Assembly (NCBI GenBank): GCA_030765065.1
Contig: CM060978.1
Coordinates: 110,231,192-110,295,191, forward strand
From: Deroplatys truncata
Taxonomy: Eukaryota > Arthropoda > Insecta > Mantodea > Mantidae
Reading direction: 5' to 3'
Length of the DNA stretch: 64,000 nucleotides
The notes beneath the pieces were generated by a model. The model was given only the letters and a program-made list of their open reading frames with translations, searched no databases and was not told the origin of the DNA. The translations under genes and the position numbers were made by a program. This document shows positions 1 through 64,000 of this stretch, one piece after another. Within the stretch, counting starts at the first letter, position 1. Every line of letters begins with the position of its first letter.

Positions 1-615
1 ATAGTTTTGGAAATATTGTACAGTCTCAACTTAAATGGTCCACCCTGTATACACAGCAACATTTATTCCGTGTGCTTAATCTGCCTCATCATTGTATTCA
101 TGTACCTACTACATTGGTACTGTACGCGGTGGATCAGAAATCAAGTTACAATGGTAGAACTTTTCTTTTATCTGAAAAATTGGTTATACTGGACTGATAC
201 GCACCCCAAGTGGACAGATTTGTGCAATATGCAAGGGGCAAGAAAGCTGATGGTTTGGTGTGGTTATACACAACGGCTATAAGTCGGATAGATCGTCGAG
301 GGTTGCTGTGTGGCTAGCACGGTTACACGATCTAATATTCTTAAATTATTATTTGTGAAATTACTTCAAGGTCATGATGCACGCCAAGAAGATTAAACAT
401 GGACCACAGCGTTAAGTTTTGATTTGAGTTGCGTAAGCCCGATTTGTATTCCTCATTAGATTTATATTGGTATCTTCTAACATATGCAACTTAAAGCTCA
501 ATGGTCCACAACGATATCTCATTACAAAAGAAATATTATGCAAATTTCTCTAAGCAAAAATTAATGTGTTACAAGCACACAGCTTTCACTATGCACAATC
601 ATTTATTAATCTATT
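1..615. other. No gene seen
   Basis: AT-rich sequence with no recognisable coding region or RNA gene. The 91-codon open frame near the start has no family likeness or conserved motif that I recognise. Confidence 0.5.
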
Positions 616-1276
616 ACTTTCTCACCTACGTACAGTAGGTAGGGAAATATTGTATTCCACCCAAAAATTCGATTTCGAGATTTCACCGGAAATATATGTT
701 GAGGTCCCCTGAAAAAAAAGGGGGGAAAAAAGCGTTTCTAGAAGAAGGTCCACGTGCGCGCGCGTGTGTGTCTGTGAAAATCATAACTCAAAAACAAAAG
801 TCAGATAAATACCAGACTTGGTATTCGAGTTTAGTATCTCTTAAGGATGCGACACGAAGATTTTCAAGAAAATTCCCCACCCCAAACTACCCTTTACATA
901 CAACATTTTTCGAAAATTTTTATTTTCTAAAATTGGTTCTAACGATTTTGATTAAAATACCATATATGAAAGATACTTACATGGCAGATAAAATGTATAT
1001 ATTGAATTTTCTGAGAATAGCCTTTCATTCGGAAGTAAATTTGTGTAATTTTGTATAACTTGTAAACGTTAAGCGATAGACGAAAACGTACCACAGGAAA
1101 ATGTAGATATCTTTAAAACACAGTTTACTTAATATAGTTTTTTGTGCATAAGCCGTTTCTAGATACCCGTTATTAAAGGTTCGAATTGTTCATTTCTTGG
1201 CCGTTCTCTCAAAGTCCTTTTGAGATAGCATTTGAGATAGGGGGTAGAGAAAGTCATGTGAATGTATCACATCAGA
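616..1276 (-). repeat. Family A repeat, copy A1 (internally deleted)
   Basis: Reverse-oriented copy of the window's main interspersed repeat. It starts with the tail end (ACTTTCTC, then a hairpin-like stretch and the shared block CCACCCAAAAATTCGAT) and ends with the reverse complement of the head (AGAGAAAGTCATGTGA...CATCAGA). The tail half includes the conserved short CG/TG tract and the block around CGATTTTGATTAAAAT. About 280 bases of the head half are missing compared with the best copy at 58177-59118. It is non-coding: the 120-codon frame inside it is not shared by other copies. Confidence 0.8.
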
Positions 1277-2180
1277 ATTTTTTTATATCTATTCCACGAA
1301 TCTATAATAATATTGTGTGTGTGTGTGATCTAGGAAATCATCAACGGGTTTTGATAATTCCTTCACCATTGAAAAGCACAACAAAGATTTTAAAACCAGA
1401 GGTTAGTGTGGGGGGGGGAAGATTTTCATATTCATGTCAACCAATTTTATACGGTATTCGTTGAATATCGTAGTATATCTGCGAACATGGCAAATTTTAA
1501 TTACTTCTAGCCCAAAAGCGTAAATGGGGAGGCCTAAAATCTTTTAAAATGGAGTTATTGCAGAAGGAGTTGTATATTGTGTTCATATAATCAATTTTTT
1601 CTCTGATTTCGCTGAACTTTGTTAGCAAGAGGTATTGTTTGCTATGATTTTGACAAAAAATTGTACTTTTGGGTTTTAAAATTTGAAAAACTTCCGCTAC
1701 TCTAGTTTCAATCCTTATTTTCAACCCCAACCTGAAAAGAAAAGAAAAACGCTCTTTGGCCTATCTACACACCCAACCAAAATTGTAGACTACGTTAACA
1801 CTCTGAAAAACCACCCCTACCATATTTTCAACCCCCTATGTATAAATCTGCTGTTTAATCATCTGGTCAAAATATAAAATCATGCTATAGGAATTGACTA
1901 AAATCACACATTACCTCATAAATTCTCAAAACTGCCTAACCCTTATTTTTAATGATATAATACCTCGGTATGTTTACCTTTTGTTTTTAACTCCTTATAG
2001 ACAAAACTATTTAGCTTGGCTAATTTGGGGACAAATTTATGCTGCACCTTTTGTACACATTTGCACCATTTGGCTAATCTGCACAAAACTTTGGGCATTT
2101 ACTCTTTAAGCACAAGTAAAAATAACTGCAGGTTACTCAAGATTCAAAAACCATCCCTGTCTTTACTTGCACCCCCATAA
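1277..2180 (+). repeat. Family C repeat, copy C1
   Basis: This stretch resembles 28655-29560 in order and content. Shared blocks include GGGTTTTGATAATTC followed by a GAAAAGCA motif, AAATGGGGAGG followed by an AAAAT run, and a final series of lines with CATTTG-GTCAAA-type motifs and pyrimidine-rich ACCACCCCTACC. No protein is conserved. The two copies differ by many substitutions and small indels, so the family looks old. Confidence 0.55.
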
Positions 2181-3042
2181 TTACAAAATGAGTATTTATT
2201 TACATTGTCATGCTTTCGACTGTGGACAAAGTGAAAACTATTAATTTTATGGAAAAGAATATTTACGCTTTTTCAGTATTTATTTTTATGTGCCTGAAAA
2301 TGTAATAAAAATAAAAAACAAATCTTTCTATGCAGAGCGTGTTGTGTACTGAAAAGTACTAAAAATTAAAGAGGAAAAACCATCATTTAAGACATTTTTA
2401 AGCATAAAATGGTTCTGACACATTATTAATCTCAAAAAGGCACGTAAAGATCAAAATGGATTTTGTAAATACAGTGTTCAAATCGTAATAATACCTTTAA
2501 ATCTGATATTTTCACATTTTTTCTAAAGTTCGTTCAGCAGCCCCCTAAAACGCGTTACAGTCTGTAAAAGTACCCTGGGAATTGAGGAGCCCAAGAAAGG
2601 GAGATGCGAAATCGAAAGCGGTTCCCATGGATGTTCGCATTTTGGAGCTAACTACGTTTGTCTGCATTTCAACAAAAGATGTAAAAATGTTCCAAAAATA
2701 TGCACATAATATTCATCCTTCATAAAGCTCTGAGTTGATCTTGAAAACGGGTTCAGTTCCTGTTTATCCAGTGTGCCCATGGAATATTTTGCGAACCCTT
2801 GCTACCTGGGACATAGAAACAGCCTGTCCAGCGAGTCAATCCCCATCCCAAGGGACTAACTGTCGAGCAATTTGCTAAGACATTCTTTTAAATTCAGAAG
2901 AAAACGTAGTTGATCCGGTTAATCCACCACAATGTTTCCATACATTATGTACGGCGTATAAGAAGGTAAATAGAATTGGTGTTTATAAAGACAACTAAAA
3001 TAAGAATGGAAATGAAACAAAGGCAAAAGCTAGGAATGTCAT

Positions 3043-3045
<3 letters not shown>
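2181..3045. other. No gene seen
   Basis: Unremarkable AT-rich sequence; no coding, RNA or repeat signal that I can support. Confidence 0.4.

Positions 3046-3088
<43 letters not shown>
3046..3088 (+). repeat. (CT)n microsatellite
   Basis: About 21 uninterrupted CT units followed by a G-rich stretch. An apparent 76-residue protein across it is only a serine-leucine translation of the microsatellite. Confidence 0.95.
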
Positions 3089-3092
<4 letters not shown>

Positions 3093-3504
3093 GGGGGAGG
3101 GGGACCAGTGAAGCGTAAAATACATCTTCACTATCTTAAGTCCACACTTGTGCTACATTCAGCAATTTTATTTTTGAATAATATTTGTTATGTACATATA
3201 TCATAGCAACGCTCAAGAGCACGAGCAGAATTCAACGAAAAAGGCGCATATTTTCACATATAAGTGTAAAACGACCTGCTTTATTGCGGAACTAGAAGTT
3301 ATTGCACACATGGCGGAGTTTGTTCACGCAATTTTTTGCATTTGGAGTGAGGCAAAACTTCGTAATTAATGCAAATTAGTATTTTCTTTCCTTGAGAAGC
3401 GGCCTCGTTTTCACTAACACTACTTTCAGTTCGTATTATCGATAAGTACAAGAATTATACTCCTTATTCAAAAACTCTAATGTGTTTACATTCGCATTAA
3501 GTTT

Positions 3505-3788
3505 CTCTAACAATTCTTTTAATTCTTTCAAGGATTAAGGAATCCTTACCCAAATCTCTCCTTCCAGTTGGTTGATAGTTCTTTTCCTCTTATATAATCT
3601 ATTATGTGACTTTAATCTATGTTTTTTTGTTTTATTTTAAGATCATTTATCCTCTCTATAACTGCAAATATATTTGAATCTCATCTTATAGTCTCATTTT
3701 TTATTTTATCAATTCTCATATATCCTCTTACATATCTCATACGCTTCATTTCCACAGACTGAACATTCTCTCTTTATACACGCGCACG

Positions 3789-3843
<55 letters not shown>

Positions 3844-4035
3844 AATGTACATACGATCATGCTGTTATTATTGTCCAGTATTCGGAACCATATGTAAGTG
3901 TAGACGCAGCAGTGACCTTTTAAGTTCAATTATGTTTCTTTTCTAGTTTTTCTCCCTAAAGTTCTTCTAATTCATCCACGAATGGTTTGGAAATTTTACG
4001 ATATTAAATACCAAATCTGCTATTGGCTGTGCTTT
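3505..4035 (-). pseudogene. LINE reverse-transcriptase C-terminal remnant
   Basis: Read on the minus strand, scattered frames give the post-RT region of an insect non-LTR element: a TLTYGSEYWT-like stretch near 3880-3900, then EMKRMRYVRGYMRIDKI and an RNETIR-like stretch near 3700-3750, then an ERI... segment. The same order (GSESWAIT, EMKFLRYVKGCTRADKI) occurs in the LINE at 52960-54929, so both belong to one family. The minus-strand 3' end, CTTAATCCTTGAAAGAA near 3524-3542, also matches the LINE's end. The frame is broken by stops, frameshifts and a (CA)n expansion. It is a 5'-truncated dead copy with no function. Family membership is clear; clade (RTE-like or Jockey-like) is not resolved. 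Confidence 0.7.
3781..3842 (+). repeat. (CG/CA)n microsatellite inside LINE remnant
   Basis: ACGCGC units grade into about 22 CA units. The tract splits the LINE remnant: the GSEYWT-like part lies on one side and the EMKRMRY part on the other. Confidence 0.9.
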
Positions 4036-4054
4036 TCAACTTTTAGTTATAGCG

Positions 4055-4056
<2 letters not shown>

Positions 4057-4091
<35 letters not shown>

Positions 4092-4101
4092 ACACACACA
4101 C
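4057..4101 (+). repeat. (CA)n microsatellite
   Basis: About 22 CA units with a single TA interruption. Confidence 0.95.
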
Positions 4102-4702
4102 CCTGTACGGATTTCCCCCAAAACGTGTAATTTAAATGAAATCTAAGTATCGTTGAATTTTTGGTTGAAATACGCTTCTTCCTCTGATTAGCACTGACAA
4201 GGCGTAGAAAAGTAAAAATAAGGCACTTTATTAAGAACTGATGATTGTTATTCAGAACAAGCAGTTATTCGACTGTGGAATCCTACATCACCACTACGGC
4301 TCACAAGATTCGTTGATAAATTAGCCATTATGGTACAAAGAACAACTTTAAAAATGATATCATCTTGTAGAACTTTAAGATGTGCTAACTTTTTGTGACA
4401 ATAACACGTAACAGCATTACAATTAATAACACTGTGACAAATTTTACATATTATATGTAACTTTATGATCCGTTCAATGTAAGTATCCTTTCAAAAAGGT
4501 AAATTAATGTTGTATACAATTTGTAGTTTTTTTAAAGAATGTCTAATGTATAAAATATGTTAATGCAGTAAAACAATGGAAATACTATTAGCAACAGAAT
4601 AATGAAGTCTTTGCCAGTGCAAGATCTCAGCAGGGCGTGTGCTCCAACAAGTAAGTACAATTATTCATAAGTATGTACGGGTGTATGTAGAATAGGTAGG
4701 AT

Positions 4703-4997
4703 GTCGTCCTCCGTAATGTAGTAGTTACCATGCTAACCTCTAGTTCCCGAGGTCGCGGGTTCAAACCCGGCGGATGGCGATGGATTTTTTTCGGGCGTAA
4801 AAATCCTTAGCATGGCTTCCTTCCGAAGGGAAGTAAAGCCGGTGGTCCCGTGTCGTAGATTTACGGCATGTAAAAGAACCTCAAGCTTGTTAAAGAGGCC
4901 TCTAGCAAAATTAACGGTCTTTCACGCCCAATATAGAATGGGACGCTAAGGACCGCAGGAGTTAAAGAGCGTCCATAAATAAAACTCAATTTAACTA
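4703..4997 (+). repeat. SINE1, full-length copy
   Basis: tRNA-derived SINE. The head starts GTCGTCCTCCGT and carries a pol III B box, GGGTTCAAACCC, at 4757-4768. The body holds the family core GTCGTAGATTTACGGCATG and ends AATAAAACTCAATTTAA. It is flanked by a 7-base direct repeat GTAGGAT (4696-4702 and 4998-5004), consistent with target-primed insertion. Four more copies in this window (11.5, 17.4, 48.3 and 57.2 kb) share the core. The 61-codon reverse frame inside it is not a gene. Confidence 0.88.
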
Positions 4998-5004
4998 GTA
5001 GGAT

Positions 5005-6169
5005 ATAGCTTACGAAGCAATGACAGGATGTACTTACTCTCTCCAATCAAGAAAGAAGCAAGTATTTAATTCAGAAACTTAATTTACAGGTACTCATATG
5101 CAATCACCAGCTGAATTGCATCAATCAAGTTCAGGACATTAATGGGAATGAACCTAGCGGAAGATAACATTGGACTACGAAAGAAGCGATAAGAAGAAGA
5201 AAGCAGCAGCATCAGGGTTTTAGGGCGCACAACTGCATTGAAGATAAAAGAGTATTACTAATGTTGTAAGCGGCTAAATAACAAATATAGGCTAGAGTGC
5301 ATTACCCTACCTCTCTCGTATTAACTATAACATTTATGTAAAATATTATATCTTCTAAACGCTGTCTCGCCACTGAGTATTTTAAATGCTGATCTTGGAA
5401 TTCCTTGTTAAGTTTTGACGTAAACATATGATAACATTTTTTGAAAAGGTATCCCGAAATTTCAAAGATAATACAAATAATTCATATTTGATATACTTGA
5501 ATGGGAGAGAAAGAAGGAAACAATTCCATTTTTGGACCAAAACAAACGGAGATGATAGCTATTTTGTTTCCCTAGCAAAGCCGCAGCCTTTGATAAAAGG
5601 AAAGGAAATACTATAATAGCCACAAACATTAAAATGAGATTATTGTGAAGACTTTGAAAACACTGTATCATGACATACATCCTTGTAGTCTGTTAATGAC
5701 AAACGTTCAGATATTGATGAATAAACAAACATTTGCTTCAAATTAGAGTTTTGAGGTTTGCTCTTAAGTAAAATAGATCGTAACTTATCTATTTCAACAA
5801 TAATTAATTGTTAAAACGTGTTTGTCATAATACTACATTTATGTTAATGGTAGTAACTAGTTATTTATGTATTGTTGAGTTAAGTGAAGTTTAAACACTG
5901 TATTATGTTACATTTATTTACATCGAAGTTCATCTCAGATCGAAAAGGAACAACGTTCCTCAAAGATATATTATTGTTCGTATATATTTATATAAACTCT
6001 TGTTCCATGACCGTTGTCAGAGTTATACTGCATGAGAGTTCAATAAATAGTATTTTTAATTATTAGTTTCTTCTCTAAAAACTCTTTCTTTCTTTCGTTG
6101 CCGAAACCTATATTCTATGGAATCTTTTCCTTCTTGCTCTCACCCAATCAGGTGTTACTCTACCATTCA
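5005..6169. other. No gene seen
   Basis: AT-rich, with short purine runs (GAAGAAGAAAG near 5193) that could be an old retroposon tail. No supported coding region. Confidence 0.4.
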
Positions 6170-6215
6170 CTGAAGATAGAGGAAATATTACAGTCCACCC
6201 AAAAATTATTGCATT
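6170..6215 (-). repeat. Family A tail fragment
   Basis: A short stretch with AGAGGAAATATTACAGTCCA followed by CCCAAAAATT matches the inner tail of family A in reverse orientation; the rest of the element is absent. Confidence 0.45.
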
Positions 6216-6444
6216 ATTACTTCTTTTGTATGACACCCTTGATAAGTACTTTCTGGTACTATATCTTATCATCATTGATTTGTAGTTAAAATTAAAACTA
6301 ATATTCCTAAAAATATTAGTGTTTCATTAAATTCGAGGTTTCTCTGGAAATGCACATTTTGAAGTATCCTGTATAAAAAGTACTTTTAGAAAAAGGAATG
6401 AGAATAAATGAGGGGGAGGGAGAGAGAAGGAGAGGGAGGAAGCT

Positions 6445-6487
<43 letters not shown>
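6445..6487 (+). repeat. (TG)n(AG)n compound microsatellite
   Basis: About 9 TG units pass directly into about 12 AG units, 18 bases before the fold-back element. The same TG-to-AG compound occurs at 46765-46822. Confidence 0.95.
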
Positions 6488-6505
6488 ACAAAGCTTAATT
6501 AAAAA

Positions 6506-7595
6506 TCTGATGTGTTACACTCACATGACTTTCTTTACTCTTGTACAAACTATTTTTACAAACTCTTATTCTCCGTCTATTTCATATTAATCGAGTTAAA
6601 CATTTGCAGAAACGATCTTTTAACATGCAAAGAGAATTAGATTTTACACATAGCGGCCAGTTCTAAAAATATTTGACTATCGCTTAAGGCATACTATGTT
6701 CCCCTTGTTTTGTATTTGCAAGGGTAATATAGAAATACAGTAGCCTTTAAGCATAGAAATATCTCTTAATAGCTGGTTGCTATGTGCAGCACCATTCTCT
6801 TTAGCCACAGATTAATACTCTTTGCATATCCAAGACAAAAAAAAAAATGAATAACGAATTCCCATTTGAGAAAATTATTGAAAAATTTAAGGGAATAACA
6901 AGCAATATCTCGAAAATGGTTCACTCAACAACAAAAATGTATATGGCATAAATTGTGTATTTTAACGCGATCTACATTTCTTGTATGTCATATACATTTT
7001 TTTGTTGAATGAACCATTTTTGAGATATTACTTGTTATTCCCTTAAATTTTTCAATATTTTCTCAAATGGGAATTCGTTATTCTTTTTTTTTTGTCTTGG
7101 ATATGCAAAGAGTATTAATCTGTGGGAAACGGAATGGTGCTGCACCTAGCAACCAGCTATTAAGAGATATGTATGTGCTTAAAGGGTACTGCTTTTGCAT
7201 ATTGCCCTTGTAAATATATATTCCCCTTACATCTACAAGAAAATAAGCGAAAAGACAGAGTCTGCAAATGTTTATCTCGATTAACATGAAGTAGATGGAG
7301 AATAAGCGTTTGTAAAAATAGTTTGTTTAAAAGTAGAGAAAGTCATGTGAGTGTAATACATCAGATTTTTATATTGGCGTTGCAAATACAAAACAATTGG
7401 AGCATAGTACGCCTTAAGCGACAGTCAAATATTTTTAGAACTGGTCGCTATGTGTAAAATGTAATTCTCTTTGCATGTCAAAAGATCGTTTCTGCAAATG
7501 TTTATCTCGATTAATATGAAATAGATGGAGAGTAAGAGTTTGTAAAAATAGTTTGTACAAGAGCAGAGAAAGTCATGTGAGTGTAGCACATCAGA
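6506..7595. mobile_element. Fold-back family A element (A2)
   Basis: The left arm (6506-6951) begins TCTGATGTGTTACACTCACA, as other family A heads do. It is repeated as its reverse complement in the right arm (6981-7595), which ends ...GTAGCACATCAGA. The arms match across blocks such as GAATTCCCATTTGAGAAAAT and GGTTCACTCAACAACAAAAA, with a spacer of about 30 bases near 6952-6980. The right arm holds an additional reverse head at 7211-7380, after which the pairing with the left arm resumes. There is no coding capacity. The arms are asymmetric (about 445 and 615 bases) because of that extra head. Confidence 0.85.
7211..7380 (-). repeat. Extra family A head inside fold-back arm
   Basis: The segment contains the reverse complement of a complete head, ending AAGTCATGTGAGTGTAATAC then ATCAGA near 7373. 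It has no partner in the left arm. The same sequence, in forward orientation, forms the head of copy A20 near 58177-58345, so it is a genuine alternative head rather than unrelated filler. Confidence 0.7.
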
Positions 7596-7714
7596 TTTTT
7601 CTTAATTTATATTTATATACATTTTCGGGTTTTCTATGTACATACATTTTTGCCGCACCCAGGAGTACAGTTTTAACATCATCGCATTACTTTTCTCCTT
7701 TCTTGCCTGTTGGA

Positions 7715-8050
7715 TCATAAATCTTCCTCAATTTCCCAAACCAACATTGCCCCTCTAAATCTGAATTCACGTGCTATGTCTTTTCTCCTCCTTCCTAGTG
7801 GCGTCCACTCCATTATTGTTTTGGGTAATCTTTCATCTTCCATTCCTTTAGCATGCCCATGCCTTTCTAATTGTTTCTGTTGATTAAAATCTAAAACTGA
7901 ATTTTGAACATTAATATTTCCTTTTATAATCTCATTTCTATTATTTTCCTTTTAGATATCCTAGCAGATATCTTCCAATAATCCATTTTTGTTGCCAATA
8001 ATTTTCTTTTTAACGGATAGCCATAGGTTATAATACTTCCATTTTTTTAA
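7715..8050 (-). pseudogene. LINE C-terminal remnant (second family)
   Basis: On the minus strand an almost continuous frame reads DYWKISARISKRK, then RHGHAKGMEDERLPKTIMEW, then TPLGRRRKD, and ends WEIEEDL-stop at 7715. This is the usual end of insect non-LTR retrotransposon ORF2 after the RT, where a GH..RM..ERLPK motif precedes a G+R-rich tail. No RT core remains upstream, so the copy is 5'-truncated, with at least one frameshift and one stop. It differs from the family at 3505-4035 and 52960-54929, which carries a VDRMTDDRIP motif instead. Confidence 0.72.
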
Positions 8051-8874
8051 AAATGTTAGTTTTAGTTTCTTTTGAAACCTGTTTATGCCATAATATACTA
8101 TTCAAAGTAGGTATAGAATACTTTCTTTCCTTTCTTTTTTTTATAACAAGTTAATAAATATTATGACAAGAAAGAAAATTCTAGAAGACATAAATCTTTC
8201 AAATTCGAGAAGAGAGAGAGAAAGAAAACTATATTCCGGTCTGTTCGACCTTTAAAATCTTATATGATCTGAGTTTACACCTGGTGAGCCAGGTTGGTTT
8301 CAAGTTACAGATAGTTTACTGCAGGAAAAATGCACAGTTCATTAAAATACGTAACGTATGTCAAGTACATTTCCGAAATATTTGTTGTTGTATGCTTAAC
8401 TGTTTCCAAGTTGAAGTTTGCTTTGGTGCGACATATATGAAAATGGTATTGATCTATAAGCAGTATCCCAACGGCATTCAATTGTAGAACTACCTACATC
8501 AATAAAACTAATGTCAAGGTTACCCAGATATTAAAAAAGATGGTACACTCTTAATAACTACCTCACCTCGATCTAAAATGATTGCAGTCTGTGAAGAAGT
8601 TTCAAGAATCAATATCAGGGTCTTCAAGCTGCGACTCCTGTGATAGAAGTTATCCCCGTTGAGGGTAATGCTCTGGGGCAATTAAAGACCGCTCACCTTC
8701 GAGGATGGCAGAATTACAAGTATTATTCGCTGAGATGTGCAGAGAAAGCTTATTTATTAATAAACTAGCAAAACCCAGAGCCCCGCTCGCTTTATTGTAT
8801 TAATTCTTTCCTTCCTACACTCCCTGTGTTTCCTACTGTCTCCCATTTTCAAATATCTCCCCCTTCGCCATTCT

Positions 8875-8899
8875 TCTCTCTCTCTCTCTCTCTCTCTCT
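8875..8899 (+). repeat. (CT)n microsatellite
   Basis: About 12 CT units. Confidence 0.9.
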
Positions 8900-9383
8900 G
8901 TGTACAATACGCATGTCATGTGATTTTTGAAAACAGGTAACAAAGTTATTCTGTGAGGTATAAGTAAATGTAACACATAAGTAAAATGTTTAATAGTGCA
9001 CCAACTAGCATGTGTTCCTGCGCTTGTTATGCGATCAGAACAATACTGTTCCCATGGTAACCAGTAGAAAAGAATGAAAAAACAGACATACCAGATCCAG
9101 AATTATATGTCCTACCTAGCAATGTACACGAATAACTAATGTAACTTCTTAAATATTCATCCAATCTGTAACTAGTTAAAATATAAGGAATGCTATGAAT
9201 AAAGCATTTTTATTTATTATTTTTCACAAAACTCTCAATAGGCAAAGTATTTAGATATTTGAGTTCTGCCAATTACACTTTCCCACTTTAGACTACCTTT
9301 TAGCCTATTCTCCAAGTGGGATGTAAGTTATATTATAGACCAAAACGCATAGCTATCTCTTCGGTTATTATTGGATCAAAAAG

Positions 9384-9385
<2 letters not shown>

Positions 9386-9421
<36 letters not shown>

Positions 9422-9434
9422 GCACGCACGCACG
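9386..9434 (+). repeat. (CA)n(CGCA)n microsatellite
   Basis: About 15 CA units followed by CGCA tetranucleotide repeats, the typical pattern of a microsatellite that acquired a second motif. Confidence 0.92.
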
Positions 9435-10292
9435 CTAGCAAATTTTCAACGTCTTTAGCCTCCATTCGGAAATACTTACCTATGTATAAATAATTATGAT
9501 GTATCCATCAATGATCTTAACGTTTATTGCTATTTTAATACCATAAATGCCAATAAATTACATGTTTAGATCTTATAGATCATCTAGCACACAATCTCTT
9601 TCAAAATATAAAGCTTGCCATCTGTTTGAGTAGAACGTATTATAGGATTTTAGCACCATTATCGTTTGAAATGCTCAGGGCCGATTTTGCGAAATATAAG
9701 ATTTACGTAAATTAATACAATGCTCCTAATTGCTACACAATGATGAGGGAAGTACAAAAGATTTATCCAATAATGGGCTTGTAATCTAATGGTCCACAGA
9801 AGAAAGGTCATTGCATAAAGATTTTAAACTGTTGATGCACTCCATCCTTTTTTGGAGGCTGGGTTACGCTGTGCGTTGTCCCTGAGATGGACAGTGCTTT
9901 TATTTCAAGACCAACAAGTGCTCACTAATGTAAATGCCATGTTCTCCCTGTCGGGCGCATCTCATTCTGACCATGAGACCGCTCACACCTCTGCTTCTGT
10001 TGCAATCTTTATCTGCGCCTTTCGGTGGCATTCTATTTTGTCGCATTAGCTACTCTACTAGAATACCAATAAAAGTATTTCAAATAGTTAAACACATTGA
10101 TTGCTATATGCTGACGATCAACTACTTATTTAGAATAAGAAAGTGCTTTACAGAAAGCAGTATACATCTGGCAATACATTGGAAAACTATAAAATTAGAA
10201 AATTTCTATTAAAACTTTGATGATCTACATTCTCATGGTTTCTATACCCACTCTTCTGCAAACGTTGGTTAAGACAGCTATTTAAAAAAAAA

Positions 10293-11505
10293 TTGATGTG
10301 TTATATTCACATGGCTTTTTCTACAATCTCTCACTTCTCACTTATTAGTAACTATACAAATTCCTCTTCTTTCTCCGTTTACCCTCCACGTATGTAGGGC
10401 GTACATCCCCAAGGACTTACAAGCGGTACCTGTAGTCAGAGGCCTGTCGAGGAGCAGATAGAATATCCAGGATGGGTGATCAGCCCGATGCCTGGTATGA
10501 GAGTAAGGAAGCAGATGATATGAAATGATGGTGAAATGGATTAAAGGAAACGTGATGATGGAGCAGTTGGAGAAATGAATGGCAGGAGAAACCGGAGAAC
10601 TCGGAGAAAAACCGCCAAGAGGCGGCTTTGTCCACCACAAATTCCACATGCGGCTCCCTGGGATCGAACCTTGGCGAGAGGCGAACGGTCTAAACACCTG
10701 GTCACGGCCCCCCATACAAATTATTCTTAAGAGAGTTTATTTCCCTATCTACTTCATTTTAATCGAGACAAACCTTTCCGGAAATAGGCATTACACATTT
10801 CGTTAGAGGTTCAAATGGAATAGCGATAGTCTAATATTTTAGAACTTGAACCTATATGCTAGCCTTAAAATTCTATTGTTTCCATGGCATCCTGAGAAAC
10901 AACTAAAAATCGACAGGACTTCAAAAGAATGGCGATATTGAACAATTCGAATCATTAATAACAGATATCTCATAAATGGCATATGCCAGAAGAAAAGTTA
11001 TTTGAAACAAATTTTGTATTTTAAAGAGATCTGCATTTATTGTGCATTACGTTTTCATCTATTGCTTAAAGTTTATCAGTTGTACAAGATTATATAATAT
11101 TCCTTCCGAATGAAGAGGACTTCACAGGCTATTCCCAGAAGATATACATTTTATTTGTCATTTAAATATCTTTAATATGTGGTATTTTAATAAAAATCGT
11201 TAGAGCCATTGTTTACAAAATCAAGCATTTCGAAAAATGTTCCTTTTAAAGGTAGTTTGGTGTGGGGGATTTTCTTGAACATTTTCTCGTCGCATCTTTG
11301 GAAGGTACTGAATCTAAATAGCAAGTTTAGTATTTATCCGAATTTTCGGTTTTTAGTTGTGCTCTTCATAGGCACACCCACAAAGATACACACACGGACC
11401 TGTTTCTAAAGCTGTATATTTCTTTAGGTTCAGGGGATCTCAAAACATGTATTTCGGGTGAAATCTTGACATCAGACTTTCCCTAGTTACTATATGTACT
11501 AGGTA
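10293..11505 (+). repeat. Family A repeat, copy A3, split by a SINE
   Basis: Forward copy. The head TTGATGTGTTATATTCACATG is interrupted at 10363-10713 by a SINE2 insertion and resumes with CTACTTCATTTTAATCGAGA. The middle block with GAAGAGGACTTCACAGG and AAAAATCGTTAGAGCCATTG and the tail block with TTCAGGGGATCTCAAAACAT are all present. The 3' hairpin region is decayed, and the next repeat (partial SINE1) starts a few bases later. Confidence 0.8.
10363..10713 (-). repeat. SINE2 copy inserted in A3
   Basis: A reverse-oriented tRNA-derived SINE flanked by the 9-base direct repeat ATACAAATT (10354-10362 and 10714-10722). The tRNA-like head lies at the right end; its B box on the minus strand is GGTTCGATCCC, near 10669-10679. 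The body contains the family 3' signature (GTAAGTCCTTGGGG-like) and a GA-rich 3' tail. Because its target is a family A element, it is younger than that copy. Confidence 0.88.
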
Positions 11506-11517
11506 ATATACTGATGT

Positions 11518-11650
11518 TGCCGTAAATCTACGACACGGGGCCACCGGCTTTACTTCCCTTCCGAAGGATGCCATGCTAAGGATTTTTACGCCTCTAAATT
11601 TCCACCGCCCTCCGCCGAGTTTGAACCCGCGACCAGATGGCAAGGTGGCG
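11518..11650 (-). repeat. SINE1, partial copy
   Basis: The reverse complement of the SINE1 head and core: the B-box region appears as GAGTTTGAACCCGCGACC and the core as CGTAAATCTACGACACGGGG. The 3' part present in full copies is missing. Confidence 0.8.
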
Positions 11651-11752
11651 ATCGATTATCCACCCTAGTTGTTGATCTTAAAAAAAACTCAATAACTTGC
11701 TCATACTTAGCTGCTGCATGAATTAAACGTAAGTTAAGATTCAGGTAAGATT

Positions 11753-12099
11753 TCTTCTTCTTCTTTAACGTATTACCCTCCTCTTTGTACGACTTACACC
11801 CCCAAGGCCTTAAAGGCCAATGCCTTGGGTCAGTAGCCTGTCAGGAGCAAGCAAACTCCGATCATAGCATATGATGTATGATCAACGCAATGCCTGGTAT
11901 GGCGGTGAAGAAGAAGGAAATGGAATTAAGAGATGAAGGGGATGATAGGAAAATTCGTGGATCAAATTATCCAACCCAGCATTCGCCTAGCGACCGGAGA
12001 AGACCGGGAAAAACCTTCGGCCAGTTGGTCGGCTTCGGGACTTTGAACCCGGGACTTCCCGAATGCGGGCCACAGACGTTTCCGCCTGAGCGCTCGGTC
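11753..12099 (-). repeat. SINE2 copy with 11-base target duplication
   Basis: A reverse-oriented SINE flanked by CAGGTAAGATT (11742-11752 and 12100-12110). The minus-strand head reads GGACCGAGCGCTCAGGCGG, with a B box near 12042-12052. The 3' end carries GTAAGTCGTACAAAGAGGAG, then GGGTAATACG and (GAA)n. The 84-codon frame across it is not a gene. Confidence 0.9.
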
Positions 12100-12110
12100 C
12101 AGGTAAGATT

Positions 12111-13257
12111 AAATGGTAAAATTCAGCTATAAAATGTGATTGATTATATTCCATGTCTACATAATAAATATATCAATAGTTAGAGGATTTAATATATTTC
12201 ATAGACATACCTGCAGTAAAACAAGGCAAAACACGCAGGTAAGTTAGGTTACCAGCACTGAATGCAGGAAACTCAACTTTCCACCATGATAACATGAACA
12301 GGAAATGGATAAAAAAAATACTATCATCGAAAAATTTTATAAAAACCTCACACGAAACAGTTGAAAAATCGGTGCAATTTCCGTAAAAGGGAAAAAGCCT
12401 TGAGAACACGTCAACTTTAATAGCGTTTGCTCTTTCTTCATAATAAACATTTTCTTCACGTTAATTAGGTTGCTAGAATTGTTTGGGGAGTGGAAACGAA
12501 CACTTTCTGGAGTTCTTGTAACACGAAGTTTTGCATCAATGGTATACTTCCTATACCTTTTGTGTGGGGTAAAGAAAGCAAAAAACAAAGGCGTTTCGTA
12601 TCGTGTTTATGTTCAACAGGCTTCTCATCACTATTCATTTCGTTTGCAGCCCCTAACGCAACAACATTAATATTAAGCACTGTATAAACACCGTTTTAAT
12701 CGATGTGCAGGGTAGGGTTGCAGGACAAAAAGAGAAGGGACAGATGCCATCCGGGTTGCAATTTGACTTCCTCATCCCTGAGAACACGTGCGGAAGTGGT
12801 TCAACAGGTCGCCCCTTGCTTCGCTCCTTTGTATATCTACAGAAACTGTTACTACAAGTTGTAAAGTACTTAAGGACGAGCTGGTCTGGACGGCTCTTAA
12901 GAATAATTTTGCATGCACAGAGTGTATTTTCTCCTTATAGCAACATGTTGAGAAGCAATGACCGGTATGTCCCGATCGTTTCAGCTCTTTATTCTGTACG
13001 TGAGAACCAGTTTCATGCAATTTTTGTGCAGTTCATTGCACACAAAGAGACTCTCATGTAATTCATGTAAGATTCTATGTACTGCTCCACAATTCTCACT
13101 ACGAGACATATTCGGTTACTGCTTTGCTCTCTTGCCCAAAATCTCGTTATCGAGATTTCATATACTTGTATGTTTTGAGGTCTGCTGGATGAAAATAATC
13201 TTGTGTGTTACAATTATACAATGTTTTTCTACCCAGTGTAATTTACTATATATCTAT
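12111..13257. other. Gene-free stretch
   Basis: Several short frames overlap on both strands near 12337-13061, but none shows a known motif, conserved domain or plausible exon structure. It is slightly less AT-rich than its surroundings. Confidence 0.35.
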
Positions 13258-13576
13258 GCCTGTGGCTCGTATTCAGCAGGTCCCAGGTTCAAACCCCCGG
13301 GGCCGACCAATCGAACTGAAGATTTTTTCGCGGTTTCCCTCGGTCGCTAGGCGAATGCTGGGTTGGATAATTAGATCCGCGAATTTTCCTATCATCCTTT
13401 TCATCACTACATTCCATTACCTTCTTCCCGCCATACCAGGCATTGGGCTGATCACCCATCCTGGGAGTTTGCTTGCACATCGACAGACTATTGAGCCAAG
13501 GCATTGGCTTGTAGGTCTTTGGAGGTGTAAGTCCTACAAAGAGGGGAGTAATCAGTTGAAGAAGAAGAAGAAGTGT
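13258..13576 (+). repeat. SINE2, 5'-truncated forward copy
   Basis: The head remnant CGTATTCAGCAGGTCCCAGG is followed by a B-box-like GGTTCAAACCCC, the body TTCCCTCGGTCGCTAGGCGA, and the 3' end TAAGTCCTACAAAGAGGGGA then GTAATCAGTTGAAGAAGAAG. The first 25 bases or so of the tRNA-like head are lost or decayed. The (GAA)n tail is intact, and this is the clearest view of the SINE2 3' end in the window. Confidence 0.85.
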
Positions 13577-13614
13577 AGTAGACTATTCTAAAAATTATTC
13601 GTGAAAAAACTTGA

Positions 13615-13770
13615 TTGCTTTTTCTACCACCTACCTATCCAAAGGTTCGATGTTGAGATCACCGGAGGTGCACCAAACCCAAAAAGCCAAAAAGGCATTT
13701 TAGCAAATGTTCCATGTGTGCCTGTATTTCTCTGTATACGTGTGCATGAACATAGCATAACTCAAATACA
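13615..13770 (-). repeat. Family A tail fragment (A4)
   Basis: A reverse tail: TTTCTACCACCTACCTAT, then a diverged GTTCGATGTTGAGATCACCG, then a short TG-type tract and GCATAACTCAAATACAAAAAG. The copy ends there. Confidence 0.6.
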
Positions 13771-15119
13771 AAAAGCTTTCCTTTATACATATGAATCGTA
13801 TCAAATAATTTTTCTCTTCAATTTTAAACACATTTCTTGCAGTTTTTGTGAAGACAATTTGTATAACATGCTTATAGAGATTAGTTTGCTTATATTACGA
13901 GATATCTAAAAAATAAATAATATATCTTAAAATGTTAATTCTATAGAACATCTTGAAGTATAAACACAATGAAAATAAAAATAAAATATGCTCATAAGTT
14001 AACTAAATGTGCTTCAGGTATAATTAAAGAGCACAGATATGAGCAACATTACGGGTTTTAAAAGAATAACCTTAAAAAAGCTTAATGAAATAAATCAACC
14101 AACTCAAACCTACATTTGTTATCTTGTTTTTCATGACTTAGACTCCTTGTAGTCCTGCATGGGAATTTTTATGCAGTTAGTTTCAAGTTATCTGTACTCA
14201 ATCCAATATGAATACAAAGGATGTAAACAACAGCGGCCGATGGTCAGTGACGGACAAGTAACCATGATCTAGTGAGTGCAGTATGAGAGATGGGGGTGGT
14301 TTGCAACCTGCGACATCACTATGTAAAGTCTAGTAACTGCTCAACTTCATTTCCTTTCGTTCTTAATGCTTAGAAATTCCTATGTCTACTCTTGATATCT
14401 TTCTACAGGACGAGTCTAAAATTTCACGACACCAGGGTAAGCCAAAAAGTCTCGGAATAGTTTATTATTTTGGAAATGGAAGGACATATCACAATTGTTG
14501 TTTAGCCAAAAGGTTAACTTTTGCCAATATATCAGCAATATTGGCGCCATCTTGAAAATAATAAGTCGTTCAAAGGAGTGTCCTGATACTTCTGACTCAC
14601 TTCATAAGAACTCTGACAATCTATGACTTCTTAATATTCGTAATGGATACCGTTATCATTACATTAACATCCAGTTTTCTGGGGGGGAAAAATCTGCTAC
14701 TTCGGCACATAAGATCTTTGCAAACTGCGTTAATCTTTCACTTGATTTAAAAGTTTATCTTAAGATCAGGAAATTGGCTACACTTACATATAGTACTCAT
14801 ATATTATACATTAATAGAGAAACAAGATTTCTTCCAGGTCCATATCCGAGGACTACCAAGGGGTAAAACGTATTTCGATCCCGTGGAATAAACACAATTT
14901 TTGTCATGAACGGGTTAACTCGCCCATTTTATTTTATTGAAAAAAGTTGATTGAGAGCACATGCACTGATGTTGATTGCGTTTCGTTTCTAAGTATAATT
15001 AAAATGGGCGTATTTCAAGAGTCTCAAGAAAGCAGTTACAGAAAAACATAGCAGTAATAGAAAAAACATAAAAATAAAATTTCAATTAAGTCATTATTCA
15101 TGGGAAGAATTTTAAAAAT
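13771..15119. other. Gene-free stretch
   Basis: AT-rich with no supported gene. It contains one possible transposon terminus near 14435. Confidence 0.4.
14435..14480 (+). repeat. Possible mariner-type transposon terminus
   Basis: AGGGTAAGCCAAAAAGTCTC resembles the inverted-repeat end at 38634 (GGGTGAGCCAAAAGACTCC). No partner end or transposase is visible nearby, so it may be a solo terminus or coincidence. Confidence 0.35.
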
Positions 15120-15943
15120 TCTGATGTGTTACTCTCTACTCTTGTACAGACTACTTTCACAAAAACTTATTCTCCATCTACTTAATCGAGATTTAAATTT
15201 GCAGAAACTATCGTATTGCTAATTTTCTTATAGGTGCCAGGGGAATATGGTAGGCTTTAAGCGATAGTCAAATCTTTTAAGAGCTGGTTGCTATGTGGAG
15301 CATTTGCATGTCCAGGAAGGACATTAAAAACGAATAACGAATTCCCATTCGTGAAAAAGTATAAGTATTGGAAAATTCAAACAAATAACAATGAATATCT
15401 CAGAAATGGTTCACTCGACAACAACAAAAAAAGTATATGAAATAAGTTGTATGTTTTAACGAGATCTACATTTTTGTGTAGTAACATTTTGTCTATCCCT
15501 TACGGTTTACTAGTTATGCAAAAGTCATTCAGAATGAAGAGGACTTTTGGGTACATTCCCAGAAAATTCCAGATATACATTTCATTTGGCATGAAAGTAT
15601 CTTAAATATATGATATTTTAATCAAAATTGTTAAGAACCATTGTTTAAAAACTCAAAATTTTCGAAAAATGTTCCATGTAAAGGGCAGTCAGGGGTGGGG
15701 GATTTTCTCGCAAATATTCTGTCGCATCTATGAGAGATACTGAACCTAAATACCAAGTTTGGTATTTATTCGACTTTCGTTTTTGAGTTATGATGTTCAC
15801 AGACACACACAGAACGTTTTCTAAAAATACTTTTTTTTTGGATTCAAGAGACCTCAAAACAAGTATTTCCGGTGAAATCTCGATATCGAATTTTTGGGTA
15901 GAATACAATACTTCTCCTACTTACTATACGTAACAGAGAAAGT
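15120..15943 (+). repeat. Family A repeat, copy A5
   Basis: A nearly complete forward copy from TCTGATGTGTTAC to ACAGAGAAAGT. About ten bases are missing at the head compared with A20. The central blocks (GGTTCACTCGACAACAAC, AGATCTACATTTTTGTGTAG, GAAGAGGACTTTTGG, TTGGTATTTATTCGACTTTC) are in the standard order. The internal CA tract is only about 4 units. The right flank AAAAAC resembles the A-rich flank seen at other insertions. Confidence 0.88.
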
Positions 15944-17443
15944 AAAAACTCTGTGTTAATGGTTGTCTGTTTTTATCTCTCATCAACAAGCCATTCATAC
16001 AAAAGATAATTTTTCTATCTATTCCATGTTAATCGAGACAAACTGGCGGAGTTTATTATACATTTCGTTTAGGTACAAGAGGGAACTGAAAGGCGAAGCG
16101 ATAGTCAGATCTCTCTCATTCACACACACAAACACAAACGGACATATTTCTCAATTGATTTTTTGTTCGGTGGGGGAAGTTAAATATACGACTAACTCAA
16201 ACTATTTGTAATAGCAGTATGAAAGGGAATAACTTTTCTAGGATTTGACTAAATTTTCATAAATTTTATTAGGAATGAAAAAAACTAAAACTGCATGTGT
16301 AGCATTACCTAAATAATTTGAGTGAATGTTTTACTACCATAAATACTTAATTTCGTAGTGCATGTTTGTTTCGATTAGCGTCGATTAACGCGGGCTTTTT
16401 ATTATTTTTTTTCCTCTCTCTTTCTCGTTTGGTCGAGTGTCGAGCGTACGTGGTAGCGGATTTGGGACGCTTCAGAGGTTCAAAGCAGGGGTTGCACAAT
16501 CCCCCTTGTCCTCCTGCCCTCGACCTCATTACTGAACCTAAGTGTTGAGTGTTGAGGGGGTAAGGAGCCCTTTGTAATACCTTTACATGTTTAGGACTTC
16601 AGCAACTTGACAACATACAATTCTGCTATTACCTCGAGAGCTTTGCTGCTGAAGTTTCGTAAAGGGGAGCTTCGCAACATGTACATATTAAATTCATTTA
16701 CACGTTTAGCTTTATTTCTTTGAGTTGTAAAATAATCTAGCGAAGTTATCATTCCACTTTTCGATAAGCTTCTTTTCTCTTCGCCTTCGTATATGAATTA
16801 TTTATCATAATGTTGTCTTAACAACATCTTCTACCCCGAACCTAATTCGCATACCACCAGTGTACCAACCTATATTGTCCTGCCTTGGTTCGTTGTTTCT
16901 AGAACAGGTTTATTACTGATTTTGTCTCTCGATTACATGCTCTACTTTTCTCCATATATATACACTTTAAATGGTTCCAATCGTTTTCCTCGCTTTGTCG
17001 CAACATGTAAGTTTCTGTAGTCCGCAATGCCAGACCATACTGTAACTAAATTGCCCATCTCTCCCTTAGTGTTTCCCTGAAAGCTCTGCAGTAAACATTT
17101 ATTTTTCTGTTAAAAGTCTACCTTACTACCGTTAGGCTCTAACTTTTTGACAACTCATGTCGTTTCTTATGGTGCTCCAAGTATATGAAGCTATCTACTT
17201 GCTACACTACCTCATTTCGATTCGAAAGTGTATCTTCTTTCTTCTGATGCTGATAACCACGGTTTTTATCTTTCTGAGGCTATTACACAATTAATGCAGG
17301 AGGTTAAGGGGAGAGAGATTGAATTAAGAACTTTAGTAAATCAGAGGTGACAAAAATCTTAATGTGGTGAACGAAGCAGCAATAATCGCGAATAATCTAT
17401 AGTTATAAGTATCTTCGCAGCATAGGAAATTGTTGACTTCGAT
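15944..17443. other. Gene-free stretch with a repeat fragment
   Basis: No supported gene. A family A fragment lies at 15990-16150. A GC-richer patch near 16380-16560 contains AGGTTCAAAGC, a weak B-box-like motif, without enough else to call a SINE. Confidence 0.35.
15990..16150 (+). repeat. Family A internally deleted fragment (A6)
   Basis: Head block CTATTCCATGTTAATCGAGACAA runs to GCGATAGTCAGA, then jumps directly to the CA tract and the CGGACATATTTCT block near the tail. About 600 bases of the standard element are deleted between them. Confidence 0.6.
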
Positions 17444-17675
17444 GGTGTCGTCCTCCGTGCTAGCCTCTAGTTTCCAAGGTCGCGGGTTCAAATCCTTCGG
17501 AAGGGGAATAAAGCCGATGGTCCCGTGTCGCAGATTTACGGCATGTAAAAGAATCTCAAGCCTGTTAAAGAGGCCTCTGAGCAAAATTACCGGTCTTTCA
17601 CCCCAATATAGAATGGGACGCTAAAGACCACAGCAGTTAAATAGCGTCCATAAATAAAGCTCAATTTAATTTTAA
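17444..17675 (+). repeat. SINE1 copy
   Basis: The head GTGTCGTCCTCCGTGCTAGC lacks about 15 bases of the A-box region and is followed by a B box in CGCGGGTTCAAATCC. A deletion removes the segment between the B box and the TTCGGAAGGGGAATAAAGCC block. The core GTCGCAGATTTACGGCATG and the 3' end are present. Confidence 0.85.
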
Positions 17676-18164
17676 TTTGTGATCATCTGATGCATAAGAG
17701 AATTGTATTTATTTCCTGTATTCTGGGCAATTACACTTTAAACAAATATAAATAAAATTATAATTATTTCCGATACCTATACGCGATCAAATCATCGCTC
17801 TGTGATTAGTGATAGTTAAAAAATTATCTTGTTATGTAAATATTGCAAACGGATTTCGTTTTACTCGGTTTTCTCTGTTATTCAAAACAATTATTAAATC
17901 GGATTTCATATAAGACATATTTCTGACATACGATTGTCTTTGTAGAAATCTGAGTTCAATTCTTCGTATATTTAACTCAGGATTGCAGTTTGTGGAACAT
18001 ATTTTAATTAATTCCAGCGAATGCTCCGAATCACAAACAAGTGGTCCCGCCGCGCAACGGTGCGCTTATCAGATATATATTTTGATGTACATTTAACCTG
18101 TGGTCTCGATGTTAGAATTCATCCAATGAAAACTTCCTAACAATCTTGAGATCTTATAGATTTA

Positions 18165-18740
18165 CACTGTAGAAAGATGGATTGGATTTAAAGACTAAGT
18201 AGTTGGGCCAGTGCAGCTTATTCCATATTCCCCTAATCTTTGATACAGATTATCCTGGGTGCAGTGCTGCGCAGCAACATTGAGATGCATTTGTTGACGA
18301 ATTGATACAAATCTCTAAAAAATTCTGGCAATACCTCTTGCTCGAAACTCAAGTAATCTCTCACACTTGTAACTGGAAATATGAAGCAATCAACGATTGC
18401 AGACAAATCTTGTCCATACACTCGCACTGTGGCATGGATGTTTCAACACTTGAGTCTTGGTGAACTAACTTCGCTGTAAAGAAAATCAACTGCGGCTCAT
18501 TCATACAACTGAGCAGGACCGATGCACATAAGTCGACGTGTGGCGCAGAATCTGTTGGACACATTGTACTTCCTTGTTGTGGTAAGGATATAGCTGCTGT
18601 TCATACAGAACTGTGAACCACACCCGCGATACCCTGGGTACTAAGACAACGGGGTTCTTTTTAGTTTGATGAAGTAGATTTTCTTCGAAGTGGGGGGTGC
18701 GGCGCCTCCTTGGAGCTTCACAGTTGGCCCCCTTCATGTT
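18165..18740 (-). pseudogene. Mariner-superfamily transposase, decayed
   Basis: Three minus-strand frames join to give the outline of a Tc1/mariner-type transposase. First comes an N-terminal part with VLVPRVSRVWFTVLYEQQLY then PYH (18560-18660), which resembles the helix-turn-helix linker of insect mariner-like proteins. Next is a frame with SVRDYLSFEQEVLPEFFRDL (18280-18380), like the segment before the second catalytic Asp. Last is GISCTGPTT near 18200-18215, where intact relatives carry the PPRSPDL motif, here degraded. The first catalytic region cannot be read, and at least three frameshifts and stops intervene. It is inactive; the name rests on motif order, not alignment. Confidence 0.6.
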
Positions 18741-20650
18741 AGGTTACCTGTTTCCTGCAGCGGTTAATCAAACATGGTAAAATGCTTTGTGATGGTCACG
18801 CGATGTGGGGGGAAAAGAAACGTTCCTGATGAAGGCGACGAGGTTCTCAGTGAGGGTTATAACTACGTCGGAGTACTTGGTAACCATATTCATTTTCAAG
18901 AGATTCCTTCGCCCACATATTGGAGCAATAAGCATATCAACTACTTACGCAAATACAGTGTAATTTTGTTTTACGCACACAGCTATACTTACACAAGCAA
19001 GGCTTACCATTGCTCCAACTTCGTTAGTACTAGCGTTGACTTTGAGGGATTCCTGTTCTAAGCTCCATTTGTCTGTCTGCAAATTGCAAGATGCTTACAA
19101 AGGAATTATAACACATGTATCGTAATATGCGGCATCGAAGTCGCTGTGCCAAGAAGGTACAAGAACAAAGAGAAATCTCTATATGGACATGCATGGATCA
19201 TATTATTGGCTTTGCTGGCAAAGTTGGGATTCATCAGAGGTGGAACATTTAATAACCCTAACAATTGTCATTGGATAGACGAAATCCACATGTTAATCCG
19301 AACGCCCACTAAAATAAAAATAGGTCGGTTAATCGGGAAGAGCATGGCTAAATTGCTTAGGCCCGTCCGTACTAAACAAGGTGCAGTGCATTAGGGTCTT
19401 TTTCCTATATTCAAGCTCAGTAAACTAGGAAGTAATGATGGATAATTCACCTGATCGCATTATACCAGTTCTGGAGGCGAGTAAGAATTCCTGACAAGCT
19501 TTTTTTTCCTTTCTTTTTTGTTCCCTTGTTTATCCAGTTTTATTATCACTGTGTTTTACTGTATTCTTTACCGCGTATTACCGCAATTACACAACACACA
19601 GACTCACGCAAACACCCATACACATGGCGCGACTCAAACCCGCGACCCTCAGTTTGGCGGAGCGCCGAAGCTATACACTCCAGCGACCACGAGGGCCGGC
19701 AAAGTTCATCGGACAGTAAACATGACTAACGAATCTTTCCGAGTATAGTCAAATGGTTTATAAACTATGAATTCCGATCCGAATCTCAGTCCTCTTCAAG
19801 ACGTTCCAGGAATTGACCAGATCATCTCCGTCTTGTTTCGTGCCGCGCTACCTTCCAGGTGGATGTGTCTCCATTTATTTTTGTCCTCTTTAGTCCCGAG
19901 ATTAAATCAGGACAGTTGTATTTCTATTTTGTGCTTAAAAGTTTCTGGGGTTGAAATAAAACAAATTTGCAAAAAATAGAAAACACATTTTTGGGGGTGG
20001 GGGGATCTAAACTCAGATTTAAACAGCTATAACTTTTATCTGTTAACTAATGTGTCATAAACGACCAAAACAACAACGATATTCAAGAGATCACATTTTG
20101 ATTTTATTTTGAGTGGAGAGGAAGATTTTGAATTAACGAGTTCACAATAACGTTCACAACATTGACTAAGATTCTAAGTGTTCAAATCTATTCTAAATAA
20201 TGAGCCCAAGGTTAAAAAATTTAAACCATCATAGTCACATGGTATCACGGATTAGGTTTCAATAAACCTTCCTCCGGCTGCGGTTGGAATTTGTCAGTGC
20301 ACCTGATTCTGGGCTTTCCAGATATGTCTTCCCACACAGTTGTAATTTAATATTTATTGTACATATCTCTCATTGTTCTTTAGACATGGAAAATCCAGTG
20401 ATCATTTCACATCGGTAACTGATCTTAAGAATGTCATTGCCTGAAGTTTGTAGTCGGTTTTTGTCATGCTTCCTTACTATCCTTAGTTCAGATCCACCCG
20501 AGGCATACGCAGATTTATAAATTGGACCAAACTTTTCACAAATAATAAAACGAATGAAAGCATATTACTTATTTGAAGTCTTTCCAATTGAATTCCTGTT
20601 ATTCATTTACATATTTTAATTTCTAATTTCAATCGCCCTATTTACAAAAG
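18741..20650. other. Gene-free stretch
   Basis: No supported gene apart from a tRNA-like SINE fragment near 19590. The 70-95 codon frames at 18774, 19146 and 19767 show no domain or splice context. Confidence 0.35.
19590..19705 (-). repeat. tRNA-derived SINE head, fragment
   Basis: On the minus strand the sequence reads GCCGGCCCTCGTGGTCGCTG, then, after about 33 bases, a B-box-like GGGTTTGAGTCG. Both pol III boxes have roughly tRNA spacing, but no clover-leaf closes and no matching body is seen. Confidence 0.5.
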
Positions 20651-20744
20651 CAAAGCAAAGCAATCTCTGATTACCTTCCCCTTCGTAGAACTTACACCCC
20701 CACGGACTTACAAGCCAATGCCTGTGGTCTGATACCTGTCGGGG
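20651..20744 (-). repeat. SINE2, severely 5'-truncated, with long target duplication
   Basis: Only the last 90 or so bases of SINE2 (minus strand: ACAGGTATCAGACCACAGGC ... GTAAGTTCTACGAAGGGG) were inserted. Flanking direct repeats GCCCTATTTA(G)CAAAG at 20635-20650 and 20745-20760 mark the insertion. The tail is a GCTTT-type repeat rather than (GAA)n. Confidence 0.8.
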
Positions 20745-20760
20745 GCCCTATTTAGCAAAG

Positions 20761-21436
20761 GACAAACATTTTTCTATGTGAATAGGTTTAAAATCCATTA
20801 GATAAAAAGACGTATAATAAGTATGTAACTAATAACGACCCAACGTTTCATAATGGAATGCTTTCTGGCAAATGTTTTATTCAATCTTCTTTTCTATTGC
20901 AACGAAATGAATTCATGTTCGTCATTTCTTTCTTTAGGAAAATGGAATGAGTTATAATGAATTTTCTAGCACACATAAATAACTGATAACTTAGCGAGAA
21001 ACACCTTGAATAATTGTAGGACTGTAAGAACACCCAATAACAACCTGCCCATTGCAATTTCCGCCTTTGAAAAATCCGCAGGTTGAACCTAACCTTTCTT
21101 TCCAAAAGGAGAGCGGTAAGTGGTTCACTTTTAAGGCAACAGCGTTTTCTTTGAAGTTTTCTGTTCAGAGCGTTATGCACAACACATCTTGCACTCAACT
21201 TCGTTGTTTAAGGTCCTTTTGGTGGATTTCGGAACTTGCTTTGTATAGGGTAGGCGAAAAATCCCTTTACATGTTAATAGCATAATACACGTAGACATTG
21301 TTATTACCCCACAATCAGGGGTGATCATTTCAAATGCCATTCGAACTCCTTTCGGTTGATTGTTGTTCAGGTATTGTTGTTTACGAACGCCTTCTGTTAC
21401 TATGCTATTAACATGCAACGGGACTTTTCGCTCACC
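20761..21436. other. No gene seen
   Basis: AT-rich. The 105- and 77-codon frames on opposite strands overlap each other and share no known motif. Confidence 0.35.
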
Positions 21437-22246
21437 TGTATAGTTCATGAAATTCGATACCGAAGTTTCACTAGGAATAAATGTTTTGAGGCAAACAAGC
21501 ATTTTCAAAAAAAGGTCCGCGCATGTGTGTCTGTGAATAGCATAACTCAAAAAGAAATGTCGGATAAATACCAAACTGGGTATTTAAGTTCAGCATCTTC
21601 CAAAGATTCAACAATAAGATTTTTAAGAAAATCCCCTCCACTCCAAACTACCCTTAACATGGAAAAATCTTGTAATATATATTTTTATTGTCTTAAAATG
21701 GCTCTAAAAGTTTGATTAAAATACCTCAATCTCAAGATATTCACATGAAAATAAACTGTACCCCTTAAGTTTTCTAGAAATAGTCTGTGAAGTCTTCATT
21801 ATTTGGAGGGAATTTTGAATAATTTGGAGTAACGGATAAACCATAAGATAGTATAAAAACTTATTACCCAAGAATTTAGATCTTAACACACATGATTCAT
21901 TTCAATACATTTTTTGTGGCATCGGTCAATTCCGAGGTATCCGTTATTATCTATTTCATTTTTTTCAATGCTTTTGTCTTTTTTTAGTGCTGTGGCTATT
22001 CAGGTGTTCTCGCGTTATGATGGAAAGAGCATTTAGCGTCTAGCTTTTAAACATTGACTATGGATTCGGGTTCCTCTATTCTCCTTGTATCTACATATAA
22101 CGAAATATGTAACTAAAATATTTCTGCAAAGGTTTATCTGCATTAACGTAGATGGAAACATAAGCTTTCCTTTGAATAATTTGTCAAAGTTGTATAACCA
22201 TACACGATAATGGATGCGGAAAGTCATGTAAGTGTAGTACATCAGA
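21437..22246 (-). repeat. Family A repeat, copy A7
   Basis: A reverse copy. The tail with AAATTCGATACCGAAGTTTCA starts it, the block TTAAAATGGCTCTAAAAGTTTG follows, and it closes with a decayed reverse head ending AAGTCATGTAAGTGTAGTAC then ATCAGA. The segment at about 21850-22060 is diverged or replaced. Confidence 0.7.
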
Positions 22247-24489
22247 TTTGTTCTTCTGACGCGATTTCTTAACCAGTGCTGTGCTTCAATGGCTTTCGGA
22301 TTAATAGGAAGCAACAAGCAAGGGTGACTGAAAGGATAGGGCTCTCGTGCAGTGACACTAGTTAACTAAAAAAGAGACAGAAATGCATATTATAAAGTAA
22401 ATATTTTTATTTTATATAAGTCGTACATAACAAGAATATATAACAGCAATATTTTGCCGTGAGGAATGTAATAACGGCAGCTAACGAAGAAGTTGCAATG
22501 CAATGTTGCTTTTCCAGGAGTTCGTGCGTGGGTAACAGTGACACGCTTAATACATGTATAGAAGAATTCAGAGCTTCGAGTTCTGGACTAGTGCGCGTCT
22601 CGAGGGTTCCAAATTTGTTCCATGTGGCAGTACGTGCAAGTAGAACTGACAACATTGCGCTATAAATGTGAATATGCTTAACGGGTGGTCTTGCTACATA
22701 CGACGGTGAGCAAAGATGAAACATGACATTATACTGATAACGGGCAAGGAAATTTGGTAAAGAAACCTTTCTAGGCCTAAGTTTAGGATATCCCCAGCGC
22801 CTTTGTCACTTATCAGGGCTGAGGAAAAGCTGGAAAAATTTGTCAGGGAGACGGTTCTAGCGGGGTTTTAAACGCGCACCTTCCGAGTAAGCGCCTTAAC
22901 GACCTCGGTCACCCGTGTCGGTATTACGTTCTACAAAGAGATGGTGCTTTGGTAATTAATGTATTGGTTGATATTTTATATTGTAAAAGTTGGGGCATAA
23001 TCTATTTTATTTAAGATTTTTACAAGTACTTTTCTTTGTTTTTAATACTGTTTAAAAATTAGCAACAAAGTCGTTTCCAATAATGTTGCCTGCACTATCT
23101 TCTAAGGTGGGGCTGGTAGTTAACCTAGAGGATTTAAATACTCAATATTTGCAATTTCTGCAAGCCTCCACAAAAGCGGAAGTGACGAAGTGAACAAAAA
23201 CAGCTACTGTATGTTGTAAATATAATAATTTTATGCATTTATTTGAAAAATTAGAGCTTGTATTATAGAAACAGAACAACTAACGTTGTATCTAATATAC
23301 AGTTTTTGACACCTGGTTAGCACTACCAACCTGTTCATGTCTCAGCTGCCACTGATAACTAGCACTCAACTAACTTAATCCGAGAAAGGCTTAATGGTGA
23401 GTAAATAAGTGCAAGTGAGTGTCATTTGCATGTTATTAACTTCCTCAATATTTACTAAGTGTGTATTTCGTTATTTGTTCTTGAAACCAAACCAAATACA
23501 TCTTAGTTTCGCCTTAGGCAGGACTCTAATGCAGCTCGTAGTTTATTCAGCCATTCTTACAGCAAATAATCTGCTTTGTAACCAGATGAAACGCGTGACT
23601 ATGACAACCGCTGTAGTGTCCCTTTCTAGTTCAAGAATACACCAGGATGGGACAGAAGCTACCGAAATAAACAAGGAGGAGAAAGTTAGATAGTCCACAA
23701 ACTCTGTGCAAGAAGGGTGCATTGAACAGTTAGTCTTTGTCACATAATTATTGTTGTGTGTATCTCAATGACTATAGATTTTCCTACTGCACAGCAATTC
23801 AGCGAAAACTTTCTTTTGGGATTCTCCCATGAATCACTGCCATGCCCCATAAAAGACTGCGCCTATTGTTCGGTTTCCGCTTAAATTATCGCACCTCTGA
23901 AGGAAACGTGTGTAAACTACCGTACAATTTCCATAACATTATTGTTCTTTCTTTATAATTCTCTTTATACTCTGATCCTCACAGTGCCCGTTCCTTTGCC
24001 ACTGACCACGAACTATGAAAAACCGTGAAAAAGGATTCAAAGCCTTTAAGAAAAGGATCTAAGAGGAGAGATCAATTGTATTTCTTAGCATACCACATCT
24101 TTGCAGTTCAAAATAAGATTCATTTAGTATATGTCTTCATTTTTATGTAAAAGAATGATGGATTTTGCAATATTTCTGTAGTTTCAAATGCCTGAGAACA
24201 AACTGAAACCTCCGATTAGTCTTTCTATGTCCAGTAAAATAATTAAAATAATTCAGAATAAATATAATTAAGTGTGGTAGTGAGATAGGTTTATGGCACA
24301 ATAACTAGACAAATGCTAATTAATACTTTTATGATGATTGTTCCGTAATATGTACACACACACAGAAAAATAATTACTTCTAAAAATTGGGAAAATGTTA
24401 ATGGTTTTAGAACATATGTATTTGAAATTGGCACATAGCAAGATCCATCTTGATGTAGTTAAGAAAAATGAGGACCTCCCTGCAAAACG
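22247..24489. other. Gene-free stretch
   Basis: No supported gene. It contains a tRNA-like SINE near 22795-22925. Confidence 0.35.
22795..22925 (-). repeat. tRNA-derived SINE, diverged
   Basis: The minus strand reads CGGGTGACCGAGGTCGTTAA, then GGCGCTTACTCGGAAGGTGC and a B-box-like GCGTTTAAAACC. The head is tRNA-like; the body, AGCTTTTCCTCAGCCCTGAT, does not match SINE1 or SINE2. Confidence 0.55.
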
Positions 24490-24780
24490 AACATAGCAGG
24501 ATGGCTCATGAGGTAACGGAGTCTCGCATTCAGGAGGTCCTGGTTTCAATCCTCAGTGACGGTCAAACTAGTCGAGGGCTTTTAAGTGAGTTTCTGCGAT
24601 GTCAGGATGAATGCCCGATTTGAATTTTAACAAATTTCCACTTTACTGTCCTTTCTGCCATTTCAGCCTTTCCATAGAGCTGTGCTAAAAACTCGGTGTG
24701 ACAGCTGTGAAGACCTTCCCAACTTGACCTCTCGTCGGGGAACGCTGTGCAACTCCAGAATAGCTACACCTTAGGTGAAG
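24490..24780 (+). repeat. tRNA-derived SINE, forward
   Basis: The head GGATGGCTCATGAGGTAACG is followed by GGTTTCAATCCTCAG as a B box. The preceding GCATTCAGGAGGTCC matches the SINE2 head closely. The body (TTTCCACTTTACTGTCC, AACTCGGTGTGACAGCTGTG) differs from short SINE2. No clear target duplication was found. Confidence 0.6.
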
Positions 24781-26127
24781 AGGGAGCTCTCTGAGCACTT
24801 CGATATACTAGCAACCTATCATCTGCATAGCAGCGAATTATTACTAGTTGCAAAGCCCCCGTGCGTCCGCTACCGTTCATATATCCCTTGCGGAGGTTAA
24901 GTACCTCTCCCTAATAACTCCCTCTAACCGTGGTTTACCTTTTTTATGTTTTAAGGTTTACCATTCCAGTGCATCAACATTCAAAGTGAACTTATAGGCT
25001 CAGTGTTATGTTTCTCATATAAGAGGAATTAATGTTATTGATAAGGACATACCCTTTGGGAAAATATTCTCTTGCTTATAGAAATTCCTTATTTGGTGCT
25101 CATTATATCTTTAATACGCTAATCCTAGTTAGGACAATTTAGGTTTATTTATTACAATACCGATGAAAAACATGAAAGGGAGGCGTTTTCCAGTAGCGCT
25201 ATCGTTTCATTATAAAATCGCTTGCCGGAACCACAAATTTTCGCAGGAAACTGCATGCTCATTAACATAAGGGTGTCAGTCTTTGTCTGGCTTTAATCAG
25301 TTCTTGTGTTGCCAAACTTTGGAGATCCACCCTATGCAAATATAAGCCTTCCTATATGGGTATTACTTTAACGATTTAATAGCGAAAAGGAGGAAATATT
25401 TTGGACAGGCTGGAATTATAACAATGCCGTTTATTACAAGCATGTGGAATCAACAGCTATGTCTGTCTTTTACTTGCATAGACAATATATCAATTTCAAG
25501 TATTCTCAAAAGATTTCAAAATAACTATAGTAGAAAATTAATGTTCGTGTTCCTAACCTTTCATTAAAATATGTTTTTCAAAAACGAAAATCAAGTCATA
25601 TGCAAAATGTTCCATTAAAATTTTATTTTCAACATTTAAATTTTACATATAATTTCTCAAATATAAATTGTGTTATATTTGATAATAGATAGAATATATT
25701 CTATTATAATAAATAATATTTACACCAAAGAGTAAACTCTATGTATCACTTAAAATGTTCTTATAAAAATAATAAGATATGTAACACTTTTAAGTTTCTG
25801 AAAATCAATCATATTAAAGTATTAAAGCTCTAAATGCAAAACTATGCTTGATATAAAAAAGTGTTATTCAGATTTCTTCATTCACCTTCAAAGAACGTAT
25901 ACTGGAAACTTGAAAGACCGAATAAAAATTATTGCGTAACGAGGAACGTTTTAAAGCAGCAAGAATGAAATAAAACAAGATTAGGCGAATACACCAAGTT
26001 TTAAAATTTCACGCGCTATTTATACATAACTGCGCTCGGCCATTTACACGTCACATTTGGCCATTTAAATGATCGCAAGGGCAAAACCACAATTGGATCC
26101 TGATTCTACAATGCATTAGAATGTTTT
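24781..26127. other. Gene-free stretch with one copy of a local duplication
   Basis: Very AT-rich (especially 25500-25800). Apart from the duplicated segment listed separately, no feature is supported. Confidence 0.4.
25478..25790 (+). repeat. Local direct duplication, first copy
   Basis: This segment recurs at 27075-27340. Shared strings include CAAAAGATTTCAAAATAACT, AACCTTTCATTAAAATAT, TTTCTCAAATATA and AAAATGTTCTTATAAAAATAA, in the same order. The first copy carries about 45 extra bases of TA-rich sequence near 25668-25715. Confidence 0.75.
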
Positions 26128-26205
26128 ACTTTCTCTATTGCTTACCTATGGTAAATAGAGGAAGCATTAAATTCCAACAAAAATTCGATACCGGAAATGT
26201 ACAGG

Positions 26206-26456
26206 TCGATTTATTCGAAACGAAGAGGAGAAGGTACTCTAGGGTGTGGGCAGAACGGCGGGAATATTCCCCTTGCGTGGAACAGCACTCACTCGGAACG
26301 CGTGGTGATGTCACCTTATCTGACGTTATGTACACGCTTGCTGCTCAGTTACTACTGACCCAACACCCCTCCCAGAAGATAAATGGAATTGTCCAGCTAC
26401 TGCGCATATAGATAAGCGCGTCAGGACGATAAAATCAGCTGTAAGTTTTGGGACTA
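26206..26456. other. GC-richer insert within A8
   Basis: About 250 bases of clearly higher GC (for example CGGAACGCGTGGTGATGTCA) interrupt A8 exactly where other copies carry the CA tract. No tRNA-like boxes, terminal repeats or coding motif were seen; origin unknown. Confidence 0.5.
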
Positions 26457-27074
26457 CCTTGAATTTTTTTTAAAAAAGGTCAGTAGGTATATCTCAAAGA
26501 CGAAAAGTCGGTTAGATGCCAAACTTAGTATTTAAGTTCAGCATCTTTCCAGAATTCGGCCCGAAGATTTTCAAGAACACATCCCAACCCTAATCTACCC
26601 TCAACATGGAGAAAAGTTTGTTATGTTTTATCTTCTTAAAAATGGTTCCAACGATTTTGATTACACACTGTATATATAAGATATTTTCATGAAAATAAAA
26701 TAGTATTTTGAATTTTCTGGAATAGCCTATGAAGTACTCTTTATTCTGAATACGTTTCGGTTAACTTGTAAACCGTAAGAGTGACAAAGTCTTACTACAT
26801 AAAAACATGTAGAGTTTTCTAAAGTAATGTTTTAAGTGGTGGTTTTTAAATGTAGGACATCTTTCTGTTAAATAAACATTTTGTGGCGTCAACTGAGATA
26901 TTCCTTGTTATTGATTAAAGTTTTTAAATACTTTATGCTTTTCTCAACTGCAAATCGTGATTTGATTTTTTCTTTCTTTTTATTTGTTTGTTTGTTCTTT
27001 TTTCCTTTTCGTGTCCATACAAAGAGAACAGAATTTCAAAACCATCATATAGCGACCTACTTTGAAAAGATTTG

Positions 27075-27340
27075 ACTGTATAGACAAATGTATAAATTTC
27101 AAGTATTTTCAAAAGATTTCAAAATAACTGTAATAAAAATTAAAGCTCGTGTTAACTAACCTTTCATTAAAATATATTTTTCAAAAATGAAAACCATCAT
27201 ATTCAAAATGTTTCATTAAAATTTGAAAATTTTCAACTTTTAAATTTCACATATCATTTCTCAAATATAGTTATTTATACCAAAGACTAAATTCTATGTA
27301 TCATTTAAAATGTTCTTATAAAAATAATGTGTAAATGTAT
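27075..27340 (+). repeat. Local direct duplication, second copy
   Basis: Partner of 25478-25790, about 1.6 kb downstream in the same orientation. It starts ATAGACAAATGTATAAATTTC and ends with AAAATGTTCTTATAAAAATAA. Confidence 0.75.
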
Positions 27341-27444
27341 AATGAAGCGTTATATGTATTAATAAGAAGTAAATAGAAGAATAAGCCTTTAAAGAATATA
27401 TTCTAGACGAGTGAGTAGAGAAAGTCATGTGAATACAACGCATA

Positions 27445-28559
27445 AATAGCACGTGGTAAACGTCCTTGGTTCATACTCCACACTATCACTTTTGGTAGGT
27501 GTTATTTACATCGAAAAGGCGTATCATTAACACAGTTTCTTGACAAACGCAAGCGTAAATCATGATGACATTAACTGACTACAAGCAAACTGATCGCCAC
27601 ACCGTGACCTATGGATGACGACAAGAGAATCTCATTGTGTAGAATTTCTCCAAAGAAAGCTGCGTGTACACACAGATATGTGCCCTTTATACACGGAAGA
27701 CTTGAGGCGCGACAGGACAATGGAGAAAGCCATTGTGTGTGAGATCCCCATCAAGCTTGGTTAGAGGTACACCCACGGATGGTTTCTTAAAAATGTGATC
27801 AGAGACACAGAAACGGTACACGAGATGTGGACCAGCAAGATGTGAGAGGTTGTTCCGGTCAGACAGAGACGCGGAACTTACTGCTTAGGTCACTGATCAT
27901 AATCTGTCAACATCCACTGGCAAAACCTGACTTGCAAAGATGATATTCAACAATGGGGCCGAGTACTTTTGGAAAACACTCAAATATACAAATATTTAAA
28001 CAAATTACGGTCAATAACACGCAATACAAGGAATGCATAAAGTAGTGTATTACACAAGTAACACTCCATTTGGTCAGAAATATCTCCACGGTCTTTCAAG
28101 TCACCTGAAAATTTAACTTTGTTGGTCATACGTTGGTTTTCACAGAACTCGGAGACATCAGGATTACCTTTATCTATAGTATACCATTCATCCAGTGTCT
28201 TGGACTTTTCCCAGTTCCTACACCCACCGTAGAGTTGTTGAGTAGGCCACCAAAACTTATTTTAATGTAACCCAGCGACCAAAAGTCGTATGAATTCATA
28301 TCTAGAGACCGTGGGCATCAGGTTGGTGGAATGTGCCTGCTAATGACACGATTTCAATAATTGTTTTCAAAGGCCGAGGTTTACAAATAATGTCCTACAG
28401 TCTTTGAAGTGTTAAATGCTGTAAAGTTTTTCAAACATTGCATAAAACTCTGCCTCTTACCGGGTCAGAGTTAACCTAACAGTTCATTCTAGAACCGTGG
28501 CTTGGATCTTAAAAATTCTTATTGCAGCACCACAACTACGCTTAACTAACATTAAAAAA
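27445..28559. other. Gene-free stretch
   Basis: No coding, RNA or terminal-repeat signal supported. A B-box-like TGGTTCATACTCC occurs near 27468 without a convincing SINE body. Confidence 0.35.
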
Positions 28560-29560
28560 TCTGAGGTGTTAAAACCAGATTACTCCTCTACTCATTATGA
28601 ATTGTATGTTTATAGTTAATCTACAAATTTATAGGTGCTAATATGCGCTTGCATATTGGGGTGGGGGTTAACGTCGGGAACTACTCATCCGATTTTGATA
28701 ATTCTTTTACTAATGAAAAGCACTATTCTTGCAGATGAATATAGGCTACAAAATATTTGCAAAACTTCTAAAACTAGAGGAAGGGTTTTCGTATTGTGAT
28801 ACCAATTCAATCCTGTTTCGTTGAATATGAGTAGCTTTGGGCACTTTATCATGACTTTTTTCAAAGACTTATTGTCCCAAGAGATAAATGGGGAGGTTTA
28901 AAATATTTTTAAAATGCGTTATTAAAGGGCGAAGGGAGCTCCATATCGGGTTCGTATCACCAAGTTTCCCTCTGAATTCGCTGAAGGAGTACTTTTATAT
29001 GATTTTAACAAAACGTGTTACATTGAGATTTCAGTATTTGGTAAAAAACATAAGCTACCGTATAAGTCTAAAAAGCTTCCGTTTCCTTATTTTCTACAAC
29101 TTTTATCAACTTTTAATGTTCAAATCAACAGTCTCTATCCCGACAAAACTTTGAATACATACTTCCCTACCACATTTTCAAGCCCTTATTACAAATCTGC
29201 ACTCTTTAGTCCATTTGGTCAAAGTACTGTACAATGATACCTTATATGACCTGATAAAACATTATAGAAAACCTTACAACTACCTCTAATACATTTTCAA
29301 GCCCTTGTTATAAATCTGCACTATTTAGCCCATTTGGCCAAGGCATTGTACAATTATCTGTATAGGACAAGACCAAAGAATTATAGGCTACTTTACAACT
29401 ACCAAAAACCAGTCCTTATTTTCATCATAGACTACCTCAAAAATTTTTAGAAGTTACTTTTCCTTTATTTTTCACCCCATAAGCATAGTTTTATCACTAT
29501 GCAATTGGGTTATTCTAAAGTTAGTTTCCAGTTTTAATTGATCACACGTTTGGTACCTTT
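28560..29560 (+). repeat. Family C repeat, copy C2
   Basis: Matches 1277-2180 in order: CCGATTTTGATAATTC plus GAAAAGCA, then AAATGGGGAGGTTTAAAATA, then a GCTTCCGTTTCCTTATTTTC block. It also contains a local repeat of its own: the CTACCACATTTTCAAGCCC/AAATCTGCACT unit occurs twice near 29170 and 29285. The 88-codon frame within it is not conserved in the other copy. Confidence 0.55.
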
Positions 29561-29619
29561 TGATTCCGCAAAAAATAAAAACATAAATCTATTCGTAAAG
29601 CAATGGGAAGAAATAAGAA

Positions 29620-30480
29620 AACCTTGAATATGACTACCATCATGTTCTACAATAAGAATTAATCTTTCTTCTATGTTGTAAACAGCATTAATTAGTGCGG
29701 AATGTTCTCAATGACATCCCAATATTGATTGTTCCCGTTCTTCATATGTGGCAGGTTTGCTGAGGAATACCTTTTCTTGCAGATAGCCCCATGACCACTA
29801 GTTAGTCAGATTTAGGTCTGGTGACGTAGCGGCCCCACTGTTCAGAAATGTCTACTAATTACACCATCACCACATTCGTTGCGTTTTTACAGGATTGTGT
29901 ATGTGAAGTGGAGTGACCTCTTGCATGAAAACAATATTTTCAATTTCGCGATTTCATCGCTTGCCGTTTGCCGTTACGGCTATGTCCATTTTTCATTTCT
30001 TCATAGAAGTAAGGTTTCTTTTACTCAATGTGAAATAAAAGCATACCGTACAATAAACCTCAATATACAATCCTTGCTGTGCAATTATTTCGATTTATTT
30101 TCCGTCTGTATCCTGCAGTTAGGAGTGTTTACACCTCCGTTTAATTCCACATGTGCCTCATATATCCGGAAGATTTTGTTTGACCATCCTAAGTTATTCT
30201 GAATTTCTGCTAGCATTTGCAATGCGAAAGTGAAGCGAATCGGCTTAGCTTATTCTTTGAGTTCAAAACTCATTTTCATTTTATGGGATAGAACTGCAGC
30301 TGTCTTCTCAGTATTCACCTCCCAGTACAATAACTCATCTCCGGACGCTTTGTAATTTTATTAGCAGTATAAATACTATGTGCAAAATTTTCGTAAATTT
30401 CCTGGACTACTTGTAAAACTAAAATTGCATTCACCTCTTTTTCGATCAGTAACTGAACCAGCTTTTTTCAAACTTATTAA
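29620..30480 (-). pseudogene. Mariner-superfamily transposase, decayed
   Basis: Minus-strand pieces appear in the order of an insect mariner-like transposase. An N-terminal GSVTDRKRG (near 30455) is followed by a segment with ALQMLAEIQNN and YEAHVELNGGVNTPNCRIQ (30110-30230), equivalent to the family's DEAHF.LNG.VN.QNCRIW region; the first catalytic D is replaced by Y in EAH. After further shifts comes FMQ..TPLHIHNPVK (near 29900-29940), equivalent to FMQDGA..H, then SPDLNL and WGYLQEKVFLSKPATYEE (29740-29810), and VEHDGSHIQ near 29625. Stops and frameshifts are frequent and two catalytic positions are lost, so it is inactive. No terminal inverted repeats were found. Confidence 0.72.
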
Positions 30481-30929
30481 TCAACTTAACAAATGATTTT
30501 ACAGAGCTGGGCTCATATCTTAATCCATGTAACGTTCAATATCTTCTCAGTGCATATGTATTGTATTCATAACAACATTGGAGGCCAATACGAACTCGTA
30601 AGGATAAGACCATGGTCAGAATTATTATTCAACAACTGTCCTCATATTCTGAACCACAGTTGGACGCAGTTACCTTATTATATAGTAACGAAGGTTGAAA
30701 AAGCTTCACATGGAAAAAACCAAAGCAAAACAAAACCCTACAGAGCGCAATATAAATTTGTTAATATTGTGTCTGTCCAGTTTTTCAACTGTAACTTCTC
30801 TCAGTCTTCAATGTCATTGTTTAGGTGTTTTATCTATCACAGTTTTTAAATAGTTCACCTTCACTGAGAGTTCATTTCGTTCATACTATCACTTCACTAA
30901 GATGAACTAATTCAATTCTCCGTTACTTC

Positions 30930-30933
30930 ACCT
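30930..30933 (-). promoter_or_regulatory. Candidate 5' splice site downstream of the heat-shock promoter
   Basis: The minus strand reads GGAAG|GTGAAGT, a good match to a splice donor, about 215 bases downstream of the proposed transcription start. If used, the promoter would drive a non-coding first exon. A second, weaker AAG|GTGAAC lies about 75 bases further on. Confidence 0.35.
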
Positions 30934-31143
30934 TCCTTCGTGACGTAGTCTCTTCATGCCGGACACTTCAGTTCACTCGGGAGTAGAACACAAAACCTCC
31001 ACAACCGTAGCTCCGCAATAGGACTCGCTGCACGTCACAACAGTCGTCACCAGCTCGCTCGAAGACTCGCTCTTGATGTCGCACCAGAGACGCACTCGCT
31101 GTCTCATCCAACAACTCTCGCACTCGATTTGCAACTCAACTCT

Positions 31144-31180
31144 CACTGACTCGACTGCTGCGAGAGCGCTCGCTTATATA
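31144..31180 (-). promoter_or_regulatory. TATA box and initiator of a minus-strand promoter
   Basis: On the minus strand TATATAAG (31180-31173) is followed by an arthropod-type initiator TCAGTG (31149-31144). With the A at 31147 as +1, the TATA box starts at -33, the standard distance. The downstream sequence is G- and A-rich and much richer in GC than the surroundings, as in long heat-shock 5' leaders. Confidence 0.6.
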
Positions 31181-31193
31181 GTCAGTGGAATCT

Positions 31194-31221
31194 TTCTACA
31201 AGTTTCTAGAACGTTCTAGAA
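31194..31221 (-). promoter_or_regulatory. Promoter-proximal heat-shock element
   Basis: Perfect alternating HSF units TTCTAGAACGTTCTAGAA at 31204-31221 (TTC-nn-GAA-nn-TTC-nn-GAA) plus an imperfect unit (CAA) and another TTC at 31194-31196 in the same 5-base phase. That is up to six units, placed at about -47 to -74 relative to the proposed start, the usual place for the proximal heat-shock element. Confidence 0.7.
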
Positions 31222-31261
31222 CTATTATGACGCACCTCCTGGAGGAGGGAGGGGAAGATGC

Positions 31262-31274
31262 TTCCAGAAGGTTC
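31262..31274 (-). promoter_or_regulatory. Distal heat-shock element
   Basis: A second in-phase HSF array, TTCCAGAAGGTTC (three perfect units), about 40 bases upstream of the proximal one. Two HSF arrays upstream of a TATA box are characteristic of strongly heat-inducible promoters. Confidence 0.6.
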
Positions 31275-31280
31275 CAGTCA

Positions 31281-32907
31281 TCTGCTGATAGCGAGCCCAA
31301 TGGTATCGTTGTTTAGTCCGAGCGCCGACCTCCCGATAACTTTGGCCATAGCCGTTGTGTCACAATATGTACAGAAAACATCCAATTTCAAATACGAAAC
31401 TGACTTTAGAATAGCGCTATACGTGCCCATTGGAAATTATAGGATACTTTACAACTCATATTTCCAACCACTTATGTACAAATTTATACCATTTGACCAA
31501 TTTGAACAAAGTTTGGACATTTAAGCTTTGAATACAAGTATAAGCTACTCAGGACTTTCAAAAACGAACCTCCTTATTTTCAATCCCTTCTTACAGAATA
31601 CATCTGTGCAATGCCGGGCAAAACAGCATAAAAACATTTTTTGTTCGTGTTATACAAAATAAATGTTGGACGAAATGGTCTAGTAAACGTTTTGTTTCGT
31701 AACTACATAGGAGCATACAGAAAGTTAGAAGACAGTCAAGTGTTTAAAAAGTAGATTGTGATATGCCAGCTTTAACTCTGTATACTCTTTGCATAATCTT
31801 ATGATAAGCAAAAAAACAGACATGTCATCTCAGAAATGTTTTGCTTAAAATATTGCAAAATTCAAACCAATGAGGAAATATATGGTAAATAGCTAAAGCT
31901 ACAACAAATGTTATTTGCCAAAAATTGTATTCTCTATTTTCTTGCAAAAAAATTGAATTACACGACTGGAATACTTAAAACTGTAAAATTTACGCAAACA
32001 GCTCCGCCTTAAAGAGCTGTTTACTTAATTCAGCTTCCATTCGTACTAAGATCCTTGTTAGAAGCAGCCGAAATTCGCATGTTTCCCACGTCAGACTCAC
32101 TAATTCAAGGAAGTGAGAGCTGTTAACCAAGAGATGACAGCTTGTCACCACAGTACAGGACAAAACATTTCGCTGAATTAAAAGATGAAATTAGGCTTGA
32201 CAACGTTTGTCCTGTCGCATTGTCAACATCCGCTAAGGACCTCCTTGCTGGCTCAAACTTCAGATGAACAAACTTACTGTTGTCTTCGTTGTGATACATA
32301 CTAGAATAAAACTAGGAAGAACGTAACGCTTAGATTTTTATTTCACGTAATAATTTCAATGATTAAATCAAACAGCCAACCATCTTTTGATGTCAAATTG
32401 CTTTCACATTAATCAACCAAGCTTTTCTTCTTCTTCTTCTTCTTCCTCCTCCTCCTCCTCCTCGTACTACTCAACATCGTCCATCTGGATTCGCAGATTC
32501 TTCCCTTGGTCGTCCACTTTTTCTTCTTCCTCTCGTAACGGGCTGCTATGGAATATCTATGTTATCAAACTTCGAAGCCAGATTCGCCATGTATTTATTT
32601 TACTGTTCAATGATTCTGTTTTAGTCGGGTTTCTGCGACCCGATAATACGCAGGTTGGCTACCACCAAATGAACGTATACGAAATCCTGAGTAGCTATGA
32701 ACATAATGTCATTCTTTAAGCATTAAACAAATATGGCTATAGTCCTAGAAATTCCGAGATATGCGGTGGTTAGCAAATCAAGTACTTCTATTAGTTTCCC
32801 ATAGTATTTCATTATATGTTGTTCTACTTAATTTCGAAAATATAGTGAGCTACAGCTTTTGTTAGCAAAACTAAATTAAATTGAGAGGACTTTGAACTAA
32901 GAAAAGA
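31281..32907. other. Gene-free stretch with repeat fragments
   Basis: Family C fragment at about 31420-31620 (ACAAATTTATACCATTTGAC and related lines). A short family A-like stretch near 31780-31960 (TCTTTGCATAAT ... AAATTCAAACCAATGAGG). A trinucleotide tract at 32428-32463. The 110-codon frame over that tract is a poly-serine artefact. Confidence 0.4.
32428..32463 (+). repeat. (TTC)n(CTC)n microsatellite
   Basis: TTC units pass into CTC units, 12 in total. Confidence 0.9.
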
Positions 32908-34130
32908 TCTGCCGCGTTGTATTTACATGACTTTCCCTACTCACTCCTCTACAAATTATTCCTACGAACGTTCATTATTCTATCTATTTCTTGTTAACCA
33001 TATAAAATTTCAATTCTTAATTACACATCTTGTTTTTGTTTGATTTTTGGGGGGTACAGCAGTTATAGGTATGTAATGGCTTTCAAATTCTGTTCTTAAC
33101 ACGATCATGAGAGGGGGATAATTGAGGCCTTCCAGTTGAGAAAAGTATAAATATTTAAAACTTCAGAACTAATAGCAATGAATATCCCTACATTTTTTGT
33201 GTCATATGATTTACCAGTTATATGAAAGTCATTCAGAATGAGGACTTCATAGGCTATTCCCAGGAAATTCAAGCTATATATTTAATTTGTCATGTAAACA
33301 TCTTAAACATGTGCTATTTTAATCAAAATCGCTAAGGCATTTTTGAGAAAATCAAAAACAAAGAAAATGTTTCAATGTAAAGGGTAGTTTTGGGGTTGGG
33401 GGATTTTTCTAAAAATCTTCGTGTCGCGTTGGAAGATACAAAACTTAAATATCAAGTTTGGTATCTATTCGACTTTTCGATTAAGTGTTATGCTATTCAC
33501 ACGTACCAAAAAAAAGACCACAGCTACATTTCAGGCCTCTTTCTGAAAATGTTTGTTTTTAAATTGTTTATTTGTTCATTTATTACTTTTTATAGTTTCT
33601 CTACCACATACATAAGTGGAGAAGATATGGCGTTCCCCCAAAAGATGAGATTTCATCGGAAATATATGTTTTGAGGCCCCCTGAATAAAAAAAGTGTTTT
33701 TAGAAAAAGGCCTCTGTGTGTGTGTGTGTGTGTGTCTCTTTGAACTGCATAACTAAAAAACGAAAAGTCGAATAAATTTCCAACTTGGTATTTAGGTTCA
33801 GTATCTTCCAAAGATGACACAAAGATTTTCAAGAAAATCCCCCCCACTCCAAACTACTCTTTGCGTGGACCATTTTTCGAAATTCGTGATTTTCTAAAAA
33901 AATTTGCTCTAACGATTTTGATTAAATTACCATATTAAATATATTTACATGACAAATAAAATGTAATTTTCCATAATGTTGTATAACTGGTAAACATTAA
34001 GCAATAGACGAAAACGAACTACACAAGAAACGTAAATGTCTTTAAAACACACAATTTATATCCAATAAATTTTATTGTGGCATGAGCATTTTTAAGATAA
34101 CCGCTATTAATGGTTCGAATTGTTCAATAC
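32908..34130. mobile_element. Fold-back family A element (A10), right end lost
   Basis: A forward copy runs from the head (32908, GCCGCGTTGTATTTACATGA) to the tail region near 33560. A reverse copy then starts near 33595 (TTTCTCTACCACATACATAA) and runs back through its CA/TG tract (33715-33735) and GATTTTGATTAAATTACC to about 34130. The two arms share roughly 500 bases. The reverse arm stops where the mariner fragment begins, so its head is missing. Confidence 0.75.
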
Positions 34131-34378
34131 TGAAACTGACCAACGTCGTTGTCCATACATTTTTGGCACCTCTTTAGGAAACTATTCATCACTCGCTGTA
34201 GTTCACGTTGAGAAATGCTGGCAATTTCCTGGCGGATATTTTGTTTTAATTCTCCCGGGGTGTGCGGGTTTGTCTTTATACTCTGTTTTAAGTTACCCCA
34301 GAGATAGAAATTGCAGGGGGTTAGTTCGGGTGACCGAGGGGGCCACAAATCTATACTAATAGTTTTGTCCTCAAACAC
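34124..34378 (-). pseudogene. Mariner-superfamily transposase C-terminal fragment
   Basis: A continuous 84-codon minus-strand frame contains DLWPPRSPELTPCNFYLWGN followed by LKQSIKTNPHTPGELKQNIR. It ends with VMNSFLKRCQKCMDNDVGQF. This is the C-terminal third of an insect mariner-like transposase: PPRSP-L-P-(C/D)-FYLWG is the signature just before the third catalytic residue. Upstream parts of the protein are absent. An inverted partner of its last part lies at 34605-34850. The frame is open, but a third of a protein without promoter or terminal repeat cannot be active. Confidence 0.8.
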
Positions 34379-34384
34379 ACTTTC

Positions 34385-34600
34385 AATTAACTAATAAATG
34401 AATCACAACTATCCGGGCTTGTAGGCCGTGGTCTAGAAGGCATCGTGGATACCAAAGTTTCGCCAAGTACAGCGCTTGGCATCTTCAGGGTGAAGTGATT
34501 CGGTGTCAGCGGTGGTCGGAGTCACACTCCCTGGCTGTTAATTCGCCAAACAAAGGGGAGGATTGCATTCACATATGTACGGGCTTCAACTGTTGACTCG
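34385..34600 (-). repeat. Retroelement 3'-end fragment between inverted mariner pieces
   Basis: The minus strand carries CCTGAAGATGCCAAGCGCTG, then TACTTGGCGAAACTTTGGTA and CTACAAGCCCGGATAGTTGT. This wording is familiar to me from the 3' ends of insect retroelements (non-LTR or Penelope-like), but I cannot place it in a family. Its position between two inverted mariner fragments is unusual. Confidence 0.45.
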
Positions 34601-34604
34601 AAAA

Positions 34605-34850
34605 AAATTGGCGAGTGATGGATAGTTTCCTAAAGAGGTGCCAAGAATGTATGGACAACGATGGTGGCCAGTTTCAGCATCTACTTTCATAAAGTTGGTA
34701 AGTAAAGCCTTTAAAAGTAGTTTTAAAAATGTTGTATGGTTTCATCCGCGCCTTTCTAAGATAGCGGCAGACGGAAACGAGCGCCGCGGACGCGGACAGG
34801 AAAAACACTGCGCAGCCGATTCGTAGTTTTTTGGCTCTCCCTGTACCTAC
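34605..34850 (+). repeat. Mariner transposon 3' end, inverted partner
   Basis: From GGCGAGTGATGGATAGTTTC onward this repeats the end of the transposase gene in the opposite orientation to 34124-34378. It then runs through the non-coding end to TTTTTTGGCTCTCCCTGTA, matching the terminal inverted repeat of the element at 38634-39670. The copy of the transposon terminus is therefore complete on this side. Confidence 0.7.
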
Positions 34851-34852
34851 TA

Positions 34853-34873
34853 TAGGTAAGTGGGAGAGAAAGT
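34853..34873 (+). repeat. Family A tail terminus
   Basis: CCTACTATAGGTAAGTGGG then AGAGAAAGTAAAA is a family A 3' end that directly abuts the mariner terminus. It may be the remaining outer end of the element invaded here. Confidence 0.5.
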
Positions 34874-34959
34874 AAAATTCCAGACATGATCCTATGGTGC
34901 ATAGTTCAACACCTATAGAGTCAAAAGCCCTTATCTGCCACGAGTAGTTCGCATCTGCT

Positions 34960-34961
<2 letters not shown>

Positions 34962-35004
<43 letters not shown>
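34962..35004 (+). repeat. Poly(T) tract, 43 bases
   Basis: An uninterrupted run of 43 T, the longest homopolymer in the window. It could be the A-tail of a reverse-oriented retroposon, but no recognisable body adjoins it. Confidence 0.9.
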
Positions 35005-35005
<1 letters not shown>

Positions 35006-35885
35006 AAGATAGATCATAAGGCATTCTAACAAAGAGAAGACATTTCCTTTGCAAATACGGGTTACGACATGCTAAAAGGCGAGGCTAATCTCTACGTGAG
35101 AGGTTGCAGAAACATCTTAAAGCTCTGCCTTGAAAAACAAACCCAAGAGCCAAGATGAGAGATTCATCATAGAGAGGAAAGGGTAAACATTATCAGATTC
35201 ACATTGTAGCTCGTTCAAACACGTACATTTCCCATCCCAACCTTCGCGTAACAATTCTGCCTCGTGTTATCCTGCAAATCTTTCCTTTCTCTTACAGTTC
35301 TGTGTGATGTATATAATCAAATATATGTAATCTTCAACATAAAGAGTCGTTTCCTTGTGGCATTTAGGATGGAGGAAAATTGCGCATCGCTATACATCCT
35401 TGTCAGTGGAGAAATATCACTGTTTTTGTGATGCATTCATTTAAGGCAGAACGAATTGAACGCCATGGAGGTTCGTTAAATGTCCGAGCTTCAAAAGTAT
35501 TTATAGCCTTTAATTTGAAGGTGAAAATTTTCATGCATAGCACTCAAGTTATGACCCTCTGGGGAGTTTCAAATGGTCTATGTAAAATATACGAACACTA
35601 TTTTACAACAGCTGGGCGTCCCGTTCAAGCTATTACTCCTTGCAAACCACAGGAACCAGGTTCGATCCTACAGGCAACGAACGAATTTGAAACAGACAAA
35701 ACAGCCTTTATCCAGGTTTATCTTGGAAAATGAGCGCTTGTAATGGTAGGCATCTTGAGGTGAAAGAAAAAAATGAGTTCATAAAATGTACGCGCATGGA
35801 TTAAATTTCAGATGCATTTGTTTTATGGCTAAAATAATTTGACGGCATTAGTAAATTATTGTTATTATTATGTTATTATTATTAT

Positions 35886-35948
<63 letters not shown>

Positions 35949-36424
35949 CAGCAGTTGTTGTTCTTGTATTTATATTTTAAAAAGCAATTCTATAATCCCA
36001 ATTTTTTTATGTTGTCCATATGAATGTGTACCGACTACTTTCAAATCCCTCGAAAATGCTCTTTAAAATCTTATGAGATCTATTTCTTCTCCGTTTTCGC
36101 CGATAAGTGATTACTTTTTGGGAGTCTCTCTACATAAACTACTCCTAATTTTTCAGCGATTTCAACTAGGTTTAAAATAAGACAACTTCAAAGTCATATA
36201 TAACGAATACAGATCCAGAACGTTCACAGTAAATAACCGACATACATAATAAAATCAAAGACACGGCACAGGCGCTATATATCGGACTATAAAACCCTTC
36301 TTTGGACTAAGGGAAACGCAAACACACTGTTCTTTCCCAGCCTTTGTTTTGATGGTTTGCTTCTTATACCGTGATATATAAACGTGAAACGTTTCATGCA
36401 TGTTTTTTATTCGTTTTTTTTTTT
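35005..36424. other. Gene-free stretch
   Basis: No supported gene. A possible tRNA-like B box (AGGTTCGATCCTAC, near 35660) suggests a SINE remnant, but the A box and body are not convincing. It contains the AGT repeat listed separately. Confidence 0.35.
35858..35950 (+). repeat. (TTA)n(AGT)n microsatellite
   Basis: Imperfect TTATTA units pass into about 20 AGT units with one G substitution. Confidence 0.92.
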
Positions 36425-36640
36425 AGTTTAAGGACCTTTAGCCTGGTAGGGCATATAGAACGACGAATGAAATGGATGAAATGATGCTCAAATGAGGCCG
36501 GGGTCATAGACACTTGTCTTCTCAGAATAAGGAAAAAGCCCCGATAAAAGCCTTATCCGGGTAACTCACCATAACCGAGATTCGAATAGGGACCTCTTGA
36601 ATGTGTGCTACCCTCACACCACAGAGGTGGGCCCATGTGT
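36425..36640 (-). repeat. tRNA-derived SINE, reverse
   Basis: The minus-strand head GGGCCCACCTCTGTGGTGTG is followed by AGGGTAGCACACATTC and a B box in CCCTATTCGAATCTCGG. The body contains the AAGGTCCTTAAAC block and a T-rich left end (the A-rich tail). It matches no other copy in the window closely. Confidence 0.65.
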
Positions 36641-37044
36641 ATAAGAAGAAAAGATTATTTTGATTGCAATATGAGCAAACGAATTACTTTTACTGCTGAA
36701 CACAAGAAGATGATGTGTGTTCAGCAATGAGTGTAGTAACCCGGAAGTCCCGAATTCGAACTTTGGTTTGCTTGAGAAGTGTGGATGAGGGTTTTTCCGT
36801 CCGTCCATCCTCCATCCTTCATCCTTATTTTGGAAACAAATGTCAGGAATCACTCAGCTTTTTGGACCTTGGACTCTTGTGGACACTCAGTTAATTATAG
36901 CTTCAATAGTTTGTCGTGTGAATGTGTGTATGTGAGTGTGTGTGCGTGCGTGCGTGTGTACGCGGGGGAGTACGAAGGGCGGCTAGAACTGATGGCGGCA
37001 AGCACAGAGCAGCGAGACCCCTAACTTCTCCATATTGAACAACC

Positions 37045-37290
37045 CTGACTATCTCAGGGAACAGTTCTTCTCAAAGCACATCCACCGCAAACGCCACAAA
37101 CTACCGTCCACCGCGCCTAACCCTGCTACTCTGCAAGCTGAAAGAAAACGAAACGAGAGGAGTTGAGGGACAGAAAATTCGTGGCAGTATATAATCCACC
37201 CCAACAATCGTCTACAACGAAAAACACGAGGAAAAGTTAAGGTCAGGCCCAACACGGATCAAACCCGGGACCTCTCGAATGCATCAGACG
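37045..37290 (-). repeat. SINE2-related copy, reverse
   Basis: The minus strand has a head remnant with GCATTCGAGAGGTCCCGGG and a B box in GGTTTGATCCGTG, then a body with CGTTTTCTTTCAGCTTGC. Its left part is poorly matched. The right end meets a family A copy at about 37295. Confidence 0.6.
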
Positions 37291-37294
37291 CTAC

Positions 37295-37852
37295 CTTCAT
37301 GAAAAAAAGGGCCCCTATTTTTTTCTCAGAAACGGCTCTAACAATGTTGGTTAATGCCATAGGTGTGTTTGAGAACTAAAGAGTAAATTACATATCTTGA
37401 ATTTCCTTTAAATGGCATTTGAAGTGCTTTTCATTTTGACTGAATTTTGCATAATGTTGTGTAACTGGTAAACCATAAAAGACAGGAAAAAACTTACTGC
37501 AAGAAAAATATGGAGCTCATTAAAACACACCATTTGTGTCTTTTTTAAATATTCCAAGTTGTATGTTTGCATTTTACTAAGTATAAATGCATCATCTAAG
37601 GAGCATATTTGAAAGTTTGGGATTATTATTTTTACTTTTCCTTCGCAAGAGCTCTTTACTAGGACTTGTGATACAAGCATTAACATGTTAACTAAGAACT
37701 TACAGCTTAATTTGAAATCCTTTATAGGAAAAACTAAATCTTGAATAAGGCAATGAGGATAGCTCGACCATATGTTATATGATTATTACATTATCTATAT
37801 AAGGCACGATTCGTAATGTGTAGAGAACTCTATATGAATCTATCACATCAGC
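37295..37852 (-). repeat. Family A repeat, copy A11, 3' part lost
   Basis: A reverse copy starting inside the element at TTCTCAGAAACGGCTCTAAC. The reverse-head remnant (TAGAGAACTCTATATGAATC then TATCACATCAGC) closes it. The tail third is absent; a SINE occupies its place. Confidence 0.7.
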
Positions 37853-38633
37853 TTTTCTTCTATGGAGGAAATGTGTAGCTCTGTTGCACATTGTCAATTA
37901 AGCACTACAAATATTTAAGGAGTTAAACTGAAACTGGTTAATATTAGAATGACTCGACATCTTGCTAATGGAGTTCTTTAATTGTGTTCTAAAATCATAT
38001 ATTAAACCCCATTTACTACAACATTACGCAGAAACCTTCTCGGTGCACCTACATTTATGACATTCAACGGCTATAAATAGAATGCACAAATTATTAAAAT
38101 TTACTTTATAATAAAACTTTATAACAATACATTTGACTTTCCGAATTTTGCTTTTTCCTCTGAGAATACATTTTCTTTCTGTGTTCTTGTCTAAGTTTTC
38201 AGTAATGAAGTAAACGATAAAGTAGATGAGCAGTAAGTAAAAAATCCCAAATATGTGCTAAAAATGCTAAACTGAATAACTTTGGTTGATTAAAACGTAT
38301 TTGAATACCATCTTAAACGCTTTGATTCAAGTACCGAAATGAGTAGAGCGTATATTTATGCCTAGTTCTCTATTAAAGTGTGGGAATTATTAACAACAAC
38401 AACAACTGGAAAAGTAGATTGAAATTTGGAGTCTTTAAAAAATTACTTCAAACATTAAAGAGCAATAAATTTAATATTCTAGTTACGATAAAATAGAAGC
38501 ACCATGTTTAGCACGATTAAATGGATTTTGTATTTAATTTTTGTCGCATATACTTATGTAGAATTTTTTATCGTCTTAATAAAAGTAACGTCGTCTTAAT
38601 ATTGGAACAGGAATTTTTAAGGTAGCTATAGTA
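37853..38633. other. No gene seen
   Basis: AT-rich without supported features. Confidence 0.4.
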
Positions 38634-39670
38634 TAGGGTGAGCCAAAAGACTCCCAACCGCCTGCGCGTTGTTTTTCCTGTCCGCGTCATCGGCGCTCGT
38701 TGCCCTCTGCCGCTAACATAGAAAGGCGCGGATGAAGCCATGCAACATTTTTAAAACTATTTTTAAAGGCTTTACTTACCAACGTTATGAAACGAAATGC
38801 TGAAACTGGCCACCGTCGTTGTCCATACATTTTTGGCACCTCTTTAGGAAACTATCCATCATGGAGTTTTTGGGGGGAATTTTCCAAACGATGACCTATG
38901 TTGTCTAATGTTTCTTCGGTAAGAACCGAATGTCGTCTTTTAGCCTGAACACTTCCTGTGGCCTGAAATTTACTGTAAAGTTCATGGATTGTTGTACGGC
39001 CTGGAACTTTTACACCTGGAAATCGTACTTTCACTTGGCGAGCTGACCCAGCTATCACATACGAATCATAAATAAATACACGCTGTGCAGTAGAAAACAT
39101 ATACTGAGCCGTAATATACTTTGTGATTAAGTACAGAACAAACTAATAAATAACTGGTAATAACTGAACCACATCACATCACCGTCAACTCAAAACTGGA
39201 CTTCGCACTGCACAGCAAAACCTCAACAGCGCGACTTTGTTTATAGCAGCAGTGCGTTATCATGTTTTTATCATATTTTCACACGCCAAGTGGAAAAACA
39301 CCGCGCAGCCGGTAATATTGTTCATAAAATACCTCTCCGGGGTAACTTAAAACATAAAGTGTATAAGACAAACCCACACACCCTGGAAGAATTAAAACAA
39401 AATATCCGCCAGGAAATTTCTCAGTGTGAACTACGGCGAGTGATCTATAGTTTCCTAAAGAGGTGCTAACAATTTATGGACAACGATGGTGGCCAGTTTC
39501 AGCATTTCCTTTCGTAAAGTTGGTAAGTAAAGCCTTTAAAAGTATTTTTAAAAATGTTGCATGGTTTCATTCGCTACTTTCTGTGTTAGCGGCAGACGGC
39601 AACGAGCGCCGAGGATGCGGGTAGGAAAAACACCGCGCAGACGGTTCGGAGTCTTTTGGCTCACTCTGTA
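38634..39670. mobile_element. Composite mariner-superfamily element with inverted termini
   Basis: The outer ends are inverted repeats: GGGTGAGCCAAAAGACTCCC near 38636 and GGAGTCTTTTGGCTCACTC near 39650-39668, each beside a TA dinucleotide, the target of this superfamily. Inside, order and orientation are scrambled. The left part holds the last codons of the transposase, then jumps to a reverse N-terminal segment (39100-38852) and its upstream region up to a second, truncated terminus near 39290-39312. The right part (39340-39480) is a forward C-terminal segment, NPHTLEELKQNIRQEIS. The right arm also matches 34605-34850. Confidence 0.78.
38852..39100 (-). pseudogene. Mariner-superfamily transposase N-terminal fragment
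   Basis: An 82-codon minus-strand frame begins MFSTAQRVFIYDSYV and contains PGVKVPGRTTIHELYSKFQA, then TGSVQAKRRHSVLTEETLDN. It is the N-terminal DNA-binding half of an insect mariner-like transposase: a helix-turn-helix region ending in the TGSV...R linker. At its end the frame reads through LENSPQKLHDG directly into the last bases of the gene; the catalytic core (all of D, D and D/E) is deleted. The start is the family's usual M-x-S/T-x-x-Q-R. It is most likely dead, although the binding domain is intact. Confidence 0.8.
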
Positions 39671-39707
39671 TTAGACATTAGGATATATATCTGACTCATC
39701 GCTCTTA

Positions 39708-40188
39708 GGTATACGTTATACAATGGAGGGGGACGCCCTGCGACCCACATAGACTTATTGTGGCTACCATCCCCCAGAAGGAAGGGATGAAGTCAAGAAA
39801 CCACATACCACAGAGACGCACGGTTCCAGGCTCGAAGATCCATCCCACTGCTGAAGCTGTCTAGAGAGGGCGATGAACGACCCATCGACCAAGCAGCCCT
39901 CTGATGTCCACGAGGAGTATTCTTTCCCTTGAGCAAGCATCTGCACCTCTATCCGCATCGCCATACGCCATGAAACCTAGCAGCACACCTGAGAGATATA
40001 AAGGAATCGGAATGAAAGGGAAATGATGGAAACAAAATTGTGGTAGACGAGAAACCATCCCAGCATTCATCTACCGATCAGGGAAAACCACGAAAACGCC
40101 AAGGTCAGAATGGGCGGTCTTCGGAAACCGAGCCTGGGACCTCCGATAGCGAGCCTCATACGTTACCGTGGAGCCATGTCGGTCGGTT
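39708..40188 (-). repeat. SINE2-long copy with 12-base target duplication
   Basis: A 481-base reverse insertion flanked by TCATCGCTCTTA (39696-39707 and 40189-40200). The right end holds the tRNA-like head (minus strand: CATGGCTCCACGGTAACGTA then TGAGGCTCGCTATCGGAGG). The body includes the SINE2 segment around AACCATCCCAGCATTCATCT and about 250 further bases of GC-rich sequence not present in short SINE2. The open frames inside it are fortuitous. Confidence 0.85.
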
Positions 40189-40200
40189 TCATCGCTCTTA

Positions 40201-41249
40201 TAAACCAAGAGAATTCTTAGTCAATATTCAAGAAAATGTACCCAGAGAATGTAAACTACAAAAGAATGCACTAACTCTTGGAAATCAATGGCAGTAATGT
40301 CATCAGCAGACACATTCTATCAAACCGAGTAGTCCATCCTACTTTTAGTTTCTGGGTTACATTAAACACCGAGTTTTTGTGGTTTATCTAACAACCTTGA
40401 CTCAACATTTAACCGGCAAGCAATTGGGACATTTTCAAGATTCTAGCTGGAAATGCCCGTAGGTCTATAGCAAGGATGGCGAAAACGACTTCTTTCCGCG
40501 AATCACCAAATATGCAACACGCACTGCATCACTCAGCAGCATGTGGAAAAACAAACGGACGGTTGCAGAGAGGGAACGGCGCCTACGAATCAAAATGACT
40601 CGCGGCTCACGTTTTCGCCACCTCTGGTCTATGGAGTATGAAAGTAATTCCGACATATTCTCAATGTTTTGTGAAACCTAAATCCCACTGTTTGGACAAC
40701 AAGTGATGCTTTTATTTCTGTTCTACCTAAAATACTGCCACATATAGTTGTACCGTTTTAACCGTTAAGGTGAAATTTTGAAGACCATTTACATTTTATG
40801 CAATGCTATCACTATAAAAAGGTTGAGTTTATGTTCAAAATTATACGCAGCCGTTTATGGCACTTGTGTAAGGGTTACCTAGAAACACAGACTTAATGAA
40901 CCTTTTAAACGTATAACTAATAAATACATAAATAAGTAGATAAACAAATACACATGTAGGTCTTTATTTATTTACTAAATATGTACATGTTCCTATAAAA
41001 ATCCTTAAAAGCGAAAAAAATACTTACCTTTGTAAGTTATTCTAATGTTGTGATTGTAGAAATGTTATATAGTTGATAATCTTGGGTTTCCAATAGTATT
41101 TGTAAAATTCCTTTTTAGACAGCTGGCACTAAAAGTAGAGCTTTTAACACTAGCCACTCGTACTAAAATTTCAAAATAATTATACTGAGTGGAATAACAT
41201 TGTTAGCTCCCTGGATTCTTGCAATGGAAATTATATGTATATTAAGCGG
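40201..41249. other. Gene-free stretch
   Basis: No supported gene. The reverse frame at 40465-40656 is arginine- and serine-rich with no domain. Confidence 0.35.
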
Positions 41250-41335
41250 CAGCCAGTTCTAGTGGTTATGGTCGTTTAAGGGTTTGCTGTGGTATTACTT
41301 CCCATGGAACACTGCGGGTTCACTCCCTCCTCGGT
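41250..41335 (+). repeat. tRNA-like SINE head
   Basis: GCCAGTTCTAGTGGTTATGG (A-box-like) is followed about 47 bases later by GCGGGTTCACTCC (B-box-like). No body follows, because the next SINE starts 15 bases further on. Confidence 0.5.
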
Positions 41336-41350
41336 GTAAATATGTGAGTA

Positions 41351-41982
41351 GTAAGCGGGATATTCATGCGATAACGTCTGTGGCCTGCATTCGGGAGGTC
41401 CCGGATCCATTTTCGGGACTGTCCATCTAACTCATGGTCTTTTCGAGGGGAGTTTTCCCGGATCGTCATGCAAATGCTGGAATGGTTTCTCTCAGCCCCC
41501 GAATTTCCTGTCTCTCCATTTCGTCCCGTTCATCATTTCATTCTCCTTCCATTCTCCTACACCCCGTTTGGTCCGATTCACGGTGGAGGTGTCGCGGATG
41601 GTGTTTCGTGCGGCGTGGCAGGGAAAAAGGGTGCTCTCTGTGGAACTTTCTCCGTCCCTCCACTTTCTGCTGGTTGTCGGGGATAAACGGACCGTCCCTT
41701 CAGAGCGGGGTGTTGGATCCTCTGTATGGTGCAGGGGTCCGTGTCTGCCTGTCCGACACGGGGAGTCTTAATCTAGAAACTTAGGTACTTTGTCATTGGT
41801 GTGCCGCCACTCCTGGTTCCGGTCGCCCGGTATCTCCTCTCATCCCCCCCTCACCCGAGGCGCTCCCTTGTGGGGCAGAGGTAAATATCCTCACTGGAGC
41901 AGTACCGAGTCTCTTCCGATAATCAGGAAAAAAGCCCTTGGGGATGTAAGTCCTACAAAGAGGAGGATAATCTGATGAAAGA
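41351..41982 (+). repeat. SINE2-long copy, 632 bases
   Basis: Flanked by imperfect 15-base repeats GTAAATATGTGAGTA (41336-41350) and GTAAATATAAGAGTA (41983-41997). It starts with a SINE2 head (GCGATAACGTCTGTGGCCTG, then GCATTCGGGAGGTCCCGG) and ends with the SINE2 3' end (GGATGTAAGTCCTACAAAGA). Between them lie about 350 bases of GC-rich sequence (41560-41900). Frames of up to 116 codons run through it, but codon content and context do not suggest a gene. Confidence 0.85.
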
Positions 41983-42047
41983 AGTAAATATAAGAGTATG
42001 AGTGTGTAAAACCTAAACGAAAAGAATAACAAAACAGAAGCAAAAGC

Positions 42048-42568
42048 TCCATGTGTTGTATTCACATACCGTTTATATTTATATATTATCTATTATACAC
42101 TATTCTTAGAAGAGCTTACTTTTCTATAACTTGTTAATCCAGAGAGACGTTTGGAGAAATGGTTTCATTACACATTTGTTGTAGCTACAATGGGAATGCA
42201 GGAGGTCCAAGCTACAATCTAATCCTTAAACATTAAGTCGCTATATGCAAGCTTTGTAATTCCATATCTACAGAAATCACGCGAAACAAAAGAACTCTTG
42301 ACTTAGCTCTTCAAAAATTTTAAAACATTCAAACCAATAGCAACGAATATATATTTCTTACGTTTTACCAGTTATTAAAATCATACAACATTCATTCCGA
42401 AAGAAGAGGACATACATTTTATTCATTCAAATATATTAAACATTTACTAGTTTAATCAAAATAGTTTATTTTGTTTAAATTCTCATCGCATACGATGTAA
42501 AAGTACCAAGTTTGGCATGTATCACACATTTAACTTTGAGTTATGCTGTTCACACACGCACACACAGC
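42048..42568 (+). repeat. Family A repeat, copy A12, tail missing
   Basis: Forward head (ATGTGTTGTATTCACATACC) through AACTTTGAGTTATGCTGTTC and the CA tract at about 42550-42567. The last 150 bases of the element are absent. Confidence 0.65.
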
Positions 42569-43140
42569 AATATACTGAAGGTCGTTTGCAATGTGATACT
42601 TTTTTTCTTTCGCTTTATCGTTTGCGGGGAAGAATTTGGAAGTGGTGCTAACGAGTAGCACTTTGCGAATACAATTTCAAATTCACGCAGCTGTGTGCTT
42701 TCTGGAGCTTGAAATATCAGAAGTAAACTGAAGCAGTGTTGTGTACTGCTGCAAGCCCAGCCAGGTTTGTACATGCAATTAGCAAGCAGAAATGATACTC
42801 TTGCAGGCGAGGTATAGCTCGCAGACATGGGAGAGAGGTTTAGCGGCTGGGCGCTAATTTGTTACAACAAGAAGAGGACTTGCTAATGCGAGAAGCACAC
42901 ACGGAAAAAAGTTGCGGAATGGCACCGAGTTATCCACGCACACATGGCATAGGTAGCAAGGAATTCCTGGCATTCTCTGCTTTACCACCTACTCCTACAC
43001 GCCACAATTCATATTTGCTTCGGCATTAAAACTTATTTAGTTATTTTAATCAAATTCAATAGCTCTAAAATCGAGGGGCGCCTTTCGGTGGCATGAGTGA
43101 TTCACAGGGGAGGGACAGAAACTTACCCAGAAGAAGAAGC
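42569..43140. other. Unassigned stretch between two family A copies
   Basis: GC-richer than its flanks, with no coding, tRNA-like or terminal-repeat signal that I can support. Confidence 0.4.
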
Positions 43141-44563
43141 CTGACGGATTACATTCATATCACTTCCTCTAACCATTCTTCATAAGTATTCTTTCAAAAG
43201 CATATTATTTATTTTCTATCTACTTCATGTTAATTGAGTAAACGTTTATAAAATTATACAATTACCAGGCATATGAATTTCTAAGCATTAAAGCCAGGAC
43301 GGAAGGAAATAAGGTTGTATTGTCACTTACCACAGGCAGGGACATCTCGGTAACAAACCACCCTCCATCCCTCTTACAGTCTTTTGGCGATTGTAGACAA
43401 CACTCGGATGAATTTTTACCTGCCTGTCAGTGAACTTGGCTTCTTTGATTTTGTAGTATTCGTAGTGATTATGGTTTGAGTGTAGATAACTTTAAACCAA
43501 CTGCTTAAGAATTCCTACTCCTGGTTGCTGTAGGTGCAAGGGAGATACAGGAGAGTGAAATAATAAAAAGCAGTTTACTATATGCTGGCTTTGAAATTCC
43601 ACTCTTTACGTGACTACGAGAAAGAGTGAGAAACGAATGGCAAATTTAGTTCTTCAAAAACGTATAAAATATTTGACAATGCAATCCATTATCAAGGAAA
43701 TTCTTAGCAACTTCATCGGCATAAATTGTCAGTGTTTAATAAGGTCTACATTTGTCGCGTAATAATTATTTTCTCTCTCTTGTGGTTTACCAGTTATACA
43801 AAATTATACAAAACTCATTCAAATAAAGAGGACTTCACAGGTTATACCCAGAAAAGTCAACATAAAGATATCTTACACATGTATTTTAATAATAAAAAAA
43901 AGGTCGTCGTTTCTAAAGCTCCCCATAAGGCTTCAGGGGATACCTCATTCCACCAAGCGATGACTGGACCCATTTCTAAAGTGGAGGTACCCAGCGGGTG
44001 GAATCCATTGCCCCCGCTGGTAGGGTAGTGAGGATGGCGGTGAAATGAGAGAACCTACAGCTTTTACCGTGGACTCCGAACAACGTTGGGCCTTGGGATA
44101 CTTCATATGAGCAAGTCACAGGTGAAGGCGTGGATAGGGTCGACTTAAAGTTGCCACCCCAGAGCCGGGAAACGAACCCCGAACCTCAGTACGAGAGCCG
44201 GAAATGAATGCACTGCGCTACCCTGCGCTCTTAATCAAGCAAGTTAAAAACCAGTTTTGAGTGAATCAGAAAAAACGAAAAATGTTCCGTATAAATGGTA
44301 GTTTGGGATTAACGGATTTTGTTGGAACTTTTTGTATCGCATCTTTAGATGATCTCGAACTTAAATACGAACTTTGGTATTTATTAGACATTTGAGGTAT
44401 AGTTATGTTAACAGACAACACATGCGCGCGTTTATCTGAGCTACAATTGCACTTCTTGGGTTCAGGGGACCTCAAAACATGTATTTACGATTAAATCTTG
44501 ATATATAATATTCGTGTGATGTTCTTGTTATCATATATAATACTTCCCCGCTTACTATACGTA
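43141..44563 (+). repeat. Family A repeat, copy A13, split by a SINE
   Basis: A forward copy with head TTACATTCATATCACTTCC, the centre AATTGTCAGTGTTTAATAAG, and AGAGGACTTCACAGGTTATA. It is broken at 43891-44230 by a SINE and resumes with TTAATCAAGC. The tail is GACCTCAAAACATGTATTT then CGCTTACTATACGTA. Confidence 0.75.
43891..44230 (-). repeat. tRNA-derived SINE inserted in A13
   Basis: Reverse SINE of about 340 bases between direct repeats TTAAT (43886-43890 and 44231-44235). The minus-strand head is GAGCGCAGGGTAGCGCAGTG, followed by a B box in GGGGTTCGTTTCCCGG. The GC-rich body (AGTGGAGGTACCCAGCGGG) is unlike SINE1 and SINE2, so it is a separate family. Confidence 0.75.
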
Positions 44564-44888
44564 AATGGTTGCAACTCAAAACGTTAACATCCTCGTACTA
44601 GTAACATTTTCGATAATGAGATGCACAGAAGTTACAACTCAACTTTAGAAGTGTTATTATTATCATATCAAATAAAGTCTTGAAAACACAAGTCCTTTCT
44701 TCCTGACACTATTGCGTTTGAGTATGTGTTAAAACGCTTTCAAACATCTTAAGAGTTCGAAATAATCTGTAGAAGGATAGTCATCTCTCAAAACACACTT
44801 TTAGAGCTGTAACCTTTCATTCCTCAGCAAATCAATTCTGATTTGAATAAAATCCCCCAATGAATACGCTTGATTTTTCAACACATGC

Positions 44889-44891
<3 letters not shown>

Positions 44892-44920
<29 letters not shown>
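44892..44920 (+). repeat. (CT)n microsatellite
   Basis: About 14 CT units. Confidence 0.9.
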
Positions 44921-44922
<2 letters not shown>

Positions 44923-45138
44923 TTCTCTTTCTTTCTTAAAAATGTTTGCTATAGGACAGATAAAATTCAACAAGCCTTTGACAATCCGAGAACAACGTAA
45001 AACAACTGTGATGAAAACAATGTATTGAAAATTCTGCTTCCTTCAACTGAAGGCTGCTGCACACAAATCTCACCAAGTCCATGGTATTAAAATAACAAAT
45101 ACAGACATAAATAAATAATTTTCACTAAAACAGATTCG

Positions 45139-45184
45139 TGCGCGCGCGCACACACATATACATACACACACACACACACACACA
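45139..45184 (+). repeat. (CG)n(CA)n microsatellite
   Basis: GCGCGC passes into CA units with two TA interruptions. Confidence 0.9.
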
Positions 45185-45812
45185 GAGGTATAATTGTTAT
45201 ATACTTCCTTTGACACATAACTGAATTCATAAGTAATAGATTAAAATTACAACACTTATCCCTATAAATAGACATAAAATGGTTTAAAACTTTGAGAGAT
45301 TAAATGTGGTGTAAATGATTTTAATCGCAGTAGTAAAAGAAATTGTATCTTGTGAAAGTAAAATATTGTCTAATTTTAAACACATTGCAGAAGTGGATGT
45401 ATTTTATTTATGCGTTTTTTTGGTAAATGTTGCTGATTTGTTTAACACATACACTCCTGTAAAATATAATTTCCACTAACTACTCGTTGTTAAAGGCTGT
45501 AACATAGAAAGTATGTTTACTCCATATAAGCATGAATTTCATCATTAGTTTTCGTTGCCTCCTTTCTTTGGATAGCATAATGTGATTAAAAGCAAAAGGG
45601 TGGTTGCTAAGAACACAAGAATTATTTTTTTTAGTCCCATTTATATCCCGCCTTTAACTACATTAGTCTTATCGGCGGCCTTTCATTTGGAACATATTAC
45701 TTATTGGCAATGGTGTTAACTCGTGTAACTCTTGTCGTTGGGTTTCTTGCACTTTTGGATTTCAATCATTAGATCTCAACACACACATTTACACTCTCAT
45801 TCATACTTCCAG

Positions 45813-45942
45813 ACTCTGGGGAGGATAGGCAATAATCTTGTCTAGAGAAAAATTCCCATCCCCCAGCCGGGAATCCAACCCGGTACCCCCTCGCACAGCA
45901 GTTATAGGTGCTCTACCGACTGAGCTAGGGGGGGCAGCCTAG
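45813..45942 (-). repeat. tRNA-derived SINE with a nearly intact tRNA fold
   Basis: The minus strand begins CCCCCCCTAGCTCAGTCGGT then AGAGCA. The D arm GCTC/GAGC pairs, the T arm CCGGG/CCCGG closes perfectly around a TTGGATT loop, and the acceptor stem pairs over five positions. The anticodon stem does not pair. The tRNA part continues directly into a short body (AAGATTATTGCCTATCCTCC) shared with 57686-57780, so it is a SINE rather than a tRNA gene. Confidence 0.8.
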
Positions 45943-46764
45943 AAGAGTTATTGTGCATTTAAATTCCAATGATATTTAAATTGATTTTAATTTCAACAGT
46001 CTAAATTATTTACATGTTGATTTAAATTGCTCTTCAGGCCAACACTTCCAGTTTGAAGCAAGAACTTCATATAGTTAATTTACTGATGTATGTTTACTTT
46101 TACATATGTGTTTCAATTTATTTTGTTTCAGACAGGTTATTCTATATTACCCGTAAACATAAGCGCCTCCGTAAAAACACCTGTAATAAATGTAAGAGGA
46201 AATACAAATAGTGCAGCTTACAGCGGAATGGGGGGGATCTTTATTGGGAAATGTATCGTATTCTTTCTTATTATGTCTGTTTTATCCTCCCCCTTCATTA
46301 ATTCAAATTTCATACTTTCTTTCATTTTGCCGACAGAGGATGATTCTGGTGGCATATCATGCTGTTCATCACGTCATTGAATTCACAGAGGGGTCCTTGT
46401 GGGCTAATTAAGCAAGCGAAATGTCTACTTCTAAACAAACACCCTTGTGTGGTGTTGAAAAGGCAGTGGGTTAATGATTCAAGGATGATGACGACAGCTC
46501 TATGGAAACGATAATCATCTTCGTTGCTGTTAGATGCGCTCGACTCGCTCTTTTAATACTTTCCTTTCTTATTTCTCCGTTCCTTTCTTATGCATTTTAT
46601 TTTGTTTTCATCTTCTTTATCATCACCATGGACTTATGCCTAGTCATTATGTAGCTTTTTCTTATAGTAATTATTTCTCCACGTGTTTTGTGGATAAAGT
46701 ATTGCAAAATTCAAACCAAAAAGACAGGAATACTATGGAAATAGTTCATGTCTATATATATGCT

Positions 46765-46774
46765 TGTGTGTGTA

Positions 46775-46822
<48 letters not shown>
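46765..46822 (+). repeat. (TG)n(AG)n compound microsatellite
   Basis: About 14 TG units, with a TA interruption, followed directly by about 15 AG units, as at 6445-6487. Confidence 0.95.
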
Positions 46823-46824
<2 letters not shown>

Positions 46825-46849
46825 TTACATTTTTTGTACGCTTTTGTTT

Positions 46850-47131
46850 GTCTTTCATGGCTTACCAGTAGAACAGAACTAAAAAGGGACTTCACACGCT
46901 ATTTCCACACGTTATTAGTCCTGCAAATATCTTAAAATCGAAAAGTCATTTTTTAGAAAATGTAAAATAACGCAATATTTCCCACAAAGAGTAATTTGGG
47001 GTGGAAAGATTCTTGAAAATCATTGTGTCGCATCTTTGGAAGATGCTATTTCCGGTGAAATCGTAATATAGAATTTTTTGAGTGAAGTGCATACTTCCTC
47101 TACCTACTTTACGGCGGATGGTAGAGAAAGT
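46850..47131 (+). repeat. Family A repeat, copy A14, deleted
   Basis: A short forward copy: CATGGCTTACCAGTAGAACA, then GTCGCATCTTTGGAAGATGC, then a jump directly to ATTTCCGGTGAAATCG and the terminus GGTAGAGAAAGT. The segment carrying the CA tract is deleted. Confidence 0.75.
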
Positions 47132-48033
47132 AAAACTGGACGGGTTTTGAAATAATATCAAAGCACAAAGTTAAACAAAGAAGTTATCTCATTAAAAGCA
47201 AATATAATTGCATGCCAAATGGATATCCGATATTTTATTGTAGCTTATGGTTTGGGGGGGGGAAGTTGTTAGTGTAAGAAGAAAGAAAATAAAATAGTAA
47301 TAAAATTCTGTATTATCTTATCTTCTCTCCCTCTTCTCTCTAAAAGGGAGTAAGATTTATTTAATATTTAAAAGCAGATTATTGAATTTTTATGATAGCC
47401 AAAGACCAAGACAGCTTGCAGTTTGTCGCTTGGGGGTCAGTGACCGGCGCCACTGGACTTTAGCTGCGAGAAACTTCCTGGTAAACTTTCTGTAAACATA
47501 AGGTTGGGTGGGACCAACGGCTGGTGAAATCACCACTCTACTCGATAGAAAGGGTAAAGTAAGAACAGAATCCTGCATAAAAAACATGGGCAACGGAGCA
47601 AATTGTAGTGTACAATAATCCGCTAAGGAGAGCAAAAATAGCAAAATTAATATAAAATAATCAGTTCTTTTATATGACAGATTACTATTCAGGCTTTCCT
47701 GATTAATTTGGTATTTACTTTAATAGTTCCATACATCAATAGCATTGTAACATGACTTTGGCGCGTCGACTATGATTTAGGTTTTTTCTGAGAAACTGTT
47801 CATTGAAGAAGCCTGTGGTTTGGCCACAGATCTAGAGAAGAGAGCATCGCACAAATAGGCAGCCTTAATTCTATGATCTCAATTCCATTTTCTTCTTGTC
47901 TTGAGCTTATTTTGTTCGGTGAAAATCGAGCTTTTTGAAACAAACAACCCATTTTTTTGTGCAGCCTCTACAAAGATCTACATTGTTTGAGATGGTATTT
48001 AAACTACGGTATAAACAATTATATAAAGAAAAA
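47132..48033. other. No gene seen
   Basis: AT-rich. The 84-codon reverse frame near 47390 has no recognisable motif. Confidence 0.4.
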
Positions 48034-48262
48034 TTGATGTGATACATTCACATGACCTTCTCCACCCTCTCTATTTATTAGTGGGTATGTAAACTATTCT
48101 TACTAAAGCTTATTTTTCAAACTACTTCATTTTAATCCAAATAAACCTTTGCAGTAATAGCTACATTACCCATTTCGATATAGATACAAAGAGAACAGCG
48201 ATAGTCAAATGTTTAGGAACTGGACGCTTTATACCGGCCTTCAACTTCTTCTATTCCCATGC
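48034..48262 (+). repeat. Family A head fragment (A15)
   Basis: The forward head TTGATGTGATACATTCACATG continues to GCGATAGTCAAATGTTTAGG and ends where the SINE1 copy starts. Confidence 0.75.
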
Positions 48263-48268
48263 AATCGC

Positions 48269-48561
48269 GGTGTCGTCCTCCGTGGTCTAGGGTTGCCATG
48301 CTAGCTTTAGTTCCCGAGATTTCGGAATCAAACCCGGCGGAGGGTGATGGATATTTTCGGGCGTAAAAATCCTTAGTATGGCTTCTTTCGGAAGGGAAGT
48401 AAAGCCAGTGGTCCCGCGTCGTAAATTTACGGCACGTAAAAGAACCTCAAGCCTGATAAAGAGGCCTCTGAGCAAAATTTCCGGTCTTTCACGTCCAATA
48501 TAGAATGGGACGCTAAGGGCCATATTAGTTAAAGAGCATCCGTAAATAAAAAAAGAGGGAG
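48269..48561 (+). repeat. SINE1 copy
   Basis: Full-length: GTGTCGTCCTCCGTGGTCTA (A box TGGTCTAGGGTT), a decayed B box (GGAATCAAACCC), and core GTCGTAAATTTACGGCACG. It is flanked by AATCGC on both sides (48263-48268 and 48562-48567), a short possible target duplication. Confidence 0.85.
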
Positions 48562-48562
48562 A

Positions 48563-50135
48563 ATCGCTTTAAGCGATAGTAATTTTTTTAAGAGATAGTT
48601 GCTATGTGGAGCATTTCATTCTCTTTGAATGTTCAGGACATTAAAATAAATAAATAAACGAATAAGGAATTTTCATTTCAGCAAAAGTATAAGTATTGGA
48701 AAATTCAAACAAATAACAAGGAATATCTCGGATATGGTTCACTCGAAAAAAAAATGTATATGACATAAATTCTGTGTTTTAATAATCTACATTTTTACTT
48801 TCTCTACTACGTATAGTAAGTAGGGGAAGTATTGCATTCCACCCAAAAATTCGATACCGAGATTTCACCGGAAATACATGTTTTGAGACCTCCTGAATCC
48901 AAAAAAAGCATTTTTGGAAACATGTCCGTGTGTGTGTCTGTGTGTGTGTGTGTGTCTGTGTGTGTCTGTGTGTCTGTGTGTCTGTGAACAGCATAACTCA
49001 AAAACGAACAGTCGGATAAACACTAAACTTGGTATTTAGGTTCAGTATCTTCCAGAGATGCGACACGAAGGTTTTCAAGAAAATCCCCCCACCCCAGACT
49101 ACCCTTTACATGGAAGATTTTTCGAAAATTTTAATTTTCTCAAAAATGGCTCTAACGATTTTGATGAAAATATCATATGTTTAAGATAATGTCATGAGAA
49201 ATGAAATGTATATCTCGAATTTTCTGGGAATGTCTCCAAAAGTATTCTTCACTGTGAACGACTTTTGCATAACTGGTAAACCATAAGAGATAGACAAAAT
49301 GTTACTACACAAAAAATGTAGATCGCATTAAAATACACAACTTATGTCATATACATTTCTTTTGTTGAATGAGCCGTTTTTGAGATATTGCTTGTTATAT
49401 CCTTAAATTTTCCAATACTTATACTTTTTCTCAAAGTCATTATTCATTTTTTATATGTCCTGGACATGCAAAGAGAATGGAATGCGCCACATAGCAACCA
49501 GCGTTAAAATATTTGACTATCGCTTAAAAGCTACCATATTCCCCTTGCATCTACAAGAAAATTACCAATAAGATTGACATCTCGATATCTCGATTAACAT
49601 GAAGCATATGGAGAATAGGCGTTTGTAAAAATAGATTGTACAAGAGTAGAGAAAGTCATGTGAGTGTAACACATCAGATTTTTTGTAGTAAATTTTGTCT
49701 ATCTCTTATGGTCATGCAAAACTCATTCAGATGAAGAGGACTTTTGGGGATATTCCTAAAAAATTCAAGATACACATTTCATTTGCCATTAATATGCCTT
49801 AAACGTATGATATTTTAATCAAAATCGTTAGAGCCATTTTTGAGAAAATCAAAATTTTCTAAAAGTGTACCATGTAAAAGGTAGGCTGGGGTGGGGAAAT
49901 TTTCCTAAAAATCTTCATACCGCATCCTTGGAAGATATTGAACCTAAATACCAAGTTTGATGTTTATTCGACTTTTCGTTTTTGAGTTAGAAAAGTCACA
50001 CACACGGAAATGTTTTCAAAACGCTTTATTTGGATTCAGGGCACCTCAAAACGTGTATTTCCGGAGAAATCTCGGTATGGAATTTTTGGGTGGAATACAA
50101 TACCTCCCCTACTTACAATGCATAATAGAGATAGT
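48563..50135 (+). repeat. Family A repeat, copy A16, host of a nested copy
   Basis: Forward copy beginning within the head (CGCTTTAAGCGATAGTAAT). It is interrupted at 48797-49677 by A17 and resumes at TGTAGTAAATTTTGTCTAT. It ends AATAGAGATAGTGAAAA. Removing A17 and one copy of the 6-base repeat restores the standard order of the element across the junction. Confidence 0.85.
48797..49677 (-). mobile_element. Family A repeat, copy A17, nested in A16
   Basis: A complete reverse copy of 881 bases: ACTTTCTCTACTACGTATAG at the left, GTGAGTGTAACACATCAG at the right. The repeated ATTTTT at 48791-48796 and 49678-49683 is the target duplication, and the target site (ACATTTTTGTG in other copies) is uninterrupted elsewhere. 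The internal tract is (TG)n with TC interruptions (48927-48985). Confidence 0.88.
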
Positions 50136-52959
50136 GAAAATGCAATACCATGGCCGCGATTCGCACCACAGATCTTTGGTGTTTACCGTAGCGCGTACGC
50201 ACATTATGCACATTAATCTTTCTCATGTGATTCAAATACTTGATTTATCAGGTCACTTTTTCAAGTACTTTTAATTTCCGGGTTTTACACTTAATCGCTA
50301 TTAAGTTTAATTTATGTTCAAAATTGTACTTCCACATACTAATTCAGACGTGAAAAATTCAATATTACGGTAAGACTCGAACCATCGCGATTGGTTGTAA
50401 CATCACTACACGCATTACTTCATTATAAGAATTATTTGTCATTTCCGATTTATTTTCGACTTGGCTGTCTAAAGCTGATGCAGTATTGTAATTAGGGGAA
50501 GTTGAGCCTTTAAAATGTGTTTCTTGTTGTTCTGGTACTTGTGATCAGTTAATTAAAGGACTGAACATTATTGGCCAGGATTTCAATGCCGCAGATTGTC
50601 TAGGTTGGATTGCCCTCTGTGATGTTACCAAGTTTGTGATAAAGGACAGGGTAGGCACATGTAAAATAAACGGCGATTGGCACGGTGTACCAGCGTTACA
50701 ATTAGAAAACGGGATAAATAAGAATCATTACGAAGGAATAACGGGATTGTCAGATGAAATCTGAGAGATATGAGAAGGACATCTTTATTGTGGAAGGCCC
50801 TGGATTAGAAATACATATAGAAGTATAAATGTGTACTGTACAATATTATATATTATATTTTATATTTTACATAAATTATACATTTCAGATAAACTATCCT
50901 TCATATTTTAACACACTGTGCGGTTAATTTCTTTTAATACTGAATAAATATTATGTATAAGACCTTACGGACTAATACCATACAGCTCTTGTTTTACGTG
51001 CATACAAAATAAATACAAGTATATAAGTATTTTATGTAATACATATTTTATCATCCTCATACTTTCTAGTGAGGCCTCTAAATATTTCAGGCATCTTTGT
51101 AGTTTGTAGTTGTTTTCAGTAAGAGTATATAGAGCATAAAACGAGGCACGTCTGAACTTTAGCCTATATAAGCTCAATACTTATTTTATTTCTTTTAGAA
51201 AGCAACCACTTAGTAAGTTTTGCAATTCGAGCGATCGAAAATGTACGTTCCCTTTACACAACAGGCTGTGAACTTTTGTGAGACTGATAAATAGAAATGC
51301 CTATTACGTGTGGTTATTGATGTAGTTTGCAGACTACATGGTACCATGGTGCCGGATCTACTTATTTTCGAAGCAGTTTCAGTGGAAACAAGAATGGCGC
51401 TCTCAACCCTTAGAGCAAATTATTGTATTTACCTTATTGGATGCATAACCAAGCCACATATTGGTAGATATATTTACCCCTGGTGGTTTCTAACGCAAAA
51501 AGGAGGAGGACATCTTGGGTGGAGAGATGAATACGCTTATGACCGAAAGGATTAACCGTAATTTATATTTCTGTCTGAAGACAACGAATTTGATCATTGT
51601 ATTTGATGTGGAACAGTTGAGGGAAGTGCCATCCATAAATACTATATTCACACAGAACTTTAAATTGTTAGTTGTTGAAACATTAGAGATCCCTGACATT
51701 GACGCTTCTTTCTTGCAGGTTTTGTTAATATTCATAAATGTATTAAAAATGCCCATGTATGGATCAGTAAAAATCGAGACCTGTCTATAGCTCCTTTACC
51801 CACATTTTATTTTACAATGAACTGATTTACAAATGAGCGTCCGGTTTCAAGAACTCTGCATCTAGCTTCATTTTCTCGATACATTATTTATTAAATACTA
51901 TTTTTTATTTATTTGTAACTCTTGGTTTGTTGGTTTGACATTAAAGCTATTTAAATGTCATTGCATAATGCTATAGTATGCCATTAAAGATCTCGGAAAC
52001 CGAAAGCATAGCAGCGTTCTTCTCATTACGGATTAGAAGGAAGTCTTCCATTCAGGATTCAAACAAACATTTTAGGAGTACATTAATGACTATAAGAACC
52101 GTGTGTGGGAAGCCTGCAGCATAGGTTTTAGTTAATTAACAGCATATCGACAGTTGGCATTCAAACTGCCTGGTTTTTACCACTCCCTCTTTTTATGACA
52201 GTTTTAAGAGCGTCTGAACTTGAGGTCATATAACATGAATATGAATAGCTGATAAACTTCACAAGTGTAATCCTGTTCAAAAAGAAAGTGATCGGCACAG
52301 TCGTTAATTAGAAAAATACACCTTGAAAGTGCAACCTCACCATATGCACATGGAAAAGGTTAAACTTGCTCGTTTGCGAACGTTCACAGAAGGTAGATAA
52401 ACTGAAAGTTAAATAAATAAGGAGCCTTTTATGTGCGTAGATAATTGATGAAAAATTACAAGATGTCAGGCTGAAAAGCTGTGGTAAATCAGTCAATATA
52501 AAGCTCTGACGTTTCGTTCTATCATTTTGGAGGACACCTTCAAAAGGTGTGGTTCCCAGGCAGTTCAGCATATTTGTCCGTCCATCACTTTGGTCATACA
52601 GGCTGTAAAGGTGTTAAAATATCATTCAGCGTACAGAAATCATTTGGAGGAACAAAACTTCTATTATGAGTTTTATCGTAATTTTCATAGTTTTGAACTT
52701 ATCTTTTTTAACATCACGTCGCGTCACGCAATGAAAGTTTCATGTACGTGTGACTTGCACAAGCTTAACAGATCAAGGGCAGCATTCATCACGGTACGGG
52801 TATGGCTACTTACCAACAACACAACGAAATTACAAAGGCATGAGTGCTGCTTACATATATTTCTCCTTCAAGCCAAACACACGTAAAAGGAGTTTGTGGA
52901 CGCGTAAATTTCTCCAACGTGGTCCAGAATAATATGCTGAAAATATTAAGTTCAATTAA
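50136..52959. other. Gene-free stretch
   Basis: No supported gene. A weak tRNA-like B box (minus strand GGTTCGAGTC near 50380) is present without other SINE features. Open frames at 51310-51790 and 52308-52886 lack motifs. Confidence 0.35.
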
Positions 52960-54929
52960 GCCTCAAAATCAGATTTTTAAATTTAAAGTTCATCTTTTAC
53001 AGGAACAGAGTATAAGAAATTTATACCAACAAAGACTTACACATGAACTACAGATGGTTGAAACTAATGACAATATTGAAGAAGAATGGATTGGGTTAAA
53101 CACAGCAATGTTGAAATAGCTAATGAGGTTCTTGGAAAAAATAAAACATCGAACCGGAAAAGGGGCCTAAAAAGATGGCACTCAGAGATAGCCAATAGTA
53201 TTAAAGAAAAACAGAGTGCCTATAATTATTACTTACAAACAACAACAGATGAAGCGTGGGAAATATACAAACAGAAAAGAAATATAGCTAAACATTTGAT
53301 TAAAGGAAGCCATAATGAATCTTGTGAAAGATTTGTTGCTAATAATGAATACGACATTCACGGAAGACAGAACATAGCATTTAAGCTAATAAAACACATG
53401 AATAAAACTGAGAAAGATAATGAAAATATTAATGTGATAACAGAAAACCAATGGATAAATTACTATAGAAATTTATGGTGCGATGAAAACAATGAAGAAA
53501 TTTATGTATAGAAAATAACAGCAATTTTGTGGATCAAATAGACATAAAATAATTACAAGAGGCTTTAAAAGCAACAAAAATAGAAAAGCCACCGGGCTAG
53601 ATGAAATTAATGGTGAAATGATCAAATATGGTGGAATGATATTAAAATTCAGTTTACTTCATTTTTAAACACGTGTTGGAAGAATTGCTCAGTACCCGTA
53701 GAATGGAATACAGCTAAAGTCACTCCTCTATTTAAAAAGGCAATAAAAGCGATACAGGGAACAATAGAGAAATAAGCTTATTAAGTGCAGGCTATAACAT
53801 TTATGGGAAAATTCTAAATCAGAGATTACAAGCTATCACTGATGCACTGATATCAGAACAACAACCGCGCTTTAGGAAAGGGTGTTCATCTAGCGATAAT
53901 GTACTCATAATCAGACAAATTATTGAAAAACGCCGTAAATTTAACCTAGAAACTCACATAGCATTTATTGACTATGAGAAAGCCTTTGATAAAGTAAAAC
54001 GGCCCCTTTTATGGAGCATTTTAGAGATAAGAGGATTTCCTAAACATCTTATTAATGCTATCAAGAGTTTGTATGTAAATACCAAAATAAGAATTAATTC
54101 TGGTTTTAAAATCAAGGTGTTCGAACAAGGGTGTAGCATATCGCCCACTTTCTTTAACTTATGTATTGACGATCTAGTTTTTAGGTAGAAAGAGGGAATA
54201 CAGCTCGGGATAATAGAATTAAATGCGCCTTTAAGCACTTTACTATATGCTGATGATCAAATATTTATACAAGAAACAGAAGATAATCTACAAAGAGCAG
54301 TATATAGATTAAACCAAAATGCAATTCATTACAGCTTAACTATATCTACAAATAAAACAAAGACAATGTCTTTTAAAGGGAAGAATCATGTTAGATCAAA
54401 GATACTAATAAATGGTAAAATATTAGAACAGGTATCCCACTTCAGTTATCTAAGATGTGACATTAGTTTTAAATTTCACAAAGACATTGAGATGAAGGAT
54501 AATAGGGTTCAAAGCATTTGTGGAGCTTTAGGAAAAGAAACATAAATTAAGTTCTATAAGATTATGTTTTTACCTGCTTCATTATATGGTTCCGAGTCGT
54601 GGGCAATAACAAAAAGAGAGAGATCATGTATTCAGTCCGCCGAAATGAAATTTTTGAGGTATGTAAAGGGATGCACTAGAGCTGACAAAATAAGAAACGA
54701 ATCAATAAGATAAGATTTGAATATTGTATCAGTAAATGATAAGATTGATGAAAATAAAAGAAATTAGAAAGAACATGTTGATAGAATGACAGATGATAGA
54801 ATACCAATAAATATATAATGAATTACCAACTGACAGGGAGCAAAGGTTTAGGAAGACCACGCAAGAGATGGCTAGAGACCGGAACAGGGGATATCACCTA
54901 ATCCTTGAAAGAAGAAGAAGAAGAAAATA
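52960..54929 (+). pseudogene. LINE ORF2 remnant with reverse transcriptase and (GAA)n tail
   Basis: The main LINE of the window. The endonuclease domain is missing: the copy starts within the linker before the RT (KFKVHLLQEQSIRNLYQQRL, then RKRGLKRWHSEIANSIKEKQ). The linker runs to 53511, then a frameshift. RT motifs follow: a decayed KATG-LDEI near 53580, FRKGCSSSDNVLIIRQIIEK (53870-53930), box A FIDYEKAFDKVKR (53964-54002), QGCSISPTFFNLCIDD (54125-54175), an in-frame TAG at 54186, then the catalytic LLYADDQIF (54240-54266). The C-terminal part includes LYGSESWAIT, EMKFLRYVKGCTRADKI and VDRMTDDRIP. It ends with CTAATCCTTGAAAGAAGAAG at about 54897-54920. Catalytic Asp residues remain, but stops and frameshifts make it inactive. 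Clade (RTE-like or Jockey-like) is unresolved. Confidence 0.88.
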
Positions 54930-55446
54930 TTTTAAAGGACCTGATATGAAATGTTGGTGTTGGGTTTAAAACTTTCGTCATTTTTGGATTGCATCAGTTT
55001 ATTTGTCCTACTTTTATAATCTTCATTCCGCATAGGTATGTCCTAAATCAGTGACTATGTTGCTGTTACATTCCACCTTTTCGAAAAGTATCGAATTGTT
55101 TTCTGATTTTATCCGCACGCAACCGAAATGAACGCAGTACCTAAGTACTATCTGCACGCAAATGCGTCCAGACTTGGATTGCTGTCGCAATTTTGTCCAT
55201 CTCGATAGAATTAAAAAACAAACAAAAATTGAGACTGTAGGCAGGTGTGGGCTAGGCTTTAGAAGGCATTTGCTACAACCGCCCTAGACTGGTACAATTC
55301 GTGAGCTGCTCACCGAATCCGTTCGATCCTAATGCGGCTCTACTGCGAGGTTACACGTTACATAGCACACGGAAAAATCTCTAGCCTCGTCATGCTGAAT
55401 CAGAAAAAGGTTGCAGCTTTACGCGTAGCAAAGATAATAAAACAAA
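54930..55446. other. No gene seen
   Basis: No coding signal. A possible B box (CCGTTCGATCCTAATG, near 55320) hints at a SINE remnant but is not enough to call one. Confidence 0.4.
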
Positions 55447-56282
55447 TCTGATGTGTTACACTCACATGACTTTCTCTACTCTTGTACAACCTATTTTTAC
55501 AAACGCTTATTCTCCATATGCTTCATGTTAATCGAGATATCGAGATGTTAATCTTATTGCTAATTTTCTTGTAGATGCAAGGGGAATTGCTAGGCTTTGA
55601 GCGTTTAAACGCTGGCTGCTATGCGGAGTATTCCATTCTATTTGTATTACCAGGACAAAAAAAATGAATAACGAATTTGAAAAAAGTATAAGTATTGGAA
55701 AATTTAAGGCAATAACAAGCAATATCTCGAAAATGGTTCACTCAACAACAGAAATGTATATGACATAAATTGTGTATTTTAACGCGATCTACATTTTTGT
55801 GTAGTAAAATTTTGTCTATCTCTTATGGTTTACCAGTTATGCAAAAGTCGTTCACAATGAAGAATACTTTTGGAGACAATCCCAGAAAATTCGAGATATA
55901 CATTTCATTTGTCATGAAAATAACTTAAACATATGATATTTTAATCAAAATCGTTAGAGCCGTTTTTGAGAAAATTAAAATTTTCGAAAAATGTTCCATG
56001 TAAAGGGTAGTATGGGGTGGGGGGATTTTCTTGAAAACCTTCGTGTCGCATCCTTGGAAGATACTGAACCTAAATACCAAGTTTGGTGTTTATCCGACTG
56101 TTCGTTTCTGAGTTATGCTGTTCACAGACAGACACACATACACACACACACACGGACATGTTTCCAAAAATGCTTTTTTTGGATTCAGGGGGTCTCAAAA
56201 CATATTTCCGGTGAAATCTCGGTATCGAATTTTTGGGTGGAATACAATACTTCCTCTACTTACTATACGTAGTAGAGAAAGT
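55447..56282 (+). mobile_element. Family A repeat, copy A18, nearly complete
   Basis: 836 bases from TCTGATGTGTTACACTCACA to TACGTAGTAGAGAAAGT. All standard blocks are present, including GGTTCACTCAACAACAGAAA, GCGATCTACATTTTTGTGTA, AAATCGTTAGAGCCGTTTTT, a short CA tract (56132-56152) and the hairpin TACTA-TACG-TAGTA at 56260-56273. It is about 100 bases shorter than A20, through a head-half deletion and a shorter CA tract. Confidence 0.92.
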
Positions 56283-56344
56283 AAAAAGAATAAAAAGAAA
56301 GGAGAGGGGGTGTGAGAGAGACGAAGCCATATATTATCAGTTCA

Positions 56345-56470
56345 TCTCACCGAGGTTCAGGTAGTAGCATCTTTCGGGAAGTCCCGGATTCGATTCCCAT
56401 TGTACAACCATATTGACTTTTTTTTTCAGTTTGGTAGGGAATGCTAGGATGGGTTATAAACTTCCACCAA
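56345..56470 (+). repeat. tRNA-derived SINE head
   Basis: GAGGTTCAGGTAGTAGCATC (A-box region) is followed by TCCCGGATTCGATTCCCA (B box). The SINE2 motif GGGAAGTCCCGG is included. A short body follows, then family A sequence. Confidence 0.6.
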
Positions 56471-56504
56471 TTTTACTCTCATTTCTTCTAATTTCATTAT
56501 TTTA

Positions 56505-57640
56505 TAATGGTATTTAATAAAAATCATTAGAGCTATTTCTGAGGAAATAAAAATATAACGATATGTTTTTTTATGTAAGGGTAATTCGGGGCGGGAGGAT
56601 TTTCTTGAAAAATTTGGCGTCGCTTCCTTCGAAGGTGCGGAACTAACAAACCAGGTTTGCTATTTATCCGGAATTTACTTTTTGAGTTATGCTGTTTACA
56701 CACACGCGCACACACACAACTTACACACACGAACCTTTTACCTAAAATTTATTTCAAGAAAATCTCCAATACAAATACCTCTTAAGTGGAACAATTTTCG
56801 TTATATGTGATTTTCTCAAAAATGGCTCTAACGATTTTGATTAAAGTGCACTATATTTAGATATTTACGTAGAAATAATATGTATATGTTGCATGCTTTT
56901 ACTGAAATTCATAATTTGGCGAAGATCCTAAGCAGATCATGAAAAGTTGGCGTATAATGTAACATTATTCTGTACACTATCTGACGGGGCCTCTAAAAGC
57001 CGGCAGATAGCGAAAGGTTAGGTTAGATTAGGTTCAATTTGGGGTTGGATTAGGGTTAGAGTTACACTACACGCCTAACCGGCGCCGTCATTTCATGAAG
57101 AACCGGGCAGAACGAATACTCCAACAAAAGATTGCGACTACATATTTTAAATTTTCTAGAAATAGTATGAGAAGCCCTCTTCTTTCGGAAGAGAAATTAA
57201 AAATTAAATTGAGTTTTATTTATGGAGGCTCTTTAACTGCTGTGGTCCTTAGCGTCCCATTCTATATTGGGCATAAAAGACCAGAAATTTTGCTCAGAGG
57301 CCTCTTTATCAGACTTGAGGTTCTTTCACGTGCCGTAAATCTACGACGCGGGATCACCGGCTTTACTCCCCTTCCGAAGGAAGCCGTACTAAGGATTTTT
57401 ACGCCTGAAAAAAAATCCATCGCTCTCAGCCGGATTTGAACCCGCGACCTCGGGAACTGGAGGCTAGCATGGCACCCCTAGACCACGGAGGACGACTTTT
57501 CGAAAGAGAATTTTATGTAATTGTATAATAGTAAACCACAAAACTTAGACAAGAGCTTACCGTAAAAAAGAAAACTGCGTATCTCCTTTAAACACAGAAG
57601 TTATTTCAGGTAACTTATTGTAGCATCAGGCAATATTTGT
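56505..57640. mobile_element. Fold-back family A element (A19)
   Basis: A forward part, 56505-56780 (AAAATCATTAGAGCTATTTC ... CACACGAACC), is followed at once by a reverse part starting near 56785. The reverse part (TTTTCTCAAAAATGGCTCTA) continues at 57137-57195 and 57511-57640. Foreign sequence at about 56900-57130 and a SINE1 at 57196-57497 interrupt it. Both outer heads are missing. Confidence 0.6.
57196..57497 (-). repeat. SINE1 copy inserted in A19
   Basis: A reverse, full-length SINE1 flanked by TTTCGGAAGAGAA (57183-57195) and TTTCGAAAGAGAA (57498-57510), one mismatch in 13. The minus-strand head is GTCGTCCTCCGTGGTCTAGG with the B box GGGTTCAAATCC. The 114-codon forward frame across it is not a gene. 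Confidence 0.9.
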
Positions 57641-57685
57641 TGTTACTACTTTTAATTTTTGAATATTTTTTAATCAATTTATTCA

Positions 57686-57780
57686 CTCTGGGGATGCTTG
57701 GGAATAATCCTGGCTAAAGCAGGATTCCACCCTCTAGCCGGGAATCGAACGCAGGACTTCTGGGTCTGAAGGATTAGAAG
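57686..57780 (-). repeat. Second copy of the 45.8-kb SINE family
   Basis: CTCTGGGGATGCTTGGGAAT parallels CTCTGGGGAGGATAGGCAAT at 45813. The B box on the minus strand is GCGTTCGATTCCCGG. The tRNA 5' part is missing or replaced. Confidence 0.7.
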
Positions 57781-58084
57781 CTTTTATAAGAACAGTTTGC
57801 AGAAGAGAGATAAAGATAAACATTAATAAATAGACAAATTCATATGAAGGAAACTCACCAGAAGTTTTACTGTTGCATAATTGGGTAGTATCGTGTTGCG
57901 CTGATGGTCAGTCTGTCACCCTGACCCTTTTTCAGAAAAAGCCATTAGAACCTTGAGATGTGCAAGGGGTTGCTAATTAGTAATTACCATCTTAATAGGT
58001 GCTGGTATTGCACCGAGGATCTGTACGTTCTCAGACTTTATCTCGCTTTTAATAAGTGTTAGTGAATATGTGTATACAGCAAAC

Positions 58085-58176
58085 GGAACCGCGAGTTGCG
58101 AGTTATGGAAGATTTCACATATCGCAAAGTGCAGCTTACACTGGCCGGGTCAGAAATGGCGGTGTATACGTAAAAA
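58085..58176 (+). pseudogene. FLYWCH zinc finger, 5' part (interrupted)
   Basis: Two forward frames give the first half of a FLYWCH finger: LRVMEDFTYRKVQLTLAGSE (58095-58155) and, one frame over, KWRCIRK (58152-58175), which supplies the W-x-C. FLYWCH domains bind DNA and occur at the N terminus of many MULE-type transposases and of insect regulators. The finger stops at the TAAAAA target of family A copy A20. Its second half resumes at 59119. One frameshift lies between the two frames. Confidence 0.75.
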
Positions 58177-58917
58177 TCTGATGTGTTACACTCACATGAC
58201 TTTCTCTACTCTTGTACAAACTATTTATACAAACGCTTATTCTCCATCTACTTCATGTTAATCGAGATAAACATTTGCATAGTCTATCTTATTGCTTATT
58301 TTCTTGTAGATGTAAGGGGAATATATATTTACAAGGGCAATTTGGAAATACAGTAGCGTTTAAGCACATACATATATCTTAATAGCTGGTTGCTAGGTGC
58401 AGCACCATTCCCTTTCCCAAAGATTAATACTCTTTGCATATCCAAGACAAAAAAATGAATAACGAATTCCCATTTGAGAATATAAGTACTGAATATTTTT
58501 AGGGAATAACAATGGTTCACTCAACAAAAAAAATGTATATGACATAAATTGTGTATTTCAACGCGATCTACATTTTTGTGTAGTAAAATTTTGTCTATCT
58601 CTTATGGTTTACCAGTTATGCAAAAGTCGTTCATAATGAAGAATAATTTTGGAGACATTCCCAGAAAATTCGAGATATACATTTCATTTCTCAAGACATT
58701 ATCTTAAGCATATGATATTTTCATCAAAATCGTTAGAGCCATTTTTGAGAAAATTAAAATTTTCGAAAAATCTTCCATGTAAAGGGTAGTCTGGGGTGGG
58801 GGGATTTTCTTGAAAACCTTCGTGTCGCATCTCTGGAAGATACTGAACCTAAATACCAAGTTTGGTGTTTATCCGACTGTTCGTTTTTGAGTTATGCTGT
58901 TCACAGACACACACACA

Positions 58918-58978
<61 letters not shown>

Positions 58979-59118
58979 ACACACACACGGACATGTTTCC
59001 AAAAATGCTTTTTTTGGATTCAGGGGGTCTCAAAACATATATTTCCAGTGAAATCTCGGTATCGAATTTTTGGGTGGAATGCAATACTTCCCCTACTTAC
59101 TATACGTAGTAGAGAAAG
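58177..59118 (+). mobile_element. Family A repeat, copy A20, inserted in the FLYWCH finger
   Basis: The best complete copy (942 bases): head TCTGATGTGTTACACTCACA, tail TACGTAGTAGAGAAAG. TAAAAA at 58171-58176 recurs at 59119-59124 (a preceding G also matches), so deleting the element plus one TAAAAA restores the codons of the interrupted zinc finger. It has the longest internal CA tract in the family (about 58906-58974) and no coding frame shared with other copies. The tail holds a 5-base-pair hairpin, TACTA/TAGTA. Confidence 0.92.
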
Positions 59119-60271
59119 TAAAAACTGCAGTGTGCATCTTTCTCTGAGGTGGATAATGACATGAAATGCAGACTTGTTGGGGAACATAATCATGATCAGA
59201 GCCAAATAATTATTAGAAAATATTTCCAACAGCTTGAAGAGGAAAGCGAAGACAAAACTGAGAGCCAGTCAAAGTGAATGCGAAAATAAATTTTGGCAGC
59301 GCCGATTGTGATATATGAATGGTTAACAAGTATGACCATAAAAGTAAAATTTATTTTTGTGCAGAAAAACGGAAGCACCTCCCGCCTGCTCCAAAAACCA
59401 TAGAGGAAGTAAATGGGGCTCTTGACTCCGTGAAAACAACTTCCTATGAGGAGCAACGACTGGAACAGCCAAACGGTTGCTTTTTCAACAAATGGCAATT
59501 TTATGTACTTGTGCGAAAGTCTGGACAACACTCTTCAGTACTGCACAAGACACTTCCATTAGTTGTTGCAATTCATGGATCTGAAAATGGAAACTACAAT
59601 CCATTAGTATTTTGTCTGCTACCTGCCTTCAGACTACTGAAAGAAAAATGTGGACATAGAGTTTAAACTTCAACCAACAAGAATCATGGTAATTCCGAGG
59701 CAGGTATTCGTGTAGTTATCGATACTGTCTGCCCGGATGTAATTTTAACAGGTTAGTGCAATACATTTACTATTTATGTGAGTAATATTCCTTTGGGATT
59801 TCCTTTTTATTGCGTAACACTATGCTGGACATTTGGGTTTCCTTTTTGTATCCTGAGGAGGTCGAAAACTATTTGTGCAGGACCTAATTTCTGTTCAACC
59901 GCAAGCCCAGATAGTAGAGGCATAACGTAACTATTTAGTTAAAAATTACATAGCTAATAATTCTCCGATTTCCAACTCCCATATGGTCATCAGATTTATC
60001 GGCGTCAGATAGAACCACAAATACTGCGAATCTTTTCATTCACAGTTTACCACACTCACCCAAGCAACTTTCGTCTCTTGGCTGCTTTAAAGAACTTTCA
60101 GACAAACGTTTCAATTGCTAAACGTAGCTCAGCGACTCCACAGAAAGTGTTCAACACGAAGTACAAGGCTGTCATGAAATTTTCGGAGGAGGCAATTAAA
60201 AATTACAGGAATAATGAAACTGGTAGATTTTGTTTCATTAAGCGTGTTGCCTATAGGTATGCAAAGAAATA
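59119..60271 (+). pseudogene. FLYWCH finger 3' part and MULE-type transposase remnant
   Basis: Continues 58085-58176. AACTGCAGTG starts the second half of the finger: NCSVHL, then one frame over DNDMKCRLVGEHNHD with the closing H-x-H (59175-59195). A linker follows, then a 115-codon frame with RKHLPPAPKTIEEVNGALDS and LPLVVAIHGSENGNYNPLVF (59350-59620), typical of the MULE transposase N-terminal and core region. Next comes SEAGIRVVIDTVCPDVILTG (59695-59755). A gap follows; then YPEEVENYL (about 59850), RFPTPIWSSDLSASDRTTNT (59965-60025), the RTNN-type motif before the last catalytic region, and HTHPSNFRLLAALKNFQTNV (60052-60111). The frame ends VAYRYAKK-stop at 60269-60271. At least five frameshifts or stops; the GC-FH motif is missing. 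It is inactive. Confidence 0.8.
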
Positions 60272-60439
60272 AACAACGCAGTGTCTGTATGTAACTTGTA
60301 AGTAATGTATATAAGTAAAATTTTTATTAATTGACAAGAGAAATCTTGGGATATAAAGCACTGGCGAAAACTTTATCAGCTTTTAAACCGCTAGCAAAGC
60401 TGTATAGCAGGGTGAAGAAGTAATTTATTACGTTATTTA

Positions 60440-60570
60440 TTAGCACCACGTATGGAAACCAATTTGAAGTTTTCTTTTAACTTGTTTGCAACACGCTTTG
60501 GGCGTCAATTTGAGAAGATGGTTTGTTACGTTATTTGCACCACGTATGAACGCCAATTTGAAGTAGTTTA
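60440..60570 (-). repeat. Three tandem PBS-like units
   Basis: Read on the minus strand, three units begin AAATTGG or AAATTGA and continue with CGTTCATACGTGGTGC-like sequence (near 60560, 60520 and 60470). The wording TTGGCGCC-x-ACGTGG is common at LTR-retroelement primer-binding sites of insects. No LTR or coding region was found next to it. Confidence 0.35.
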
Positions 60571-60870
60571 TATTGAAGGAGTTGTGTTATATTTCAACTG
60601 TCGGGGAGCCGAACTTGTAGTAGTTGCAACCGCACGTATAGTAAACTGTTTCCGGTAGCCTTCGCCCCAAGTTTAAAAAAAATATTAACTTTGTAATTTG
60701 ACGTTTCTTTAAATATTATATATTTGCCTCGGCTGCGTCAGTATTATTGTTAGAGACACGTTTCTCTCAGCAGGGTTGTGGTGTGACTAAGAATGTAGGC
60801 TTACACAGATTATAATTTTACTTCACTCCTTTTATTAACGCTTGATATGATTTAAATAACACTTCACTGA

Positions 60871-60906
60871 TAGAGAGAAAGAGAGAGAGAGACAGAGAGA
60901 GAGAGA
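60871..60906 (+). repeat. (GA)n microsatellite
   Basis: GA units with one AA and one CA interruption. Confidence 0.9.
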
Positions 60907-61789
60907 GCTGTGAGATGTTTTTATTAAGTACTTGCACTTTTTAATACGTAAACTATTTTCGTCTCACACGAATACGTATTATACTTCTCGAGGACATGTC
61001 TTGCATCCGGCTAGGAACACTGTTTACAGGCAACTGAATTGATTTCAACCGTCTAAACTTGTAAATTTCTGTATTTCAAGTCTCTGATTGGCTATTCCTA
61101 ATCTAATAGAATACCTCCATTTAACTAAAACTTTTTCTGGTTGTTGATTAGCTATTTTTAAACTGTCTCAAAATTTACATAATTGTTGCTCCAATAATGA
61201 CTAGTAGCATTTAAACTTTAAAATTTATTATTGCTTCAAGGTTACCTCATTGTTAGCAAATTTTGACCTATTTCTCACAGCTCCTACATTATTAAATTAC
61301 GTAATATATTTATATAACACTATTGAACATGTATACAATAATATAAGCATATGCAATGACTGTTACATATATTTTACAAATTATTACACACACATATTGC
61401 TTCAAGGCGGGCTGTTATTGAATTTACATATTATATAATTAGACTGAAATTATTTAAGTGTTAAAAATACTGCCTCAAGGGCTGCCAGTCCTCAGCTGGG
61501 TAAAACTTTATTTTTAAGCTAATGTGCCTATAAAAATTGGTTAAAATCATTATATAAAGCTAAAAATTAGTTTTTAAGATCTTTAACATACGTAGTTATA
61601 CCTCAAACTTTCATTTAGCTCCGTTACTTAATTAATATCGGCAATACTTACAGCTTTGTGCATATAATAAAATACTTCTCTGCATAGTAGTGCAATGCAC
61701 ATTAAAATTATTTAAAACGCTTTTACTGTCAGTATTTTACACCACTTTTTGGCCACTTAGTTTGAAACTTTCAGCAAAACTTAGGAACT

Positions 61790-61811
61790 GTTAACATAAC
61801 ATTATGTTAAC
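61790..61811. repeat. Perfect 10-base inverted repeat
   Basis: GTTAACATAA and TTATGTTAAC are exact inverse complements separated by CA. Further short AACATAAC units follow directly. This could form a small hairpin; no role is evident. Confidence 0.7.
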
Positions 61812-61852
61812 ATTATTAACATAACATAACAAGGTTAACATTCCCGTTTTTT

Positions 61853-61905
61853 ACTTCCTCTACATGGTAGGTAAGAAAGTATTTTATTCCAACCAAGTAG
61901 TCCAC
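61853..61905 (-). repeat. Family A tail fragment (A21)
   Basis: TTACTTCCTCTACATGGTAGG then AAGTATTTTATTCCAACC matches the outer tail of family A in reverse. Confidence 0.5.
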
Positions 61906-62214
61906 TGTCCTTGCATATTATAGCTTGGTATCAAAAGTGATGCTTCAAATATTGCCTTAACAGCGCTCAAAAGTTTTTGGCTAGAAATGATTATAAATGA
62001 AGCTACATGACTGCTATATTTATTCTCCATGCTTTTACTTATGCAAGTAAGTCAACTTGATTTCTCTGAACCTTATCTATGGCAAGTTTTCACCGTGAAG
62101 CCGTTCGTGGTGCGTCAGTTTTGAAGCTGTATCTTTACTTCAAATTTTGATGCTGCTTTCTGGTAATTGCATCAATTTAGATAATGTTTAACGTTACCTG
62201 CTTTGTTGTTCAGT

Positions 62215-62800
62215 TCTACAATGTCGTCATCTCCTAGCTCGTTTGCGTAGTCCAGTCCGGCAGCTGCTACAGTGTATAGTATGTAGGATGTAATTATCGG
62301 AGGGGACACCTCGCCGCTGCGACCAACTACATCTAATGTGGCAGGGATGAAGTGAAGGCGCTGCAGGCAGTGGCAGGTCTGTAGGCAGAAATGATCCCAG
62401 AGACGCAGGGAAGTCCCTATCATTTCCGCTCTCGCCAGTAGACGCGGAGTCCTGTGAGGGCGAGGAAGCGGCCCTTCCAGGCAGGCCAACACGACCCGTC
62501 GTTGATGGGGAGAAATCTTTCCAAAGTGCAGCAATCATACCATCTGGCCATCACTAGACGCACTACGGAGCCCGGAGCCACTACCTGAAAGATGAAAGCG
62601 AGAAAGGTGAAATGACAGGAAATGAGGGAAAGGGGAAATAGTGTTAGAATACACCAACCCAGCATTCACCTAGCTGACCAGAAGAAAATCAAGAAGAGCT
62701 CCATGGCCAGAGTGGGCGACTATCGGGAATCGAACCCCGGACCTCTCCAATGCGTGTCACAGATGTTACCGCCTGAGTCATCAGTAGACTACAGTAGTAT
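62215..62800 (-). repeat. SINE2-long copy
   Basis: A reverse copy. The tRNA-like head at the right end (minus strand: GACTCAGGCGGTAACATCTG then TGACACGCATTGGAGAGG) has a B box in GGGGTTCGATTCCCG. The body holds the SINE2 segment with AACCCAGCATTCACCTAGCT. About 350 GC-rich bases (62230-62570) follow it. Frames up to 120 codons in the GC-rich part are probably fortuitous. No clear target duplication was found. Confidence 0.7.
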
Positions 62801-64000
62801 AGCTTTGAGTTCATCTCAGGGTATGCGTGAGTGTAGTGTGAAAGGATAACACCAGTTCAATTAACTAATATGTAAGTTTTAACTCAAATATTTGTTGACT
62901 CAAATATTTTGTTTGAAAAGAGTCGCCGACTGTTAAAGTCTTGACTGTTAAAGAATTGAATTATTCCTATAGTAATAATGAAGCGAAGCGTCAGTTGCGG
63001 TAAGTCGCAATAATTATACCTGAAAGATCCCTCGCAAGAGCCGCTAAATTTTTCTAACCCAAACGCGTCACCGGGCGACACTTAAACCTTAATGTTTTAA
63101 TAAATGAAATAAATCAAACAAAATGAAAATAAATACTACGTGAGTAATCGCAATAGCCGTCACACGAGTGTGTTACATGATTTAGTAAGTAAGTATTATT
63201 AACTGAGTCTGATTTAGAGTGCATGCTCTTATCTTAACTTAAGCTCCACCTATTTATTGCTACCCCTACCAACGTTGCTACTTACATGAACCGATCTTAA
63301 ACTTTACATATGCGTATCTGAAACCGTTACTATGCTGTGTCTTGCTCGAATCTCAGAATTTCATTCACTTTCCAATTTACAGAATTCCCGTCTGCGTGAC
63401 TTTTCAAATGCACAGAACTCAACTGTAACTGCATTCCAGGAAGATGTGTGCTAATGCGTTCGCTACTCGGCTGTTACTAATGACTTTCCTTAACATGACA
63501 CGCTAATGTCGTTTTTCTTCGGACAAATCTTTTATACATTGATTGAATATAGTGATGATGTCACTATTTCTCAATACTTGATACTCGATACCGATACTGA
63601 TTTCTGAACACCGATATTCGATACACGATACTCACTTTATAAAAAACTGTAAAGGCAATAGATTGTTCTGAATTATACGCATGTAACCAGTTTTGTATTG
63701 TATGCTAATTCCGAAATTGTTCCTATTTGACATTCTCCAGTTGACAGCAATTTTTTTCTTCGTAATACCACATATATAGTTATTCATCCGGTAATAAATA
63801 ATTAGCCATATAACACTCGGAAACATAGTAAGTTTGTGGATTAAGGCTCTCTACTGCCCACCCTCATGCATTAGTATATACATGTTTAATACAAAGTACA
63901 TATATTAGATACAATAAAACATTTGAAGAAAAAATCAAAGAAGTATTGTGTGAGGTATGAAGGGATCAAGATTTTTGTTTAAGAACTCGAACATTCATGA
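62801..64000. other. Gene-free end of the window
   Basis: AT-rich, without a supported gene. A short degenerate repeat of GATACTCGATACCGATAC-type sequence occurs at about 63575-63630. Confidence 0.4.

Follow-up and report, generated by a model that had tools for sequence, protein, structure and literature searches.

Family A of the mantis Deroplatys truncata: a probable HINE (short non-autonomous Helentron) that probably brings its own T-run and is often nested in its own copies

Family A, a mobile element that interrupts a FLYWCH-like relic in the genome of Deroplatys truncata, is in all probability (roughly 0.9 by our estimate) a HINE, i.e. a short non-autonomous Helentron (a Helitron2-type rolling-circle transposon), here lying on the minus strand. 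We reason so because it has the 5' terminus TTTTT-ACTTTCTCTACT in common with a Rep-bearing element and possesses a 12-bp inverted repeat together with hairpin motifs. At the loci with a read empty site, a T-rich target is seen to have gained the element and about five Ts, and the TAAAAA repeat at its borders is mostly the element's own T-run, not a copied target. The window (the whole analysed stretch of 64,000 nucleotides) is part of contig C4 of the 4.29-Gb genome, and harbours the following features (5' and 3' refer to the strand given):

58172..59119, minus strand: predicted HINE (non-autonomous Helentron/Helitron2-type), 948 bp, 5' end at 59119 and 3' end at 58172, as judged from empty sites, 52 two-ended copies and the Rep-bearing partner
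59108..59119, minus strand: 5' asymmetric (sub)terminal inverted repeat ACTTTCTCTACT, part of the longest perfect inverted repeat between the 60-bp ends
59098..59111, minus strand: 5' hairpin motif TACTACGTATAGTA with a 5-bp stem, overlapping the 5' inverted repeat
58199..58210, minus strand: AGTAGAGAAAGT, the subterminal inverted repeat of the 3' side, separated from the 3' end by 27 nt (22 nt and the T-run)
58181..58197, minus strand: hairpin motif of the 3' side, ATGTG-agtgtaa-CACAT, immediately before the terminus
58172..58176, minus strand: terminal T-run TTTTT, the five flanking Ts being taken as element-borne
58902..58988, no strand assigned: internal (CA)n microsatellite, from the sequence
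58449..58455, no strand assigned: A7 run followed by TGAATAACG, a site used as target by other copies and uninterrupted here
48792..49683, plus strand: second family copy, inserted in another family member at the AAAAATGTAG site
55444..56287, minus strand: another full-length family copy of a shorter subfamily (window comparison)
614..1281, plus strand: older family copy with both ends present (window comparison)
58082..58174, plus strand: FLYWCH-like relic, pre-insertion part, with KWRCIRK at its end (PF04500 only in paralog L034)
59125..59274, plus strand: FLYWCH-like relic, post-insertion part, with a frame break some 15 bp from its start (PF04500 in paralog L034 alone)

The 942-bp block at 58177-59118 is bordered on either side by TAAAAA (58171-58176 and 59119-59124), just as the original prediction had it, and the flanks joined across the block read KWRCIRKNCSVHL. 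With these joined flanks (292 bp) as empty-site query, 40 loci were scored from 321 first-look genome candidates; 39 of them showed an uninterrupted match over the junction (76-86% identity) and the remaining one was the source locus, so that family A does not occupy every copy of the host gene. All 19 paralogs that were read letter by letter (20 loci fetched, including the source) were empty, with CGTAAAAACTG exact in 9, altered by one change in 8 and by two changes in 2. The anticipated empty site was thus true in substance, but its full form, CGTAAAAACTGCAG, occurred in none of the 19, because the paralogs diverge in the bases downstream of CGTAAAAACTG. Considering that the paralog sites are empty, the insertion is real, and the filled source locus exceeds the empty paralogs by a net 948 bp; owing to the A-runs on both sides, all frames from 58171-59118 through 58177-59124 are sequence-equivalent. 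The 19 empty paralogs and the 52 two-ended copies bear out the claim of a discrete mobile unit with fixed ends.

What had been proposed for the host gene stood in part. The codons for KWRCIRK stop at 58174, not at 58176, and the insertion divides the N codon, whose two As belong to the A-run and whose C is at 59125. Removing the element does rejoin the finger across the joined flanks, but the host frame breaks shortly afterwards, about 15 bp past the junction, where 18 of the 19 aligned paralogs are one base longer than the host copy; being one base short and out of frame, the host copy is a broken relic. Its description as a FLYWCH-MULE gene can be kept for the first half only, and as FLYWCH-like: Pfam PF04500 was matched in paralog L034 (positions 4-62 of 62, E=1.2e-4, 22.6 bits, just below the 23.6 cut-off), Pfam found no FLYWCH domain in paralog L046 and no family in the window's own finger pieces, and for the MULE half no support was found, 59343-59663 having matched no Pfam family.

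The flanks were compared in 52 distinct two-ended copies (4 from the window, 28 from L002-L028 and 20 from L050-L053 and L058-L073). This set comprises the best-scoring copies of two queries and is not a random sample; one-ended copies were left out, as were L001 and L049 (the window itself) and L054-L057 (repeats of L050-L053). The right side reads GAGAAAG-TAA in all 52, hence the T preceding the right-hand A-run, being constant, belongs to the element. This T is followed by exactly five As in 35 copies, by two in 9 and by 3, 4, 6 or 7 in the other 8, and the 35/52 with exactly five are a sharper outcome than a loose target preference would predict. On the left (variable) side the A-run ranges from 0 to 10, with at least five uninterrupted As in 45/52 copies (the A-rich target was rightly foreseen) and 0-3 before interruption in the other 7. 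The T-rich targets of Helentrons and HINEs (at least two Ts at each end) are paralleled here, TTA (minus strand) standing at the 5' side in 52/52.

A-runs on both flanks, variable in length on one of them, might also be left by a retroposed LINE/SINE-like element with an A-tail and A-rich target duplications. We give this explanation practically no credence: the variable run precedes TCTGATG while the other end is a constant GTAA, both termini occur in the 52 compared copies (which were chosen so), and the inverted repeats and the 5' end in common with a Rep gene would be left unexplained.

A MITE-like cut-and-paste DNA transposon (ends TCTGATG...GAGAAAG, 6-bp TAAAAA duplication) accounts perfectly for the source locus, with one TAAAAA in the empty and two in the filled state; the duplication model owes its fit there to a coincidence, an element ending in GT having met a TAAAAA target. 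Elsewhere the same model meets the constant T, which is element sequence in 52/52 copies and is absent from the left flank of copy 48792-49683, and an inverted repeat of unequal placement, at the very terminus on one side but 27 nt in on the other, which is not how ordinary terminal inverted repeats are arranged. Moreover, agreement between left and right flanks is not higher within copies than across them (k=5: 0.915 in both cases, p=0.50; minimum p over 12 settings 0.11), which indicates an A-richness common to the copies and not duplicated copy by copy. The clearest case is L004, whose empty site reads GAAAG-A5-TTACT and whose filled site reads GAAAG-AAAAAAAA-element-T-AATTACT (left run A8): five As were gained, and, since the bases left of the element are AAAAA and those to its right AATTA, a five-base target duplication is excluded at this locus. 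The empty state was judged from 8 paralogs (77-82% identical to the L004 flanks), six of which (L074, L075, L077, L080, L081, L083) read GAAAG-AAAAA-TT, while L082 has one A more and L079 reads GAAAG-AAAAC-TT. We therefore reject a fixed-length duplication of 5-7 bp (as in TIR transposons and MITEs), which had been part of the original prediction, and hold a MITE-like origin to be very unlikely.

About five extra As/Ts are gained at three kinds of site (the source locus, L004 and the family's own self-insertion site), which argues that the five flanking Ts travel with the element. The self-insertion site reads GGACAT-A7 in 9 of 11 uninterrupted cases, and when filled it retains a left run of A7 in 5/7, the right-hand As being mostly five. 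Neither this site nor the source locus can discriminate between the models, because at A-runs a five-base duplication equals five element-borne As; as L004 is the sole mixed target with a read empty site, the claim of no duplication consists of one clear case plus statistics. L004, the flank permutation and the approximately five extra Ts at the three kinds of site all agree with the absence of target duplication in Helentrons and HINEs. A Helentron-type element could instead copy just one or two As of its target and bring along only the rest of the Ts, an arrangement that the arithmetic permits at L004 and at A-run sites, and for which at least two As after the T are available in 52/52 copies. 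Nothing requires it, and passages of PMC4067079 describe paralogous empty sites of mite HINEs without target modification, thus we judge it improbable, albeit the least improbable of the alternatives considered. At any single locus, Ts brought by the element next to a T-run target look exactly like a target duplication, so that such elements get filed as MITEs; to tell the two apart takes a mixed target whose empty site has been read, here L004. As an aside, AATAGAT flanks the copy at 614-1281 on both sides, which hints at a longer duplication and could be chance in A-rich DNA.

Read along the minus strand, the element starts with ACTTTCTCTACT and proceeds to AGTAGAGAAAGT, followed by ATGTG-agtgtaa-CACAT-CAGA-TTTTT. 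The inverted repeat is perfect over 12/12 bp between the 60-bp ends (none of 2000 mononucleotide shuffles reached 12, the longest being 11, twice), thereby matching the identical subterminal inverted repeats of at least 11 bp known from Helentrons and HINEs; its offsets are 0 and 27 in the 948-bp frame beginning ACTTTC. The hairpins are modest by energy: the DNA fold of the 5' one (z about -1.7, with 15 and 16 of 200 shuffles equally good) is weak on energy alone, and the 3' one, which has a 5-bp stem in sequence, folds no better than shuffles (z -0.34 and -0.73). A canonical Helitron1 (TC...CTRR), considered for the plus strand with its start at A-TC, was rejected, as the ends are ACTTTC...CAGA-T(n) and the other strand ends in AAAG followed by T. 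Rfam (gathering threshold) and ARAGORN returned no match in the window.

The orientation and the class assignment stem largely from a Rep-bearing relative. A PF14214 profile search of the genome (150 scored of 291 candidates, 152 matches) delivered a Rep group with model coordinates 8-190, in which at least 18 matches lie in a stop-free frame of 2,108-2,543 codons. PF14214 and DUF6570 co-occur in 3/3 Rep loci scanned; in L105, of which a part was read, both fall within 1,192 open codons, and this part ends in the start of a helicase, which we take from a Walker A-like stretch, Pfam having given no helicase match in the part read. A C-terminal AP endonuclease fused to the helicase marks Helentrons, for which an RPA gene is a further feature. 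All ten loci L104-L113 carry the HUH motif VEFQMRGSPHEH and the two-tyrosine motif YIIKYISK, with S between G and P in Rep motif 2 (RGSPHxH) as in Helentrons and HINEs; the residues before motif 2 are YQR, as against (F/Y)(w/l/y/k)R, the first and third fitting and the middle one not. At E 0.01, the Rep fragment resembled no solved structure. The 20 other Rep loci (L084-L103) divide into 11 with RGLPHAH and 9 in which the motif was not found. Those with RGLPHAH (L084-L087, L089-L092, L094, L099, L101) make up a second, mostly broken Helitron lineage beside the recent RGSPHEH one. L093 was tried as an autonomous copy and discarded, as it proved to be an older Rep fragment adjoining family A sequence.

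Upstream of one Rep of the L104-L113-type group (by 3.5-6 kb), a 2,500-base stretch (L114) reads TTTTTT-ACTTTCTCTACTACGTATAG, with the T-run at 619-624; the roughly 600 preceding bases match nothing in the window, while the sequence past this 5' end is family A, 92% and 94% identical to two window copies. A second 5' end follows at 1251, in the self-insertion T-run. A genome search with L114:620-2500 scored 40 of 17,330 candidates (137 matches), of which the 41 best rows were taken. The 19 near-complete matches (L114 included) all begin at query base 1-4, and in 18 of them a Rep lies 5,224-5,834 bp downstream on the same strand; for the nineteenth (C1:266427123) there is no Rep among the matches listed. 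A Rep follows at 5.1-6.0 kb in 26 of the 41 best rows and is listed for none of the other 15. The Rep regions are nearly uniform: those of 39 other scored copies are 96-99% identical to that of L105, and those of the 18 loci with the common 5' end are at least 97% identical to it (or are L105 itself). The Rep motif was read in 3 of these 18 (L105, L106, L107), the others being assigned by DNA identity.

Judged by the 5' part and the Rep region, the 5' end of family A is thus the 5' end of a mobile Rep-bearing element, and 18 of the 19 near-complete matches display the 5' end shared with a Rep/helicase element that is typical of Helentrons and HINEs. Because the same terminus heads an element whose Rep runs that way, the window element is on the minus strand, with its 5' end on the 59119 side, and the plus orientation first given to it (TCTGATG...GAGAAAG) is reversed. 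The long open frames make it probable that the Rep-bearing element is the autonomous partner. Alternatively, HINE 5' ends might lie near Rep through chance insertion in front of a Helentron unrelated to them. In favour of this, HINEs are plentiful, the L114 region has reversed family fragments besides its two 5' ends, and no downstream Rep is listed for 15 of the 41 best 5' rows; yet the start base, the composite structure and the near-constant distance recur in 18 of the 19 near-complete matches at scattered loci, and coincidence on this scale strikes us as highly implausible.

Within the known diversity, family A is a new family of a known kind (HINE), with frequent self-insertion. According to passages of PMC4067079, Helentrons and HINEs have subterminal repeats, a 3' palindrome, T-rich targets, element Ts, no target modification and microsatellites, and S versus L in the Rep motif is diagnostic for Helentron versus Helitron. 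The HINEs and Helentrons of mite, Culex and Drosophila (DINE-1) treated there resemble family A in their 12-15 bp subterminal inverted repeats and microsatellites, perhaps in the 3' palindrome (a putative one here), in T-rich targets with element Ts varying in number and no target modification, and in deriving non-autonomous copies from Rep-bearing ones with the Rep motif RGSPHxH. They differ from it, in the same passages, by the placement of the 3' inverted repeat (38-60 nt from the 3' end in mite HINEs, 27 nt here), and their Rep-bearing form is unlike the one here, which often has two nested 5' ends. The Helitron2 group, as portrayed in parts of PMC3627910 (with the 5' repeat starting 0-2 bp from its terminus and the 3' one lying 20-30 bp from the opposite terminus, followed by a hairpin), is similar in its asymmetric repeat positions, in a 5' hairpin that includes part of the 5' repeat and in its T-run targets, and dissimilar in the 7-19 bp duplications, which were not found here. 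With canonical Helitrons (Helitron1, Helraiser), as far as sections of PMC4778049 describe them, it has the rolling-circle Rep-helicase logic and a putative 3' hairpin terminator in common, but here there is no CTRR 3' end, no insertion between A and T, and the Rep motif has S, not L. A text search of one open-access library found the terminal motifs in no transposon paper (one of the three motifs occurred in 4 papers, which to judge by their titles are unrelated), and in the same library no paper containing Helentron was among the best 8 of 2,011 matches for Helentron with insect terms.

By analogy with the Helentron/Helitron literature, the partner's Rep-helicase would nick at the T-A junction of the 5' end, its helicase would then peel off the strand until halted at the 3' hairpin and T-run (the AGTAGAGAAAGTCATGTG...CATCAGA-T(n) terminus), and the freed single strand would be joined into a T-run. 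Where an element has nested in its own T-run, and the outermost end or the next one at hand is then used, composites with two 5' or two 3' ends would result.

The preferred T-run target is present inside the family's own 5' region, and copies may land there again and again, though nested copies may also descend from one composite: the A-run before TGAATAACG is a repeated target among the 52 copies, and L003, L007, L010, L014, L016, L019, L023 and L073, for example, are inserted there with outer-copy sequence on both sides. L020 and L027 are bordered on their two sides by separate parts of an outer copy, and head-to-tail pairs were seen in L008, L017, L018, L025, L067 and L068. L002 has two 3' ends, the 3' part of the outer copy lying beyond the inner 3' end and the inner 5' end adjoining unrelated sequence, and L072 shows a joint of the same kind. 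At the opposite terminus, L114 and its relatives have two 5' ends 626 bp apart, and the outer one is the start in 18 of the 26 Rep-associated rows (within the best 41 of 137 matches). Passages of PMC5148889 report composite FoHelis of Fusarium (several 5' termini, one 3' terminus) that arose when elements inserted into themselves and the leftmost 5' end was used, and the same combination of self-insertion and outermost 5' end explains the two 5' ends of L114; differently from what those passages relate, the composite is not occasional here (the 18/26 rows), and a two-3'-end chimera (L002) is found as well. Bypass of a 3' terminator has been demonstrated for Helraiser in the sections of PMC4778049. 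On C12 (112002417-112005645), three successive family 5' starts about 1.39 kb apart on one strand form a short head-to-tail or nested array.

The family is abundant, with 3,697 and 4,501 first-look candidates in two HINE searches, not all of which need be copies. In the search with the 942-bp query (40 scored of the 3,697), a single alignment spanned the full 1-942 in 19 of the 40 scored loci (source locus included), the others being covered in part. Thousands of candidates and at least 18 Rep frames of more than 2,000 codons render this genome suitable for the study of recent Helentron transposition, end choice and self-insertion. The viral contigs gave no match to the element's 3' end pattern.

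The best copies are unevenly distributed. C16 (707 Mb, 16.5% of the genome) holds none of the best family copies (0/40 and 0/40 loci in the two HINE searches, about 13 being expected over both), none of the 41 best Helentron 5' rows and none of the 40 scored Rep regions; with a share of 16.5%, drawing 0 in 80 has a probability of about 6e-7, counting only top-scoring candidates. In contrast, it harbours 8/40 SINE-like, 22/40 FLYWCH and 2/40 LINE loci and 3/40 older HINE matches, and it does carry older near-full-length copies that are 84-89% identical to the one at 55444. It is conceivable, though we lean against it, that the winning autonomous lineage is a self-insertion composite starting from the outermost 5' end, that self-targeting shaped the recent burst and that the youngest burst largely skipped C16. 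Five FLYWCH-repeat paralogs on C16 (L039, L041, L043, L047, L048) contain full-length or partial family A relatives that begin 595-600 bp from the finger match, which suggests that the HINE was copied along as the FLYWCH repeat multiplied.

Two further repeats were noted in the window. A SINE-like dispersed repeat of up to ~290 bp occurs at 4703-4994, 11518-11634, 17493-17669, 48271-48551 and 57204-57496; these copies are 85-92% identical to each other, and the 39 best copies elsewhere in the genome share 92-94% identity with the first of them. By eye, it includes a tRNA-like stretch near 57425-57490, ARAGORN and Rfam having recognised no tRNA gene in the repeat. Lastly, a LINE-like reverse transcriptase fragment lies at 53736-54188 (PF00078, E=3e-23), and its other scored genome copies are 82-90% identical.
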